From Ochrobactrum sp. BTU1 (GTDB lineage Bacteria > Pseudomonadota > Alphaproteobacteria > Rhizobiales > Rhizobiaceae), in the NCBI GenBank assembly GCA_018798825.1, contig CP076354.1, forward strand, positions 1,488,001-1,552,000: a stretch of DNA of 64,000 nt, in the 5' to 3' direction. Under the pieces are notes generated by a model. That model was not told where the DNA came from, did no database searches, and saw nothing but the letters and a program-made list of their open reading frames with translations. Shown here piece after piece: positions 1-64,000 of this stretch. Numbering within the stretch: the first letter of the stretch is position 1; each line of letters opens with the position of its first letter. The position numbers and the translations under genes were made by a program.

Positions 1-693
1 TTCCAGAAGACGCGATTTGTATGCTTTCAAAAATTCGCGCTGCTCATCATCATCCAATGGATCAAGGAAGGGACGCAGACCGGTGGATTTCACCCACTCA
101 ATGATAGCGTCCACATCAGCCAGCTGATGATTGTAAACCACATGCCAGATATCAACACGGGAAGCATGATCAATCAGCGCATTGTAATAATCGGCGACAG
201 GCGGCAGAGGCCCCCTTCCCTTATTGCTAATCTTCGCGGCGAAGGGCTCGGACCTGGCAACTTCACGCATCAATACGTGGGTTGGCTCTGCCATATTATC
301 CGGCATTTGCACCGCGAGATAAGCGCCGTTCTGGAGCTGCGACAAAAGCCTTTTCATCTGCTCTTTATGATCAGGAATCCACTGAAAAACCGCATTGGAA
401 AACAGCACATCCGTCTCAGCGTCTGGCTCAAACTTCGTCAGATCACCCAGAGAAAAATCAACCTGTGGCAAGCGCTGCTTGGCTTTCTCGATCATATCCG
501 GCGATGTGTCGAAACCCGAGACTTTTGCATTCGGCCAACGATTGACGAGAAGCTCGGTCGAGTTTCCGGGACCGCAACCGATATCGACCACCTTGCGCGA
601 ACTATCGATCATAATCTGCGCCAGAAGATCAGCTGCCGGGCGGCTACGTTCATCTTCAAACTTCAGATATTGCTTTGCGGACCAGTCTTTCAT
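1..693 (-). CDS. tam: Trans-aconitate 2-methyltransferase, C-terminus cut by window edge
   Basis: The minus strand reads an open frame from an ATG at 691-693 to the window edge (231 codons, no stop). The product begins [16 protein letters not shown], the usual N-terminus of Tam, followed by the SAM-binding motif [13 protein letters not shown] at residues 35-46 and a post-motif acidic FD at the second strand. Tam transfers a methyl group from S-adenosylmethionine to trans-aconitate in the cytosol, which removes a spontaneously formed aconitase inhibitor. The family is about 255 residues, so roughly 25 residues lie outside the window. A purine-rich stretch (GGAGTGGAAA) directly precedes the ATG. 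It sits downstream of ettA on the same strand but a strong terminator separates them, so it is probably transcribed alone. Confidence 0.9.
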
Positions 694-752
694 TTTCCAC
701 TCCTCATTACACCCTCACAATTCGTGAGAGTTAAGCACATGCGATCAAACAA

Positions 753-779
753 AAAGGCCGGTGCGATGCACCGGCCTTT
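753..779 (-). terminator. Rho-independent terminator of ettA
   Basis: A perfect 12-bp stem (AAAGGCCGGTGC / GCACCGGCCTTT) with a 3-nt loop lies 7 bases past the ettA stop codon. Read on the minus strand it runs into TTTTTG, as expected for an intrinsic terminator. Confidence 0.9.
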
Positions 780-785
780 GATTTC

Positions 786-2435
786 TTAGCGCGTCAGCGG
801 CTTGTAGGTTACCCGCTTCGGATTGACGCTTTCAGGTCCAAGACGGCGGACCTTGTCAGCTTCGTAATCCTCGAAGTTGCCTTCGAACCATTCAACATGG
901 CTATCGCCTTCGAAAGCGAGGATGTGCGTTGCCAGACGATCAAGGAACATACGATCGTGGGAGATGATAACAGCGCAGCCAGCATACTTTTCAAGCGCAT
1001 CTTCGAGCGCTGCCAGCGTTTCCGTATCAAGATCGTTGGTCGGTTCGTCGAGGAGCAGAACGTTGCCGCCTGCCTGCAGCATCTTGGCAAGATGCACGCG
1101 GTTACGCTGACCACCGGAGAGATTGCCAACCTTGGCCTGCTGATCGCCGCCCTTGAAGTTGAACGCACCACAATAAGCGCGGGAGTTCATTTCAAACTTG
1201 CCGAGCTTGATGATGTCGTTGCCGCCGGAAATTTCTTCCCAGACATTCTTGTTTGGGTCGAGGTGATCGCGGCTCTGATCGACATAACCAAGATGAACGG
1301 TGTCACCGATGCGGATCGAACCGGAATCCGGCTTTTCCTGACCGGTAATCATCTTGAAGAGCGTCGACTTACCGGCACCGTTTGGACCGATAACACCAAC
1401 GATACCGCCCGGAGGCAGCTTGAAGGTAAGGTTTTCAATCAGCATACGGTCGCCAAACGATTTGGTCAGACCTTCTGCTTCAATAACCACCTGACCAAGA
1501 CGCTCACCAGCCGGGATCAGAATCTGGGCATCACCCGGACGCTGATTATTAGCAGCTTCGACCAGCTGGTCATAGGCCTTGATACGTGCCTTCGACTTGG
1601 ACTGACGCGCTTTCGGGCTCGCAGCAATCCACTGGCGTTCACGCTCAAGTGCCTTCTGGCGGGAATCGTCTTCACGACCTTCCTGAATCATGCGCTTGGA
1701 CTTGGCTTCCAGATAGGCAGAATAGTTGCCTTCATAAGGAATGCCGCGACCGCGATCGAGTTCGAGAATCCAGCCGGTGACATTGTCGAGGAAGTAGCGA
1801 TCGTGCGTGATGAGCAGGACAGCGCCTTCATATTCACGCAGATGCTTTTCCAGCCAAGCGGTGGTTTCAGCGTCAAGGTGGTTGGTCGGTTCGTCGAGCA
1901 GCAGCAGATCAGGCTTCGAAAGAAGCAGCTTGCAAAGTGCCACACGACGACGTTCACCACCCGAAAGCTTGGTGACATCAGCATCAGCTGGCGGGCAGCG
2001 CAGAGCTTCCATCGCCATTTCAACCTGACTGTCCAGATCCCAGAGGTTCTGGCTGTCGATAACGTCCTGAAGAGCCGCACCTTCGTCTGCGGTTTCATCA
2101 GAATAGTTCATCATCAGCTCGTTATAACGGTCGAGAATGGCTGTCTTGTCAGCCACACCTTCCATCACATTGCCGAGTACAGTCTTTTCAGGATCAAGAT
2201 GCGGTTCCTGAGCAAGATAGCCACAAGTCGCACCTTCAGCGAGCCAGGCCTCGCCGGTATAATCCTTGTCCATACCGGCCATGATCTTGAGGATCGTCGA
2301 CTTACCGGCGCCGTTTGGACCAAGAATACCGATCTTCGCATCTGGATAGAATGACAGGTGAAGGTTTTCGATAACCTTCTTAGCGCCGTAGGCCTTATTC
2401 AGCCCGGACATATGATAGATGAATTGGCGTGCCAT
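786..2435 (-). CDS. ettA: Energy-dependent translational throttle protein EttA (ABC-F ATPase)
   Basis: A 549-residue soluble ABC-F protein with two nucleotide-binding domains and no membrane segments. Walker A motifs GPNGAGKST lie at about residues 39-47 and 350-358, the signature LSGGERRR near 157 and LSGGQRNR near 434, and Walker [10 protein letters not shown] in both halves. The region between the first Walker A and signature carries the EttA-type arm insertion (about 90-130), and a charged linker with many Lys/Arg/Gln (about 245-295) joins the halves. EttA binds the ribosomal E site and gates the first elongation step according to ATP/ADP. I chose the ATG at 2433-2435 over a GTG six codons upstream because it gives the conserved MARQFIYHM start and has GGAG at a workable distance upstream. 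Length matches E. coli EttA (555). Confidence 0.93.
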
Positions 2436-2894
2436 AAAGCGCGTCGTCTCCACGAGTTAGTGAGCGTGAACGACTATTCGGTCGAACCGCAGATAAAATT
2501 CTGAAGGCTATGTAGGCGAAATAGAACGCGGAAGCAAATATCATCGCGCAAAGTCCAAATGGAAATATGCCTTGATAAAATGAAACCGGGCGCGGATATT
2601 TCCGTCACCCGGTTTCCCCTCTGGCCACTATTCGAGAAAGTATCCTCCCTTTCACCGAATAGCCTGCTAGTTATGCCTTAACGACTGGAATTCGACACCC
2701 CTGAATTCTCTTCAAAACTCCGTCCATATCCCCTGATAAAGATAGATTTGCCTAGGATTTCGCGGTTTTCAAGCGGAATTTGCTCAAAAATTGCAAATGC
2801 CTAAAATTAGTTCATTCAACCTTTGGATGCCTTTTTTAAAGACGCTACCAAAAGACAATTTGACTATTTGCGCAGCATAAATTCAGATGATCCC
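2436..2894. other. Intergenic region between divergent ettA and hydrolase genes
   Basis: 459 bases without a convincing gene. It must hold the promoters of the divergent ettA and hydrolase genes. The one clear structure is the hairpin at 2582-2616, listed separately. The part from about 2690 to 2890 is AT-rich, and two in-frame alternative starts for the hydrolase (TTG 2823 among them) fall here. Confidence 0.6.
2582..2616. other. Perfect hairpin in the ettA upstream region
   Basis: Outer 9-bp arms GAAACCGGG / CCCGGTTTC enclose a second 4-bp stem CGGA-tatt-TCCG. On the minus strand it lies about 150 bases ahead of the ettA start and is followed by ATTTTATC; on the plus strand it is followed by CCCTCTGG. 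It could be a leader structure of ettA, a weak terminator, or a short palindromic repeat. Nothing in the sequence decides between these. Confidence 0.6.
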
Positions 2895-3848
2895 ATGTCA
2901 TTTGAAACCATCAATCGCTTGCCCCTCTCAGACGGAACCGAACTGCCATACCGACAGTCGTTGTCCGCAGTGCAAGACGCCCCAAAGGCTATCGTGCATA
3001 TCTGCCATGGGCTTGCCGAACATTCGGCTCGTTATGCGCGCTTCGCAAAGGCGCTTAATCACGCGGGCTACCACGTCTATGCACATGATCACCGTGGTCA
3101 TGGTGCAAACATAAGTCCTCATGCACCAAGAGGAATGTTTGCACAAAAAGACGGCCATAGAGTGGCCATCGACGATATTCTCGCACTAAACCGCCATATT
3201 CATGCAGCCTATCCCGGCGTGCCTGTGGTTTTGTTCGGGCACTCGATGGGTGGACTTATCGCACTGAACTATGCGCTTGCACATTCAGATACCATCGATG
3301 CAGCTGCAGTCTGGAATGCCAATTTCAATGGCGGCATCGAAAACAGTGCTGCCATGGCACTTCTGAAGGCGGAGCGGATGTTCAAGGGCTCCGACGTTCC
3401 AAGCTCTATTCTGCCGAAGCTCACCTTCCGCGCATGGGGAGCATCCATTCCCGGCCATAAAACGCCTTTCGATTGGCTCTCGCGCGATCCGGCAGAGGTT
3501 GAAGCCTATGTGAATGATCCGCTCTGCGGCTTCGACGCGAGTGTTGCCCTCTGGATTGACGTCTTTCGTATGATGAAAGCTGGTGCAACCGACAGCAACT
3601 TTGCGGGTATCCGCAAAGATTTGCCTTTCAATCTGGTAGGAGGTAGCGAGGATCCTGCCACAGACAAGGCCAAAGCGACGCGTAAACTTGCGGACAGAAT
3701 GCAGGCCATGGGCTTCAGCAAGGTCACGTGCACGATTTACCCCGGCACGCGCCACGAAAGCCTCAATGACATCAACCGGGATGAAGTGACGCAGAATTTT
3801 CTGGATTGGCTTGCAGAGGTACTTCCGTCTGGACATATGTCGGAGTAA
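2895..3848 (+). CDS. Alpha/beta hydrolase of the lysophospholipase/monoglyceride lipase type
   Basis: A 317-residue serine hydrolase. The N-terminal part has the oxyanion-hole region HGLAEHSARY (about residues 38-47) and the HDHRGHG strand typical of monoglyceride lipase and PldB-like proteins. The nucleophile elbow GHSMGG puts the catalytic Ser at about 117; GSEDP supplies the likely Asp and GTRHES the likely His near the C-terminus. No signal peptide, so it should act in the cytosol or at the inner membrane on lysophospholipids or monoacylglycerols; the actual substrate cannot be read. The start is uncertain: ATG 2895 gives the natural length, but a TTG at 2823 would add 24 residues that look unlike the family. 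It is a single gene between divergent ettA and the glycosyltransferase pair. Confidence 0.8.
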   Translation: MSFETINRLPLSDGTELPYRQSLSAVQDAPKAIVHICHGLAEHSARYARFAKALNHAGYHVYAHDHRGHGANISPHAPRGMFAQKDGHRVAIDDILALNRHIHAAYPGVPVVLFGHSMGGLIALNYALAHSDTIDAAAVWNANFNGGIENSAAMALLKAERMFKGSDVPSSILPKLTFRAWGASIPGHKTPFDWLSRDPAEVEAYVNDPLCGFDASVALWIDVFRMMKAGATDSNFAGIRKDLPFNLVGGSEDPATDKAKATRKLADRMQAMGFSKVTCTIYPGTRHESLNDINRDEVTQNFLDWLAEVLPSGHMSE

Positions 3849-4015
3849 AAGCGGCTGACAAACAACTATCCGGTCCAACTCACGATTTCTTGAAACACTT
3901 GGTTTGCCCGGCAATCAATGTTATGGAGCCCGCCTTGCGCGCTACAGGGCACCTGTACTGAGATATTAAGCACACGATTTTACGGCAAATGCGCAAGGAA
4001 TGAAGGAAGCTCCGC

Positions 4016-4747
4016 TTGGCAACACCAACGATTTCTGTGGTCATCCCCTGCCGCAATGAGGCCGACAATCTCGCTTTTCTGCTCGACGAAGTCGATAGCG
4101 CCATGCTGGGTCGCGCGTATGAAGTGATCGTCGTTGACGATGGCTCGACAGATTCCACCAGCGATGTGCTGGCTGGTCGCATCCACGCAGGCAAGCCGCT
4201 GCGCCATATCCGCCACGACCGTTCATCCGGACAGAGCGCTGCATTGCGCTCCGGTGTTTTCGCAGCTCGTGGCCAGATTGTTGTGACGATGGACGGCGAC
4301 GGACAGAATAATCCAGCCTATCTGCCAGCACTTGCAGACGCTTTGATCAATGCAGGCCCGGCTTTTGGTATCGCCGCCGGTCAGCGTCTCAAGCGCACCG
4401 ACACCAAACTCAAGCAGCTTTCCTCACGCTTTGCCAACAATCTGCGCGGCGCGATCCTGAAGGACAAAACGCGCGATTCCGGTTGCGGCCTCAAAGCACT
4501 GCACACTGAACTTTTCCGCCAGTTGCCATTTTTTGACGGCTGGCATCGTTATCTGCCAGCGCTGGCCCTGCGTGAAGGCTTTGATGTCGTCCACATCGAT
4601 GTCACCGACCGCGAACGCCGCCATGGCAAATCCAACTACGGCATTCTCGACCGTGGCCTGCGCGGCATTCTCGACCTTTATGGCGTATGGTGGCTGCGCA
4701 AGCGTCGCAAGGTTGTGCCGCGCGTGACGGAGATTACCCATGACTGA
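4016..4747 (+). CDS. Family 2 glycosyltransferase, polyprenyl-phosphate (DPM1-like) type
   Basis: A 243-residue GT-A fold enzyme. ISVVIPCRNEADNL at 6-19 is the nucleotide-binding start, VVDDGSTDST at 39-48 the first acidic site and TMDGDGQNNP at 91-100 the metal-binding DXD-like site, a pattern seen in dolichol/undecaprenyl-phosphate sugar synthases (DPM1, ArnC, rhizobial RgtE). It lacks the two C-terminal membrane helices of ArnC; one moderately hydrophobic segment near 215-228 may touch the membrane. Likely role: moving a sugar from a nucleotide donor to a polyprenyl phosphate for later envelope glycosylation. The start is TTG 4016, with AAGGAAG six bases upstream; an ATG at 4000 is in another frame. 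It overlaps the next gene by 8 bases, so the two form an operon. The sugar is unknown; Ugd next door makes a uronic acid attractive. Confidence 0.82.
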   Translation: MATPTISVVIPCRNEADNLAFLLDEVDSAMLGRAYEVIVVDDGSTDSTSDVLAGRIHAGKPLRHIRHDRSSGQSAALRSGVFAARGQIVVTMDGDGQNNPAYLPALADALINAGPAFGIAAGQRLKRTDTKLKQLSSRFANNLRGAILKDKTRDSGCGLKALHTELFRQLPFFDGWHRYLPALALREGFDVVHIDVTDRERRHGKSNYGILDRGLRGILDLYGVWWLRKRRKVVPRVTEITHD

Positions 4748-5069
4748 TATTTTCAACAGCCTCGCTCAATGGCTGCACGATGTGTTCGTCGCACAATGGG
4801 ACGGCTGGATCATTCTTGGCTTTATTGCACAGGCCTGTTTCACCATGCGCTTCGTCGTGCAGTGGCTGGCATCTGAGAAGGCCAAGAAAAGTGTTATGCC
4901 GGTAGCATTCTGGTTCTTTTCGCTGTTTGGCGGCGCGTTGCTGCTGATTTATGCGATACAGCGCAAGGATCCGGTCTTCATCGCGGGCCAGGCTCTGGGC
5001 CTTATCGTTTATGTCCGCAATCTCTGGCTGATTGCCAACGAGAAGAAGCGCGTGGCAGCGGCTGACTAG
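4740..5069 (+). CDS. Small LABN (lipid A biosynthesis N-terminal domain) membrane protein
   Basis: A 109-residue membrane protein with three hydrophobic segments at about residues 20-38, 52-72 and 78-97. The signature RFVVQWLASEK at 35-45 and the VMPVAFWFFSLFGG core mark the LABN domain, found either at the N-terminus of some lipid A acyltransferases or alone as here. Its ATG overlaps the stop of the glycosyltransferase, which indicates translational coupling and a shared pathway. In other alphaproteobacteria such pairs often precede an ArnT-like glycosyltransferase, but no third gene follows here: a bidirectional terminator comes at once. Likely an inner-membrane partner in handling a lipid-linked sugar. 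The exact biochemical role of the stand-alone domain is not established, so no symbol is given. Confidence 0.8.
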   Translation: MTDIFNSLAQWLHDVFVAQWDGWIILGFIAQACFTMRFVVQWLASEKAKKSVMPVAFWFFSLFGGALLLIYAIQRKDPVFIAGQALGLIVYVRNLWLIANEKKRVAAAD

Positions 5070-5092
5070 TTCGCTGTTCACCGCTCAAAATC

Positions 5093-5127
5093 AAAACGCC
5101 GATCTGATGAGTTCAGATCGGCGTTTT
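5093..5127. terminator. Bidirectional terminator between LABN gene and ugd
   Basis: A perfect 15-bp stem AAAACGCCGATCTGA / TCAGATCGGCGTTTT with a 5-nt loop sits between converging genes. Each strand ends in a run of T, so it serves both. Confidence 0.92.
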
Positions 5128-5135
5128 TGTTTTAG

Positions 5136-6449
5136 CTACTGGATTTTTAGAGTCCGCCCCACTGAGCGATAATCAAGTCCGGTTCCGGCCACATCATCGG
5201 CTTTATAGACATTGCGAAGATCAATCAGCACATTGCCTTCCATCGCATTGGCGACACGCTTCAGATCCAGTGCGCGATAGGCATTCCATTCGGTGAGCAG
5301 CGCCACAACGCCTGCGCCTTTTGCGGCCTCATAGGCGGAGCTGCACCAGGTCACATCCGGCAACACTGCCTTTGCAGCATCCATCGCTTCCGGATCGTGC
5401 GCACGAACAGAGAGGCCAGCCTTCTGGATAGCCGCAATGATATCGAGCGACGGCGATTCACGAATATCGTCCGTGTTCGGTTTGAAGGCGACACCAAGCA
5501 CAGCAACCGTATTCGCGCCGCTTTCGCGAGCCGCTGTAACGATGCGCTCTGCCATTGCTTGCTTGCGCGCCTCGTTGACCGAAATCACTTCCTCGATCAG
5601 CGACTGCGGCGCATCGTATTTCTTGCCGGTTGCAGCAAAGGCGCGTGTGTCCTTCGGGAAGCAGGAACCGCCAAAGCCCGGGCCAGCATGGAGGAATTTC
5701 GAACCGATGCGGTTATCCATGCCGATGGCGCGCGCGACTTCCTGCACATTACCGCCGGTCTTTTCGCAAAGATCGGCTACCTGATTGATGAAAGTTACCT
5801 TCATCGCAAGAAAAGCGTTGGCCGCATATTTGATGATTTCCGCGTTCTCCAGCGACGTGACCACCATCGGCGTTTCACGCAGATAAAGCGGACGATAAAG
5901 CCGCTGCATCGCAGCCTTACCACGCTCATCATCAACACCAACGACAACGCGATCAGGGCGCATGAAATCTTCAATCGCAGAGCCTTCACGCAGGAATTCT
6001 GGATTTGAAACCATCGAAAAGGCAACGCCCGGACGCGCTTGCGCGATACGATCACGAATGCGCGCATTGGTGCCAACAACAACGGTCGATTTAATGACGA
6101 CCACCGCCCCCGGCTTCATGGCCGCAGAAATTTCATCAGCAGCTGCCTCAATATATTGCAGGTCTGCTTCGCCATCGCCCCGCCGCGACGGCGTGCCAAC
6201 GGCGATCAGGATGACATCGGCATCGGCAACGCTGCTCGCCAGATCAGTGCTGAACTCGAGCCGCCCGTCACGAATATTCCGGCCCATAAGCTCATCAAGC
6301 CCCGGCTCGAATATCGTAACCTTACCCGCTTCAAGCCGTTCGATGATCGACGGATTCTTGTCGACACAGGTGACGTGAAAGCCAAATTCGGCAAAACACA
6401 CGCCCGAAACCAGACCCACATAGCCCGTCCCGATCATCGCCAGCTTCAT
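5136..6449 (-). CDS. ugd: UDP-glucose 6-dehydrogenase
   Basis: 437 residues, full family length. The N-terminal NAD-binding motif is MIGTGYVGLV at 5-14; the catalytic Cys is in GFGGSCFPKDT at about 263; the hinge has EIIKYAANAF near 204-213; the C-terminal domain has VLGVAFKPNTDDIRESP. The enzyme oxidises UDP-glucose to UDP-glucuronate with two NAD+ in the cytosol, the entry point to uronic acid sugars of the envelope (rhizobial RkpK is the close relative). Start is ATG 6449 with a short upstream purine tract. It converges on the glycosyltransferase/LABN pair and shares its terminator. A Bru-RS-type palindrome lies just upstream, between it and the lyxose isomerase. Confidence 0.95.
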   Translation of the reverse strand: MKLAMIGTGYVGLVSGVCFAEFGFHVTCVDKNPSIIERLEAGKVTIFEPGLDELMGRNIRDGRLEFSTDLASSVADADVILIAVGTPSRRGDGEADLQYIEAAADEISAAMKPGAVVVIKSTVVVGTNARIRDRIAQARPGVAFSMVSNPEFLREGSAIEDFMRPDRVVVGVDDERGKAAMQRLYRPLYLRETPMVVTSLENAEIIKYAANAFLAMKVTFINQVADLCEKTGGNVQEVARAIGMDNRIGSKFLHAGPGFGGSCFPKDTRAFAATGKKYDAPQSLIEEVISVNEARKQAMAERIVTAARESGANTVAVLGVAFKPNTDDIRESPSLDIIAAIQKAGLSVRAHDPEAMDAAKAVLPDVTWCSSAYEAAKGAGVVALLTEWNAYRALDLKRVANAMEGNVLIDLRNVYKADDVAGTGLDYRSVGRTLKIQ

Positions 6450-6505
6450 AAGTTTAGACCTTTTTGTTCATCGCAAGCCTGCTGAACCAGTTGAGATTTC
6501 GGTTA

Positions 6506-6603
6506 TGGCCTGTCGAAAATGTTGGTTTTCGAGACCCGGAGCGCAGCGTACTTTGGGGTACGTGAGCACCGGAAGCTCAAAAACCGACATTTGCAGACGG
6601 CCA
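6506..6603. repeat. 98-bp imperfect palindrome of the Bru-RS type
   Basis: The element runs from TGGCCTGTC to GACGGCCA and folds back on itself almost over its whole length. The left half (tggcc...aaatgttggtttt) pairs with the right half (aaaaccgacattt...ggcca), and GTAC...GTAC flanks the centre. Length, full palindromicity and wording match the two repeated palindromes known from Brucella as Bru-RS1 and Bru-RS2 (about 103-105 bp). It lies between the lyxose isomerase stop and the ugd start, on a gene boundary as those repeats usually do. Confidence 0.75.
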
Positions 6604-6623
6604 GAGCCGGAGTATCGCTAGGT

Positions 6624-7310
6624 TCAGAGCCACTTATCATAATCTGATACCAGCAGATGTACTGGCTGTTCGTTTTCTTCAATATTGGAAAAACGTCCGA
6701 TCGGCTCACGGAAAATATTATCCGTCAGATCGTCGTTCACTGTCGATACTTCACCGATCAGCACATCGGCGCCCTCACCCCAAAAAGCGTGCCAGTTGCC
6801 CGGCAGAAGCGTAACGCTTTCACCTGGGCTCAGTTTCAGATGAGCACCAGCCTTTTGCGTCACGAGACGGCCATCGGTTGCAACCGTTACATCGGTTTCT
6901 TCATCGACGCTGCCATCGGCGCGCGAATTGAAGAGTTCCAGTACCAACGTGCCGCCACCGCGATTAATGATGTCTTCTGCCTTCACCACATGACGATGCA
7001 TCGGCGAAAGCTGATTCTTGCGCGAGATCATGATCTTTTCGGCATAAAGCATACCGCCACCGCGCTTGAGGTCCTCGGCATTGCCGTTGCGCGTGGTGAA
7101 GAGAAACAGGCCAAGATCCGCAAACTTGCCCTGACCGTAATCCGTAATGTCCCAGCCAAGACGACCATCGAGAATGGCCTTTGCATCGCTCGAAGTGCGC
7201 GTTTTCAGCTCTTCTGGCGACCAATAAGCAAAAGGAGGCATGACGTAGCCAAAGGAACGGATGAAGGCGTCGCTCTCGCGGATAATCTCATTGATTTCTG
7301 AACGTTTCAT
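6624..7310 (-). CDS. D-lyxose isomerase, cupin fold
   Basis: 228 residues, the length of E. coli D-lyxose isomerase. The metal site can be read: SPMHRHVVKAED gives His 105, His 107 and Glu 112, and LLPGNWHAFWGE gives His 173; these are the Mn ligands of the family. The rest (SDAKAILDGRLGWDITDYG near 41-59) also fits. The enzyme interconverts D-lyxose and D-xylulose, often also D-mannose and D-fructose, in the cytosol. ATG 7310 is preferred over an in-frame ATG six codons upstream because GGGAGG lies ten bases before it. No sugar kinase or transporter is adjacent, so its pathway is not set by context. Confidence 0.85.
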   Translation of the reverse strand: MKRSEINEIIRESDAFIRSFGYVMPPFAYWSPEELKTRTSSDAKAILDGRLGWDITDYGQGKFADLGLFLFTTRNGNAEDLKRGGGMLYAEKIMISRKNQLSPMHRHVVKAEDIINRGGGTLVLELFNSRADGSVDEETDVTVATDGRLVTQKAGAHLKLSPGESVTLLPGNWHAFWGEGADVLIGEVSTVNDDLTDNIFREPIGRFSNIEENEQPVHLLVSDYDKWL

Positions 7311-9031
<1,721 letters not shown>

Positions 9032-9063
9032 ACTGTAATACGTATTGAAGAAGTGAGAAGGCC

Positions 9064-10176
9064 ATGCAGCCTCTGAAATATCTGGACGAGATGCTGCCGT
9101 GGAACGACAGGTTGCAGATGCTGCAATGCATCTCGGCCATCGAAGAAGCGCCAGACGTTATGACCTTCTCCTTCAAAACGCTGGAGGACAACTGGTTCCG
9201 CTATACGCCGGGTCAGTTCGTCACTCTTGAACTGCCGATTGAACGGGCCGATGGATTGGGGCCGGTGCTGCGGACCTACACGCTGTCATCGACCCCTTCG
9301 CGGCCCTATCATATCTCAGTCACCGTTAAAGCGCAGAAAGATAGCATCGGCACGCGCTGGATGCTCGACCATCTGCGCCCGCCGATGACCATCAAGGCCT
9401 ATGGCCCAAATGGCGACTTTTCGCTCGCCAATCATCCGAGTGAAAAATATCTCTTCATTTCGGCTGGCTCCGGCATCACACCAATGGTTTCGATGACGCG
9501 CTGGCTGTTTGACTGCGCACCGGCAACCGATGTCGCCTTCATCAATTGCGCACGCTCCCCTGATGACATCATTTTCCGCAAGGAGCTTGAATTGCTCTCT
9601 GGCCGTATGGAAGCCATGCGCCTTGCATTCATCGTCGAGCAATCATCCGCCCGCCATGTCTGGCCCGGCCTGCATGGACGTATCGACCGTGCCCGGCTCG
9701 AACTGCTGGCGCCGGATTTTCTACATCGCAAAGTATTCTGCTGCGGTCCTGAGCCGTTCATGAATGGCGTGCGTGGCCTTTTGGAGCAATCCGGCTTCAA
9801 CATGGCCAATTATCATCAGGAAAGCTTCCAGCCTGCGACCGAAATCTCTGCCGTGCCAGTGGCTTCTGCTCTGGCGGTGGATACACCGGCGGCACCGGTA
9901 AAGCCCGCTGTCGCACCAGCCAGCGTCGTCTTCAGCCTGTCCGGCGTTGAAGTCGAATGCACCGAGAATGACACAATCCTGCTGGCAGCGCGCAATGGCG
10001 GGCTCAAAATCCCGAGCGCCTGCGAGTTCGGCATCTGTGGCACCTGCAAGGTCAAATGCGTCGGCGGTGAAACCGAAATGAACCACAATGGCGGCATTCG
10101 TGACGACGAGATCGCGGAAGGCTACATTCTTGCCTGTTGCAGCCGTCCGCGTGGTCGTGTCGAAATTGATGCCTGA
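9064..10176 (+). CDS. gbcB: Ferredoxin-NAD(P)H reductase partner of the Rieske oxygenase (GbcB type)
   Basis: 370 residues in three parts: an FAD domain with RTYTLSS at 70-76, an NAD(P)H domain with SAGSGITPM at 133-141 and CCGPEPFM near 230, then an Ala/Pro/Val-rich linker (about 250-285) and a C-terminal plant-type [2Fe-2S] ferredoxin domain with Cys 320, 325, 328 and a fourth Cys at 358 or 359. It passes electrons from NAD(P)H through FAD and the cluster to the GbcA Rieske centre. GAGAAGG precedes ATG 9064. The stop codon abuts the stop of the converging PhnA-like gene with no spacer and no obvious terminator between them. Confidence 0.8.
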   Translation: MQPLKYLDEMLPWNDRLQMLQCISAIEEAPDVMTFSFKTLEDNWFRYTPGQFVTLELPIERADGLGPVLRTYTLSSTPSRPYHISVTVKAQKDSIGTRWMLDHLRPPMTIKAYGPNGDFSLANHPSEKYLFISAGSGITPMVSMTRWLFDCAPATDVAFINCARSPDDIIFRKELELLSGRMEAMRLAFIVEQSSARHVWPGLHGRIDRARLELLAPDFLHRKVFCCGPEPFMNGVRGLLEQSGFNMANYHQESFQPATEISAVPVASALAVDTPAAPVKPAVAPASVVFSLSGVEVECTENDTILLAARNGGLKIPSACEFGICGTCKVKCVGGETEMNHNGGIRDDEIAEGYILACCSRPRGRVEIDA

Positions 10177-10398
10177 TTAGGCTTTTTTCAAAAACTCAGT
10201 ACGCAGCACGAGGCCTTTGACTTGCTTTGTGCTGCAATCAACTTCGTCTGGATTTCCGGTCAGACGAATGCCCTTGACCAGCGTACCACGCTTGAGCGTG
10301 GTTGATGTTCCTTTGACCTTCAAATCCTTAATAAGCGTAACGGAATCGCCGTCGTTCAGCTGCGTTCCGTTGCTGTCGCGCGTGATTTCATCAGTCAT
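10177..10398 (-). CDS. PhnA/YjdM-like domain protein
   Basis: 73 residues matching the C-terminal part of PhnA/YjdM: DSNGTQLNDGDSVTLIKDLKVKG near the start, then LKRGTLVKGIRL and CSTKQVKGLVLRTEFLKK. The N-terminal zinc ribbon of full-length YjdM is absent, as in many alphaproteobacterial members. Despite the historic name, no role in phosphonate use is proved, and no phn genes are nearby. A purine-rich AGGGGGTAGTT precedes the ATG. It converges with gbcB and diverges from pncA. Confidence 0.82.
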   Translation of the reverse strand: MTDEITRDSNGTQLNDGDSVTLIKDLKVKGTSTTLKRGTLVKGIRLTGNPDEVDCSTKQVKGLVLRTEFLKKA

Positions 10399-10530
10399 AA
10401 CTACCCCCTATTCACGTAAAAGAAAGCAGGTCGGTAGCACCAAAGACAATGTAATACCAGAACGCGGATAATTGCTGGCAAGCACCCTTGCCGCTGATTA
10501 TAATCGCATCAAAGCAGTCAGGAGCGTTTT

Positions 10531-11160
10531 ATGATCGGTCATGCCCTTCTCGTCGTTGATGTGCAAAATGATTTCTGCCCCGGCGGTGCACTGGCTGTCG
10601 ATAAGGGCGATGAAATTCTGCCCGCTATCAACCGGCTGATCGATGAGAGCGAACATGTCATTCTGACACAGGACTGGCACCCTGCGGGTCACTCAAGCTT
10701 CGCCACAAGCCATTCTGGTAAGAAGCCATTCGACACCATCGATATGCCTTATGGCCCACAAACATTATGGCCCGATCACTGTGTGCAAGGCACACATGGA
10801 GCCGACTTTCATCCAGATTTAAAGTGGACGCGCGCGCAGCTCGTTATTCGCAAGGGCTTCCGCATTGGCGTGGACAGCTATTCATCTTTTTATGAAAACG
10901 ACCGGCAGACGCCGACCGGTCTTTCCGGATACTTGCGTGATCGCAACATTGGCTCTCTGACAATCGCCGGACTGGCAACCGATTTCTGCGTTGCCTATTC
11001 CGCGCTCGACGCCGTTTCGCATGGCTTTCGCGTGCGTGTTCGGCTCGACGCCTGTCGCGGCATAGACATAGGCGGATCGATGGATGCCATGCTCGATCAA
11101 ATGCAAAAGGCGGGCGTTGAACTCATCAACGAACCCGCCCTTGCATCTCATTTCATCTGA
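10531..11160 (+). CDS. pncA: Nicotinamidase/pyrazinamidase
   Basis: 209 residues, family length. Catalytic triad: Asp 10 in LLVVDVQNDF, Lys 108 in VIRKGF, Cys 153 in ATDFCVAYSALD. Metal ligands are in TQDWHPAGH (Asp 48, His 50, His 54), with the usual cis-peptide region before the Cys. It hydrolyses nicotinamide to nicotinate and ammonia, feeding NAD salvage. AGGAGCG lies upstream of ATG 10531. Its stop abuts the stop of the converging DUF2165 gene. Confidence 0.95.
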   Translation: MIGHALLVVDVQNDFCPGGALAVDKGDEILPAINRLIDESEHVILTQDWHPAGHSSFATSHSGKKPFDTIDMPYGPQTLWPDHCVQGTHGADFHPDLKWTRAQLVIRKGFRIGVDSYSSFYENDRQTPTGLSGYLRDRNIGSLTIAGLATDFCVAYSALDAVSHGFRVRVRLDACRGIDIGGSMDAMLDQMQKAGVELINEPALASHFI

Positions 11161-11661
11161 TTATTTTTCGATCTCGCCATCTGGCAGGACGACATAAATC
11201 AGCACGGCAATGATGGTGATGAAGAAACGGAAAGCGGATTCGATACCGTTCCAGGTAGAAGACATCCACATGCCAAACCATTCGCCGCCAATCGACATGA
11301 AGCCTACCTGCCAGACGAGGAAGCCAACAGACAGGCCAGCAATTGCCCATTTCTTAGAGTGATTGAAGCTCTTTGCATCACCACTCAGGCGACCGAACAT
11401 GGCAAAAGCACCAATCCAGCAAAGAATTGCCGTCAACGTCTCTGCCGCGATAATCAGAATGTATCCGGCATTATGTAGGAAATTGCTATCGATCGCGCGA
11501 TATTTGATGGTTGCGTCCGGAAAGATCGTATCCATCAGAAGCACATGCTGGACGAAAGCAAAATTGCTTCCGTAGTCTGTGATATTGCCGAACGAAACGA
11601 GTGTTGCGAAGAAAGCGATTGCCGCGACAAAGGCGGTTTTGCTCAAACGAGTAACGACCAT
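11161..11661 (-). CDS. DUF2165 family small inner-membrane protein
   Basis: 166 residues with four predicted membrane segments at about 10-25, 65-90, 105-122 and 138-158. The conserved WNGIESAFRFF before the last helix, NFAFVQHVLLMDTIFPD after the first, and the YILIIAAETLTAIL helix mark DUF2165. No biochemical role is known for the family. GAGAGGGGTC precedes ATG 11661. It converges with pncA. Confidence 0.85.
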   Translation of the reverse strand: MVVTRLSKTAFVAAIAFFATLVSFGNITDYGSNFAFVQHVLLMDTIFPDATIKYRAIDSNFLHNAGYILIIAAETLTAILCWIGAFAMFGRLSGDAKSFNHSKKWAIAGLSVGFLVWQVGFMSIGGEWFGMWMSSTWNGIESAFRFFITIIAVLIYVVLPDGEIEK

Positions 11662-11792
11662 GGAAGACCCCTCTCCAAAAAAGTCGTAGCCGCTGGCTTA
11701 TAGGCTTGCGGCATATGCTGATATGCTCCGGCCTATCAGCGCCGGGAGCTCACCAAAGCTCGCTAACTCTGCTGATTCCGTCAAGCCTCAAG

Positions 11793-11820
11793 AAAAAAGG
11801 AGGCTTTCGCCTCCCTTTCT
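11793..11820 (-). terminator. Terminator of the DUF475 gene
   Basis: Stem GGAGGC-TTTC-GCCTCC flanked by AAAAAA on the left, so the minus-strand transcript ends in a run of T. It lies 22 bases past the stop codon at 11843. Confidence 0.88.
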
Positions 11821-11842
11821 CGTTTCGCTTGTAAGCCGTTTA

Positions 11843-12910
11843 TCAATGCAGTGCCGCTTCATCGGCCTCATTCTGCCACTCGGGGTTTTTCTTGTTGTAG
11901 CGAATGGATGACAGCAGCGAGAGACCGATCAGCACTGCGCCGATCAGACCAGTGATGACTTCCGGAATGTGGACAAGCGTCTGCACATACATGATCACGG
12001 CCAGCACCATAATCGCGTAAAACGCGCCGTGCTCAAGATAGCGATACTGGCCGAGCGTCTTACGCTCCACCAGCATAATGGTGAGCGAACGCACATAGAA
12101 CGCACCGATGCCAAGACCAATTGCAATCACAAACAGATTAGTGGTGAGCGCAAAGGCACCGATCACACCATCAAAAGAGAAGCTGGCATCCAGCACTTCA
12201 AGATAGATGAAAGCTCCAAGACCGCCGCGATGAACCATGTCCACCTGTTCCTGCGAAGCGTCGAGCACTTCGCCCAAGCCCTCAACTGCAAGGAAGGTCA
12301 GCAGGCCGAACAACGCGGCGACTAGAAATGTGTGCGAATGCTCAGCATCAAGCTGATAGGAGAAGAAGAGAATGAGTGCGACGGCAACGCCGATTTCAAC
12401 ACCCTGAACCGACGCGAACTTCGACATGCGGCTCTCGATGATCTTGACCCAATGCACATCTTTCTCGACGTCGAAAAAGTATTTCATGCCAACCATCAGC
12501 AGGAATGTGCCGCCAAAGGCTGCGATACCCGTGTGAGACTCGGCAATGACCCGCGCATATTCATTAGGCTGCCAAATGGCGAGTTTCAGTGCGGAAATCG
12601 GGTCTGTCCACATGGCAACCGCAACGATTGCCAGCGGGAAGATGATCCGCATACCGAAAACGGCGATGATAATACCCCAGGTCAGGAACCGATGCTGCCA
12701 CTTGGGCGTCATGTCACGCAGAATGCGTGCATTCACAATGGCATTGTCGAATGAAAGGGAAATTTCGAGAACACTCAGCACCGCACAGATGATGAAGACG
12801 GAGACCATGCCCCCGACGGTGCCGGTTGTCGAATAGCCCAGCCAGAGAGCGCAGAGAAGTCCAATGACCGTGAAAATCGCAGGCCAAATGAAATATTTAT
12901 AAGTGGTCAT
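11843..12910 (-). CDS. DUF475 integral membrane protein, TerC-like superfamily
   Basis: 355 residues with about nine hydrophobic segments. The motifs SLSFDNAIVNARIL (about 52-65) and LEVLDASFSFDGVIGAF (about 232-248) are the paired acidic membrane motifs of DUF475 and the related TerC family, both with a conserved Asp in a helix. TerC relatives handle metal ions such as manganese, but the function of DUF475 is not established. I checked the upstream region for a manganese (yybP-ykoY) riboswitch and found no convincing core. It is a single gene with its own terminator. The sequence ahead of the ATG at 12910 has only a weak purine tract. Confidence 0.85.
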   Translation of the reverse strand: MTTYKYFIWPAIFTVIGLLCALWLGYSTTGTVGGMVSVFIICAVLSVLEISLSFDNAIVNARILRDMTPKWQHRFLTWGIIIAVFGMRIIFPLAIVAVAMWTDPISALKLAIWQPNEYARVIAESHTGIAAFGGTFLLMVGMKYFFDVEKDVHWVKIIESRMSKFASVQGVEIGVAVALILFFSYQLDAEHSHTFLVAALFGLLTFLAVEGLGEVLDASQEQVDMVHRGGLGAFIYLEVLDASFSFDGVIGAFALTTNLFVIAIGLGIGAFYVRSLTIMLVERKTLGQYRYLEHGAFYAIMVLAVIMYVQTLVHIPEVITGLIGAVLIGLSLLSSIRYNKKNPEWQNEADEAALH

Positions 12911-13205
12911 CGGAAACCATCTGATTTTTATGTTTATGAGGCAGGCCGAACTATCGATCTGGCAAGGAGCCAGACAAACGGCATCCTCCTGCGGGAGTTC
13001 TTCTTTATGTAAGAAGCGACACCGCGGCGGACAAGAAAAACAATGGCGAAATTGTGTTCACGAAAAAACGCAAGCTTCAAGATTGCGTGATCGTTAACGG
13101 TCGCACTTCATTGCTAGCAAAAAGCCGCATGGTTTTCGTGGTTATTTGTCATAGACTTATCGACATCAGAGGCAGAAACCATGTCATCCGGATAGGAAGT
13201 TTACT

Positions 13206-13505
13206 ATGATAACAGGGCCGCAATGCCGTGCAGCACGCGCACTCGTAGAATTCTCTCGCGAGCGACTGGCACAACTATCGGGTATCGACACCGGAACCAT
13301 TGAACAGTTCGAACGGAAGCTCGGAACGCCTTCCGATAAACAAATACAGGCGCTGCAAGATACGCTGGAGAAGGTGGGCGCTCAGTTTATCTGGGAGAAC
13401 GGTGGTGGACTTGGCGTGCGTCTGAAATTTAGCCGCTCCGAAGCAAAACGAATTGCCAATCTCGAAAACGAGGGCGGAGTAGTCGGTTACGACGACGTAC
13501 CATAA
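13206..13505 (+). CDS. XRE-family small HTH regulator
   Basis: 99 residues. The first half is a compact helix-turn-helix: CRAARALVEFSRERLAQLSG, then IDTGTIEQFERK, the usual XRE recognition region, ending near residue 60. The second half (VGAQFIWENGGGLGVRLKF) resembles the short C-terminal tail of stand-alone XRE regulators found widely in Rhizobiales. AGGAAG lies ahead of ATG 13206. The 295 bases upstream separate it from the divergent DUF475 gene and hold its promoter; no operator could be identified. Targets unknown. Confidence 0.8.
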   Translation: MITGPQCRAARALVEFSRERLAQLSGIDTGTIEQFERKLGTPSDKQIQALQDTLEKVGAQFIWENGGGLGVRLKFSRSEAKRIANLENEGGVVGYDDVP

Positions 13506-13612
13506 TTATAGCATTTCCAGCAAAAGTGCGAAGCGGTTTTGCGTCGGATAATGCGTAAAAACAAATAGTTACAGCGGTTCCAACGATTCTTTCCTAACTG
13601 GAACCGCTGAAA
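13506..13612 (+). repeat. RIME-like intergenic repeat, copy 1
   Basis: Begins agcatttccagcaaaagtgc, continues aagcggttttgcgtcggata and atgcgtaaaaacaaa, and ends in a hairpin with arms agcggttcca / tggaaccgct. A second copy with the same layout is at 43853-43947. Each copy directly follows the stop codon of a gene for a DNA-binding regulator. Confidence 0.8.
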
Positions 13613-13658
13613 AAGGGCGACCTGATCGGCCGCCCTCATTTTCAGAGTTCTTACCAGC

Positions 13659-14783
13659 TTACTTTTTCTCAATAAGTGAAGCTGGCTCAAGCTTAGGATG
13701 CATCTTGATCGTCTGCATATCCTTGGCATCGAGGTCCAGATCTTTGAACGAAACGCCGCGAAGAACCGGATCATCGTAAGTCTTGATGTAATAGACCTGG
13801 TTCTTCAAATCGCCGATTGTGCTCCACTGTGTATATTCAGCAGGTGTATTCGGCTCTTCGATCCAGCCTTTTGGAATGTCGAAGTTATTGACGATATGCT
13901 CAGCAAGTCGCACGCTTTCGACGCCACTGGCAACCGGTTTGGCTGACAGGACATAAGCGCTAGCACGAACGAAACGCGATGGTGGTGTCGTGTCGCCCGG
14001 AATGCCCAACATGCCTGAACCCTCGCCAAGCGGCGTGATTTCAGCCCCGAGGATTTTCACAGGCTTCGCATTATTCGGCGACAATTTGACGTAATTCCGG
14101 AGATTGGTCATGTGCCAATCGAACGAAGGTGAATTCGTCATCACGCCAAGTGGATTGTCATAAACCTTCAGCTTGCCATCAACTGGCTCGATGACAATGG
14201 ATGCGCCGGTGGCATCGTGAAGGGTGTAGTGCAGCGGCGGAGCGATGCCCATATTCTTCTGGATAACTGTAACGACTGAAATATTGCTCAGCGCTTCTTT
14301 CACTTCTGCAACAGTTGCAAAATTTGTCAAAGCCCAGGTCAGAACATCCCAAGGTGCAAGGCTGTCTTCAGCTTTGGCATCTGCAGGATCGGTGTATTTT
14401 GCAAAATCAGGGAAATAAAGAACGCCGCCGGTCAGGCCTTTTTCGTTCATACCATCCGCGAGTGCGGTGACGCCGAAAGCGTTCATGCCCACCGCCGCAT
14501 ATTTGGCTTTCCACGACTTGGCTTCCTTGCCATCTGCCGGTGTGGCTGAAATTTCAAAGTTGCGCGGCAGTACGATCAAATCGGAATCGATTGGGAAAGC
14601 GAATTCCATTGTGCGTCCGTAAACGACGCTACCGTCTGTTGTCGGCAATACAAAACTCGTGCAGGCTTGTGCCACCTGCGGGACGATGAGTGCCGAAGCA
14701 AGTGTTGCAACCGCTGCACCACGAGCCAACATTCGGTAAGAGGACTTCCAGATAGACCAATTCTTTTGAATGATAAACCTCAT
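13659..14783 (-). CDS. Exported choloylglycine hydrolase family Ntn-hydrolase (bile salt/penicillin V/acyl-homoserine lactone acylase type)
   Basis: About 375 residues from ATG 14783. A long N-terminal signal (hydrophobic core TLASALIVPQVAQA) ends directly before Cys 41 in CTSFVLPTTDG, so signal cleavage would expose the N-terminal nucleophile. Other family residues follow: VVYGRTMEF (Arg), DGMNEKGL, and MTNSPSF with the conserved Asn. The enzyme should hydrolyse amide bonds in the periplasm: conjugated bile salts, penicillin V or N-acyl-homoserine lactones are the known substrates. The start is uncertain; ATG 14732 would give a more compact signal peptide, and there is an in-frame GTG further up. 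It is transcribed away from the outer-membrane protein gene. A second paralogue lies at 17582-18649. Confidence 0.85.
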   Translation of the reverse strand: MRFIIQKNWSIWKSSYRMLARGAAVATLASALIVPQVAQACTSFVLPTTDGSVVYGRTMEFAFPIDSDLIVLPRNFEISATPADGKEAKSWKAKYAAVGMNAFGVTALADGMNEKGLTGGVLYFPDFAKYTDPADAKAEDSLAPWDVLTWALTNFATVAEVKEALSNISVVTVIQKNMGIAPPLHYTLHDATGASIVIEPVDGKLKVYDNPLGVMTNSPSFDWHMTNLRNYVKLSPNNAKPVKILGAEITPLGEGSGMLGIPGDTTPPSRFVRASAYVLSAKPVASGVESVRLAEHIVNNFDIPKGWIEEPNTPAEYTQWSTIGDLKNQVYYIKTYDDPVLRGVSFKDLDLDAKDMQTIKMHPKLEPASLIEKK

Positions 14784-15036
14784 CACAAAATTAGATGCCT
14801 GGATTGATAAAATGCAGCCACTTGGGAGCTCGGCCACATTCGGAAGCCAGAAACATTCATTAATCCAATTGCATCGGAATAGAACGGTTGCCTCAGAGCA
14901 AAGTCAACAGACAAAACCTCTGTATTACATTCATTTTCTGGTTTATTTCTTGTCATGATTAACATAATTATGGATTAAGCCTTTAATGGCCGTGTCTTTT
15001 ATATGTTTCTAAATTAGGTTCCGAGAGGATAATGCC

Positions 15037-15897
15037 GTGAACAGAAACAATTCGCGCATCGATAGTAATAATTTACTGAATACTACTTTTAGAAATATTA
15101 TATTAGCTAGCTCTTTTATATTAACGGCTGCTGGGGCCACCCACGCTGCCGATATCGTCGCTGCTCCTCCTGTTCAGACCGATATTCAGGATCAACAGCG
15201 CTGGCGTGTGATTTTCAGCCCCTATGTCTGGGGTGCATCGTTGAACGGTAAAGCAGGCCTACTTGGGCTGAACACGAATGTTGACGTGCCGTTCAAAGAC
15301 ATTCTCGATAATCTCGATATGAGCTTCATGGGCAATGTCGAAGTGACGAATGGTACATTCGGCGCCTATTTTGATGGCCAATATACCAAGACCAGTCAGG
15401 GCGCGGATGTTCTTAATGAACAGCTCGACATGGACATCACATCGACAACCCTCTCAGGTGGCGTCTACTATCGCCTCTATGAACAGCAGCTCGAGGGCAC
15501 TACACTTTTCGGCAGACAGCGCGTCTTCGCAATTGAGCCGACTGTGGGCGTTCGCTGGACCGAACTGAAAGCCAAGGTCAATATCGGACCATTCAGCGCA
15601 TCTCGTAAAGCAGATTGGACTGATCCGTTCATCGGGACGCGTGTCTTCTACGATATCAATGATCGCTGGAACATCTTCGCAGAAGCGGATATTGGCGGCT
15701 TTGGCGCAGGAACCAAGCTGAGTGCGAATGGTCAGATCTATCTTGGCTATCGCACGCTGGTATTTGATGTTCCTACCACCTGGCGCGTCGGCTACCGTGC
15801 GCTCTACCAGGATTATCGCGACAATGATGGCGTCGAGAAGTTCAAATATGACGTGACCCAGCACGGCCCTGTCATCGGCCTCTCGGTCCAGTTCTGA
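15037..15897 (+). CDS. Predicted outer-membrane beta-barrel protein
   Basis: 286 residues from a GTG at 15037, with GAGAGG eight bases ahead. A signal peptide (hydrophobic stretch about 19-34) ends ATHA-AD. The mature part shows alternating beta-strand patterns: FSPYVWGASLNG, VEVTNGTFGAYFDGQYT, GVYYRLYEQQ, IEPTVGVRWTELKAKV, RVGYRALYQDYRD, and ends GPVIGLSVQF with the C-terminal Phe that BAM recognises. This is the look of small 8-12-strand outer-membrane proteins. The first 30 codons are unusually AT-rich (many att, tta, ata). Substrate or partner is unknown. Confidence 0.75.
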   Translation: MNRNNSRIDSNNLLNTTFRNIILASSFILTAAGATHAADIVAAPPVQTDIQDQQRWRVIFSPYVWGASLNGKAGLLGLNTNVDVPFKDILDNLDMSFMGNVEVTNGTFGAYFDGQYTKTSQGADVLNEQLDMDITSTTLSGGVYYRLYEQQLEGTTLFGRQRVFAIEPTVGVRWTELKAKVNIGPFSASRKADWTDPFIGTRVFYDINDRWNIFAEADIGGFGAGTKLSANGQIYLGYRTLVFDVPTTWRVGYRALYQDYRDNDGVEKFKYDVTQHGPVIGLSVQF

Positions 15898-16120
15898 TAC
15901 CCATTCAGCAGTTCTGCGATTGGTGAAGCCGTAACTCAAAGCCGCTGGGGTTTCCCGGCGGTTTTTGCTTGTCCATGGAATTGGACAGCCAAATAACCAG
16001 GATCGAGCGCAAGCCTTTGTTTAGCAAGAAATAATGGAAAGCCATTTCATACTTGCAAGATTTTCTAATATGGCCTCAACTACCTGAGCAGGTTATAGAT
16101 TTTGGGGAACAGGGCGCGGG

Positions 16121-16885
16121 ATGACATCAATATTCGAACTATCCGTGTATCTTTCGTTCGTAACGTTCGCGATACTCGGTGTTGCCGTCTATTTTGTGGG
16201 CCGCTTGGCACTCCACATACTGTCTCGCCATGCCAATCACGATATTTTATCAATCCCGATCGGTGCTTTCATCAGCACTATTGCCACGGCTTGGGCGCTC
16301 TCGCTTGGGTTTGTGGCCGCGGATATCTGGACAGCGAACTCGAAGGCTGATCAGGCTACAAGCGAAGAGCGGTCATCAATCTCGCGACTGATCGGAGCTG
16401 CAAGCCCCGACATTCTCAACGCGCCTGTGCTCGTGAATTCGTTGTCCGAATATCGCTCTGCAGTCATTAAGGACGAATGGCAGGGGAACAGTAACATTTA
16501 TCCCGTTCATTCCGTTGAGGTTGCACTGCAAAATATTCGGCGTGAGATCGTACACCTCGCCAAAACTGACATTCCTGCACCGATCATATCCCAGCTCGTC
16601 CGCGATTTTGATGAATTGCAGGATGCGCGCAATGCACGGCTCTCTGTCGGCTCAACTTCGGTTGACATGTATAAGTGGTATCTACTGTTCTCACTAACGG
16701 TCCTGACGATAATTACAATTGCCGCAACACATGCGGACAGAGTAACGGCCGGGATAAAAGCTATGGTAATCTATTCGATCACGGCAGCATTTTGTCTATG
16801 GATTCTCGCCATTCATGCCAATCCTTATCAGGGGATAGAGCGTCTTGAACCATCGCTCTTGTTTACAAACCAGAAGCAAACCTGA
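16121..16885 (+). CDS. DUF4239-like (bestrophin-like) membrane protein
   Basis: 254 residues. Two N-terminal membrane segments (about 10-32 and 44-68), a long soluble region (70-182) and two C-terminal segments (about 186-206 and 212-232), the topology of DUF4239. The stretch ADQATSEERSSISRLI after helix two matches the conserved charged segment of this family. The role is not known; a channel has been proposed for the superfamily by fold only. GCGCGGG precedes ATG 16121. The next gene starts 33 bases downstream, and the two may be co-transcribed. Confidence 0.7.
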   Translation: MTSIFELSVYLSFVTFAILGVAVYFVGRLALHILSRHANHDILSIPIGAFISTIATAWALSLGFVAADIWTANSKADQATSEERSSISRLIGAASPDILNAPVLVNSLSEYRSAVIKDEWQGNSNIYPVHSVEVALQNIRREIVHLAKTDIPAPIISQLVRDFDELQDARNARLSVGSTSVDMYKWYLLFSLTVLTIITIAATHADRVTAGIKAMVIYSITAAFCLWILAIHANPYQGIERLEPSLLFTNQKQT

Positions 16886-16918
16886 TCCGCAGCTTTGAAA
16901 GCGAAATAGGAAGTCGTT

Positions 16919-17482
16919 ATGAAACCGCTTGCCGTAGCAATCACTGCACTGACGCTCTTTGTAGCTGCGCCAAAGGCCGAGGCTCAGACTTTCAGTGTTT
17001 GTCATGGCTATGAATGCTATTATCGAACCAAGGTGACTTTATCTGCCCAGGATCTGCGCCGAGTTCAAAGCCTCATGCGCCAGGGAGCGCAATCGCCCGC
17101 CGCCGAACGTAAAGCGTTGCGGTCAGCAATTGCCTTGTTTGAGCAACGCAGCACGGCTTTCATCGGCGTGCGCGACAAACCGCGAATGCAATTTGGCAAA
17201 GCGCGCATCAAAGGCCAGATGGATTGTATCGATGAATCGACCAACACTGATAATTTTATCCGATATCTGGATGCGCGAGGCTGGCTAAAACATCATTCGC
17301 CAGCACGCAAAACAACACGCGGCAGCTTTATTGACGGCCGCTATCCACACTGGACCGCCGTAATCCAAGCGAAGGATGGCGAGCGCTGGGCCGTTGATTC
17401 CTGGTATGAAGCAGGCGGCGGTCCGCCCGACATCATGCTGCTTGCCGAATGGAAACGCCGTGGTTATGGCGGTGAGAGATAA
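16919..17482 (+). CDS. Exported protein with possible Cys-His-Asp catalytic triad
   Basis: 187 residues; I do not recognise a named gene. A signal peptide (residues 1-22, ending AEA) predicts periplasmic location. In the mature part a Cys stands at the head of DCIDESTNT (Cys 103), a His in PHWTAVI (His 144) and an Asp in WAVDSWYE (Asp 160). That order and wording recall papain-like and transglutaminase-like cysteine hydrolases (compare BTLCP, C-D-D ... H ... L-D-N), but this is inference. Two further cysteines (28, 33) could form a disulfide near the mature N-terminus. The preceding base run ATAGGAAGTCGTT supplies AGGAAG ahead of ATG 16919. Substrate unknown. Confidence 0.65.
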   Translation: MKPLAVAITALTLFVAAPKAEAQTFSVCHGYECYYRTKVTLSAQDLRRVQSLMRQGAQSPAAERKALRSAIALFEQRSTAFIGVRDKPRMQFGKARIKGQMDCIDESTNTDNFIRYLDARGWLKHHSPARKTTRGSFIDGRYPHWTAVIQAKDGERWAVDSWYEAGGGPPDIMLLAEWKRRGYGGER

Positions 17483-17581
17483 ATACCGATCAAGTGCTGC
17501 AAGAGACTGCCGTCATAGGCGTCACGAATGCAGCGCATAAAGTTGAGAAATGCGTCGACCGTTTCAACAAGGGGGTTACCA

Positions 17582-18649
17582 ATGGCTATTCTGAGAAAGT
17601 CCTTTGCCGCTGCATGCACCAGCGCTCTCGTCGCCGTCAGTATGTTTGTCGCACCTGTCGTCGAAGCCTGCACACGCGTAGTCTATCTCGGGGCGAATGA
17701 TCAGGTAATCACTGCCCGCTCCATGGACTGGAAAGTTGATGTCGGCACCAATCTCTGGATTTTCCCCCGCGGAATGGATCGTTCAGGTGAAGCCGGACCA
17801 AACTCCGTCAAGTGGAAGTCTAAATACGGAAGCGTCATTTCCTCCGGCTACGACATTTCCACAACCGACGGCATGAACGAAGCCGGTCTTGTGGCCAATG
17901 TGTTATGGCTGGTTGAATCTGAGTATCCGAAATATGACGGAACGGGTCCCGGCCTGTCCATCGCGGCCTGGGCGCAATATGTGCTCGACAATTTCGCGAC
18001 CGTCGATGAAGCCGTTAAAGCGCTCAGTGCCAACCCATTCACAATCGTCACTGACAAGGTTCCCGGTGAAAGCAGGCTAGCAACGCTGCATCTCTCCATG
18101 TCAGACGCATCAGGTGACAGCGCCATCATCGAATATATCGACGGCAAACAGGTCATTCATCACAGCCGTGAATATCAGGTAATGACCAATTCGCCGACCT
18201 TTGATGAACAGCTGGCACTTCACTCCTATTGGACACAGATCGGCGGAACGGTGATGCTGCCGGGCACCAATCGGGCTTCGGATCGCTTCACACGCGCGGC
18301 CTTCTACATCAATGCTATTCCGAAGTCAGAAGAACCGGTCGAAGCACTGGCGAGCGTTTTCAGCGTCATTCGCAACACGTCAGTACCTTTCGGCATCACC
18401 ACACCTGATCAGCCGAACATTTCATCGACACGCTGGCGCACGGTCGCTGATCACAAACGTAAGCTCTATTTCTTTGAATCTGCGCTTACGCCCAACATCT
18501 TCTGGGTCGATCTGAACACAATCGATTTTTCAGCCGATAAAGGGAAGGTTCAGAAACTCGATCTGGGACCAGATCAGCGCAACATCTTTTCCGGCGTCGT
18601 AAACAAAGATTTCAAGGATTCCGAACCGTTCAAGTTCCTCGGTCTTTGA
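17582..18649 (+). CDS. Second exported choloylglycine hydrolase family Ntn-hydrolase
   Basis: 355 residues. Signal peptide 1-29 (MAILRKSFAAACTSALV...) ends VVEA directly before Cys 30 in ACTRVVYLG, the N-terminal nucleophile. TARSMDW (Arg), DGMNEAGLV, and MTNSPTF (Asn) are the other conserved active-site regions, and TRWRTVADHKRK lies near the C-terminus. Brucella has a choloylglycine hydrolase acting on bile salts; Gram-negative relatives also cleave penicillin V and acyl-homoserine lactones. ATG 17582 is chosen because AGGGGG is seven bases upstream and the signal peptide is then standard; an ATG 18 codons earlier lacks a ribosome site. It shares the Cys-after-signal design with the paralogue at 13659-14783, but sequence similarity is only moderate. 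Confidence 0.87.
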   Translation: MAILRKSFAAACTSALVAVSMFVAPVVEACTRVVYLGANDQVITARSMDWKVDVGTNLWIFPRGMDRSGEAGPNSVKWKSKYGSVISSGYDISTTDGMNEAGLVANVLWLVESEYPKYDGTGPGLSIAAWAQYVLDNFATVDEAVKALSANPFTIVTDKVPGESRLATLHLSMSDASGDSAIIEYIDGKQVIHHSREYQVMTNSPTFDEQLALHSYWTQIGGTVMLPGTNRASDRFTRAAFYINAIPKSEEPVEALASVFSVIRNTSVPFGITTPDQPNISSTRWRTVADHKRKLYFFESALTPNIFWVDLNTIDFSADKGKVQKLDLGPDQRNIFSGVVNKDFKDSEPFKFLGL

Positions 18650-18702
18650 GTTCAACGAAACTGCAATCCGGCCAGGAGAGTTTGAAAAACGGCCCAATAA
18701 TC

Positions 18703-18727
18703 TGAACCAAACAGCCTTTGACGCGTT
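18703..18727 (+). promoter_or_regulatory. EcfG-type general stress promoter ahead of csbD-like gene
   Basis: TGAAC, 16 bases, CGTT. The alphaproteobacterial EcfG consensus is GGAAC-N16/17-CGTT, so one base differs. It would place the transcription start about 30 bases before the gene, which leaves room for the GGAGG ribosome site. Confidence 0.55.
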
Positions 18728-18762
18728 GTTTAATCACAACTAACCAGAACGGAGGAAATCCA

Positions 18763-18972
18763 ATGGACTGGAATCGCGTAGAAGGTAATTGGAAACAGGC
18801 TAAGGGTAAGGTCAAGGAACAGTGGGGTAAGCTTACTGACGATGATCTTGACCAGATCAATGGTCGCCGCGAACAGTTGGAAGGCAAGATTCAGGAGCGC
18901 TACGGTATCGCTAAGGACCGGGTGAAGTCCGACATCGATGACTGGTACAAGCACCAGCAGTGGCTGTCATAG
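18763..18972 (+). CDS. CsbD family stress protein
   Basis: 69 residues starting MDWNRVEGNWKQAKGKVKEQ, the unmistakable CsbD opening, followed by WGKLTDDDLDQINGRREQLEGK and a Lys/Asp-rich end (WYKHQQW). CsbD-like proteins are abundant small cytosolic proteins made under general stress; their biochemical role is not known. The start at 18763 has GGAGGAAA directly upstream. An EcfG-like promoter upstream and a strong terminator downstream make this a one-gene stress unit. Confidence 0.93.
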   Translation: MDWNRVEGNWKQAKGKVKEQWGKLTDDDLDQINGRREQLEGKIQERYGIAKDRVKSDIDDWYKHQQWLS

Positions 18973-18994
18973 CCCGCCCAAGCTCTAACGAAAT

Positions 18995-19028
18995 GAAGCC
19001 CTGCCCTCTGGCGGGGCTTCATTTTTTC
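18995..19028 (+). terminator. Terminator of csbD-like gene
   Basis: 11-bp stem GAAGCCCTGCC / GGCGGGGCTTC (one G-T pair), 4-nt loop, then ATTTTTTCTT. Confidence 0.9.
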
Positions 19029-19032
19029 TTGC

Positions 19033-19527
19033 TTAGCAGCGATCAACGCGCTGAAGCGATGCCGACAGTCCCATAAGCGAGAATGTGTAGCGTGTCTGCG
19101 TGCCACGAACCGAAGTGGCCTGCACGTTAACCGAGCGGCCAGACCGCATTGCGTTGATAATGCGCGCCTCATCGCCTTCGTTCTGTGCCCAAGCCCGATT
19201 CCCTTCAGTGAAAAATGGGAACTGCGCACCGTCCACCATCACCCTCACCGTGCTATCGGCTTTAAGCTGATAACCCATAACGAGCTGGGGGCTGTAACCG
19301 CCTCCAGACTTGGAAATAATGATAAAATTATCGCCATGCCTGACGCCTGCCGGAAGGAAACTCGACGGCACAGTCAAAGCATAGCATTTGTTTCCGGGCA
19401 GCTGCGTGTTCTGATAAACGCCCCAATCCCGAAACTCACCAACATGACTTGTTTTAGCCGAAGCCGCGAAAGAACTCGCCACCAACCCTGCAAGCGCCAA
19501 CGCAACAGTGGTTGTTTTTTTAGTCAT
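19033..19527 (-). CDS. Exported IalB-like (invasion-associated locus B) protein
   Basis: 164 residues. Signal peptide 1-24 (MTKKTTTVALALAGLVASSFAASA). The mature part starts with a FRDWGVYQ motif, then KCYALTVPSSF, a beta-rich middle ending DGAQFPFFTEGNRAWAQ, and a C-terminal Cys in RVDRC. This fits the IalB domain (Bartonella IalB and many Rhizobiales paralogues), a small periplasmic or outer-membrane-associated beta protein of unsettled function. ATG 19527 is preferred: GGAGG lies nine bases upstream, and a nine-codon longer frame has no ribosome site. Confidence 0.75.
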   Translation of the reverse strand: MTKKTTTVALALAGLVASSFAASAKTSHVGEFRDWGVYQNTQLPGNKCYALTVPSSFLPAGVRHGDNFIIISKSGGGYSPQLVMGYQLKADSTVRVMVDGAQFPFFTEGNRAWAQNEGDEARIINAMRSGRSVNVQATSVRGTQTRYTFSLMGLSASLQRVDRC

Positions 19528-19664
19528 TGCCTGAAACCTCCATAATATCGCCAATCACGCAGCATAAAAAATTGTTTCATTGCGTTACTATTTCCTTAAC
19601 AGACCCCTAAAAAATTGTTGAACAGGTAAAATCGTCGCGGCCACGCGTAATTCGCGCATGAGAA

Positions 19665-19694
19665 AGCCCGCCTGGCGATTAAACCGGGCGGGCT
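19665..19694 (-). terminator. Probable terminator of the autotransporter gene
   Basis: Arms AGCCCGCC / GGCGGGCT with a 14-nt loop; on the minus strand followed by TTCTC. It lies about 100 bases beyond the autotransporter stop codon. The T-run is short, so efficiency is doubtful. Confidence 0.5.
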
Positions 19695-19794
19695 ACAACC
19701 GTATGAGCTTATGAAATCAACCAGATTAAATTCGGATTGAAATTCAATTCACTGCTTAGAACACGTTTCGCTCTGACTAAAGCGCACCAGCGCT

Positions 19795-21846
19795 CTAAAA
19801 GCGGAACTGAAGACCGAGAGAGTAGCCAACCTGATTTCCGTCGTCATGGCCAAAGCGCGCATTGATTTCGCTAAAGACGCCGACCTGTTCAGTTACAGCG
19901 AGCTGAGCACCAAGCTGCGCACGTCCAAAGTCTTTATCAACATTGCCCAAATCGGCGATACGCACACCGCCATCCGAGAGGCTTGTCAGCTGGATGCTGT
20001 CAGGACGACCATCTGCAAACTCATGCACCCACTTCACGCTGGAATATGGACGGAGAACCATTCCATTGCCGAGCGCAATTGTGCCATGCAAACGCCAGCC
20101 GATACTGGCCTCGAATGAATCAAACGTTTGTTTGTCATAGCTCATGCCGGTGCGGAAATCGCTGTCTTCGTCAAAGCCGTTGATGCGATACCGCATATAA
20201 TCAAGACCAGCGACCGGGCCGCTTTTTACGCCGCCCAATGTGAAGTCATGGCCACCCTCAACCCGAGCGCCCCAAGACAAGGCTGACGTATCTGACGAAA
20301 GTCGTTGATCGAGTAGCACTGGGCCGTCAATCGCCTGTAGGAATATCGAGCGTTTATTATCGAAGCTGCTACGCCCGATATTCAAATCACCCGCAAGCCA
20401 ATTTGAGGCGCTGTCTTGAAACAACGCATAAATGCCAGCCTGCCAGTTGTCGCTCTCGATGGAACCCTCGTGGTTGAGCTTATCGTGACTGCGTTGAAAT
20501 CCGATACTGCCGCCGAAGGTCCAGGAATCGTTGTAACGATAATCACCGAGAAGATTGATGCCCAAACGCGTTGCATCGGATACGCCAGGTAGATCGAAGC
20601 CGCTACCGGGATAGATATCGCCTTCGATACTCGCTTCGCCCTTAAACGTCCCGACAGCGCGGTCGCTTTCAAGCAAACTAAGCCAGCGGCGGTTATGGAG
20701 GTTAACCAGAGCATCATGCTGACGGCCAAGCTGATCCGACATCTGCCTGATCATCGCGCCGCCTGAAGCTGTCGAAGCAAGAAGGTCGGCGTTGGTCAGC
20801 TCCAGCACAAGGCGGGTCAACAGCCGTGAATAATCGCGTAGGCGCTGTTCGACACGTTCTTCGCCAAAGGCGTCCGTTAAGACCTGTTCATTATCGCGCG
20901 CCGGATTATGCCAGGTGCTGCCTCCCGGGATCGCTGGATTATCGGTCTGTGTATAGCCATCAAGATCGCCAAGTTCCCAATTGGTTGATTCCATGTAGAG
21001 GACCGGAATGCCAAGACCAAGAAAACTATCACCGTCACTACAGCAGCCTGTACCGGCCGGATATGCCGGGTCCAATCCAGGATTGGTGAAGAGCGAGATA
21101 TTCAGCTCATCCGCAATTCTGAAAATCTGCTCGCGATAAGACGCCAGAGCTGGATTAGCGACGCTGTTGCGGCCTGCATGCGCATACATTTTATCGCCGG
21201 TCATCAGACTGTCGATATTGATCATGCCGAGCATGTTGGCGCGCGCTTCAGCGCTTAACGAAGCGACGTAGGCACGCGATCCGCGCAAACCTTCTTCTTC
21301 CGCACCAAAGCCAACCACTTCCAACCCGTTTTCAAGCTGGATACCGGCCATGTTGCGCGCAATTTCGGTCAGAACGCCAGCGCCCGACGCATTGTCATCC
21401 AGACCCTGCAAGGTAGGCCGACCGAAGAACGTGTCGTAATGCGCGCCCACCACGAGATATTTTCCGGTCGTACCAGCTGCCGAAGCGATTACGTTCTTCG
21501 ACGCACGGCTGGTGCCGCTAGCTGTCCAATTAAAGTTCTGGATTGATGTTTCATATCCCACACCAAGCCGCGACTGCATCCAGCTGGTTGCAGCTTCAAA
21601 ATTAGCAGTTCCGCGATATCGGCCCGGATAATCATTTATCAGTTTATCGACTGTTTGATTGGCATATTGACCGTAATCATACGCAGCAGCATCGCTGCTC
21701 ATTGATACGCCAGCGATCCCAACGGCTACAGCAAGAGCACCAGCAGCGCTGGTAAATGCCGAAGCACGCTTCAGTTTCTTACAATCAGACGCAATAATTC
21801 CCGCGGCCTGACCCTCGCCAGACCACCGTCCCATTTTATAACTCAC
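19795..21846 (-). CDS. M28 aminopeptidase autotransporter (AaaA-like)
   Basis: About 683 residues: extended signal peptide (to about 55, core AAGALAVAVGIAGVSM), M28 zinc peptidase domain (about 60-350), linker, and C-terminal autotransporter barrel (about 400-683) ending in RF. M28 ligands are all visible: GAHYDTFFG (His 136, Asp 138), GLDDNASG (Asp 150), GAEEEGL (general-base Glu and metal Glu, 183-185), NIDSL (Asp 212) and STWHNPA (His 313). A pair CCSDGDSF lies near 268. Pseudomonas AaaA, an arginine-specific aminopeptidase, has the same architecture. It should sit on the cell surface and trim N-terminal residues from peptides. The start is uncertain: GTG 21846 has AGGTGG eight bases upstream; ATG 21834 and GTG 21858 are alternatives. 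Confidence 0.85.
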   Translation of the reverse strand: MSYKMGRWSGEGQAAGIIASDCKKLKRASAFTSAAGALAVAVGIAGVSMSSDAAAYDYGQYANQTVDKLINDYPGRYRGTANFEAATSWMQSRLGVGYETSIQNFNWTASGTSRASKNVIASAAGTTGKYLVVGAHYDTFFGRPTLQGLDDNASGAGVLTEIARNMAGIQLENGLEVVGFGAEEEGLRGSRAYVASLSAEARANMLGMINIDSLMTGDKMYAHAGRNSVANPALASYREQIFRIADELNISLFTNPGLDPAYPAGTGCCSDGDSFLGLGIPVLYMESTNWELGDLDGYTQTDNPAIPGGSTWHNPARDNEQVLTDAFGEERVEQRLRDYSRLLTRLVLELTNADLLASTASGGAMIRQMSDQLGRQHDALVNLHNRRWLSLLESDRAVGTFKGEASIEGDIYPGSGFDLPGVSDATRLGINLLGDYRYNDSWTFGGSIGFQRSHDKLNHEGSIESDNWQAGIYALFQDSASNWLAGDLNIGRSSFDNKRSIFLQAIDGPVLLDQRLSSDTSALSWGARVEGGHDFTLGGVKSGPVAGLDYMRYRINGFDEDSDFRTGMSYDKQTFDSFEASIGWRLHGTIALGNGMVLRPYSSVKWVHEFADGRPDSIQLTSLSDGGVRIADLGNVDKDFGRAQLGAQLAVTEQVGVFSEINARFGHDDGNQVGYSLGLQFRF

Positions 21847-22059
21847 TGTGATTCCCACCTGTTTTTATAGTTCACACAGGAATTTCTAATTAATGAAATA
21901 CAATGCGTCACGCCGTTATTGCATCTAATCAACACTTAAACTGCGACGTTGTTGATTATGACTACCGTGGTCGAAAACTATTTCAAAACAGCTCACAAGG
22001 TTCCTTCGCTTGAGTAAGCGAAACCCATTGAAAATCGAGAATAAGTTTTGTGGAGAAAA

Positions 22060-22136
22060 TGGTGGGCCCGGAGGGACTCGAACCCCCAACCAAGCGGTTA
22101 TGAGCCGCCGGCTCTGACCAATTGAGCTACAGGCCC
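22060..22136 (-). tRNA. tRNA with CAU anticodon, probably tRNA-Ile2
   Basis: A complete 77-nt cloverleaf with encoded CCA. Acceptor stem GGGCCTG / CGGGCCC, D-stem GCTC/GAGC, anticodon loop CTCATAA, T-loop TTCGAGT. Anticodon CAT (bases 22100-22102 on the plus strand). The anticodon stem lacks the three G-C pairs of initiator tRNA, and the TTGGT following it resembles tRNA-Ile2, whose C34 is changed to lysidine by TilS. Elongator tRNA-Met is the alternative. It stands alone, not in an rRNA operon. Confidence 0.95.
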
Positions 22137-22410
22137 ACGCAACACTGCACCTACCCTAAAGAAAGATACGACACAAGCTGTCAATTACACGAGTTGCCCT
22201 AATGCGCACATATTCGATTGTCATTCATGCAACTCAAGACACGATTCATCTGAATTGAACCGCCAGGTTGCAAATCAACTGCGTTTCAGGCCAGATATTG
22301 TGGCGTTTTGCTTTAGAGGGAACTTAAATACACTCAATGACAAAGCAGAAATGGCTTCTCAAGGAGTCTGCTTTGCACAAGCTGCCTCAACTTTCTCTAC
22401 AGGAGATTTT

Positions 22411-23163
22411 ATGAACAACCGCGCTACTACCCTTCTTGCCACTTCATTTTCGGCAATCATGCTTGCAGGTGCATTTTCACTGCCAGCTGCAGCGCAGGAG
22501 AATCACATGACGAAGCAGCCAGCACGCATTGCAGTGACCGGCGAAGGCAAGATGAACTCTGCCCCGGACATGGCAATTCTGAACCTCACTGTATTGCGCG
22601 ATGCTGAAACGGCGCGCGAAGCAATGACGGCCAATAATGAAGCAATGGCCAAGGTGCTGGAAGCAATGAAAAAGGCCGGCGTCGAGGAGCGTGATCTCCA
22701 GACCAGCGGTATCAATATTCAGCCGCGTTATGTCTACCCAGACGACAAGAATGGCCTGAAAGAACCAAAAATAAGCGGTTATAGCGTATCCAACAGCCTG
22801 AGCGTGCGTGTGCGTGATCTGGCCAAGGTTGGCAATGTTCTCGATGAATCAGTAACGCTTGGCGTCAATCAGGGCGGCGACCTTACCTTCGTGAACGATA
22901 ATCCAGCTTCCACGATCAACGAAGCCCGTAAGCGTGCCGTTGCTGATGCGATTGCCAAGGCAAAGACCCTTGCTGATGCAGCAGGCGTTGGCCTCGGTCG
23001 CGTCGTTGAAATCAACGAACAGAGCCGACCGCCTATGCCGATGCCGATCGCGCGTCAGGCCAAGATGATGGCAGCCGCTGCCCCTGAGGATTCAGTTCCA
23101 GTCGCAGCTGGTGAAAACAGCTATAATGTTTCGGTAAACGTCGTTTTCGAGATCAAGGAATAA
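22411..23163 (+). CDS. bp26: Periplasmic immunogenic protein BP26/Omp28 (SIMPL domain)
   Basis: 250 residues. Signal peptide 1-28 ending LPAAAQ; the mature protein reads [20 protein letters not shown], then [46 protein letters not shown] and [18 protein letters not shown], ending [12 protein letters not shown]. This matches the Brucella BP26/Omp28 antigen closely along its length, with scattered substitutions. BP26 is a SIMPL-domain protein that assembles in the periplasm; its cellular function is unclear but it is a classic serological antigen. AGGAG lies six bases before ATG 22411. The ORF is open for 52 more codons upstream but these have no ribosome site. Two terminators follow. Confidence 0.95.
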
Positions 23164-23173
23164 CGACAAAGAA

Positions 23174-23191
23174 GGGGCGCTCACGCGCCCC
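23174..23191 (+). terminator. Terminator of bp26
   Basis: Stem GGGGCGC / GCGCCCC with a 4-nt loop, then TTTACT, ten bases after the stop codon. Confidence 0.75.
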
Positions 23192-23217
23192 TTTACTCTA
23201 CCAGTCTAAGACAACAG

Positions 23218-23250
23218 AAAAAGCCAGCCTGAGTTTCAGGCTGGCTTTTT
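23218..23250. terminator. Bidirectional terminator between bp26 and the basic exported protein
   Basis: A perfect 15-bp stem AAAAAGCCAGCCTGA / TCAGGCTGGCTTTTT, 3-nt loop, T-runs on both strands. Confidence 0.93.
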
Positions 23251-23269
23251 GTTTAGTCACGAGGTCCGA

Positions 23270-23626
23270 CTAACGGATGATTGGGCAACCGCGTACATTG
23301 GCGAATACAACGCCGGTCGGGCGACCATGGCGGAAGCCGCGCACCTGCACTGATTTTCCGCGATAAGCAACGCGTGCGTTACGAATACCCATGCGGTGTG
23401 CCTTCATCTTGGCGCCTTCAACCGAGCAGGCCGGACCGCGATAGGCAGGACGTCCATGATGACGATTACCACGATAATCGATGTTGATCACAGGCGAATG
23501 CGCTGCGGTGCTGACCGCAGGCACTGATGCAGGCGATGCAGCATTTGCCGAAGCACCAGCGGTGAAGACGGCAGCGAAACCGATTGCAGCAGTGACAACG
23601 AATGACTTGAGCGACATTGCGGACAT
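23270..23626 (-). CDS. Small basic exported protein, unknown function
   Basis: 118 residues. A signal peptide of about 33 residues (core VVTAAIGFAAVFTAGASANA) precedes a short Ser/Ala/Pro segment and a basic C-terminal domain rich in Arg, Gly and His (RGNRHHGRPAYRGP, then MKAHRMGIRNARV, RGKSVQVRGFRHGR). Two cysteines (in GPACSVEGAK and RGCPIIR) could form a disulfide. Similar small basic periplasmic proteins are common hypotheticals in Rhizobiales; I know no function. ATG 23626 is chosen for the GAAAGGG nine bases upstream; an ATG three codons later is possible. Confidence 0.7.
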   Translation of the reverse strand: MSAMSLKSFVVTAAIGFAAVFTAGASANAASPASVPAVSTAAHSPVINIDYRGNRHHGRPAYRGPACSVEGAKMKAHRMGIRNARVAYRGKSVQVRGFRHGRPTGVVFANVRGCPIIR

Positions 23627-23873
23627 CTTAAAACCCTTTCGAACTTTTATCAGGTGATCTTCACCTGAGACATCCGATAAGTAGGCCATCGAACATGAAC
23701 GGAAAGCCAAGTTCACGTTCATATAGCGTTCAGTTTGGTAAACACCGCCAAGGACCGATACAACGCATCCTCATAAAAATAATATAAAACACTCACTTAA
23801 GTTGAAAGTAGCGCCAAACCAAAATCGCCAAAGACCGAACATTAAACTTACTTAATGCACCCTAATAAGACGA

Positions 23874-24320
23874 TTAATCCAATGGCACCATGTGCTGGAT
23901 GTATTCTTCTTCATCCTTGAGTTCATGATCAAAAGCCGTCACCTTGCCGCGAACGGAGACGCCGGCTTCGTAGATCGTATCTGGCGAACCTGATACCAGT
24001 GGGTGCCACCAATAGAGATCAGCACCTTCTGCAACCAAGCGATAAGCACAGGTAGCCGGAAGCCAATTGACTTCATGAACGATCTCAGGCGTCAGGAACA
24101 CACAATCCGGCACCGTTTTGCGACGGTTCGGATAGTCGCTGCACTTGCAGCTCTCCGCGTCCAGAAGTGTACAGGCAACAGTCGTCCAGTAGACTTCCTC
24201 AGTGTCGTCATCCAGCAATTTATGCAGGCAGCACTGACCACATCCATCGCACAGGCTTTCCCATTCCTGTCGGTTGAGCTGCTCTAGAGATTTGGTTTGC
24301 CAGAAGGGTTTCTTATCCAT
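23874..24320 (-). CDS. ycgN: YcgN family cysteine-cluster protein (UPF0260)
   Basis: 148 residues. The Cys-rich pattern is clear: [13 protein letters not shown] at 23-35, [19 protein letters not shown] at 48-66, PDCVFLTPE and PATCAYRLV further on. These match the YcgN/UPF0260 family, which has the zinc- or iron-sulfur-cluster signature of the YkgJ superfamily. The cluster type and role are unproven. It reads into a 240-base gap before the basic exported protein and diverges from the DUF2798 gene; no strong ribosome site is visible ahead of the ATG. Confidence 0.9.
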
Positions 24321-24529
24321 GACGCTGCATATAGTGCAATTAGATACTTTTGGGCATGGGCAAATCGCCGCCCTTCCCTATTGAATGCTGAGCATTCTTG
24401 CGTTAGACAACCTTCGTCATCCTTATGACCGTAAGCGTCTTACGTTAGGCAACGCATCAATTTAGCTGGGAACGGCTATCCGCTTTGATGTTTCGTTGCG
24501 CGTTCCCCGCATAATATTCAGGAATACAT

Positions 24530-24790
24530 ATGTCTCAGTTTAACGGGTCACGCCGCAGAAAACTGCCAGCGCGTTATGCATCTATTGTGATGCCATTCAT
24601 TCTTTCGGTCATGATGACCTTCGTCGTCTCGCTGATCGCAACGGCGAAAAGCCTTGGCTTTGCCCACCCTGATCTGGCCTATAGCTGGATGACTTCGTGG
24701 GCTCTGTCCTGGGCAATAGCCTTCCCGGTCCTGCTTGCCATCCTGCCAGTGGTTCGAAAGATGGTCGGCTTCGTCTGCCACCCGCATTAG
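24530..24790 (+). CDS. DUF2798 small membrane protein
   Basis: 86 residues with two membrane segments (about 20-42 and 56-78) and a basic N-terminus (SRRRKLPARYASIVMPFILS). The SWMTSWALSWAIAFPVLL region is the DUF2798 hallmark. Function unknown. AGGAATACAT precedes ATG 24530. About 90 bases upstream, GTAAGcgtCTTAC is a short perfect palindrome that might be an operator. Confidence 0.8.
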   Translation: MSQFNGSRRRKLPARYASIVMPFILSVMMTFVVSLIATAKSLGFAHPDLAYSWMTSWALSWAIAFPVLLAILPVVRKMVGFVCHPH

Positions 24791-24910
24791 AGCGCCGTGC
24801 GTCCATTCGGACGCACAAAGGACGCTCTAAACTATCGAATCTACGCATCGTGCTTTCCGAAAATCGATTCCGATCTTCGGGCCGATGCTGTGGAGCGCCG
24901 TGCGCCCTTT
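24789..24910 (+). repeat. Intergenic repeat with TGCGTCC hairpins
   Basis: Begins agagcgccgtgcgtcc, has a hairpin TGCGTCC-attc-GGACGCA, then ggacgctctaaa, atctacgcatcgtgctttcc, gaaaatcgattccgatc, and a second partial agcgccgtgcgcccttttgc. This wording recurs in Brucella/Ochrobactrum intergenic DNA. It follows the DUF2798 stop immediately, overlapping its TAG. Confidence 0.65.
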
Positions 24911-24948
24911 TGCGTAGGATAATGAGATAATAAATAACTAGGGCATAC

Positions 24949-24982
24949 AAAAAAGCCGCGCAGTGTTCATGCGCGGCTTTTT
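24949..24982 (-). terminator. Terminator of the HlyU-like gene
   Basis: AAAAAAGCCGCGC / GCGCGGCTTTTT with a 9-nt loop, 18 bases past the HlyU-like stop codon; T-run on both strands. Confidence 0.88.
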
Positions 24983-25000
24983 CAATTTATTGTAGTTCGC

Positions 25001-25291
25001 TTAGCGGAAGATAGCTTCGCCCTGCTCATCCACGATCTGACGACCCTTATTAAGCGAAATGCTCGCGGCATCTTCAATGCCAGGGCAGCGATCAGCGCGC
25101 ACAAAGCGATGTTCTTTCAGCTCACCATTGATCGTCTTCGAGATAACACCGCAAACCTGATACTGGCCGCCTTCGCTGTAAGGCGTCGCGATGATCAGAA
25201 AGTCTTTGTGTTCAAGACGCCCAGCTTCTTTCGGTGCTGCTGGGGTTTCTTCAACAGAGCCACCGCCAAAAAGACGCTTCAGAAAAGACAT
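25001..25291 (-). CDS. HlyU family protein
   Basis: 96 residues, beginning MSFLKRLFGGG and ending with the conserved HRFVRADRCPGIEDAAS and SLNKGRQIVDEQG. This is the HlyU family of Rhizobiales (named after, but not related in fold to, the Vibrio ArsR-type HlyU). The N-terminal amphipathic helix may bind membrane. A regulatory role is assumed from the family name only. GAGGGAGCG precedes the ATG. It lies 58 bases downstream of rpoD on the same strand and could receive read-through. Confidence 0.8.
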   Translation of the reverse strand: MSFLKRLFGGGSVEETPAAPKEAGRLEHKDFLIIATPYSEGGQYQVCGVISKTINGELKEHRFVRADRCPGIEDAASISLNKGRQIVDEQGEAIFR

Positions 25292-25349
25292 AACGCTCCC
25301 TCTTTATAAAAATCGCCCGAAACCGTATCCGGCATCGGGCGAGGAGTTA

Positions 25350-27368
25350 TTAGCTGTCGAGGAACGAACGCAGCTTGCGCGAGCGGCTCGGATGCTTGAG
25401 CTTGCGCAGTGCCTTCGCTTCAATCTGACGGATACGTTCGCGCGTTACCGAGAACTGCTGACCGACTTCTTCAAGCGTATGGTCAGTGTTCATGCCGATA
25501 CCGAAACGCATACGCAGCACGCGTTCTTCACGCGGTGTAAGCGATGCGAGAACGCGGGTCGTCGTATCGCGAAGGTTTGCCTGAATGGCCGCATCAATTG
25601 GCAGCAGCGCATTCTTGTCTTCGATGAAATCGCCCAGGTGTGAATCTTCTTCATCACCAACTGGCGTTTCAAGCGAAATTGGTTCTTTGGCGATTTTCAG
25701 AACCTTGCGCACTTTTTCAAGCGGCATGGCCAGCTTTTCAGCCAATTCTTCCGGCGTTGGTTCACGACCGATTTCATGCAGCATCTGGCGCGAGGTACGA
25801 ACGATCTTGTTGATCGTTTCGATCATATGCACCGGAATACGTATGGTGCGGGCCTGATCGGCAATCGAACGGGTGATCGCCTGACGGATCCACCAGGTCG
25901 CATAGGTCGAGAACTTGTAACCACGGCGATATTCGAACTTATCGACCGCCTTCATCAGACCGATATTGCCTTCCTGAATAAGATCAAGGAACTGAAGGCC
26001 ACGATTGGTGTACTTCTTGGCAATCGAGATAACGAGACGAAGGTTGGCTTCCACCATTTCCTTCTTGGCGATGGTTGCTTCGCGTTCGCCCTTCTGAACC
26101 TGATTGACGATGCGACGGAATTCGCCAATCGAAATCGCGGTTTCAGTAGCCAACATCTGAATTTCCGAACGCAGACGATCAATCGTGCGTTCTTCCTTCG
26201 TGGCGAAGTCTTTCCAGCCGCGAGCAGCCAGAGTGCCGACGCGCTCAACCCACTTTGGATCAAGTTCGTGACCCTGATATTCCTTCAGGAACTCTTCACG
26301 ACGCACGCCAAACGATTCAGCCAGACGCAGCAGCTTGCCTTCGTTCTGAACGAGACGCTTGTTGATGTCGTAAAGCTGTTCAACCAGCTGTTCGATACGG
26401 TTCTGGTTCAGCGAAAGCGACTTAACCGCCTTGATCAGCTGATCCTTCAGTTCCTTGTAACGACGTTCCTGGCTGGAAGACAGATCAGCGGCAGCAGCCA
26501 GACGGCTTTCAACCTGCTGGTCCTGCAGCTTACGCAGCTTGCGATAGGTATCTGCGATCAGATCGAGTGTTTCCATGACCTGTGGGCGCAGTTCGGCTTC
26601 CATAGCCGCCAGCGACAGGTTGGCTTCATCCTCGTCTTCTTCTTCCTCTTCCGCAGGCATGTCACCGCCGACATTGGTAATGTCGTCGTCATCACGCGAA
26701 CGGCGCGGACCCTTGTCATCACGCGGCTTTTCTTCTTCCACGCGCTCGACAATCGGAGCCTGCTTGGCTTCCGGTCCGGCATAAGTGGTTTCAAGGTCGA
26801 TGATTTCACGCAGCAGAATGTTGGATTCATTCAGCTGTTCACGCCAGATGATGATCGCCTGGAATGTCAGCGGGCTTTCGCAAAGCCCTGCAATCATCGT
26901 TTCACGACCGGCTTCAATGCGCTTTGCGATGGCGATTTCGCCTTCGCGTGACAGAAGCTCGACGGAACCCATTTCGCGCAGATACATGCGCACCGGATCG
27001 TCCGTACGATCAGTCGGCTCTTTCTTGGTAGTGGTGGCAGCAACAGCCGTTCCGGTCGATTCGACCAGATCGCCACCTTCTTCATTGTCGTCGTCGCTGT
27101 TGTCGTCGCGATCGTTTTCCTGTTCGTCGTCTTCAACGACGTTGATACCCATGTCCGAAAGCATGGCCATCGTGTCTTCGATCTGCTCGGATGTCACTTC
27201 CTCGGAAGGCAGCACGGCATTCAGCTCGTCCATAGTGACGTAGCCGCGCTTCTTCGCGAGCTTGATCATCTTCTTGACAGCATCGTCAGAAAGGTCGAGA
27301 AGCGGCCCGTCGGTCGCACCTTCGCGCTCGACTTCGGCTTCTTCGTTTTCCTTAACCTTCGTTGCCAT
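25350..27368 (-). CDS. rpoD: RNA polymerase primary sigma factor RpoD (sigma-70)
   Basis: 672 residues. Region 1.1 (about 1-90) includes [11 protein letters not shown]; then an acidic stretch (residues 85-105) and the alphaproteobacterial insert (about 205-245, many Asp/Glu/Arg). Region 1.2 has [11 protein letters not shown], region 2 [53 protein letters not shown]; region 3 has [12 protein letters not shown]; region 4 has LREERVL-like [13 protein letters not shown] and the [20 protein letters not shown]. It directs core polymerase to housekeeping promoters. GGAGACGAG precedes ATG 27368. dnaG lies upstream on the same strand, the ancestral macromolecular-synthesis operon order, but 523 bases apart, so rpoD probably has its own promoters. 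Confidence 0.98.
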
Positions 27369-27891
27369 ATTGCTCGTCTCCAGGCGACACCGGTCGCTTC
27401 TAAGATATATAGAGTGGTCAAACGGTTTTGCGAGAGCGCCGTTTAACTGTTGATTCTGCGAATAGCTGATTTCACGTTAATGCCGGATTAACCCTGCCGG
27501 TATTAACGGACCCTGTCGTCTCCAAATTCTTGTGGGTAGATCCGGGATCAATGGTCGCCTTCAAGGCCCTGCCCGGTCTTTTACTATCGCCCATCAAGGC
27601 TGATTTCAGGAGTCCACTTAGGGAACGTTTATCAATATCAGTTCTTTAATCCTTGCTCGAACTGTCGTGATTCCGTCATTTGTGCCGCACGTCAAGAGCG
27701 ACTCACCTGATTCGGGTCTAAAAAGCGAATCATTTATTGTCGCGGCGCGTTCTCGGCCCTTTTCAACGCCCCAAATTCCCACAAACCCGCCATTTCCGGC
27801 AGTTTGAAGTCTTTCGCCGTTTCCAGGTGATTCGGGGTCTGTGACTTTAAACCGTTACGCGTTTACCTGATTGCAGGCAGCATGACTGAAA
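27369..27891. other. Long dnaG-rpoD intergenic region
   Basis: 523 bases without a gene. It must hold the rpoD promoters. The 200 bases nearest dnaG contain a repeated phrase (acctgattcgggtct near 27707, ggtgattcggggtctgt near 27826), which looks like two diverged copies of one short segment. I could not identify a sure terminator after dnaG or a heat-shock promoter. Confidence 0.5.
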
Positions 27892-29838
27892 TCACGAACT
27901 TCCCGGTGCGCGTCCCGATGAAAGTCCAAACCCGTCAATGAGGGCTTCGGTTGCTTCTGCCTGAGCAATCTGTTTCTGAATATCAATAAGTCGGGCGAAA
28001 ATTTCACCCGTTTCATCACTATCAAGCGATGCTTCGACAGCGCGCAACTCCCTATGTAGGGTGCGCGCCCGCTGATGCAAGTGAAGCGCCTGTTTTAAGG
28101 CTTCACGAACATCATCCTCGGCGGCCTGCGCCGTGGCCGTCCACTCGCGGGTGCGCCTGACAACAGCTTCAAGCGTCTCGATCAATTCGACATGCCCCGC
28201 CGCAACCAGCGCCTTGCGCATCGCATAGCCATCTTCAACATGATTGGAGGCCAGCACATCCAGCATTGCCAGATGCAATACCTTCAAAGCATCGTGCTCA
28301 AGATCAAGTGCGGCCATCGTCTCAAAATCTTCTTCGATCAGACGAGGATGGTTAAGCAGCATCAAAACGATTGCCGTTTCGCGCAGCGGCGCGTTGCGGC
28401 CTTTGACCATGTTGGAGCGCGTCAGACTGTCAGAAAACGACAGACGACCGCCAAAGGCAGCACCGCCGCGACCTTGCTGAGGGCTTCGCGCCTTATCTTT
28501 GCCACGATTAAACGTATTTCCGCCATTATTTTGCCGTCGCTGCCCAAAAAATGCCTGAGCTCTGTCACGCATTTCCTGGCTATAATGGCGCCGAATGTCC
28601 TCATTTGCGATGCGGCTGGTGATTTCGCGCAAACGCGCTTCCAGTTCCGCACGGCGCTCCGGGGTGTCGTAAACGCCGCTGGCAGTCTCACGCGTCCAGA
28701 CCATATCGACCAGCGGTTTGGCATCACGCAAAACGGAATAAAACGCTGACGGACCTTCTGCCTTCACCAGATCGTCCGGGTCCTGCCCTTCGGGAAGCAT
28801 GGCGAAACGCAACGATTTACCCGGCTGCAACGTAGGCAATGCCAGATCAGCCGCACGATAGGCTGCACGAACACCTGCGCCATCGCCGTCAAAGCAGAGG
28901 ATTGGTTCAGGACTGATGCGCCAGAGCAATTCAAGCTGCTCTTCTGTCAGTGCAGTTCCGAGCGGCGCCACGGCCTGCTCAATGCCCGCCTGTGCCAGCG
29001 CAATCACATCCATATAGCCTTCAACAGCGATGATCGGCTTTGCCGGTTCGCCGCCCTGTGGCTGACACGCCTTGCGTGCACGGAGGCCATTATAAAGAAT
29101 GCGGCCCTTATGAAACAGCTCGGTTTCCGGTGAATTGAGGTATTTTGCAGGGGCATCAGCCGAAAGCGCACGACCACCAAAAGCGACAATGCGTCCGCGC
29201 AAATCCTCAATCGGGAACATGATACGATCACGGAAACGATCATAGGAAACCGCAATGCCTTCACCATGGACAACGAGACCGCAGGCTTCGATCTGATCTT
29301 TCGCTATACCTTTGCCCGCCAGAAACTCTTTCAACGCATTGCGCGATTCCGGCGCATAGCCAATGCGAAAAGTCTGCTGTGTTGCGCTGGAAAGTCCGCG
29401 ATCGCGCAGATAAGCACGCGCCTTTGCGCCTGCAGCAACCTGCAGCTGGCTTTCAAAAAACTGCGCTGCAAGTTCCATCACATCATAAAGCGATGCGCGC
29501 TGCGCTTCGCGCTTTTCCATTTCCGGATCGCGCGCGGGCATCGGCACACCGGCCATGTCAGCGACGCGCTCCACCGCTTCAGGAAAGCTTGCACCTTCCA
29601 GCTCGGTCAGAAATTTGAAGTGATCGCCGGTTACTCCGCAACCGAAACAGTGGTAACGTCCCTTACGGTCTTCGCAGTGGAAGCTTGGCGTTTTTTCGCC
29701 ATGGAACGGGCAACAGCCCCAGAAATCACCCTTCGGCGGATTGCTCTTTTTCCGATCAAACGAAACGCGCGTTCCGATCAGCGTCGAGATCGGCACGCGA
29801 TCTCGGATCTCATCGAGAAAGGAAGGCGGAAAACGCAT
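27892..29838 (-). CDS. dnaG: DNA primase
   Basis: 648 residues. The N-terminal CHC2 zinc ribbon reads CPFHGEKTPSF (Cys 43, His 46) and HCFGCG (Cys 64, Cys 67). The TOPRIM core has IIAVEGYMDVIALAQAG (catalytic Glu) and PILCFDGDGAGVRAA (DxD). The C-terminal third is charged and variable, as expected for the DnaB-helicase interaction domain, with an Asn/Gly/Arg-rich linker near 430-450. DnaG lays down RNA primers at the replication fork. MRFPPSFLDEIRDRV is the usual start in this group, giving ATG 29838; fifteen further in-frame codons upstream lack conservation. It is followed by rpoD. Confidence 0.97.
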   Translation of the reverse strand: MRFPPSFLDEIRDRVPISTLIGTRVSFDRKKSNPPKGDFWGCCPFHGEKTPSFHCEDRKGRYHCFGCGVTGDHFKFLTELEGASFPEAVERVADMAGVPMPARDPEMEKREAQRASLYDVMELAAQFFESQLQVAAGAKARAYLRDRGLSSATQQTFRIGYAPESRNALKEFLAGKGIAKDQIEACGLVVHGEGIAVSYDRFRDRIMFPIEDLRGRIVAFGGRALSADAPAKYLNSPETELFHKGRILYNGLRARKACQPQGGEPAKPIIAVEGYMDVIALAQAGIEQAVAPLGTALTEEQLELLWRISPEPILCFDGDGAGVRAAYRAADLALPTLQPGKSLRFAMLPEGQDPDDLVKAEGPSAFYSVLRDAKPLVDMVWTRETASGVYDTPERRAELEARLREITSRIANEDIRRHYSQEMRDRAQAFFGQRRQNNGGNTFNRGKDKARSPQQGRGGAAFGGRLSFSDSLTRSNMVKGRNAPLRETAIVLMLLNHPRLIEEDFETMAALDLEHDALKVLHLAMLDVLASNHVEDGYAMRKALVAAGHVELIETLEAVVRRTREWTATAQAAEDDVREALKQALHLHQRARTLHRELRAVEASLDSDETGEIFARLIDIQKQIAQAEATEALIDGFGLSSGRAPGSS

Positions 29839-29975
29839 TACGATTGTCTCTTTCAGCTCAGCAGGCAATTTGTTCTTCAGCATATATAGGCGCGCGCGAA
29901 CACGCAGTCCATGACACAGAAGCGGCCCTCCCCGCTAATCACAGTCCGCAGTACATAAGGACTGCGTCGCCCGAT

Positions 29976-30004
29976 ATGTCATAAAACTGTCACATATCTT
30001 TCAC
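29976..30004 (+). promoter_or_regulatory. Pho box (PhoB operator) ahead of Na/Pi transporter gene
   Basis: Three 7-bp half-sites spaced by exactly 4 bases: ATGTCAT-aaaa-CTGTCAC-atat-CTTTCAC. The PhoB consensus is a pair of CTGTCAT-like repeats with 11-bp phasing, and the first 18 bases differ from it very little. It lies about 150 bases upstream of the transporter ATG. Confidence 0.8.
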
Positions 30005-30151
30005 ATTGAAGCGACGCCGCTTGATTTAGAGGGATTTCAGGCTCATATTCCCTCATTAATATAATTAGCCGGAACATATTTTTTCTCTTTTTGTTGTTTA
30101 GACTTAATTGAAAAATTTGATCCCCCAATCTCCAACCCGAAAGGAGTTCCA

Positions 30152-31828
30152 ATGAACGGTTCTCTTGTCCTTTTGCATCTTGCTGGTGCTGTTGCTCTCC
30201 TTCTTTGGGCGACCCGCATGGTGCGAACGGGTGTGGAGCGCGCCTATGGTGATCGGCTACGCCGTCGTCTGCGCAATCAGATGCAGAACCCGCTGCTGGC
30301 GATAGCCTTCGGCCTTGTCATGGCAATTGCCCTGCAAAGTTCCACCGCAGTCACACTTTTGGTCGGCTCTTTTGTCGGATCAGGCATTGTGAGCGGCGTT
30401 GCGGGCTTGATGGCTGTGCGCGGTGGCGAACTTGGATCGGCGCTTGTCGTCAAGATCCTGAGCTATGATCTGACCTTGCTTGTGCCGCTCTGCCTTGTTT
30501 CGGGCACCGCCATTTTCATGACCACCGAGCGACGGGACTGGCGCCAGATTGGCCGCATCCTCGTCGGCATCGGCCTGCTCATCATGTCTCTGGAAATGAC
30601 AGGACAGGCCACCGAGCCGCTGCGTCAGAGCGAGCTACTGCCAATTATCGTAGATTATCTCTCCAGCGATCCGGTGACGACTTATCTTCTGGCCGCACTG
30701 ATGACCTGGTTGTTCCATTCGAGCATTGCAGGCGTCATCCTGCTGACCACATTCGCGTCCCGGGGACTAATCACGCCGGAGCTTGCAGTTATCATGGTGC
30801 TGGGTGTCAATCTCGGCTCGTCCATTATTGCCCCAATTCTGACCCGCAACGCGCCACCCGAAACTCGCGTCGTCCCGCTCGGCAATTTGCTGATGCGCGG
30901 TGCAGGTTCGATGATCATGCTGGTGCTGTTTGAAAGCTTCAAGCCTTCGCTCGGTTTCCTCGGCGGCGACCCTGTCTCGCAGGTAGTCAACGCGCATATC
31001 CTGTTCAATGTCATCATCATGCTTGCGGGCATTCCATTGTCTGGCCTGGTTCTGCGAGCAACAGAAGCATTGGTGCATCTCAACTCGGACAAGAATGCCC
31101 CCGTTCAGCCAATCGAGGTCGAAGAGTACAGCGCGCTCGATAATGCCGTTCTTGACCGCCCTTCGCAGGCGCTTGCCAATGCAACGCGCGAAGTTGTGGG
31201 CGTCTGCGACACGATTGAAGTAATGCTGCGCCGCATTATCGACCTTTACGAGAAGCCGGATCAGGCCCGCATTAATGAACTCGCAGCACTCGATGATCGG
31301 GTCGACAAGAAACATGCGGCGATCAAGCTTTATCTCACCAGGCTTGCAAGCAAGGATCTTGATGAGTTTGAAGCACTCCGTATGCAGGAGCTGATGGGTG
31401 CCTGCGTCAAGCTCGAACAGGTAGGCGACATCATCGTCCGCAACATGCTTGCGCATGTGCAAAAGAAGATGGACCACAATCTCGAATTCACCGAGGAAGG
31501 CTGGAAGGAGCTGAGCCACTTCCATGCCATGGTGCTGGCCAACGCGCATATGGCTTTCAACGTGATTGTTTCGCGTGATGGTCGCACGGCGCGCCTGTTG
31601 GTTCAGGAGAAAGACAACCTGCGCGATCTCGAAAAGCAGACGAGTATGCGTCACTTCTCGCGCCTTCGCGAAGGCTCAACGCGCAGTATCGAAACAAGCA
31701 CCATCCATCTCGACACCATTCGCGATCTCAAGCAGATCAATTCATTGCTGGCATCGATGGCATATCCGGTTCTCGAAGAACAAGGACTGCTCAGTGCAAC
31801 CCGCTTGAAGACAGCGAAACAAAGCTAA
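30152..31828 (+). CDS. Na/Pi cotransporter II family protein with C-terminal PhoU domain
   Basis: 558 residues. Two inverted Na/Pi repeats carry the paired motifs LQSSTAVTLLVGSFV (about 50-64) and FHSSIAGVILLTTFAS (about 188-203), the QSS-type substrate motif of NptA/PiT-II proteins; about eight membrane helices end near 305. The C-terminal half (about 340-545) is helical and PhoU-like (LDDRVDKKHAAIKLYL, KLEQVGDIIVRNML). It should import phosphate with sodium at the inner membrane, with PhoU-type regulation built in. AAAGGAG lies seven bases before ATG 30152, and a three-half-site Pho box lies upstream, which supports phosphate-starvation control. A bidirectional terminator follows. Confidence 0.88.
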   Translation: MNGSLVLLHLAGAVALLLWATRMVRTGVERAYGDRLRRRLRNQMQNPLLAIAFGLVMAIALQSSTAVTLLVGSFVGSGIVSGVAGLMAVRGGELGSALVVKILSYDLTLLVPLCLVSGTAIFMTTERRDWRQIGRILVGIGLLIMSLEMTGQATEPLRQSELLPIIVDYLSSDPVTTYLLAALMTWLFHSSIAGVILLTTFASRGLITPELAVIMVLGVNLGSSIIAPILTRNAPPETRVVPLGNLLMRGAGSMIMLVLFESFKPSLGFLGGDPVSQVVNAHILFNVIIMLAGIPLSGLVLRATEALVHLNSDKNAPVQPIEVEEYSALDNAVLDRPSQALANATREVVGVCDTIEVMLRRIIDLYEKPDQARINELAALDDRVDKKHAAIKLYLTRLASKDLDEFEALRMQELMGACVKLEQVGDIIVRNMLAHVQKKMDHNLEFTEEGWKELSHFHAMVLANAHMAFNVIVSRDGRTARLLVQEKDNLRDLEKQTSMRHFSRLREGSTRSIETSTIHLDTIRDLKQINSLLASMAYPVLEEQGLLSATRLKTAKQS

Positions 31829-31830
31829 CA

Positions 31831-31858
31831 AAAAGCCCCGCAGAAGCGGGGCTTTTTT
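31831..31858. terminator. Bidirectional terminator between Na/Pi gene and yqeY
   Basis: AAAAGCCCCGC-agaa-GCGGGGCTTTT with T-runs on both strands, between converging genes. Confidence 0.92.
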
Positions 31859-31877
31859 ATTCACAACAAAGGCGCTT

Positions 31878-32330
31878 CTATTGAAGCAGTGTCTTCACCA
31901 GAGCGCTGGCTTTGGTGAAGTCCATCTGGCCTGCATAGCGTTCTTTCAATGCGGCCATGACCTTGCCCATATCGCGAAGGCCCTGCGCACCGATATCTGC
32001 AATAACCGTTTCACAAGCCGTCTTGATCTCATCATCGCTCATCTGCGTTGGCAGGAAATCATTGAGGATCGCAATTTCCTGACGTTCGCCTTCAGCGAGC
32101 TCAATACGATTGCCTTCTTCATAGATGCGCGCGGATTCTTCGCGCTGCTTGACCATCTTTCCGAGAATGCCAAGCAGTTCCTCGTCGCCAACCGGATCTT
32201 TGCCAGCGCCGCGATTAGCAATGTCACGGTCCTTAACCGCAGCCATAATCAGACGCAGTGTCGACAAGCGCAGCTTATCCTGTGCCTTCATTGCATTGGT
32301 AAGTGCCTGAGAAATCTCCTGGCGAAGCAT
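31878..32330 (-). CDS. yqeY: GatB/YqeY domain protein
   Basis: 150 residues. Starts MLRQEISQALTNAMKAQDK and continues STLRLIMAAVKDRDI, ILGKMVKQREESARIYEEG, LNDFLPTQMSDDEI and MGKVMAALKERYAGQMD: the YqeY family, related to the tail domain of the GatB amidotransferase subunit that binds tRNA. Role in the cell is not settled. AGGAGAG lies upstream of ATG 32330; a 15-codon longer frame lacks this. It is divergent from carA. Confidence 0.92.
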   Translation of the reverse strand: MLRQEISQALTNAMKAQDKLRLSTLRLIMAAVKDRDIANRGAGKDPVGDEELLGILGKMVKQREESARIYEEGNRIELAEGERQEIAILNDFLPTQMSDDEIKTACETVIADIGAQGLRDMGKVMAALKERYAGQMDFTKASALVKTLLQ

Positions 32331-32698
32331 AACGTCTCTCCTGACGGTTAGGTAAGAAATATAGCTATACAGCAATGCTGCATATCCGCCGAGCTGTCGA
32401 AACCATCATCCCACAAGTAAAAACTCGGCAATTATCGCCGATATTACCGGAAACAATGGATCAAGACGATTGACCCCGCGCCCAACTTTCTCTATTGCTC
32501 GAGGCTTAGCAGGACATCGGCATGTGCTCACGGCGGAAGGTTTTTAACCCCGCTGCTTTTTGGCGCGTATATGGCTCTAAAAGTTCCAGTTTTCAAGCAG
32601 CCTCTCAACTGGCTGGCTGAAAACAGGCGCATGTCGCATACTGATAAACTCGAAACGTGCGCCAGACGGCAGCCGCGAAACCACACAGGAGTGCACCT
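32331..32698. other. Divergent promoter region of yqeY and carA
   Basis: 368 bases with no gene. It must contain the promoters for yqeY (leftward) and carA (rightward). I see no arginine or pyrimidine operator I would name and no confident leader structure. Confidence 0.45.
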
Positions 32699-33922
32699 AT
32701 GACCGAAGCCACATCGAAAACCGCACCCTGGACGACGACCAAGCGAACCGCCATTCTGGTTCTGGCAGACGGAACCGTTATCGAAGGTCAGGGCCTTGGC
32801 GCAACCGGCGCGATTGAAGCAGAAGTGGTCTTCAACACCGCCCTCACCGGTTATGAAGAAATCCTGACCGATCCATCCTATGCCGGACAGATCGTGACCT
32901 TCACCTTCCCGCATATCGGCAATGTCGGTGCGAATGCTGAAGACATCGAAGACCTGACGCCAGCCAATCGCTACGGCGCAGTCGGCGCGATCTTCAAGGC
33001 AGACATCACAACGCCTTCGAACTTCCGTTCATCGGAAGACCTCAACACCTGGCTCAAAAACCGCGGCGTCATCGCGCTCGCCGGCATCGATACCCGCGCC
33101 CTCACATCGCTGATCCGTGAGCGCGGCGCGCAGAATGCCGTCATCGCACATGATCCTGAAGGTAAGTTCGACATCGACGCTCTCAAGGCCCGCGCTGCAA
33201 ACTGGAGCGGTCTGGAAAATCTCGATCTGGCAAAGGATGTCACCATCGGTCAGAGCCTGACCTGGGACCAGACCCCGTGGACACTGGGCGAAGGCTATAG
33301 CGAACAGGCCGACAACCAGTATCATGTCGTAGCACTCGACTTCGGCGTGAAGCGTAACATTCTGCGTCTGCTTTCCGGCCTCGGCGCGAAGGTCACGGTT
33401 CTGCCTGCAACCGCTACTGCAGAAGATGTACTGGCCTATAATCCAGACGGCATCTTCCTTTCGAACGGTCCTGGCGATCCGGCTGCCACCGGTGAATATG
33501 CTGTGCCAACGATCCAGAAGCTGGTTGATAGCGAACTGCCTGTTTTCGGCATCTGCCTTGGACACCAGATGCTGGCACTGGCACTCGGCGCTAAAACCGA
33601 GAAGATGCATCAGGGCCATCACGGCGCAAACCATCCGGTCAAGGATTACACCACCGGTAAGGTTGAGATTGTTTCGATGAACCACGGCTTCGCGGTCGAT
33701 TCCGACAGCCTGCCAGACCATGTAGAAGAAACGCATGTATCGCTGTTCGACGGCACCAATTGCGGCCTGCGCGTCATCGGCAAGCCGGTGTTCTCCGTAC
33801 AGCACCATCCGGAAGCTTCTCCCGGCCCGCAGGATAGCCACTATCTCTTCCGTCGCTTCATCAATCTGATCCGCGAAAAGAAGGGCGAAGCTCTTCTGCC
33901 AGAACGCGAAGAGGCTGCGTGA
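32699..33922 (+). CDS. carA: Carbamoyl-phosphate synthase small (glutaminase) subunit
   Basis: 407 residues. N-terminal CPSase domain: [31 protein letters not shown]-terminal class I glutaminase: [11 protein letters not shown], nucleophile Cys 286 in FGICLGHQ, and HHPEASPGP with the catalytic His-Glu near 370. It supplies ammonia to CarB for carbamoyl phosphate, the precursor of arginine and pyrimidines. ATG 32699 has AGGAG eight bases upstream; a 14-codon longer frame does not fit the family. carB lies 1.37 kb downstream, separated by a gene on the other strand, so the subunits are not one operon. Confidence 0.97.
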
Positions 33923-33965
33923 ATCAACGCTCTAGATTTACTATTTAAAACTCTGTTAAGAAAAG

Positions 33966-33995
33966 AAAAAGCCGGGATTTGATCCCGGCTTTTTT
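33966..33995. terminator. Bidirectional terminator between carA and ypfJ
   Basis: AAAAAGCCGGGAT-ttg-ATCCCGGCTTTTTT between converging genes. Confidence 0.92.
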
Positions 33996-34019
33996 CGTTG
34001 TTTATATCGGCTTAAGCGA

Positions 34020-34949
34020 TCAAACATCGCCGCTAAAAGTATCGCAGGATTCGATCTTGCCGCTCTGAAAACCGCGCTGGAACCACTTGGCGCGCTGTGC
34101 AGACGTTCCGTGATTGAAGCTTTCAGGAACGACGTAGCCCTGGCTGCGCTTTTGCAGCGTATCGTCACCAATCTGGTGCGCAGCATTGATCGCTTCTTCA
34201 AGATCGCCAGCTTCCAGAATGCCCTTCTGGTTTGTGTAATATCCCCAGACGCCAGCAAAACAATCGGCCTGCAATTCGACGCGAACTGACATCTGGTTGG
34301 CCTGAGCCTGACTCATCTGCTGACGCATCTGGTTGAAGCGCGGCAGGATGCCGAGCAGATTCTGAACATGGTGGCCGACCTCATGCGCAATAACATAGGC
34401 ATTGGCGAAATCACCCGATGCACCGAACTTAGTGGCCAGTTCATTGAAGAAAGTCAGATCGATATAAAGCTTACGATCACCGGGGCAGTAGAATGGCCCC
34501 GAAGCCGCCGAAGCCATACCGCAGGCTGAACGAACACCGTCTGAGAATAAAACCATCGTCGGCGGTGTGTATGTCTGCCCGCGCGACTGGAAAATTCCGC
34601 TCCATGTATCTTCGGTTTCAGCGAGAATGGTGCGAGCAAATTGTGTCGCCTCGTCATTGGCGACCTTGCCGCCCTCAGCGGGCGTGCGACCACTGCTCTG
34701 CTGCGTCTGCGTGGACTGGATACTGCCATCACCAAACAGGAATGGCAGTGGATCAATGCCAATTGCACGCAACACGAAGAACATCACAACGAGAATGAGA
34801 ATACCGGAAATGCCGCCGCCGCGAACGATGCGAAAGCCCGGTCCGCCGCCCATGCCGCCACCGCGACCAAAGCCGCCGCCGAGGCCGCCACTTTGTTGTC
34901 CACGCACATCCTCAACATTATCGCTTTGTCTACGGCCTTGCCAACGCAT
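34020..34949 (-). CDS. ypfJ: Neutral zinc metallopeptidase YpfJ family
   Basis: 309 residues. MRWQGRRQSDNVEDVRGQ starts the family; a Gly-rich segment (about 25-50) is followed by one membrane helix (about 53-72), so the peptidase domain faces the periplasm. The zinc motif is IAHEVGHHVQNLLG, with a downstream Glu in RVELQADCFAGVWG. The conserved HQIGDDTLQKRSQG and FNHGTSAQRAKWF near the C-terminus seal the assignment. Substrate unknown. ATG 34949 is chosen because GGGGAG is eight bases ahead; the frame is open 24 codons further with no ribosome site. Confidence 0.93.
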   Translation of the reverse strand: MRWQGRRQSDNVEDVRGQQSGGLGGGFGRGGGMGGGPGFRIVRGGGISGILILVVMFFVLRAIGIDPLPFLFGDGSIQSTQTQQSSGRTPAEGGKVANDEATQFARTILAETEDTWSGIFQSRGQTYTPPTMVLFSDGVRSACGMASAASGPFYCPGDRKLYIDLTFFNELATKFGASGDFANAYVIAHEVGHHVQNLLGILPRFNQMRQQMSQAQANQMSVRVELQADCFAGVWGYYTNQKGILEAGDLEEAINAAHQIGDDTLQKRSQGYVVPESFNHGTSAQRAKWFQRGFQSGKIESCDTFSGDV

Positions 34950-35231
34950 GGACCAACTCCCCTTCACCGTGCCAGCCGTTAAGAAGGCAGCACCAATCTG
35001 TTGCAAGCAATTGTCGCACAAACAGTTGGCGCGGCAACAGAAAAAGTAAATGAGCGAGGATCACAAACAAACACGTATCTGCAACAAACGCACCAATGAG
35101 TGGTTGCAATCTCGACGCTTGTTTGTGATTTTCCGTAAATGCCCGCATTTTCTTTTAAATAAGGGCATTTGTGGGGTTCCGCTTTGGGTCATCATTGCCT
35201 ATAAGGCCAGCTTAGCCCACAGAATTTCTCT

Positions 35232-35271
35232 CTGCCAACCCGCCGGTAAACCGTGCGGGCTTTTCTGGCAG
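35232..35271 (+). other. Terminator-like leader hairpin before carB
   Basis: CCCGCCGGT-aa-ACCG-t-GCGGG followed by CTTTTCT, enclosed in a second outer stem CTGCCA / TGGCAG. It lies 25 bases before the carB start. It has the look of an intrinsic terminator or attenuator in the carB leader. A weaker upstream hairpin (AAATGCCC ... GGGCATTT, 35139-35172) could take part. Confidence 0.6.
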
Positions 35272-35295
35272 GCTAAGAACAAGGAAAACGCCCCC

Positions 35296-38200
35296 ATGCC
35301 GAAACGTACAGATATCAAATCGATCCTGATTATCGGCGCGGGCCCCATTGTTATCGGCCAGGCTTGCGAGTTCGATTATTCCGGCACGCAGGCCTGTAAA
35401 GCGTTGAAAGAGGAAGGCTACCGCATCATCCTCGTCAACTCCAATCCAGCTACGATCATGACCGATCCTGATCTGGCGGACGCGACCTATATCGAACCAA
35501 TCACGCCTGAAGTCGTCGCCAAGATCATTGCCAAGGAACGTCCTGACGCACTGCTGCCAACCATGGGCGGTCAGACCGCGCTGAACACTGCATTGTCGCT
35601 CCGCCGCATGGGCGTTCTTGAGCGCTACAATGTTGAGATGATCGGCGCACATGCAGAAGCCATCGACAAGGCAGAAGACCGCGCCCTTTTCCGCGAAGCA
35701 ATGGAAAAGATCGGTCTCGACACGCCAGAATCGCGACTGGCCAATGCGACCGAAATTAAGGACGAAGACCGCAAGCGTCACGAAGCCAAGCGCGCTGAAG
35801 TGAAGTCGCAGTATTCTGGCGATGATCTCGACAAGGCGCTCGACAAGCTGGAAACCGAATGGCAGCTGGGCGAAGTTGAACGCAAGCAGCGCTACATGAG
35901 CCACGCGCTTGCAAAGGCTGCGCAGGCACTCGACGTGGTCGGCCTGCCTGCCATTATCCGCCCAAGCTTCACGCTCGGCGGCACCGGCGGCGGCATCGCT
36001 TATAACCGTCAGGAATTTTTTGAGATCATCGAACGTGGTCTGGATGCATCGCCAACCACTGAAGTTCTGATCGAAGAGTCGGTTCTGGGCTGGAAAGAAT
36101 ATGAAATGGAAGTCGTCCGCGACAAGGCGGATAACTGCATCATCATCTGCTCGATCGAAAACCTCGATCCTATGGGCGTCCATACCGGCGACTCGATCAC
36201 CGTTGCGCCAGCGCTGACGCTGACCGACAAAGAATACCAGATCATGCGTAACGCCTCGATTGCGGTGCTGCGCGAGATCGGCGTTGAAACCGGTGGCTCC
36301 AACGTACAGTTCGCGATCAACCCGGCCAATGGCCGCATGATCGTGATTGAAATGAACCCGCGCGTGTCGCGCTCTTCGGCTCTCGCTTCCAAGGCAACCG
36401 GCTTCCCAATTGCCAAGGTCGCGGCCAAGCTTGCTGTCGGCTACACGCTGGACGAACTCGACAACGACATCACCGGCGGCGCGACACCTGCATCGTTCGA
36501 ACCATCGATCGACTATGTCGTCACCAAAATCCCGCGCTTTGCATTCGAAAAATTCCCGGGCTCTTCGCCAATCCTGACCACCGCAATGAAGTCGGTCGGC
36601 GAAGTTATGGCCATTGGCCGTACTTTCCAGGAAAGCTTGCAGAAGGCGCTTCGCGGCCTCGAAACCGGCCTGACAGGTCTTGATGAAATCGCCATTCCAA
36701 ATATTGAAGAAGGCGATGAAAAGAACGCGATCCGCGCCGCCATCGGCACGCCTACGCCAGACCGTCTGCGCATGGTCGCTCAGGCAATGCGCCTTGGTTT
36801 GACGACCGAGCAGGTTCACGATGCGTCCAAGATCGATCCTTGGTTCCTCGAACAAATCGAAGCCATTGTGAAGACCGAAGAGCGTGTTCGCGAACACGGT
36901 CTGCCACAGGATGCAGAAAACCTGCGTATGCTGAAAGCCATGGGCTTCTCCGATGCGCGCCTCGCCAGCCTGACGGGAAAGGACGCAGAGGATATCGCAA
37001 AACTGCGCGGTGAACTTGATGTGCATCCGGTTTACAAGCGCATCGATACCTGCGCTGCAGAATTCGCTTCGCCAACCGCCTACATGTACTCGACCTATGA
37101 AACGCCATTCGTCGGTCAGCCTCGCTCCGAGGCACAGGTTTCGGATCGCAAGAAGGTCGTCATTCTCGGCGGTGGTCCAAACCGCATCGGTCAGGGCATC
37201 GAATTCGATTATTGCTGCTGTCATGCCGCTTTCGCACTCGGCGATGCCGATTACGAAGCCATCATGATCAACTGCAACCCGGAAACAGTTTCGACCGATT
37301 ACGACACGTCCGACCGCCTCTACTTTGAACCGCTTACAGCTGAAGATGTGTTGGAAATCCTGCGCGTAGAGCAGGAAAAGGGCACATTGCATGGCGTGAT
37401 CGTACAGTTTGGTGGCCAGACCCCGCTCAAGCTTGCAAATGCACTGGAAAAGGCAGGCATTCCGATCCTCGGCACTTCGCCTGACGCGATTGATCTTGCA
37501 GAAGACCGCGACCGCTTCCAGAAGCTGCTCATCAAGCTCGGTCTCAATCAGCCAAAGAACGGCATTGCCTATTCGGTTGAACAGGCACGCCTGATCGCAG
37601 CAGACCTTGGTTTCCCGCTGGTTGTTCGTCCGTCCTATGTTCTGGGTGGCCGCGCCATGCAGATCATCCATGATGAACGCAGCCTGCAGGCCTATCTGCT
37701 CGATACCGTTCCGGAACTGGTCCCTGAAGACATCAAGGCCAAGTATCCAAACGACAAGACTGGTCAGATCAACACGCTGCTCGGCAAGAACCCGCTCCTG
37801 TTCGATACCTATCTTACACAGGCCATCGAAGTGGACGTCGACTGCCTTTGCGACGGCAAGACCAGCTTCGTTTCCGGCATCATGGAGCATATCGAAGAAG
37901 CTGGTATTCACTCGGGCGACAGCGCCTGCTCGCTGCCAGTTCATTCGCTCTCCGCTGAAACCGTTGCTGAGCTGGAACGTCAGACCGAAGCTCTTGCCAA
38001 GGCACTCAATGTCGGCGGCCTGATGAACGTCCAGTTCGCGATCAAGGACGGCGAAATCTTCATTCTTGAAGTGAACCCGCGCGCTTCGCGTACGGTTCCG
38101 TTCGTTGCCAAGACCATCGGCACGCCGATTGCCAAGGTTGCGGCCCGCATCATGGCTGGCGAAAGCCTTGAAGAAGCGCTCGGCGCGTATGGCGGCAAGC

Positions 38201-38784
38201 CGCAGGCTCCTTCACGCCCGCACATCGCGGTCAAAGAAGCCGTGTTCCCATTTGCACGCTTCCCGGGCGTCGATACGCTGCTCGGACCTGAAATGCGTTC
38301 GACCGGTGAAGTCATGGGCCTCGACTACGACTACGCACTGGCCTTCGCCAAGGCGCAGCTCGGCGCAGGCGTTGAACTGCCGCGCGAAGGAACGGTCTTC
38401 GTCTCAGTTCGCGATGAAGACAAGGAACGCGTACTGGGTGCAGTCCGCAAGCTTGCAAGCATCGGCTTCAAGGTAATGGCAACCGGCGGAACACAGCAGT
38501 TCCTCGTCGCCAATGGCGTGGAAGCAACCAAGATCAACAAGGTCATAGAAGGCCGTCCGCACGTTGAAGACGCGATCCGCAACCGTCAGATCCATCTGGT
38601 CTTCAACACGACCGACAGCGCAAGCGCTGTTTCGGACAGCAAGTCGATCCGCCGTGCAACACTGATGCAGAAGCTGCCTTACTACACCACCATGGCTGGT
38701 GCTGAGGCAGCGGCAGAAGCTATTGCAGCGCTTAAGGCCGGGTCGATGGAAGTCCGTCCGCTGCAGGATTACTTCCGCGATTAA
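35296..38784 (+). CDS. carB: Carbamoyl-phosphate synthase large subunit
   Basis: 1162 residues, the usual alphaproteobacterial length (longer than the 1073 of E. coli through inserts in the first half, for example the charged segment at about 155-185). Two homologous halves: [20 protein letters not shown] and [20 protein letters not shown] each start an ATP-grasp unit; [45 protein letters not shown] are the conserved ATP sites; the C-terminal MGS-like allosteric domain begins near 1025 ([24 protein letters not shown]). It makes carbamoyl phosphate from bicarbonate, ATP and ammonia from CarA. AAGGAAA precedes ATG 35296. The open frame extends 82 codons upstream, but that stretch contains a terminator-like hairpin and is a leader, not coding. 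Confidence 0.97.
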
Positions 38785-38800
38785 TTAAACTGAGAGACAC

Positions 38801-38838
38801 GAAAAAGGCCGCAGATGAGAATCTGCGGCCTTTTTCTT
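38801..38838 (+). terminator. Terminator of carB
   Basis: A perfect 16-bp stem GAAAAAGGCCGCAGAT / ATCTGCGGCCTTTTTC with a 4-nt loop, 16 bases past the stop codon. Confidence 0.93.
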
Positions 38839-38865
38839 TGGTAGCAGCCACCAATATCACGAACT

Positions 38866-38942
38866 CGACAATGCTCTATCTGTTTGTTTTTGCGCGCATC
38901 TTGCACTGAAAACCGCTTCGCACTTTTCTAGATAAGCTCTAG
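38866..38942 (-). repeat. Diverged RIME-like repeat
   Basis: Read on the minus strand: gagcttatctagaaaagtgc, gaagcggttttcagtgca, agatgcgcgcaaaaacaaac. This is a diverged inverted copy of the element at 7443-7538. Its left end runs into the CTAG palindrome that follows. Confidence 0.55.
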
Positions 38943-39038
38943 GGTCTGCGGGGAATTAGGTTTCGGGCGTGGCGTGCGACGGATTTTGTTCCTGAACAGG
39001 AGAAAAGACCGCCGTAGCTAATTCCCCACAGACCCTAG
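38939..39038. mobile_element. CTAG-ended 100-bp inverted-repeat element A (MITE-like)
   Basis: Terminal inverted repeats of 21 bases, CTAGGGTCTGCGGGGAATTA(G) and its mirror CTAATTCCCCACAGACCCTAG, with one mismatch; about 58 bases between them, no gene. Short palindromic elements with identical CTAG termini look like non-autonomous transposon derivatives. Its right end overlaps the stop codon of the ABC-like gene. Confidence 0.6.
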
Positions 39039-40864
39039 ACCGTTGCTTCTGTTTGATGCGGCAGGCGAAGTGGATCAGCCTGCAAGTCCATCTCAAGATG
39101 GAGTTGGCGTGTGAACAAGCCATTATGCCCAAGACCTTTGCCGATATGAATGACGGATGCATCTTTTAATGGGCCGGTCAAAATTGCATAGGCGCGTTTG
39201 CGCGCTTCTTCATCCATACCGTCCAATGTGCCATCAATCACGATCCAGCTTGGATTTTGCAGAACAAGCCGCGCGAGTGCCAGGCTTTGCTGCTCGTCAT
39301 CAGTGAGCGTCCTATCCCAACGCAACGTACGATCAATCTGTGGCTCCAGACGCTCCAGCCCCGCGAATTTCAGCACTTCCGCGACCTGATTTTTAGAGAA
39401 ATCGGCAGCATTCAGTGGATATACAACGGCGTCATGCAGGTTGCCGGGTGGGATATAGGGAGCATGAGGGATAAACACCACGCGGTCACCAGCGGGCAGA
39501 CCGATGCGTCCGCTTCCCCACGGCCACAAACCACCAAGAGCACGGAAGAACCGGCTGCGCTCGGTTTCAGTTGCCCCTGTCACAAACAGACGTTCGCCGG
39601 GGTTGATCGCTACTTGCTTCTCAACAAGATTGAGGCATCCATCAGGCACCGCAATCGACAAACCATCGATGGTCAAACGCTCGTCTTCGTTCGTTTCGAG
39701 CGTGATCTGGCGATCAATATGGCCGATATCATCCATTCGCAAGATGGCCTGACGGAAGCTTGCAACGCGCAAAAGCGTTGCACGCCAGTCTGCAATCGCG
39801 CCGAAATTATCGACGAACCAGCGCAGAGAATTATGTACCTGCGTGAAGGCACCCACAGCCATCATAAGGCCACCGAAGGTCAGCCCACCGGAAAAATAGA
39901 CCGGTGCAGCGACAAGAATCGGCGCAATAATCGTGAACCAGCCATAGCCAGCAGTTACCCATGTGAGGTTCGTTGTCGCAATGACGATCCTCTTGATCGC
40001 GCTCAAAACGGCATCGAGATCGCGATCCAGCCTGCGGCGCTCATCAGCTTCACCGCGTGCGAGTGTTACGGCATCGATATGCTCGTTAACCCGCATCAGC
40101 GAGAAGCGGAAATCAGCCTCGCGCGCATAGCGATTGGCATTGTGATTGACGAGACTGCGACCGACGAACCACGAAAGCAGCGACGCAGAGCCCGCATAAA
40201 AAACAGCCGCCCAGACCATGTAACCGGGAATAGAAAAACTATAACCCCAGACATGGAAGACAAAGCCGCTTGAAAGCGACCATAAGACGCCGACGAAACT
40301 CACCAGAATGACTGTCGACTGCAGCAGATTGATGCCGAGATCGCTCGTCGTTTCGGCCAGATGGCGCGCATCTTCCTGCAAGCGCTGATCGGGATTGATG
40401 CCAATTTCGCCGGCCTTTGCCAGTCGAAACGCCCTCCCCGGCTGCAACCACTGACCAACCAGATCGCGCGCCAACCCATCTCGCAGCTTCAGCTTGAACA
40501 TCTGGTTCAGCCAGGTCTGTGACACATTGAGGAGCAGAACTGAGCCCGCAATCGCCAAGAAAATTAATAGCTGATGGAAGAACGCACTCAGATTGCGGTC
40601 CGATAGCGCATTATAGAAAGGGACGTTCCAGCGGTTGATTGCAACCTGCCCGATAGCGATGAGAACGATCAGCACAAAGATACCCGTTCCCAAGGCGATC
40701 AGCTGATTGCGAACGGGAGACACCCAGAACGCGCTCATCATCATGCGAACTTGCGAGAAAAGATCGCTGCCGTCCTGCTTGCTCTTATCCGGATGACGAC
40801 GAGGCGGGCGAGTAGCCCTATGCGGCTTATCCTGCTTTGATTTGGACACCACGTCTTTCCTCAT
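39035..40864 (-). CDS. SbmA/YddA-like ABC transporter permease with degenerate ATPase domain
   Basis: About 609 residues: basic hydrophilic N-tail (1-45), six-helix membrane domain of the SbmA/BacA/YddA type (about 52-340, with RWNVPFYNALSDRN and WLNQMFKLKLRDGL), and a C-terminal ABC-like domain. The nucleotide motifs are eroded: the Walker A position reads GATETERSRF (430-439, no GKS/T), the signature reads LTDDEQQ (520-526) and Walker B reads WIVIDGTLDG, keeping the Asp but with Gly in place of the catalytic Glu. FRALGGLWPWGSGRI still matches the family. Relatives import peptides, bleomycin or vitamin B12; SbmA/BacA do this by proton drive without any ATPase. Start uncertain: ATG 40864, or GTG 40852/40849 which follow AGGAAAG better. 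Confidence 0.78.
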   Translation of the reverse strand: MRKDVVSKSKQDKPHRATRPPRRHPDKSKQDGSDLFSQVRMMMSAFWVSPVRNQLIALGTGIFVLIVLIAIGQVAINRWNVPFYNALSDRNLSAFFHQLLIFLAIAGSVLLLNVSQTWLNQMFKLKLRDGLARDLVGQWLQPGRAFRLAKAGEIGINPDQRLQEDARHLAETTSDLGINLLQSTVILVSFVGVLWSLSSGFVFHVWGYSFSIPGYMVWAAVFYAGSASLLSWFVGRSLVNHNANRYAREADFRFSLMRVNEHIDAVTLARGEADERRRLDRDLDAVLSAIKRIVIATTNLTWVTAGYGWFTIIAPILVAAPVYFSGGLTFGGLMMAVGAFTQVHNSLRWFVDNFGAIADWRATLLRVASFRQAILRMDDIGHIDRQITLETNEDERLTIDGLSIAVPDGCLNLVEKQVAINPGERLFVTGATETERSRFFRALGGLWPWGSGRIGLPAGDRVVFIPHAPYIPPGNLHDAVVYPLNAADFSKNQVAEVLKFAGLERLEPQIDRTLRWDRTLTDDEQQSLALARLVLQNPSWIVIDGTLDGMDEEARKRAYAILTGPLKDASVIHIGKGLGHNGLFTRQLHLEMDLQADPLRLPHQTEATV

Positions 40865-40895
40865 CGGGCTTGTGTTTGGCAGATGCAAAACTTTG

Positions 40896-40973
40896 CTAGT
40901 GGATTGAATTTGACGTTTGAATTCCGGCTGACACTTATGTTGTTTCAAACGTCAAATTCGAAAAATCCACTAG
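40896..40973. mobile_element. CTAG-ended inverted-repeat element B (MITE-like)
   Basis: 78 bases. The left arm ctagtggattgaatttgacg and following tttga pair with the right arm (caaacgtcaaattcg...aatccactag). The centre has no gene. It lies 32 bases ahead of the ABC-like gene's proposed start, within its likely promoter. Confidence 0.7.
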
Positions 40974-40986
40974 ATAGAAATACTTA

Positions 40987-41062
40987 CTAGTGGTTCTTTT
41001 AAATTCCAACATTTGCTCAGCACATGAAACGAGGGAAGCAAATGTTGGAATCAGACCACTAG
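40987..41062. mobile_element. CTAG-ended inverted-repeat element C (MITE-like)
   Basis: 76 bases. Ends CTAGTGGT / ACCACTAG, inner arms attccaacatttgct / agcaaatgttggaat, separated by a short loop. It shares the CTAGTGG ends with element B but a different body, and stands only 13 bases from it. Confidence 0.7.
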
Positions 41063-41351
41063 TAAATATAGGCGTAAATACCAAAGGTCATGGGATTGTT
41101 CTTAAACAATTCCGGCCTCACTCTGTAGCAACATTTTGGAACTTTTGTGTGAGAACCAGGCCGCTCACTTTATCGGATGCTTGCACCTGCTTATCCAGCT
41201 GACAGCATTATAAAATGCGTCCCAGTTTGAGGAATAAAACCATCTCTTTTCATCTCTTCCAGGTGCATTTGGCAGACGTTAGCGATCACATCTGGATCGG
41301 AATATGAAAAAGCATTTCAAAAATAGGCCTTTAGAGATATCAAAGCCTGTC

Positions 41352-41380
41352 TTGTATTGGTCAAATTTGTCGCATATAGT
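41352..41380 (+). promoter_or_regulatory. Sigma-70-type promoter of cspA
   Basis: TTGTAT, 17 bases, TATAGT. Transcription would start near 41387, giving a leader of about 140 bases. Long leaders are typical for cold-shock mRNAs. The remaining bases between 41063 and 41351 hold nothing I can identify. Confidence 0.55.
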
Positions 41381-41527
41381 CGGGCAATCGATTTTTCGGT
41401 CAAGTGACTTTGCGACCCGCCCGGCCTGCCGTGCTTCCTGACGATCTCCTGTCCATAAATTCGATCCACAGGGACGTGTGCGAAGCATACGGACTACACG
41501 ACTACTAATGTTACAAAGGAATTTCCC

Positions 41528-41737
41528 ATGGCTACGGGAACTGTTAAGTGGTTCAACACGACCAAGGGCTTCGGCTTCATTCAGCCTGATCAGGGCGGCA
41601 CGGACGTATTCGTTCACATTTCCGCTGTTCAGCGCGCTGGTCTGGCCACGCTCGATGAAGGCCAGAAGGTTACGTACGAAATCGTACAGGACCGTCGTTC
41701 GGGCCGTTCGTCTGCCGACAACCTCGTCGCAGCATAA
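41528..41737 (+). CDS. cspA: Cold shock protein, CspA family
   Basis: 69 residues: [20 protein letters not shown] with RNP1 (KGFGFI) and RNP2 (VFVHIS) motifs, one cold-shock domain of normal length. It binds single-stranded RNA and acts as an RNA chaperone in the cytosol. AAAGGAATTTCCC precedes ATG 41528. A promoter is visible about 150 bases upstream, leaving a long leader that may fold with temperature. A strong terminator follows. Confidence 0.96.
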
Positions 41738-41757
41738 TTTTTGCCGCAAGGCAGAGG

Positions 41758-41785
41758 AAAGGCGGGACTTGTCCCGCCTTTTTTA
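41758..41785 (+). terminator. Terminator of cspA
   Basis: AAAGGCGGGAC-tt-GTCCCGCCTTT followed by TTT, 21 bases past the stop. It also serves as a minus-strand end for the converging DUF1772 gene, though with a weaker T-run. Confidence 0.92.
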
Positions 41786-41812
41786 TTTGTCCGATTTCTT
41801 ATTCGATAATAT

Positions 41813-42295
41813 TCAGACTTTTATCAGCGCACTCGCTCCCAGCATAAGAGCCGCGACCAACGCTGCTACGGTGCGAACATGGTTCCAAAGAGTCCAGTCG
41901 CGCACATAAGCGATCCAGACATCCGCTGATGCAGCAGCATTAGCATCCATGACAGCAAGCTGATCATTCAGCGGCACATTCAGAATCATGGTTACGCCAA
42001 TGGTGCCGATCAGATAGATGCCAGCACCGATCATCGTCCACTTCGACAGGCTGCCAAAACCCATCAGCCCCAGCGCAATTATCGCCAGACAGAGCAATGC
42101 CGTTCCGAAAAAGACAGCAAAAAATGTACCATTAATCACTGTTATGTTGATCGACTGCATTGCCGATATGCCTGCATTTGCCGGAATGCGTGCGAGAGCA
42201 GCCATCACAAAGCTTGAGAACGCATAGAAAATACCGCCTGTAATCGCACTACCCCATGCCGTCAGCAGCACAAGCAGTTGAAAACTCATCGTCAT
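41813..42295 (-). CDS. DUF1772 (anthrone oxygenase-like) membrane protein
   Basis: 160 residues with four membrane segments (about 8-28, 55-78, 84-103, 136-156). The N-terminal ITGGIFYAFSSFVMAAL, IPANAGISAMQSIN and the second-helix region match DUF1772, whose fungal members include anthrone oxygenases; bacterial function is unknown. Its ATG overlaps the stop codon of the broken NmrA-like gene (ATGA), and GGAAGG lies seven bases upstream, so the two were one operon under the divergent TetR regulator. Confidence 0.82.
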   Translation of the reverse strand: MTMSFQLLVLLTAWGSAITGGIFYAFSSFVMAALARIPANAGISAMQSINITVINGTFFAVFFGTALLCLAIIALGLMGFGSLSKWTMIGAGIYLIGTIGVTMILNVPLNDQLAVMDANAAASADVWIAYVRDWTLWNHVRTVAALVAALMLGASALIKV

Positions 42296-43108
42296 GATCC
42301 TTCCTTCCAAGCGCCTTCTTCAGCGGCCTTGCGGGCAAAATCTGCAAAGCGGCGAGGCTTTCGACCCAGAGCTTCCTCGACGCCCTTCGCCACTTTGGCG
42401 TTACGACCATCAAAAAGCTCAGTGAAAAGATAGCGCAGAAGCGCAATGGCATCTTCAGGCAGCGCCTGTTCGCGCAACGCCACTTCATAATCAGCAAACG
42501 AAGCAGAATAGAACGACAGTTCCCTCCCCGTAGCGCTTGCAAGCTCGTTCACTGCATCGTTAAAACTCAGCAGTTCCGGGCCTGTTAGCTCATAGAGGCG
42601 ATTGCGGTGGCTCGATTGCGTCAGGGCTGCAACCGCCACATCAGCAATATCGTCGGCATCGATGAACGGCTCTTTTGTCTGCCCGACCGGTAACGTCAGC
42701 GAACCCGATACCAGCTCATCCCGCATGTAATTCTCACTGAAGTTCTGCATGAACCAGCTTGCGCGCAGCACGGTCCACCTGCTCTGCAGCTTCGGCCTCC
42801 TCCTCACCTCGTCCGGAAAGAAGCACGACATGCTTCACACCAGCCATCTTCGCGGCCATCAGAAATGCGCGGATTGCATCTACTGCACCCGGCAAAGCCA
42901 GATCCGGCTGATATGTGACATAGGCACGTGTGACACCTTCAAGCGCCGCAGCCCAACTGGATTGACTATTCCAGTCAAAGGCAATTTCCGTGCTTCGCGA
43001 TACGGCACGAACAGACAGGCCCTTTTCCCGTAATTTCTCCGCAACGCGCCTGCCAGTTTTGCCGGTCGCACCGATCACCAGATAAAGATCATTCAAGTCC
43101 GTATTCAT
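42292..43108 (-). pseudogene. NmrA-like NAD(P)H-binding protein, interrupted by a frame-changing deletion
   Basis: Frame 1 starts at ATG 43108 (after GGAGATGG) with NDLYLVIGATGKTGRRVAEKL, an NAD(P)-binding GxxGxxG, and runs through MAGVKHVVLLSGRGEEEAEAAEQ, then meets a stop after about 15 unrelated residues near 42734. Frame 2 resumes with RWTVLRASWFMQNFSENYM, IDADDIADVAVAALT and continues to the stop at 42292. In intact relatives about eight more residues lie between the AEQ and WTVLRASWF equivalents, so a deletion of roughly 25 bases near 42775-42790, rather than a one-base reading error, explains the shift. The proteins act as NAD(P)H-dependent sensors or quinone reductases. The rest of both halves is free of damage, which suggests recent loss. 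Confidence 0.75.
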
Positions 43109-43122
43109 TTTCCATCTCCCAA

Positions 43123-43169
43123 AATATGAGCACCCCTCATATTTGCAATATGTGAGCAATCCTCATATT
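43123..43169. promoter_or_regulatory. Two tandem palindromic operators for the TetR regulator
   Basis: Site 1 (43123-43143): AATATGAG-caccc-CTCATATT, a perfect palindrome. Site 2 (43147-43169): AATATGTGAG-caatc-CTCATATT, nearly perfect. Both lie in the 90-base gap between the divergent NmrA-like and TetR genes. Confidence 0.78.
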
Positions 43170-43198
43170 CTGTCAAGAGCGGATAATGTGAGTCGGTC

Positions 43199-43849
43199 AT
43201 GAAGCAGAATTCGGGTACGGAAACAGAAGTAATCGGTGCGGCAATCCTGCGGCGCACGCCCAGTCAGAGCCGGGCACAGGAAAAAATCCGCCGCATAGCG
43301 GAATGCGCGACCGCGCTGATCGCCACAAAGGGCAGCGACAGTCTGAAGATGAGCGAAATTGCCCAGCAGGCCGGCATTTCGATCGGTGCGCTCTATCAGT
43401 ATTTTCCCGATAAAAGCGCCTTGATCCGGTATCTGTTTGAAAGCTGTAACGCGCAATCGCGTCAGTGCATCGAAGATGGACTTGCCGCAGCAAATTCAAG
43501 CGACGAATTGATTGCTGCATTTAACGCCTTGATTGACGAATATCTGGCTTTGATGCGGCTGGAACCGGCAATGCGCGATATATGGTCGGCCACGCAGACC
43601 GATAAATCCCTGTCGAAGCTGGAGATTGCCGAAAGCCGCCAGAATGGCAAACTGCTAGCGGATACAATCCGTCGGATCGCACCCGATAAAGACACCGCCC
43701 AGCTGGACGAAACCGCTTTTCTGCTGATGCATTTTGGCGAATCCACCATGCGCATCGCCGTCGAGGTTGCGGAGGATGAATGTCATGCGCTGATTAAGGC
43801 TTACAAAGTCATGGCCACGCGCAGCTTGCGTGACCTCATGGGCCATTAA
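43199..43849 (+). CDS. TetR/AcrR family transcriptional regulator
   Basis: 216 residues. The HTH (about 25-70) reads IRRIAECATALIATKGSDSLKMSEIAQQAGIS-IGALYQYFPDKSALI in pieces; the recognition helix is GALYQYF. The C-terminal ligand domain (75-210) is helical and not diagnostic. Divergent from the NmrA-like/DUF1772 operon with two palindromic operators between them, so it most likely represses both units and is released by a small molecule, possibly an electrophile or quinone given the NmrA-like target. A RIME-like repeat follows directly. Confidence 0.88.
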   Translation: MKQNSGTETEVIGAAILRRTPSQSRAQEKIRRIAECATALIATKGSDSLKMSEIAQQAGISIGALYQYFPDKSALIRYLFESCNAQSRQCIEDGLAAANSSDELIAAFNALIDEYLALMRLEPAMRDIWSATQTDKSLSKLEIAESRQNGKLLADTIRRIAPDKDTAQLDETAFLLMHFGESTMRIAVEVAEDECHALIKAYKVMATRSLRDLMGH

Positions 43850-43852
43850 AGC

Positions 43853-43947
43853 ATTTCCAGCAAAACTGCGAAGCGATGTTGCGTAGGGATAATACGTAAA
43901 ACAAAAAGATGAAGCGGTTCCAACAATTTAATATTAACTGGAACCGC
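43853..43947 (+). repeat. RIME-like intergenic repeat, copy 2
   Basis: agcatttccagcaaaactgc, gaagcgatgttgcgtaggga, taatacgtaaaacaaaaag and a terminal hairpin gcggttccaa ... ctggaaccgc. Same design as 13506-13612, about three quarters identical by eye. Confidence 0.78.
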
Positions 43948-43955
43948 TCTGAACC

Positions 43956-44567
43956 TTAAGGCAGCCAGTCCATCGAAACATGCCCTTCATCGGCTGCTAC
44001 GCGCTTAAGCCACGCATTCACTGCCGGATAGCGATCCATATTGAAGCCGCCCCGATGCGCCTCATGCGTATAAGCATAAAGAGCAATATCAGCCACCGTC
44101 AGACTGTCACCTGCCAGGAAAGGTGTCTTCTTCAATTGCTCTTCCATAACGCCGAGCGCCTTGTCGCCACCGGCAAGCGTCGATGCCAGACGTTCAGGCG
44201 TCGCGTCACGGGCGCGCTCCGGATAGACCATCAAGGCACGGCGCACAGCGACATAGGGCTCATGGCTATATTGCTCGAAGAATAGCCACTGATACACCAA
44301 CGCCCGTTCATAAGCGTCTTTCGGCAGATAGGGCGTCCCTTCAGCCAGATGAAGAAGCATGGCATTCGATTCGGCAAGGAAGCGGCCATCTTCCAGTTCA
44401 AGCAGCGGAACCTTTCCATTCGGGTTTTTCGCCAGATATTCAGGTGTTCGCGTCGAACCGTCGAGGGATGAAACGGTGACGTGCTTGAAAGGCTTACCGA
44501 GTTTTGCAAGCAAAAGCCGTGGCTTATAGCAATTTCCGGAATCTGGCTGTGAATAGATCGTGAGCAT
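43956..44567 (-). CDS. Glutathione S-transferase family protein
   Basis: 203 residues. N-terminal thioredoxin fold: MLTIYSQPDSGNCYKPRLLL with the catalytic region near Ser 10, then NPNGKVPLLELEDGRFLAESNAML, which contains the glutathione-binding cis-Pro (VPLL) and ESNA. The C-terminal helical domain has TVADIALYAYTHEAHRGG with the N-capping Asp motif (SLTVADIALY). Cytosolic, likely detoxification or redox; substrate unknown. AGGAG lies six bases before ATG 44567. It diverges from aatA; 250 bases separate them. Confidence 0.9.
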   Translation of the reverse strand: MLTIYSQPDSGNCYKPRLLLAKLGKPFKHVTVSSLDGSTRTPEYLAKNPNGKVPLLELEDGRFLAESNAMLLHLAEGTPYLPKDAYERALVYQWLFFEQYSHEPYVAVRRALMVYPERARDATPERLASTLAGGDKALGVMEEQLKKTPFLAGDSLTVADIALYAYTHEAHRGGFNMDRYPAVNAWLKRVAADEGHVSMDWLP

Positions 44568-44793
44568 TTGCGTCTCCTGTACCGGTATAACATGTCCGTC
44601 AGACTGAAAGCTGTCCAATCAGTTTCATTGAACGAATATGTGCGGATCTCTGATGGATCAGAACTTTTCAGCAACACAATCGCGCGAGAAACCGGAATTT
44701 CTTGCGAAAATGCAAAGCTTTTGTTGCGATTCGTGCGCCGATGCGACATAGAAAGTCCGCAAAACCGGACCGTGCCCGGTGCCGGTTATCTGA

Positions 44794-46020
<1,227 letters not shown>

Positions 46021-46041
46021 AAGCTAAAAATACAAATGACG

Positions 46042-46066
46042 AAGGGGCCGAAAGGCCCCTTTTTCG
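46042..46066 (+). terminator. Terminator of aatA
   Basis: AAGGGGCC-gaaa-GGCCCCTT followed by TTT, 21 bases past the stop codon. Confidence 0.92.
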
Positions 46067-46108
46067 TATCTTCACCTCAAGAGAAAAACCAAGATCTGGC
46101 GAAAAGCC

Positions 46109-46222
46109 AAAAAAAAAGCCAGACAAATGTCTGGCTTTGAGTTTTGAAGGTGCCTTAAAGGCAAACCTCCAGAGGGGAACACTCAGCGCGCGCAAATGGG
46201 AGGAGGAAACGCAGCGCTGAGA
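46109..46222 (-). ncRNA. Small RNA with CCTCCTCCC loop (alpha-r14/NfeR1-like)
   Basis: On the minus strand the RNA starts near 46222, about 7 bases after a TATATA -10 box. A first hairpin with perfect 8-bp arms CTCAGCGC / GCGCTGAG (46214-46221 and 46182-46189) presents CCTCCTCCC in its loop (46198-46206), an anti-Shine-Dalgarno motif. A middle GCCTTTAAGGC hairpin follows, then a terminator GCCAGACA-aa-TGTCTGGC (46118-46135) with nine T. Length about 114 nt, no open frame. Rhizobial alpha-r14 sRNAs (NfeR1 in Sinorhizobium) have the same size and exposed CCUCCUCCC loops, and silence mRNAs by pairing to ribosome-binding sites. The 5' end is inferred. Confidence 0.8.
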
Positions 46223-46462
46223 TGACTTATATATGCCTTGTGCTCATTGTTTTTGCAATGCAACTTTAGCGCAATACAGCTATGCGTTTTTTGCATGGCT
46301 AGAAAATCAATAAAAAGTCAATATATTCATAGTGTTAGAGATTAACCACTTATCCGACTTTCTTAACTGGCTATTATAGAGCCGCCCAAACAGAAGGCAT
46401 AGCCGAACAATCACTGCCTCTAAAAATAGCAAATCACTTCCGTAAATCGCAAGCATCCGCCG

Positions 46463-46502
46463 CTGTCATGAAACTATCATGGCACTGAATCTGACTTGTC
46501 AC
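46463..46502 (+). promoter_or_regulatory. Tandem Pho boxes before the phosphodiesterase/ABC operon
   Basis: CTGTCAT-gaaa-CTATCAT is a near-consensus Pho box. Two more half-sites follow in exact 11-bp phase: CTGAATC (weak) and TTGTCAC. A CATAGA -10-like hexamer stands nine bases after the last half-site, as at PhoB-activated promoters. The leader to the phosphodiesterase start is about 80 bases. Confidence 0.78.
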
Positions 46503-46602
46503 AGAAGAGGCATAGAAGCCCTCGCAAGGCCGCAGCCATCCTTTTTGAATGCCGAAACGGCACATGCTGCAGCGCACCCCTTATCCAACAAGGAGCGCCA
46601 TC

Positions 46603-47454
46603 TTGCGTATCGTCCAGATTACCGACACCCATCTCAGCCCGACCAAGTCGCACTTCAACAGCAATTGGGCACCCCTTGTTGCGTGGATTGAAGAACAAAA
46701 GCCGGATCTCATCATTCACACCGGCGACCTGACGGTTGACGGTGCAGATATGGAAGCGGATCTCGCTTTCTGCCGCGAACGTATCGCCGAACTTACCGCC
46801 CCTGTGCTGAGCCTTCCCGGTAATCACGACATCGGCCACCTGCCCGGCAGCCATCAACCTGTCAACATACAGCGCCTGAAGCGTTGGCGCGATCATTTCG
46901 GTCCAGATTACTGGGCTAAAGATCTCGGCGACTGGCGCATCATTGGGCTTAACAGCCTGATTATCGGTGCCGACTCCGCAGAGGAAGAAGAACAGTTCCA
47001 ATGGCTTGAGGCAGAGCTGAATAACAGCGATGGCAAGCCTGTTGCTATTTTTGCGCATAAGCCGGTTTTCGTCGATCAGCCAGATGAAGGGGACACGGGC
47101 TACTGGGGTATTCGACCCGCTCCACGTCAGCGCCTCTACGATCTGTTTGCCGCCAATAATGTAAAGCTTCATGCAAGCGGCCATCTTCACCGCGCATGGG
47201 CTGGGGAAGCTTATGGTACAAGCTATATCTGGGCACCGGCAGCAGCATTCATAGTGGGTGCCATGGAACGTGACCTGCCCGGTGAGCGTATTCTGGGAGC
47301 AGCTATCCACGACCTCGGCGAAACAGTAAAAAGTGAAATCGTCCGTATTGAAGAGCTTACACCTTACGTCATTGATGATGTTGTGCATGAAGTCTATCCG
47401 CATCACACCGGCGATGGTGAGGCGGAAAAGCTTGCTGAGGAGGCTACTCAGTGA
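46603..47454 (+). CDS. Calcineurin-type phosphodiesterase of a Pho-regulated ABC operon
   Basis: 283 residues. Metallophosphoesterase motifs in order: QITDTHLS (Asp 8, His 10), HTGDLTVDG (Asp 42), LPGNHD (Asn 74, His 75), IFAHKPV, and ASGHLHRAW. This is the class III cyclic-nucleotide/GpdQ-like family, which cleaves phosphodiesters such as glycerophosphodiesters or cAMP with two metal ions. No signal peptide, so it works in the cytosol on an imported substrate. TTG 46603 is chosen: AAGGAG lies seven bases ahead and the protein then starts at the conserved RIVQITD; an in-frame ATG 18 codons up has no ribosome site. Its stop overlaps the GTG of the ATPase gene, so it is the first gene of a five-gene operon behind tandem Pho boxes. 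Confidence 0.85.
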   Translation: MRIVQITDTHLSPTKSHFNSNWAPLVAWIEEQKPDLIIHTGDLTVDGADMEADLAFCRERIAELTAPVLSLPGNHDIGHLPGSHQPVNIQRLKRWRDHFGPDYWAKDLGDWRIIGLNSLIIGADSAEEEEQFQWLEAELNNSDGKPVAIFAHKPVFVDQPDEGDTGYWGIRPAPRQRLYDLFAANNVKLHASGHLHRAWAGEAYGTSYIWAPAAAFIVGAMERDLPGERILGAAIHDLGETVKSEIVRIEELTPYVIDDVVHEVYPHHTGDGEAEKLAEEATQ

Positions 47455-48629
47455 GCACGCTTGTCCTTCGCGATATCAGCAAGTCTTACGGCAACAATCA
47501 GATCCTTGACGGTATTTCCATTGATGCCGCAGAAGGCGAGTTTATTGCACTCGTGGGTCCGTCAGGTTGTGGCAAGAGCACGTTGCTGCGCATTCTTGCA
47601 GGCCTTGATCACGCCGATGAAGGCAGCATTGCCATTGCCGGACGCGATATCACAGGCGCCCATCCTGCTGACCGCAACATGGCGATGGTCTTTCAATCCT
47701 ATGCACTTTATCCGCATTTAACGGCCGCGCAGAACATCGCGGTTCCTCTTGCCATGCGCGATATGACCACTCTGGAACGCTTTCCACTGGTCGGCGTACT
47801 CGTTCCGGGGCAACGCAAGAAGCGAGCAACCATCCAAAAGCAGGTCAAAGCGACAGCGACCAGCCTTAAAATCGATCATCTGCTTGATCGCAAGCCGGGC
47901 CAAATGTCGGGTGGCCAGCGCCAGCGTGTTGCGCTTGCCCGTGCTCTTGTCCGTCAGCCCGGCGCGTTTCTAATGGATGAGCCGCTGTCCAACCTCGACG
48001 CCAATCTGCGTGTTCACACCCGGGCGGAAATCGTGGAGCTTCATCGCCGCGCCGGTGTGCCGACAATCTATGTAACGCACGATCAGGCTGAAGCGCTGAG
48101 CATGGCCGACCGTGTGGCCGTCATGATGGGCGGTAAGTTACTGCAGATTGATACGCCAACTGCGATCTATAATGATCCAAAACATATTGAAGTCGCTCAG
48201 TTTATCGGCACACCGCGCATCAATATCCTTGACGCTCTGGTGAGCGACAATGGCATCGTCCATTTTGCTGGCCGCGCGATACTGCAAGGCATCGCTGCAC
48301 ATTCAGGCACGCAAATCCGCGTCGGCATCAGGCCGGAACATTTCCGCATCGTTCCACACGACAGAACCGGTATCACTGCCACGGTTTCGCGGATTGAGTT
48401 CCTGGGCTCGGAAGTGTTGATCTATGTAAAAGCTCCCGGCGCGTCACAAGATCTGACGGTCAAGCTTGATCCCGCGAACGCAAAACATATTGCAGCGGGT
48501 CTAGCCGTTGGCCTGCATTTTGATGCAGAAAACGCTTATCTTTTTGGTGGCGACGGTCTGCGTCTGCGTCAACCCACAGGAAATGCAATACAACTTGCCC
48601 CGCGGGAAAAGGCGCCAGCTCATGTCTGA
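47451..48629 (+). CDS. ABC transporter ATPase (UgpC/MalK type)
   Basis: 392 residues from a GTG that overlaps the preceding stop (GTGA). Walker A GPSGCGKST 36-44, Q-loop FQSYALYPH (81-89), signature MSGGQRQR 152-159, Walker B FLMDEPLSNLD 173-183, H-loop VTHDQAEAL, then a C-terminal TOBE-like regulatory domain (about 235-380). An extra segment of about 18 residues (108-125, including FPLVGVLVPGQRKK) lies between Q-loop and signature; standard MalK/UgpC have no such insertion. It powers import through the two permeases that follow. CDS end overlaps the first permease start by 8 bases. Confidence 0.9.
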   Translation: MSTLVLRDISKSYGNNQILDGISIDAAEGEFIALVGPSGCGKSTLLRILAGLDHADEGSIAIAGRDITGAHPADRNMAMVFQSYALYPHLTAAQNIAVPLAMRDMTTLERFPLVGVLVPGQRKKRATIQKQVKATATSLKIDHLLDRKPGQMSGGQRQRVALARALVRQPGAFLMDEPLSNLDANLRVHTRAEIVELHRRAGVPTIYVTHDQAEALSMADRVAVMMGGKLLQIDTPTAIYNDPKHIEVAQFIGTPRINILDALVSDNGIVHFAGRAILQGIAAHSGTQIRVGIRPEHFRIVPHDRTGITATVSRIEFLGSEVLIYVKAPGASQDLTVKLDPANAKHIAAGLAVGLHFDAENAYLFGGDGLRLRQPTGNAIQLAPREKAPAHV

Positions 48630-49554
48630 CGCCGCTCTTCCTCACACGGGTTTAACCAACGCTCGCACGGCTGCAGAAAAGGCACGCCGGCGTGAAGAAC
48701 GCCTTGCCTGGAAGCTTGCGGCACCGGCCATTCTTCTCACAGCACTTTTGATCCTGTTACCGACAGCAGCTGTGATCTTCTGGAGCCTCACCAATTTCGA
48801 GTTGGGCTATGATGGCTTTGAATTTATCGGCCTTGATAACTACCGCGAGTTATTCACCGACCGCACGTTTTTGATCTCACTCAAAAACACGGCAGTTTAC
48901 ACAGCCATCGTAGCTCCGGCTTCCGTTTTTCTGGGCCTTGGCGTGGCGCTTCTTATTGAAAGCGAAGTTCGCGGCAAATCATTTTTCCGCACGGTTTACT
49001 TCCTTCCTGTCGCTTCGCTTCTCGTCGCCATGGCAACCGTCTGGCAGTATCTACTGCATCCAACGCTTGGTCCGGTAAACGCAATGCTTGGGATGATCGG
49101 CATTACCGGTCCCAACTGGCTAGGCTCCAGCGATACCGTGCTCTTTAGCCTTGCACTCATTGGCGTCTGGCAGAGCGTCGGTTTCAACATGGTTCTGTTT
49201 CTTGCTGGCCTGACCGCGATACCACGCGAACTTTATTCGGCTGCGGAAGTTGATGGCGTGAAAAGCAGCTGGGAACGGTTTCGTCTGGTCACTTGGCCTC
49301 TGCTCGGCCCCACCACGCTGTTTGTAACGACAATCAGCATTATCAATGCAGTCAAAGTCTTTGAGACAGTCAAAACACTGACCGAAGGCGGTCCAAATAA
49401 AGCATCCGAAGTGCTGCTCTGGACCATTTATCAGGAAGGCTTTGTCTATCTGCGCGTGGGCTATGCCTCTGCGATGACCGTGATTTTCCTCGCTGTGCTG
49501 ATCGTTCTGATGATGCTGCAGTTCCGCGTGCTGGACCGTCGTACCCATTATTGA
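48622..49554 (+). CDS. ABC transporter permease (UgpA/MalF type)
   Basis: 310 residues, six membrane helices (about 32-55, 95-115, 127-147, 180-205, 225-248, 285-305). The cytoplasmic EAA loop reads SAAEVDGVKSSWERFRLVTWPLL, where the ATPase docks. ATG 48622 lies inside the end of the ATPase gene (8-base overlap); earlier in-frame codons in the long open frame are within that gene and not used. A carbohydrate- or glycerol-phosphate-type importer. Confidence 0.92.
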   Translation: MSDAALPHTGLTNARTAAEKARRREERLAWKLAAPAILLTALLILLPTAAVIFWSLTNFELGYDGFEFIGLDNYRELFTDRTFLISLKNTAVYTAIVAPASVFLGLGVALLIESEVRGKSFFRTVYFLPVASLLVAMATVWQYLLHPTLGPVNAMLGMIGITGPNWLGSSDTVLFSLALIGVWQSVGFNMVLFLAGLTAIPRELYSAAEVDGVKSSWERFRLVTWPLLGPTTLFVTTISIINAVKVFETVKTLTEGGPNKASEVLLWTIYQEGFVYLRVGYASAMTVIFLAVLIVLMMLQFRVLDRRTHY

Positions 49555-49564
49555 GGAGCCAGAA

Positions 49565-50386
49565 ATGACTTTTGCCCGTTCCTTCCGTCTCGGCTTGCTT
49601 TCATTGGGTGCGCTTATTTTTCTGGCACCCTATATCTTCATGCTATCGACGGCCGCCAAATCGCAACAGGATATCTTTTCCTCTTCACTTTCGCTCATTC
49701 CGCAAAACTGGGCTCTTTGGGATAACCTCACCAAAGCTTTGACGCGCGTTCCGATGGGACTTCTGCTGTTTAACGGTGTCGTCGTCTGTGGACTGGTTCT
49801 CGTCGTACAGGTGGTGATTGCCATACCGTGCGCTTATGCAATGGCAAAGCTGCAGTTTCGCGGTCAGCGCACGATGATGATGCTAGTCATGCTTGGCCTT
49901 CTTGTTCCGATCCATGCAACGGCCCTCCCGTTCTATGTCGGCTTCAATCAGCTTGGCGTTCTCAATAGCTACTTCGCACTGAGCGCGCCGTTCTTCATTT
50001 CGGTCTTCGGCATTTTCCTGTTTCTACAGTTTTTCCGTGCTCTTCCGGATGACCTCATCAGCGCTGCTCGCCTTGATGGAATGTCCGAAGCAGGCATCGT
50101 CATGCGCGTCATTGTTCCAAATGCGTGGCCTGCCATCACCGCTTTCTCGATCTTTTCGGTGGTAGCGCACTGGAACGATCTGTTTTGGCCGCTCATCGTC
50201 GTCAATGGCATGGAACGGGCCACACCACCGCTCGGCCTCCTCTATTTCCGCGCAGCAGAAGCTGGCGACGACTATGGCGCACTGATGGCGGCAACGCTCA
50301 TCATCACCCTGCCGCTTCTCCTCGCATTTCTCGCAGCCCAGCGCCGCTTCATCGAAGGCATTACTTTAACCGGCCTCAAAGGCTGA
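49565..50386 (+). CDS. ABC transporter permease (UgpE/MalG type)
   Basis: 273 residues with six helices (about 10-30, 68-95, 103-125, 135-160, 182-205, 238-258). EAA loop ISAARLDGMSEAGIVMRVIVPNAWP. GAGGAG lies seven bases ahead of ATG 49565; ten bases separate it from the first permease. Partner of the preceding permease in one importer. Confidence 0.92.
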   Translation: MTFARSFRLGLLSLGALIFLAPYIFMLSTAAKSQQDIFSSSLSLIPQNWALWDNLTKALTRVPMGLLLFNGVVVCGLVLVVQVVIAIPCAYAMAKLQFRGQRTMMMLVMLGLLVPIHATALPFYVGFNQLGVLNSYFALSAPFFISVFGIFLFLQFFRALPDDLISAARLDGMSEAGIVMRVIVPNAWPAITAFSIFSVVAHWNDLFWPLIVVNGMERATPPLGLLYFRAAEAGDDYGALMAATLIITLPLLLAFLAAQRRFIEGITLTGLKG

Positions 50387-50427
50387 AATCCTCCCCGCCC
50401 TCCCTTATCCTCCCAAGGAGTTAAACC

Positions 50428-51693
50428 ATGAAACGCCTTTCCAGCGCTCTTGCCGCTCTGGCTGTTGCGACCGGCCTCGTCTCTCCGGCTTTCGCAGAAA
50501 CCACGCTTAACGTGCATTATCCGATGCCCGGCTTCTTTAAAGATGTCATGGCCGACATCTCGAAGAAGTTCATGGAAGAAAATCCAGATATCAAGATCAA
50601 CTTCGTAAGCCCCTCAGTGACTTATGAAGAAGGCATCCAGACAATCATGCGTCAGGCTGGCACCTCGGAACTGCCAGACATCACCTTCACTGGCTTGAAC
50701 CGTCTGCGCGTACTGGCTGAACGCAATATCGGCGTCGATATGAAGCCGCTCGTTGATAAGGAAGCAGACCTTGAAGCTCAGGGCTTCACCGATCACCTGC
50801 TAAGCCTTGCTCGCGTTGGTGATCGTCAGGTCGGCCTTGCTTTCGCAACGTCAAACCCGATCATGTATTACAATGCCGATCTGGTTAAGGCTGCGGGCGG
50901 CAACCCAGATACACCGCCAACCACTTGGGACGAGGTGATCGAGCTCGGCGGCAAAATCAAGGCACTCGGCAACGGCAATGAAGGCATCGACTTCCGCTGG
51001 CAGGGTGACGACTGGATGTTCTCAGCGCTGCTTTTCGGCGCGGGCGGCACCATGCTCACTGAAGACGAAAAGAAGGTTGCCTTTAATGGACCGGAAGGCC
51101 TTGAAGCCTTCAAACTCGTTGATCGCTTGGTGAAAGAAGGCGGCATGCCAGTTCTGACCAAGGCTGCGGGTGAACAGGCTTTTGCTGCTGGTAAGGTAGG
51201 CTTCGCATTCCAGACCACTGGCGCACTGCGCAACACGATCAAGAATGTTGGCGATAAGTTCGATATGCGCACCGCCAAGATTCCACTGCTTAACCCTGAA
51301 AAGGGTCGTTTGCCAACGGGTGGTAATGCAGTTGTCATCCTGACCGAAGACCAGGCAAAGCTTGATGCAGCCTGGAAATTTGCCAAATTTGCTGCAGGCC
51401 CATACGGCGCATCGGTCGTTGTACCAGGTACCGGCTATGTGCCGAACAATGAACTGGCTGCGAAGTCGGATGAATATCTCGGCAAATTCTATGAAGAAAA
51501 TCCGCTCTTCAAAGCTGGTCTGAGCCAGATGTCGATCATGATCCCTTGGTATGCATTCCCAGGCTCGAACGGCGTCAAGGTAACACAGACCATTGTCGAC
51601 AACCTCTCGCGTGTTGTTGAGCAGTCCGCAACGCCTGAAGATGCTCTTGCCGATGCATCGAAAGAAGTTCAGCGTCTGCTGCCACGCAAATAG
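50428..51693 (+). CDS. ABC transporter periplasmic substrate-binding protein, family 1
   Basis: 421 residues. Signal peptide 1-23 (MKRLSSALAALAVATGLVSPAFA). The mature part starts TTLNVHYPMPGFFKDVM and shows the family 1 layout: PDITFTGLNRLRVLAERN, then NPIMYYNADLVKAAGG (hinge strand), WDEVIELGGKIKAL, and WKFAKFAAGPYGASVVVPGTGYVP near the C-terminus. UgpB, the glycerol-3-phosphate binder, belongs to this family, as do sugar binders. AAGGAG precedes ATG 50428. Last gene of the operon. Ligand cannot be read, but the Pho boxes and phosphodiesterase favour a phosphodiester such as a glycerophosphodiester. Confidence 0.88.
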   Translation: MKRLSSALAALAVATGLVSPAFAETTLNVHYPMPGFFKDVMADISKKFMEENPDIKINFVSPSVTYEEGIQTIMRQAGTSELPDITFTGLNRLRVLAERNIGVDMKPLVDKEADLEAQGFTDHLLSLARVGDRQVGLAFATSNPIMYYNADLVKAAGGNPDTPPTTWDEVIELGGKIKALGNGNEGIDFRWQGDDWMFSALLFGAGGTMLTEDEKKVAFNGPEGLEAFKLVDRLVKEGGMPVLTKAAGEQAFAAGKVGFAFQTTGALRNTIKNVGDKFDMRTAKIPLLNPEKGRLPTGGNAVVILTEDQAKLDAAWKFAKFAAGPYGASVVVPGTGYVPNNELAAKSDEYLGKFYEENPLFKAGLSQMSIMIPWYAFPGSNGVKVTQTIVDNLSRVVEQSATPEDALADASKEVQRLLPRK

Positions 51694-51705
51694 CTTCACA
51701 AAACA

Positions 51706-51745
51706 AAAAGGCCGCGCGGGATTGTCCAGCGCGGCCTTTTCTTTT
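51706..51745. terminator. Terminator of the importer operon, shared with vtlR
   Basis: AAAAGGCCGCGC ... GCGCGGCCTTTT with a 12-nt loop (the loop itself has short complementarity); T-runs on both strands between converging genes. Confidence 0.88.
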
Positions 51746-51757
51746 CAAAAACGAAGA

Positions 51758-52663
51758 TCAGAAGGTCCAGTTTCTTGCCTTCGAGAACAGGAAATCACGG
51801 AAAGCATGAAGCTTGGCAGAATTCTTCAGCGCTTCCGGATAACAGAAGAACGTGTCGAAGGATGGGATTTCCTCAAGCTCAGGCAAAAGCTGAACGAGAC
51901 CGGATTCCTTGTCCGCCATATAGTCAGGCAACACCGCAATTCCGACACCACGCTGGACCGCACGACGAATGGAAAGCAGATTATTCACCTGCAAAACCGG
52001 AATGCGTGAGCTGCCATCGGACCGACCAGCGATCTCGAGCCAGTTCAATCCTGTCAGATAGCTTGGAGCAGGCTCACCGAATGTCACAACCCGATGCTGG
52101 TCGATCTCGTCTATGGAATTCAGCTTCCCATATTTCGAGACATAACCCGCAGAGGCATAAACATGCATATGCACGGTGAACAGGCGGCGCTGGATGAGGT
52201 CAGGCTGCTGGGGCTGGCGCAAGCGGATTGCGCAATCCGCATGACGCATGGTCAGGTCCAGTTCCTCATTATCGAGGATCAGCTGCAGCTGAATATCCGG
52301 GTAAAGCTCGACGAACTCCTGAATGCGCTCGATCAGCCAGCCCGAGCCAAGACCAACCGTCGTGGTCACACGCAGGCGACCCGTCGGCTTTTCCTTGCTT
52401 TCCGCAAGTTTGGAGCGGACATTTTCGAGCTTCATCAGCACGTCATGCGCCGTGCGATAGAGCGTTTCGCCTTGTTCCGTCAGAATAAGCCCGCGCGCAT
52501 GGCGATGAAACAGCGGAACGCCGACATCCTGCTCAAGCGCGCTGACCTGACGCGAAATAGCCGATTGCGACAGATGCAATGTCTGCGCGGCATGGGTAAA
52601 GGACCCCGCTTCCGCGGCAGCATGGAATATGCGCAGTTTATCCCAGTCGAGCGGTGCGACCAC
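51758..52663 (-). CDS. vtlR: LysR-family regulator VtlR/LsrB
   Basis: 301 residues. N-terminal winged HTH: LRIFHAAAEAGSFTHAAQTL and HLSQSAISRQVSALEQDVG; linker and effector domain follow (GRLRVTTTVGLGSGWL, LDLTMRHADCAIRL, GVGIAVLPDYM). Its place directly downstream of trxB is conserved and marks the LsrB regulator of Sinorhizobium and VtlR of Brucella/Agrobacterium, which control LPS, oxidative-stress genes and small RNAs or small proteins needed in the host. Two cysteines (144 in HADCAIRL and one near 277 in FFCYPEAL) could be redox sensors. ATG 52663. trxB ends 15 bases upstream on the same strand, so the two form an operon. Confidence 0.85.
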   Translation of the reverse strand: MVAPLDWDKLRIFHAAAEAGSFTHAAQTLHLSQSAISRQVSALEQDVGVPLFHRHARGLILTEQGETLYRTAHDVLMKLENVRSKLAESKEKPTGRLRVTTTVGLGSGWLIERIQEFVELYPDIQLQLILDNEELDLTMRHADCAIRLRQPQQPDLIQRRLFTVHMHVYASAGYVSKYGKLNSIDEIDQHRVVTFGEPAPSYLTGLNWLEIAGRSDGSSRIPVLQVNNLLSIRRAVQRGVGIAVLPDYMADKESGLVQLLPELEEIPSFDTFFCYPEALKNSAKLHAFRDFLFSKARNWTF

Positions 52664-52678
52664 CTTCTCCCCCTCTCG

Positions 52679-53653
52679 TTACTCCGCAGCTTCGTGCAGC
52701 GGTTCCTGTGCAGCCAACCAGCGCTCTGCTTCCAGAGCAGCCATGCAACCCATACCTGCTGCCGTTACAGCCTGCCGGTAAATATCGTCCGTAACGTCAC
52801 CGGCGGCAAAAATGCCTGGAACGTCAGTGGCCGTTGAATCAGGCGCAGTCCAAAGATAGCCGTTTGGCTTCTGCTTGAGTTTGCCCTCGAACAAAGAAAC
52901 AGCAGGTGCGTGGCCAATGGCGATGAAAACGCCATGTACGTCGTGAACAGCCGTTTCGCCCGTGACAACATTCTTGAGGCGCACGCCGGTCACTGTCGCG
53001 CCCATCGGCGGCTTGGCCTCGGTGCCGACGATTTCGTCGATGACGCTGTTCCAGACGACCTTAACATTGTCGCGGTTCAGCAGGCGATCCTGCATGATCT
53101 TTTCTGCACGGAAGCCTTCGCGGCGATGAACAACGGTTACGCTCTTCGCAATATGCGAAAGGTAAAGTGCTTCCTCGACAGCGGTATTACCGCCACCGAC
53201 AACCACAACTTCCTTGCCGCGATAGAAGAAACCGTCACAGGTCGCACAAGCTGAAACGCCGCCACCCATGAAGGTCTGTTCGCTCTCAAGCCCCAGCCAT
53301 TTTGCCTGCGCACCGGTCGCAATGATCAGCGCATCACAGGTGTAAACCGTGCCGGAATCGCCAATCAGGCGGAATGGCCGCGATTTCGTATCGACCTCTG
53401 TGATGATGTCATAAAGAATTTCAGCGCCGACATTCTGAGCCTGCGTTGCCATCTGATCCATCATCCATGGACCCTGAACAGGTTCGGCATAGCCCGGATA
53501 GTTTTCCACATCGGTGGTGATCATCAGCTGACCACCCTGCTGCAAACCGGTAATGATGATCGGCTTGAGCATGGCGCGCGCTGCATAAATGGCTGCTGTA
53601 TATCCTGCCGGACCTGAGCCGATGACAATGACGGGCGCGTGACGCTGTGACAT
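52679..53653 (-). CDS. trxB: Thioredoxin reductase
   Basis: 324 residues. FAD site IGSGPAGYTAAIYAARA (11-27), redox pair CATC (Cys 136, Cys 139), NADPH site VVVGGGNTAVEEALYLS, and the C-terminal FAD motif VPGIFAAGDVTDDIYRQAVTAAGMGC. It reduces thioredoxin with NADPH in the cytosol. ATG 53653, with AGAACTACCC only weakly ribosome-like ahead. It shares a transcript with vtlR, linking redox balance with that regulator. Confidence 0.97.
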   Translation of the reverse strand: MSQRHAPVIVIGSGPAGYTAAIYAARAMLKPIIITGLQQGGQLMITTDVENYPGYAEPVQGPWMMDQMATQAQNVGAEILYDIITEVDTKSRPFRLIGDSGTVYTCDALIIATGAQAKWLGLESEQTFMGGGVSACATCDGFFYRGKEVVVVGGGNTAVEEALYLSHIAKSVTVVHRREGFRAEKIMQDRLLNRDNVKVVWNSVIDEIVGTEAKPPMGATVTGVRLKNVVTGETAVHDVHGVFIAIGHAPAVSLFEGKLKQKPNGYLWTAPDSTATDVPGIFAAGDVTDDIYRQAVTAAGMGCMAALEAERWLAAQEPLHEAAE

Positions 53654-53972
53654 GGGTAGTTCTCCGGTCCCAAAAATCGATTTAAATCGCGGACTTCAAG
53701 CTTACTAGAATCGCCTTCGCGCTCAGCTCTGCCAATGCCCTGATATTATGGCCAAGGTAGGTCTGCAAACTGGCCATTGCAAGGTTCGACCAGCATTTGA
53801 AGCCCGTTAGCCACAGCTTGTGACCTTTCGGCATGGCTATACGTCACACCACATTGCAGCTGGCAATTTCCCGCGTTAAACACACAGGATATGAAGCAGC
53901 TTCTAAAAAACGCTGGAGCCGACCGCCATCTATAAGACAGTCGCCAATATCTGTGCGCGTTTCGGCCTTGTT
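53654..53972. other. trxB-trkH intergenic region
   Basis: 319 bases between divergent genes. The last 60 bases almost certainly encode the N-terminus of TrkH (see that entry). A 14-codon frame starting ATG 53891 (MKQLLKNAGADRHL, stop 53935) overlaps it in another frame. No certain promoter could be read. Confidence 0.5.
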
Positions 53973-55373
53973 ATGGCTGTTGCAATGCTGCTGCCTGCAG
54001 CCATCGATCTGCGCGACGGCAGCGATGACTGGCTGATTTTCGTGCGCTCTGCGGCAGCAACCGGCGCGCTATCCGCGCTGATCCTGTTTGCCACACAAAA
54101 CCAAAACACACGCTTCACACCACGTCTTGGTTTTCTGTTGACTGCCTGCCTTTGGCTCACCGCAAGTTTTCTTGGCTCTATCCCGCTTTATTTTTCACAT
54201 CTGCCGATCAGCTACGCGACGGCATTCTTTGAGGCCATGTCGGGTGTGACGTCTACAGGAGCTACAGCACTCACAGGCCTTGATGACATGCAGCGCGGTA
54301 TTCTGCTGTGGCGCTCTCTGCTTTGCTGGATCGGGGGCGTTGGCTTCATCGGCTTGGCCCTCTTAATGCTGCCGTCGTTGCGAGCTGGTGGTCTGGCGCT
54401 GTTCCATATGGAAAACTCGGACAAGTCGGAAAAAATTCTGCCGCGCATGAACCAGATCGCGCTTGGCATTATTTTGGCTTATCTCACCCTGACAGCCGCC
54501 TGCATGATCGCTTATTTCGCTGTCGGGATGAGCATCTTCGATGCAATCAATCATGGTTTGGCGACGGTTGCGACGGCCGGTTTTTCGACCCATGATAATT
54601 CGTTCGGCTTTTATCAAGGCAACCGAATGTTGCTGGTTGTTTCGACAGTTTTCATGGTGCTGTCGGCCCTGCCGTTCGTTTTATACATCAAGGCATTTAT
54701 GCCACGCCGTACAGAACTGCTGAAAGATCCCCAGGTGAAACTCTTCTTCACCATCGTAATCGGTTTCAGCTTCGTTCTCGCTGTCGTGCTGCGCCTTGGT
54801 TCTAACGTTCCATTTGGCGATGCTCTGATTTCAGCTTCGTTCCACTTTGTCTCGGTCATCACAACCACTGGCTTTACAACCGAAGATTACTCACTGTGGG
54901 GACCACCCGCGATAGGCATCTTTTTCCTCGCGTCTTTTCTGGGCGGCTGCGCAGGCTCGACGTCCGGCGGCATCAAGATGAACCGTCTCATCATCCTGTG
55001 GAGCTTGACACAAGCCAATCTGGCACGCCTCGTCATGCCCCACGCTGTCATCAAAATCCGGTACGGTTCATCAGAAGTGTCTGGCGAGATCGCCCAGAAC
55101 GTATTGCTCTATCTGTTTCTCTATATCGCATCGCTCATTATCGGCGCGGTTTTGCTCGCTTCACTTGGCCTCGACTTCGTATCGGCCTTCACTGGCGCAC
55201 TGACCGCATTATCCAATGTTGGCCCCGGATTCGGCGATACAATTGGTCCTGTGGGCAATTTTTCGACGATCCATGACCCCGCACTTTGGGTGCTCTCGTT
55301 CCTCATGTTGGTCGGCCGCCTCGAGCTCATAACCATATTTATCCTGTTCACACGTACTTTCTGGATGCGCTAA
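53973..55373 (+). CDS. trkH: Trk-type potassium uptake protein TrkH
   Basis: 466 residues from ATG 53973. Four pore loops carry the K+ filter glycines: TSTGATALTG, ATAGFSTHD, TTTGFTTED and LSNVGPGFG. The first pore segment is preceded by EAMSG and the third by HFVSV, as in TrkH/KtrB. TrkH forms the channel through which K+ enters, gated by TrkA, which is not in this window. The start looks too late: the in-frame codons before it read IYKTVANICARFGLV, a natural first half of helix one. No ATG, GTG or TTG exists upstream before the stop at 53904; CTG 53913 or ATC 53928 are the only candidates. Either a non-standard start or a small frame lesion is implied. Confidence 0.88.
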   Translation: MAVAMLLPAAIDLRDGSDDWLIFVRSAAATGALSALILFATQNQNTRFTPRLGFLLTACLWLTASFLGSIPLYFSHLPISYATAFFEAMSGVTSTGATALTGLDDMQRGILLWRSLLCWIGGVGFIGLALLMLPSLRAGGLALFHMENSDKSEKILPRMNQIALGIILAYLTLTAACMIAYFAVGMSIFDAINHGLATVATAGFSTHDNSFGFYQGNRMLLVVSTVFMVLSALPFVLYIKAFMPRRTELLKDPQVKLFFTIVIGFSFVLAVVLRLGSNVPFGDALISASFHFVSVITTTGFTTEDYSLWGPPAIGIFFLASFLGGCAGSTSGGIKMNRLIILWSLTQANLARLVMPHAVIKIRYGSSEVSGEIAQNVLLYLFLYIASLIIGAVLLASLGLDFVSAFTGALTALSNVGPGFGDTIGPVGNFSTIHDPALWVLSFLMLVGRLELITIFILFTRTFWMR

Positions 55374-55498
55374 CAACGCTTTAGGCGGTTTACATCCTGT
55401 CGTTTCTTTTGGTATGAGCAGGATTAGATTGCGCTATACCAGCGCTGAGTGTTTTATAATTACAACCGACTGAAATATCCTTGCGCGCGGAGTTTTGC

Positions 55499-55969
55499 AT
55501 GCCTATCAAGGCTGATCTGGACGATATCGATTGGAAAATCCTTCGGGAGCTCCAGAATGACGGGCGCATCACCAATGTCGAACTCGCTGAACGGGTCGGA
55601 ATCTCGGCCCCTCCTTGCTTGCGTCGTGTACGCAAACTCGAGGAAAGCGGCGTTATTCGTGGCTATCGCGCAATCCTGAATGGTAATGCGCTCGGCCAGG
55701 ATCTGGTGGCTTTCTGCTCGGTTGGCTTGCACCGTCAGGCTGATGCCGATCTCAAGGCATTTGCGGAGAAAACGAAGCAGTGGCCTCTGGTACGCCGCGC
55801 ATGGATGGTTTCTGGCGAATCCGACTTCCTGCTTCATTGCGTTGCACGCGACCTCAACACCTTCCAGACTTTCGTCATTGAAGAGCTGACCGCGGCCCCA
55901 AATGTGGATTCAGTACGCACAGCGCTGACAATTCGTCCGGTCAAGGACGAGCCGCTGATGATTCTCTGA
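55499..55969 (+). CDS. lrp: Lrp/AsnC family transcriptional regulator
   Basis: 156 residues: HTH (about 8-50) with DDIDWKILRELQNDGRITNV and ELAERVGISAPPCLRRVRKLE, then the RAM ligand domain (GYRAILNGNALG, VSGESDFLLHCVA, SVRTALTIRPVK). It is likely a leucine-responsive global or local regulator forming octamers. ATG 55499 has CGGAG ahead; six more in-frame codons upstream lack conservation. A single-gene unit with a terminator. Confidence 0.93.
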   Translation: MPIKADLDDIDWKILRELQNDGRITNVELAERVGISAPPCLRRVRKLEESGVIRGYRAILNGNALGQDLVAFCSVGLHRQADADLKAFAEKTKQWPLVRRAWMVSGESDFLLHCVARDLNTFQTFVIEELTAAPNVDSVRTALTIRPVKDEPLMIL

Positions 55970-55990
55970 TAAGATAAGTATTCCATAGGA

Positions 55991-56023
55991 GAGCGACTGC
56001 GTTCCGGCGCAGTCGCTCTTTTT
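55991..56023 (+). terminator. Terminator of lrp
   Basis: GAGCGACTGCG-ttccgg-CGCAGTCGCTC followed by TTTTTATT. Confidence 0.92.
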
Positions 56024-56037
56024 ATTTGGAATTAAGT

Positions 56038-57099
56038 TCAGCTGTTAAAGACACGCTCATAAACGGCGCTGATAGAGTCCGCTTCTTTTTCGAGCGGAAA
56101 TGCTTCATGCACATGGGCAAGGGCATTTTCACCATGGCGCTGCGCCATAGCCGGATCGGCAAGATATGGCTCAATCGCATCGCGAAGCGCATCGCCATCA
56201 CCCGCTGCAACAAAGCTGCCTGTGCCATCCACGATCATTTCGGCATAAGCGCCGGCATCACTTGCAACGACCGCAGTTTTTGAAGCCATTGCTTCCAGCG
56301 GGGTCAGGCCAAAACCTTCGTTACGCGATGGCGCAACATAAAGCGTCAACCGGCGGTACCAGACACGGATATCTGGCACTTCACCTAAGATAAGAATACG
56401 ATCCTGAAGACCTGCAGCAGCAATCCGCGCTTTCAGATCATCCTCGAACGACTGATGTTCGGACGTTGTGCGACCGGTAATAATTGCCGTCCATTCCGGA
56501 TATTTGGGTAAAAGTGCGATCATGGCGTCGACAAAAAGGTCGGTGCCTTTGGAATGACGCACACGCCCAAAACAGCCAACGGCATATTTGCCCGGCAACC
56601 CTGATGCGCTGAATGCATCAGCCGCATCGACGGGCGGATGAAAACGCTCAAGATCGACACCATGCATAATCACATCATGCGGCACTTGAAGAAAACTGCC
56701 CGACCGGCCACTGGTCGCAATCACCGCATTCATACGACGGATCAGCCATTTGGTGAAAGGCTTGTGGTCACGCTGCGCAGCTGAGGTGAATACCAGTCGA
56801 AGCTTCATACGCAGAATATCGCGCATGAAAATACCCGCCAGCATTTCGATGTTGCGGCGTGCATGCCAGATACGAAAACGGCGTTTGGCAGGCTTCTTCC
56901 AGAACGAGAAAAGTGCTGACCAGCCCAGATGCGGCAGGCTGTCAGGAAGTCCCGGCCCCATTGTTGCAATGCCCAATCCCTTTGCGCGTTGCAAAGGGAT
57001 GAGCTGTACGATGGTCGAAGTCACACCCGAAAGGCGGCGCTTGAAGTTCGGCGCTACGACTTCCACCTGTTCAATGGGAACGGGCACGTTCCGACTCAA
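56038..57099 (-). CDS. wadC: LPS core mannosyltransferase WadC/LpcC (GT4)
   Basis: 353 residues. A GT-B enzyme: N-terminal half with [26 protein letters not shown] and [10 protein letters not shown]-terminal donor half with [20 protein letters not shown], the [13 protein letters not shown] segment and the EX7E-type [18 protein letters not shown]. It matches rhizobial LpcC, which adds mannose to the inner Kdo of the LPS core, and Brucella WadC, which starts the lateral core branch that shields the bacterium from host recognition. greA directly upstream is the conserved neighbour. The start is a TTG whose TTGA overlaps the greA stop, so translation is probably coupled; a GTG four codons on is the alternative. 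Confidence 0.87.
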
Positions 57100-57569
57100 G
57101 CGAACTTGAAGCCGAGAATTTCGTAGGAACGCGAACCGCCGGGTGCATTGACCTCAATGGTATCGCCTTCACCCTTGCCGATCAGCGCACGCGCGATCGG
57201 GGAAGAAATCGAAATACGACCTTCCTTCACATTGGCTTCCTGATCGCCAACGATCTGATAGATTTTTTCTTCTTCGGTATCTTCATCAATAAGCGTGACG
57301 GTGGCGCCAAACTTGATCTTGTCGCCGGTCAGCTTCGTAACGTCGATAACTTCTGCGCGGCCAACGAGGTCTTCCAATTCGTTGATTCGACCTTCATTGA
57401 GGCTCTGCGCTTCTTTTGCTGCATGATATTCGGCATTTTCAGACAGATCGCCATGTGCACGCGCTTCAGCAATTGCCTCAATGATCCGCGGGCGTTCATT
57501 TTGCTGACGCGTGCGGAGTTCTTCCTTGAGGTTTTCGAAACCGCGAGGGGTCATTGGGAACTTTTCCAT
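57096..57569 (-). CDS. greA: Transcription elongation factor GreA
   Basis: 157 residues: [20 protein letters not shown], then the coiled-coil with the acidic tip [17 protein letters not shown] (Asp and Glu that reach the polymerase active site), and the C-terminal domain ending [18 protein letters not shown] and YEILGFKF. It rescues back-tracked RNA polymerase by transcript cleavage. ATG 57569 is the family start; the frame is open 33 codons further without conservation. It forms an operon with wadC (4-base overlap). Confidence 0.97.
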
Positions 57570-57713
57570 ACCCAGTCCAGTCCTTTCCATCGCCCGCCGC
57601 ACGTCCCTCCAGGATGAGCGCGACGGCAGTTTGGTTGCCCGCCTGATCTTGAGCCATGTTTGGCACAAGACACCCGCCCGGGAGGTGAATTCACCCGCCG
57701 GTACACAAAAAGA

Positions 57714-57747
57714 AAACGGTCACCGAAGCACACGCTTCGGAACCGTT
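57714..57747 (-). terminator. Terminator of the DUF1176 gene
   Basis: A two-part stem, AACGGT + CCGAAGC / GCTTCGG + AACCGTT around an ACAC loop. Read on the minus strand it is followed by TTTTCTTTTTG. It lies about 90 bases past the stop at 57835. Confidence 0.75.
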
Positions 57748-57834
57748 CAAAGTGATGTTGCTTAAACTATAGCATTTTCGTCGATCATTTCACGAAGAAA
57801 AATTTAAGCCTGTTAATTGTATCCAAAACCGCAG

Positions 57835-58890
57835 CTATTTTGCGGATACAGGCCAGCTCGCTGGCCACTTTTCGGGGCCGTCCGCATAATTGCCATCGCA
57901 ATCGCCTTTCGAGCGTTCTTCAACGAGCACAAAGCGAACCTTGCCCTCCCCGTCGTCAGTCGCTTTCCAGACGTCATAGATGCCGCAATCACCCAATCCC
58001 CTGCCCTTGAAGAACGCTGTGATCGTTTTATTCGACTGCGACCAATCAATATTCCAGGCCTGGTCCGTTGTGCTTGGTCCAGCATCTGAAATGGTCGGCA
58101 GCGAAATTGGAACGACCTGATTCTCGCTCTGGCTATAGAATACGTAAGACTGATTATATGCCCCAGGAGAACCACAGGGCATTCCGATCAGATTAAGCCC
58201 ATCCGCAATCTTTGCATTAAAACCGCCACCGGAGCTGAACGAATCCCCGTTCGATGTTCCGCAAACGCCATCCTCGTCAGTGAAGTCTTTGCGGACTTGT
58301 TCGGGAATCTGCTGAACATCCTTGATCAATGTCACATCAGGCGCAGGCGGGGCTGACTTGGCACCTTTGGCTTGAAGTGCATCAACCGTTCCCGCACGCG
58401 ATTGCTGTTCGTCAATATAGATCAAGCCTCCCACAAAACCGGAAAGCGAATAGTTCGAAACCTTGCCTGCGAATTTAAGCTGCAGCTTCTGACCATTCCT
58501 CATCGCTTCAATCAATTTGGCGACCGCGTCCGCATCTCCATAGTTGAGTTGTTCATCCTGTAACTTCATGACTGACGCATCGACACTCAAAGCGGGCTTG
58601 CCATCAATCGATAGCTCCAGCTTACCCGACACTTTCGATGGGTCGATATAAGAGAGTTGAAGTTCAGGCTTTGCGCCCACAGCACGACCGCGATAAATGC
58701 CCAATCCCGGCGCACCGTCACTGGCAACTGGCGTCAGAGACAATGTGCAATTCTGCGCGAAATCACACAGGACGGATGTATCGCGGATCAACTTGTAGGC
58801 GGCGTAAGAGACGCCAAGACTGCTCAATATCGACGTAAAAACCGTCCCGGCCAGCAAGATAGCTTTACTGCTCTTTTTCAATGAAAGCAT
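57835..58890 (-). CDS. Exported DUF1176 family protein
   Basis: 351 residues. Signal peptide 1-30 (AILLAGTVFTSILSSLGVSYA). The mature part has the DUF1176 pattern: DTSVLCDFAQNCTLSL near the start, two C-terminal regions with paired cysteines (DEDGVCGTS, NLIGMPCGSPGAYNQSYVFY), and GLGDCGIYDVWKATDDG with SKGDCDGNY close to the end. Periplasmic, no established function. ATG 58890 is chosen with GGGGAG six bases upstream; the frame is open a further 41 codons. A hairpin terminator follows at 57714-57747. Confidence 0.83.
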   Translation of the reverse strand: MLSLKKSSKAILLAGTVFTSILSSLGVSYAAYKLIRDTSVLCDFAQNCTLSLTPVASDGAPGLGIYRGRAVGAKPELQLSYIDPSKVSGKLELSIDGKPALSVDASVMKLQDEQLNYGDADAVAKLIEAMRNGQKLQLKFAGKVSNYSLSGFVGGLIYIDEQQSRAGTVDALQAKGAKSAPPAPDVTLIKDVQQIPEQVRKDFTDEDGVCGTSNGDSFSSGGGFNAKIADGLNLIGMPCGSPGAYNQSYVFYSQSENQVVPISLPTISDAGPSTTDQAWNIDWSQSNKTITAFFKGRGLGDCGIYDVWKATDDGEGKVRFVLVEERSKGDCDGNYADGPEKWPASWPVSAK

Positions 58891-59102
58891 AAACAACTCC
58901 CCGCGTATAAATATTTGCTTTCTTATGTGCAGCAGTGTCGCAGTGAAACTACTACCTTGCCGATTATCCCGAATATTCTCTATAGCATATCCTGCCCCGG
59001 GAAGATGATCCAAATGAAAGAGGGCAGTTCTCTTTAGAGCACCCTCTGCGCTTCAAGAAGCCAAGAGCCGCTTAAAGAATTATTTGGTGGGATGAGGCAG
59101 CA

Positions 59103-60005
59103 ATGACGCGCGTTCAGGCAAATTTACTTCTCCTTTTGGCGGGCGTCATTTGGGGTATGGGCTTCGTCGCGCAGTCTACCGCAATGGCAAGCATAGGCCC
59201 CTTTTTGTTTATCGGTGTCCGTTCAGCCATTGCCGCCCTGACCGTGCTACCATGGTCAATCGCCGAAAGCAGACGCTCACCGCACAAGCTCAAAGGCTCG
59301 AACTATCTTTACTTCATGGTCGTTGGAGCAACGCTTTTTATCGGTCTTGTGCTGCAACAGATCGGACTGATCACCACCTCCGTCACCAATGCCGGGTTCC
59401 TGACAGGTCTTTACGTCGTGATGGTACCGGTGCTCGGCGTGATTATTTTCCGCAGCTGGCCACATCCTGTTGTCTGGCCAAGCGCTATCGCCTGCCTCAC
59501 AGGCATATTCCTGTTATCAGGCGGGGAACTAAGCGCTCTCAAGCAAGGCGACTGGCTTGTCATTGCCGGTGCTGTTTTCTGGGCCATGCAGGTTTTGTTG
59601 ATTAGCCGTGCCAATCGCGCAGGCCGCCCGATCACGCTGAGCTGCGTTCAGTTTGCGACCGCCGCAGTCGCAGGCTTGCTGATCGCCGCAGCAATTGAAG
59701 ACATTAACTGGAACGTCATCGCACTCACCTGGAAAGAACTGCTGTCCACAGGCGTCTTTTCATCCGGCATTGCCTTCACGCTGCAAGCCATCGGCCAACG
59801 CTACACCACCTCGGCGCAGGCTGCGATTTTCCTGTCGTCCGAAGCGATCTTTGCAGCAATGTTTGGCGCAATTTTCCTTGGCGACCGGCTGACATTCATT
59901 GGCTTTATCGGTTGCGGTCTGCTGTTTACAGCGATGCTTGCTGTCGAACTGGTTCCGATGTTCTGGAAACGTAAAGCGGAACCAATCCCGGCAGCTGCTG
60001 AATAA
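59103..60005 (+). CDS. EamA-type drug/metabolite (DMT) transporter
   Basis: 300 residues, ten membrane helices in two EamA repeats. The first repeat starts LLLLLAGVIWGMGFVAQSTAM and includes PFLFIGVRSAIAAL; the second has GDWLVIAGAVFWAMQVLLI and TSAQAAIFLSSEAIFAAMFG, followed by the FLGDRLTFIGFIGCGLLF end. Exporter of metabolites, substrate unknown. It abuts the converging DUF486 gene with no spacer. Confidence 0.92.
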   Translation: MTRVQANLLLLLAGVIWGMGFVAQSTAMASIGPFLFIGVRSAIAALTVLPWSIAESRRSPHKLKGSNYLYFMVVGATLFIGLVLQQIGLITTSVTNAGFLTGLYVVMVPVLGVIIFRSWPHPVVWPSAIACLTGIFLLSGGELSALKQGDWLVIAGAVFWAMQVLLISRANRAGRPITLSCVQFATAAVAGLLIAAAIEDINWNVIALTWKELLSTGVFSSGIAFTLQAIGQRYTTSAQAAIFLSSEAIFAAMFGAIFLGDRLTFIGFIGCGLLFTAMLAVELVPMFWKRKAEPIPAAAE

Positions 60006-60356
60006 TCACCCTCGGAAAATAAGGGCCGCCCCGCCTGCGATCAGCGCAAAGCCAAGAACATGATTCCAGGTGAAGGCTTCTTTGAGATAGAAGATCGAGA
60101 ACAGGCTGAATATCACCAGCGTGATTACTTCCTGCATCGTCTTCAGCTGCGCGGCTGAATAGACTTCATGCCCGATGCGATTTGCCGGCACTGCCAGACA
60201 ATATTCAATCAGAGCAATACCCCAACTGATGAAAATGACAGTGACCAGAGGCGTACTGGTGAACTTGAGATGCCCGTACCAGGCAAAGGTCATGAAAACA
60301 TTAGAGCCGATCAGAAGCAGGATCGGCAGAACACTTGGCGACATCAGTGCTGACAT
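60006..60356 (-). CDS. DUF486 family small membrane protein
   Basis: About 116 residues with four helices (about 9-30, 41-59, 72-92, 98-114). PILLLIGSNVFMTFAWYGHLK, WGIALIEYCLAVPANRIG and LKTMQEVITLVIF are conserved DUF486 pieces; the family belongs to the DMT superfamily and is dimeric. Function unknown. The start is uncertain: ATG 60356 or ATG 60344 (neither with a good ribosome site); the longer open frame to 60425 has no support. Confidence 0.8.
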   Translation of the reverse strand: MSALMSPSVLPILLLIGSNVFMTFAWYGHLKFTSTPLVTVIFISWGIALIEYCLAVPANRIGHEVYSAAQLKTMQEVITLVIFSLFSIFYLKEAFTWNHVLGFALIAGGAALIFRG

Positions 60357-60577
60357 GGAAAGAACTTTGGGGACCGGAAGAACACTGTCGCGGCTTGGCC
60401 CGAAACCGCTTTTAAGCGTTAGCACAAAGCCATGAAGATTTCGTCGGACTTATGACCATCAATTGGGCGATAAATCACCTTATTTGCGCCGCAGCTCTTA
60501 ACAGGCTCACTGACTGTTCGTTTACGCTTATCGGCTAATATGAACGGAAGCCCGGTTCCAAAATGAAAGGCAGGGGC

Positions 60578-61453
60578 ATGAGTTTTGCGTTGTCCGCTCG
60601 CTTTCAACATTACGTATTACCGGCATCTCTTGCGCTGTTCACACTTGTTGCAGGCTGCTCCGGAGAACGGCCGCCGCGACCGCAGGCAGATATTGGCAAC
60701 GCCGATGTCATGGTCCCGCCTGCCCCTGTTGCTTCGGTGAACACACCGCAGGAACAACGTGTCGTGGGGTTGGCGGAGGAAATCGAAAACAACGCCAATG
60801 AAATGACGACACAGAGCCAGCCGCATTACACTGGCGATTACGGTTTTGCGACTTCTGTACAAAACCCCGTCAGCACTGCGGAAAACATCTATACGATGTC
60901 TAATTCCGAAGCCGCTTGCCGAACCCGGCTAAAGCGCCTCGGTGTTGTCTTCACTGAAAAATCACCCATTAATCAAAGCGGCAGCTGTCGTATCGATAAC
61001 CCTATTGAAGTCAGCGGCTTCAACAGTGGGGCCATTGCTTTCAAACCTGCCGCGACTTTGAATTGTCAGGTGACAGAAGCCTTTGCGCGCTGGATCAAGG
61101 GCGACCTGCAGCCATCTGCACGCCTTCGTTATCTGTCCGGTATCAACACCATTCACAATGCCGGTGGCTATTCCTGCCGCACAATGAACCATCGCCGTGG
61201 CGCCAAGATGTCGGAGCATTCTCGCGGCAATGCGATCGATGTCACCAAGATCGTTCTGAATAACGGCAAGAGCATCACGGTGCGCAAGCCCGGCTTCTTT
61301 GCTTTCCGCGAAAAAGGCTTGCTCAACAGCGTGCGCTCGGACGCCTGCTCCTATTTCACAACCGTTCTCGGGCCTGGCTATAACCGCGAACATGCCGACC
61401 ATTTTCACTTCGACCTGATGCAGCGACGCAGCGGCCACCGTGCCTGCAAGTAG
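60578..61453 (+). CDS. Extensin-like C-terminal domain lipoprotein
   Basis: 291 residues. A lipobox TLVAGC puts the lipidated Cys at residue 27, so it is a probable membrane-anchored lipoprotein. A Pro/Glu/Asn-rich linker (30-90) precedes the extensin-like domain (about 105-290): CRTRLKRLGVVF, CRIDNPIEVS, the metal-binding EHSRGNAIDV and HADHFHFDL. The last two motifs are those of LAS-type D,D-peptidases (MepA/VanX-like), so it may cut peptidoglycan cross-links; the catalytic activity is not proved for the family. Five cysteines suggest disulfides. ATG 60578 has AAGG seven bases upstream. Confidence 0.85.
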   Translation: MSFALSARFQHYVLPASLALFTLVAGCSGERPPRPQADIGNADVMVPPAPVASVNTPQEQRVVGLAEEIENNANEMTTQSQPHYTGDYGFATSVQNPVSTAENIYTMSNSEAACRTRLKRLGVVFTEKSPINQSGSCRIDNPIEVSGFNSGAIAFKPAATLNCQVTEAFARWIKGDLQPSARLRYLSGINTIHNAGGYSCRTMNHRRGAKMSEHSRGNAIDVTKIVLNNGKSITVRKPGFFAFREKGLLNSVRSDACSYFTTVLGPGYNREHADHFHFDLMQRRSGHRACK

Positions 61454-61460
61454 TAAAAAA

Positions 61461-61482
61461 GCCCGGATCACCCGGGCTTTTT
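61461..61482. terminator. Bidirectional terminator after the extensin-like gene
   Basis: AAAAAAGCCCGG-atcac-CCGGGCTTTTT between converging genes; T-runs on both strands. Confidence 0.9.
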
Positions 61483-61535
61483 CGATTCTATTTCATCAGC
61501 TTAGCGAAACAGGCTGAATCAGTTCCCGAACTTGC

Positions 61536-61922
61536 TTACTCAGCCGGAACTGGTGTCGGCTGGCCACTCTTGTCGAGCGCCACCATGACGAATTCGCCAT
61601 GTGTAACCAGATCCATTTCGTCAGCTAGATAACGCTGAGCCCACGCTTCAACGCGCAGCGTAATCGAGGTGCGACCAACGCGCGTAATCTCGGTATAAAC
61701 ACAAAGAACGTCGCCAATCTTGACCGGCTTGGCGAAAGACATTTCACGCACCGCAGCTGTTACAACGCGGCCCTTGGCACGTTCTGCAGCACGAATGCCG
61801 CTGGCCGTATCCATCTGCGCCATAACCCAGCCGCCGAAAATATCACCAGCCGAATTGGTATCTTTGGGCATGGCCTGCGTGCGTACAGTCAACATGCCCT
61901 TTGGCGCATTAATATCGTTCAT
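61536..61922 (-). CDS. yciA: Acyl-CoA thioesterase, YciA type
   Basis: 128 residues, single hot-dog domain. RTQAMPKDTNSAGDIFGGWVMAQMD contains the catalytic Asn/Asp region of YciA; VTAAVREMSFAKPVKIGD and VYTEITRVGRTSITLRVEAW complete it. It hydrolyses a broad range of acyl-CoAs in the cytosol. ATG 61922 with a weak AAGGA upstream. Between here and the SH3 gene lie 285 bases with no gene I can support. Confidence 0.93.
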   Translation of the reverse strand: MNDINAPKGMLTVRTQAMPKDTNSAGDIFGGWVMAQMDTASGIRAAERAKGRVVTAAVREMSFAKPVKIGDVLCVYTEITRVGRTSITLRVEAWAQRYLADEMDLVTHGEFVMVALDKSGQPTPVPAE

Positions 61923-62207
61923 CAGTAGGTCCTTCGATCACCAGAGGCGCATCCCAAACCGCATGAAGCGGTTTCGTAAAAGATGCACGTCAAAACAGAA
62001 AACTAGAGTCATCGCTGAGTATGCTGCAAGCCTCTCCAAAGGGAAAGTGCGACATGCGCACCGCAGCCATGCAAATCAGGCACGAAACACCTATAAAAGT
62101 TAAACTCTTAATTATTAATCATACCGTAAATATTCATATTGGCTTTAAAGTAATAATAACAATTATCTGCTATGTATAAATTCATGTAATACATATCAGG
62201 GGCTAAA

Positions 62208-62792
62208 ATGAAGATTATTATTACATCATCTATTGCTACATTAGCAGTTTTATTTGCAACGAATGCTGAAGCATATAGTGGCCTTGCAACCGCGAATATA
62301 AATCTCCGCACTGGCCCCGGCACACAATACCCATCAATGGGTAGAATTCCGAATGGTGTCCTTCTCAACGTTGCAGGCTGCACCAGCGGATATGGTTGGT
62401 GTCGCGTCAACTATGCCGGCCTCGACGGCTGGGCTTCTTCAAATTACATCGCTGTACAAACCGGTGGTGGCGGCTACACGACCAACGACAATTTCGGCTC
62501 GACTGCCGCAGCCGTCGGCATTCCCCTGATTGCCGGACTGGTGGTCGGTTCGGCAATAAACAACAATCGATGGGACGATGGTCCAAATTGGGGACCAGGA
62601 TGGGGTCCACGCCCATACCGTTCCGGCTGGGGCCCCGGTCCTTATCGTCCGGGCCCAGGTTGGCGCGGGCCCGGCCAGTGGGGTGAACCACATCCACATT
62701 GGGGCGATCGTCCCGGCTGGCGCGACCACCCCGGCTTTCACCCAAATGTCTACGGCCCCGGTGATCGCTGGCGTCCACGCGGGCCACGGTGA
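62208..62792 (+). CDS. Exported SH3-domain protein with Gly/Pro/Trp-rich tail
   Basis: 194 residues. Signal peptide 1-22 (MKIIITSSIATLAVLFATNAEA); SH3_3 domain (about 24-83) with TANINLRTGPGTQYP and GWASSNYI; hydrophobic segment (about 98-115); then a tail of WGPGW/GPRP/RPGPG repeats with His, Arg and Trp and almost no Lys (120-194). Bacterial SH3 domains bind peptidoglycan; the tail looks like a wall- or surface-contact segment. AGGGGCTAAA precedes ATG 62208. Codons are AT-rich at the start and GC-rich from about 62290, a sharp change. Confidence 0.82.
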   Translation: MKIIITSSIATLAVLFATNAEAYSGLATANINLRTGPGTQYPSMGRIPNGVLLNVAGCTSGYGWCRVNYAGLDGWASSNYIAVQTGGGGYTTNDNFGSTAAAVGIPLIAGLVVGSAINNNRWDDGPNWGPGWGPRPYRSGWGPGPYRPGPGWRGPGQWGEPHPHWGDRPGWRDHPGFHPNVYGPGDRWRPRGPR

Positions 62793-62916
62793 TTGCCACC
62801 TCCTGACAGCCTGATGTCAGGAGCCATATAGAATTGCGACGCGGCGCACCGGATTTGTTCCATATTTTGATCCGGGCGCCCTTTTCATTTGTGCCGTGAA
62901 ATTCCATATTGGGACC

Positions 62917-64000
62917 ATGGCTTCCTCAAAAGACAAATACACTCAGGATTCGCATGATGAAACTCGCGGCTTTGGCGAAGCGCCTCAGTCCGGTTTCTCA
63001 GGTGCGCCGCTTTCAGGTTCAATTTCCGACTGGGCGAAAGAGATAGGGGATGAGGCTGAAAAACCTCAACCTAAAGCCAAATCACCCAAAGCGGCGAAGA
63101 CACCGAAAAAGGTGCCTGAACGCAGCAAAGAAGCGACGCGCAGCGCGCGCGGTACATCCATGGGCGGCGCGGCCTCCGCTAAGGAACGCGCAGCCGCGGG
63201 TCTTAATCCCGTGGCGGGCCTTGATATAAGCCTCGAAGACGCCACGGCTCTTAATCCTTCAGGCGCCACGGCTACCGTCAAAGCGCTGTCTGATCTGATT
63301 GAATCCGGCAATCCGCTGTTCAAGAATGGTGAGCTTTGGACACCGCACCGCCCTGCCCGTCCGGCCAAATCCGAAGGCGGGATTGCGATTGAGATGGAAT
63401 CGAGCTTCGAGCCATCTGGCGACCAGCCGACAGCGATCCGCGACCTGATCAGTGGCTTGAACGACGAAGATCGGACACAGGTTTTGCTCGGCGTCACCGG
63501 CTCCGGTAAGACCTTCACAATGGCGAAGGTCATTCAGGAAACGCAGCGTCCGGCGCTTATTCTTGCGCCGAATAAGACGCTTGCGGCGCAGCTTTACGGC
63601 GAATTCAAAAACTTCTTCCCGAACAATGCCGTCGAATATTTCGTTTCCTATTACGATTACTATCAGCCCGAAGCCTATGTGGCGCGGTCGGACACCTATA
63701 TCGAAAAAGAATCGACCGTAAACGAACAGATCGACCGGATGCGCCACGCAGCAACGCGAGCGCTGATCGAGCGCGATGACGTCATCATCGTGGCATCAGT
63801 TTCGTGCATTTACGGTATCGGTTCGGTCGAAACCTATACGGCCATGACGTTTGAGATGAAGATCGGCGACCGGCTCGACCAACGCCAGCTTCTCGCCGAT
63901 CTTGTGGCACAGCAGTATAAGCGGCAGGACATCAACTTCGTCCGCGGCTCATTCCGCGTGCGTGGCGATACAATTGAAATCTTCCCGGCCCACTTGGAAG
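62917..64000 (+). CDS. uvrB: Excinuclease ABC subunit UvrB, C-terminal part beyond the window
   Basis: 361 codons are present with no stop. The first 155 residues are a Lys/Ala/Ser-rich extension absent from E. coli UvrB but usual in Rhizobiales. The helicase-like core begins [18 protein letters not shown]; Walker A is [31 protein letters not shown] and the beta-hairpin region [20 protein letters not shown] that inserts between DNA strands follow. UvrB with UvrA finds bulky lesions and loads UvrC. ATG 62917 is set by the first in-frame start of the extension; GGGACC upstream is a weak ribosome site, so the start is less sure than the identity. Confidence 0.93.

What the first reader, a model, noticed from the sequence alone, without database searches (positions are those of the whole stretch)
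46109..46222. Unannotated small RNA with an exposed CCUCCUCCC anti-Shine-Dalgarno loop
The minus strand shows a complete sRNA layout: TATATA -10 box, an 8-bp hairpin displaying CCTCCTCCC, a second hairpin, and a terminator with nine T, in 114 bases without a reading frame. The shape agrees with the alpha-r14/NfeR1 family, which silences many mRNAs through ribosome-site pairing in rhizobia. Several genes in this window have GGAGG-type ribosome sites and would be candidate targets.
Basis: partly seen in the sequence, partly recalled or inferred. Interest (0 to 1): 0.75.

Follow-up and report, generated by a model that had tools for sequence, protein, structure and literature searches.

The report
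AbcR-family small RNA beside VtlR

Summary
Window 46110-46222(-) matches Rfam ar15/AbcR over its full length at 76.9 bits (cut-off 40); ar14/NfeR1, the family proposed, scores 24.7 (cut-off 58.8). ar14 carries three anti-Shine-Dalgarno (aSD) loops; this RNA has one, plus the AbcR motif UUCCCCUC. Six ar14 genes lie elsewhere in this genome. The organism is probably Brucella (Ochrobactrum) pseudogrignonensis or close to it. A VtlR/LsrB box sits at -63, and the VtlR gene is 5.5 kb away in the window; regulator box and linkage fit Brucella AbcR2. Most likely mechanism: a VtlR-activated, Hfq-dependent RNA that blocks ribosome sites of transporter mRNAs. That is known biology: a new member of a known kind. 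New and untested at the bench: in relatives, vtlR ribosome sites often complement the second motif (at least 6 nt in 40 of 62 new leaders, against 5 of 64 trxB leaders), less often where AbcR was not detected (5 of 25, against 54 of 87). This suggests that AbcR represses its own activator; but the window's own site is weak, and so is that of S. meliloti.

The parts
46110..46222 (-). AbcR-family (ar15) sRNA gene; by regulator box and vtlR linkage the counterpart of Brucella AbcR2
   Evidence: Rfam RF02345 full-length 1-112, 76.9 bits, cut-off 40; invariant core in 18 sequences
46271..46285 (-). VtlR/LsrB box GCATAGCTGTATTGC, starting at -63 from the modelled 5' end
   Evidence: published consensus GCAT-N3-TG-N3-T between -61 and -49 in S. 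meliloti (PMC8844928 section 5)
46253..46258 (-). -35 element TTGCAA
46230..46235 (-). -10 element CATATA, 17 nt after the -35 element
   Evidence: published spacing N17 (PMC8844928 section 5)
46182..46221 (-). stem-loop 1
   Evidence: fold
46198..46207 (-). aSD1 seed UCCUCCUCCC in the loop of stem-loop 1 (with the next base it contains M1, CUCCCA)
   Evidence: mean unpaired probability of CUCCC 1.0
46172..46180 (-). aSD2 seed GUUCCCCUC (contains M2, GUUCCC), single-stranded between stem-loops 1 and 2
   Evidence: mean unpaired probability 0.99; invariant in 18 sequences
46145..46171 (-). stem-loop 2
   Evidence: fold
46139..46144 (-). single-stranded A-rich linker before the terminator; PMC3712013 names such a stretch as an Hfq signature (passage)
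   Evidence: fold; Hfq binding is inference
46109..46138 (-). intrinsic terminator hairpin and nine-T run (T at 46109-46117)
51758..52663 (-). vtlR/lsrB orthologue (LysR-type regulator), probable activator
   Evidence: 70% identity to a rhizobial LysR protein encoded next to abcR in L010, E 1e-145; the next LysR match in this genome has 29%; Pfam LysR domains
52670..52676 (-). AGAGGGG in the vtlR leader, complementary to CCCCUCU of the sRNA
52679..53653 (-). trxB, upstream of vtlR on the same strand
   Evidence: NCBIfam TIGR01292 399.8 bits, cut-off 343.45
46549..51693 (+). phosphoesterase gene and ABC-importer genes (ATPase, two permeases, binding protein) lying between abcR and vtlR
44818..46020 (+). 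aminotransferase gene, tail to tail with the sRNA

Best explanation
An AbcR-family (ar15) small RNA, by regulator box and linkage the counterpart of Brucella AbcR2 (and of Sinorhizobium/Agrobacterium AbcR1). VtlR/LsrB, encoded 5.5 kb away, binds the box at -63 and activates a housekeeping-type promoter. The ~113-nt transcript, with Hfq, uses two independent seeds, aSD1 (UCCUCCUCCC, loop of hairpin 1) and aSD2 (GUUCCCCUC, between hairpins 1 and 2), to pair with ribosome-binding sites, chiefly of ABC-transporter and metabolic mRNAs, and lowers their translation and stability. Shown here: sequence, fold, conservation, family match, promoter elements, presence of VtlR and Hfq genes. Inferred from characterised orthologues: transcription, VtlR binding, Hfq dependence, targets.
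For: Rfam ar15 76.9 bits over the full model. Aminotransferase > < sRNA < > phosphoesterase in 17 of 17 loci L034-L050 (15 named Brucella or Ochrobactrum, 2 named only Rhizobiales bacterium). The other 3 loci (Falsochrobactrum, Paenochrobactrum) and 15 further relatives' loci have no ar15 match beside the phosphoesterase. Strict VtlR/LsrB consensus at -61 to -63 in 14 of the 17; the 3 misses (L040, L045, L049) differ at one base. VtlR orthologue and one Hfq gene in the genome. TTCCCCTC in 56 of 57 ar15 copies examined and CCTCCC in 52 of 57 (48 distinct sequences, the window's own among them). In B. abortus VtlR activates abcR2 on chromosome I (PMC7486931 passages), and in B. melitensis abcR2 lies just downstream of vtlR (PMC12595884 passage). 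Mechanism of orthologues: PMC8844928 sections 5 and 8, PMC5461406 section 8, PMC7486931 section 10 and passages, PMC3712013 passages.
Against: No expression data for this organism. The strict VtlR consensus, with 7 fixed positions, occurs 21 times in the window, so the box alone is weak; the form GCATAGCTG-N3-TGC occurs once. RNAalifold on the mixed 43-sequence alignment did not recover hairpin 1, probably because the aligner misplaced it, so covariation of hairpin 1 is untested. No target was shown: pairing to ribosome sites in the window is unspecific. The published flanking-gene orientation (-> <- ->) is the same for B. abortus AbcR1 and AbcR2 (PMC9751625 table passage), so it does not tell the two apart. 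I did not align the B. abortus sequence.
Confidence: 0.95

Rival explanations
1. A member of the ar14/NfeR1 family: an Hfq-independent sRNA with redundant aSD loops.
For: Shared CCUCCUCCC loop; ar14 has the next-best E-value after ar15 in the 801-base search, 0.019.
Against: 24.7 of 58.8 bits; one aSD loop instead of three; has the aSD2 motif that 0 of the 4 ar14 genes read carry; six ar14 genes over the cut-off are elsewhere in the genome and none in the window.
Confidence: 0.02
2. Not an sRNA gene but a strong terminator or 3' element belonging to a neighbouring gene.
For: A terminator is present and the aminotransferase gene ends nearby on the other strand.
Against: The next gene upstream is divergent, so no same-strand gene is expected to end here; promoter elements and both seeds are conserved far above the flanks.
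Confidence: 0.02
3. AbcR plus a negative feedback arm: the sRNA also pairs by aSD2 with the vtlR ribosome site and lowers its own activator (an addition to the best explanation, not a substitute).
For: First look: at least 6 nt of exact aSD2 complement in 13 of 26 vtlR leaders (at least 7 in 7 of 26), against 7 of 116 (0 of 116) annotated control leaders; shuffled vtlR leaders mean 3.65, max 9 of 26 in 500. Repeat on 64 loci of genomes not used there: 37 of 59 (25 of 59), shuffled mean 8.53, max 18 (mean 2.36, max 8) in 1000, trxB leaders 4 of 64 (0 of 64). Because some trxB starts were internal GTG codons, I redid it with the best of all candidate starts: vtlR 40 of 62 (27 of 62), trxB 5 of 64 (1 of 64). 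aSD1 complement is much rarer in vtlR leaders: 2 of 26, 12 of 62. With ar15 detected 54 of 87 leaders reach 6 nt, without 5 of 25, Fisher p 2e-4; for 7 nt 34 of 87 and 4 of 25, p 0.03.
Against: The first look was post hoc. The window's own leader has AGAGGGG only, and 14% of 500 shuffles pair as well; of four relatives' leaders tried with it, three pair better than all but 0.2-4% of shuffles and one (L166) is no better than chance, 82%. The S. meliloti leader has 5 nt. p values ignore kinship. In 2 genomes whose aSD2 differs (G012, G115) the leader shows no matching change. Of 20 LysR paralogue leaders of this genome 2 reach 6 nt, one of them 7. 0 of 5 annotated ABC-transporter leaders in the control set reach 6 nt to aSD2, so the measure has no working positive control. 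The passages of PMC8844928 that I saw do not name lsrB as a target.
Confidence: 0.35

Closest known systems
AbcR2 of Brucella abortus / B. melitensis (ar15, RF02345)
   Same: VtlR box and vtlR linkage, motifs M1 and M2; in print VtlR-activated and on chromosome I
   Different: Different species; here phosphoesterase and ABC-importer genes lie between vtlR and abcR, whereas B. melitensis is reported with two small hypothetical genes there. I did not align the Brucella abortus or melitensis sequence
AbcR1 of Sinorhizobium meliloti and Agrobacterium tumefaciens
   Same: LsrB/VtlR-type promoter, two aSD seeds, three stem-loops
   Different: There abcR1 and abcR2 are in tandem directly downstream of lsrB/vtlR (PMC7486931); here the three copies sit on three contigs
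ar14 / NfeR1 (RF02344)
   Same: CCUCCUCCC anti-Shine-Dalgarno loop; LsrB activation is published for NfeR1
   Different: Three aSD hairpins, no UUCCCCUC motif in the 4 genes read here, Hfq-independent in print (PMC10746234)

Membership tests
ar15 / AbcR (RF02345) | Covariance model score above the curated cut-off over the full model | tested here: met
   76.9 of 40 bits, positions 1-112 of 112
ar15 / AbcR (RF02345) | Two seeds: CUCCUCCC in loop 1 and UUCCCCUC between hairpins 1 and 2 | tested here: met
ar15 / AbcR (RF02345) | Three stem-loops, the last an intrinsic terminator | tested here: met
ar15 / AbcR (RF02345) | Multiple copies per genome in Rhizobiaceae and Brucellaceae (PMC3712013) | tested here: met
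   3 copies in this genome; 2 or 3 in each of 17 relatives
ar15 / AbcR (RF02345) | VtlR/LsrB-dependent promoter of one copy | tested here: inconclusive
   Box and VtlR gene present; dependence needs an experiment
ar15 / AbcR (RF02345) | Hfq binding and repression of ABC-transporter mRNAs | not testable with these tools
   Hfq gene present; pairing scan unspecific
ar14 / NfeR1 (RF02344) | Covariance model score above the curated cut-off | tested here: not met
   24.7 of 58.8 bits
ar14 / NfeR1 (RF02344) | Three hairpins each with the aSD motif | tested here: not met
   One TCCTCCC here; three in each of the 4 ar14 genes read, of 6 found in this genome

The most novel reading that the evidence does not exclude
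AbcR closes a negative feedback loop on its own activator: where AbcR occurs, the vtlR/lsrB ribosome-binding site has often been kept as a GAGGGGAA-type sequence complementary to the aSD2 seed, so that AbcR limits VtlR/LsrB synthesis and the redox-linked regulator and the nutrient-uptake sRNA form a self-limiting circuit.
Probability: 0.4. Interest if true: 0.5.

Novelty: new member of a known kind. Interest (0 to 1): 0.33.

Why it matters
As an sRNA it is ordinary: it places a published regulator in a further genome, under the right name and with its likely activator. The possible feedback of AbcR on vtlR would matter more, because VtlR/LsrB is a host-interaction regulator in several bacteria and the papers seen here describe its control as transcriptional and redox-based; the prediction is directly testable with published Sinorhizobium reporter strains.

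Tried and rejected
ar14 membership: rejected. Targets among window genes: 40 of 59 mechanically called starts pair at -12 kcal/mol or better, so the scan separates little. Eight of the 59 beat all but 1% or less of their 200 shuffles; among them are the neighbouring ABC ATPase (47451, -16.5) and one permease (49565, -13.0), both with strong Shine-Dalgarno sites; the binding-protein gene (50428) pairs poorly, -9.3. I claim none of these as a target. Plasmid search with 46000-46560 found nothing in 72,556 records. RNAalifold on the mixed alignment failed on hairpin 1; single-sequence folds were used instead. A second VtlR-like box at 62072, in front of a thioesterase-like ORF, was looked at and left. 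Rows dropped: 5 of 64 loci gave no vtlR start (L206, L211, L230, L231, L235), 2 of 64, 3 of 40 loci gave none (L252, L254, L268). In the with/without-AbcR count supplied 26 leaders (2 of them from named records, L171 and L172, where a tandem AbcR-like pair was confirmed), supplied 50 (9 of its 59 come from genomes without a detected ar15), supplied 11 with and 25 without (the second vtlR copy of G052 was left out). Some 'without' genomes may hold an undetected AbcR: one search used stricter filters, and G052 shows an AbcR-like stretch. The trxB control took internal GTG codons as starts in part of the loci; one search mends this.

Full report
What is there. The minus strand at 46222-46109 holds three hairpins and a nine-T terminator. 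The fold is far more stable than shuffles (z -7.29, 0 of 200 as good). Rfam's ar15 model (AbcR) matches the full 1-112 at 76.9 bits, cut-off 40.

Where it is. The window is G000:C1:1488001-1552000 of a 5.88-Mb genome in 4 contigs. The neighbouring phosphoesterase is 99% identical to that of Brucella pseudogrignonensis CCUG 30717 (L036), an Ochrobactrum-type species; I did not establish the exact species. The genome has three ar15 copies, on contigs C1, C2 and C3, and six ar14 copies. In 121 genomes of the same family, 91 have an ar15 match at E <= 0.001 and 80 one over the cut-off.

Conservation. In 17 of 17 loci L034-L050 (15 named Brucella or Ochrobactrum, 2 only Rhizobiales bacterium) the sRNA lies between the aminotransferase and the phosphoesterase genes. 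The 3 other loci have no ar15 match, nor do 15 further relatives' loci. In the alignment of the window with the 17, 87% of sRNA columns are invariant, and all columns of both seed stretches and of the terminator hairpin; the VtlR box has 67%, the core promoter 58%, the flanks 8-24%.

Promoter. GCATAGCTGTATTGC starts at -63 from the modelled 5' end. The published LsrB/VtlR consensus is GCAT-N3-TG-N3-T between -61 and -49 in S. meliloti (PMC8844928 section 5). It is strict in 14 of the 17 loci and one base off in the other three. TTGCAA-N17-CATATA follows. The VtlR orthologue is in the window at 51758-52663, behind trxB. In the three genomes of this genus in the sample (G000, G016, G119) vtlR is 5.5-5.7 kb from abcR; in G050, G063, G078 and G096, the next nearest by VtlR identity (82-89%), it is 0.17-0.37 kb away (coordinates). 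The phosphoesterase and importer genes fill the gap in the window, G016 and G119; in B. gallinifaecis (L050) only the phosphoesterase gene lies there, with vtlR directly behind it.

How it works, by inference from orthologues. PMC8844928 section 8 shows two independent aSD motifs acting on ribosome sites in S. meliloti; PMC5461406 section 8 names M1 CUCCCA and M2 GUUCCC in B. abortus. Both are present and unpaired here. Hfq is encoded. I showed no target; the pairing scan of window genes is unspecific.

The other copies. The C2 copy has TTGAA-N17-CCATAT instead of a VtlR box, as do the matching copies in L117, L126 and L131 and, with one mismatch, L119. This resembles the RpoH1-type abcR2 promoter of S. 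meliloti. A 2022 review states that the regulator of Brucella abcR1 is unknown (PMC9751625 passage). The C3 copy resembles rhizobial copies: its region has matches in 296 of 72,556 plasmid records, 40 of which I saw listed. A third copy occurs in 3 of 17 relatives (G123, G127, G135). Plasmid-borne ar15 genes are already noted in PMC3712013 (legend passage).

A possible new arm. While listing pairings I saw that the vtlR leader carries AGAGGGG, complementary to aSD2. First look: 13 of 26 vtlR leaders have at least 6 nt of exact complement and 7 of 26 at least 7, against 7 of 116 and 0 of 116 annotated control leaders. I repeated it on 64 loci of genomes not used: 37 of 59 usable leaders (at least 6) and 25 of 59 (at least 7); shuffled vtlR leaders gave mean 8.53, max 18, and mean 2.36, max 8. 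The trxB leaders gave 4 of 64 and 0 of 64 there, partly with wrong starts; with the best of all candidate starts for both genes the counts are 40 of 62 and 27 of 62 for vtlR, 5 of 64 and 1 of 64 for trxB. Complement to aSD1 is rarer: 10 of 59, 12 of 62. Where ar15 was not detected, 5 of 25 leaders reach 6 nt, against 54 of 87 where it was (Fisher p 2e-4; kinship ignored, though the 121 sampled genomes come from 109 genera).

Against that arm. In the window's own leader the pairing is matched by 14% of shuffles. The S. meliloti leader has only 5 nt. In two genomes with a changed aSD2 the leader did not follow. 2 of 20 LysR paralogue leaders of this genome reach 6 nt, one of them 7. 0 of 5 annotated ABC-transporter leaders in the control set reach 6 nt, so the measure has no working positive control. 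For print, I searched the held library with the terms and saw passages of PMC7486931, PMC8844928, PMC11975290 and PMC12595884; none states AbcR control of vtlR/lsrB. PMC11975290 reports autoregulation of the trxB-lsrB operon by LsrB itself. Supplements and the 2014 AbcR1 target paper (PMC4152367, not held) were not seen.

Verdict. A real sRNA gene, rightly seen, wrongly filed; a member of a known family. The feedback idea is the part worth a bench test.

Noticed in passing
L003:1501-1609 (G000:C2:956270-956378, +): Second AbcR copy has an RpoH-like promoter (TTGAA-N17-CCATAT) and no VtlR box; the review PMC9751625 calls the regulator of Brucella abcR1 unknown.
   Followed up: partly
L001:1501-1601 (G000:C3:622039-622139, -): Third, rhizobial-type AbcR copy with a degenerate VtlR box on a 1.0-Mb contig; third copies in 3 of 17 relatives, and its region matches 296 of 72,556 plasmid records.
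   Followed up: partly
46549-51693: Phosphoesterase and ABC-importer genes lie between abcR and vtlR here, in G016 and in G119; only the phosphoesterase gene in L050; the pair is adjacent in G050, G063, G078 and G096.
   Followed up: partly
L115:12814-12932 (G000:C2:961814-961932): An ar14 gene lies about 5.4 kb from the second AbcR copy, with a glycine riboswitch between them.
   Followed up: no
62058-62072 (-): Second VtlR-like box GCATGGCTGCGGTGC, 150 nt upstream of a thioesterase-like ORF (61536-61922).
   Followed up: partly
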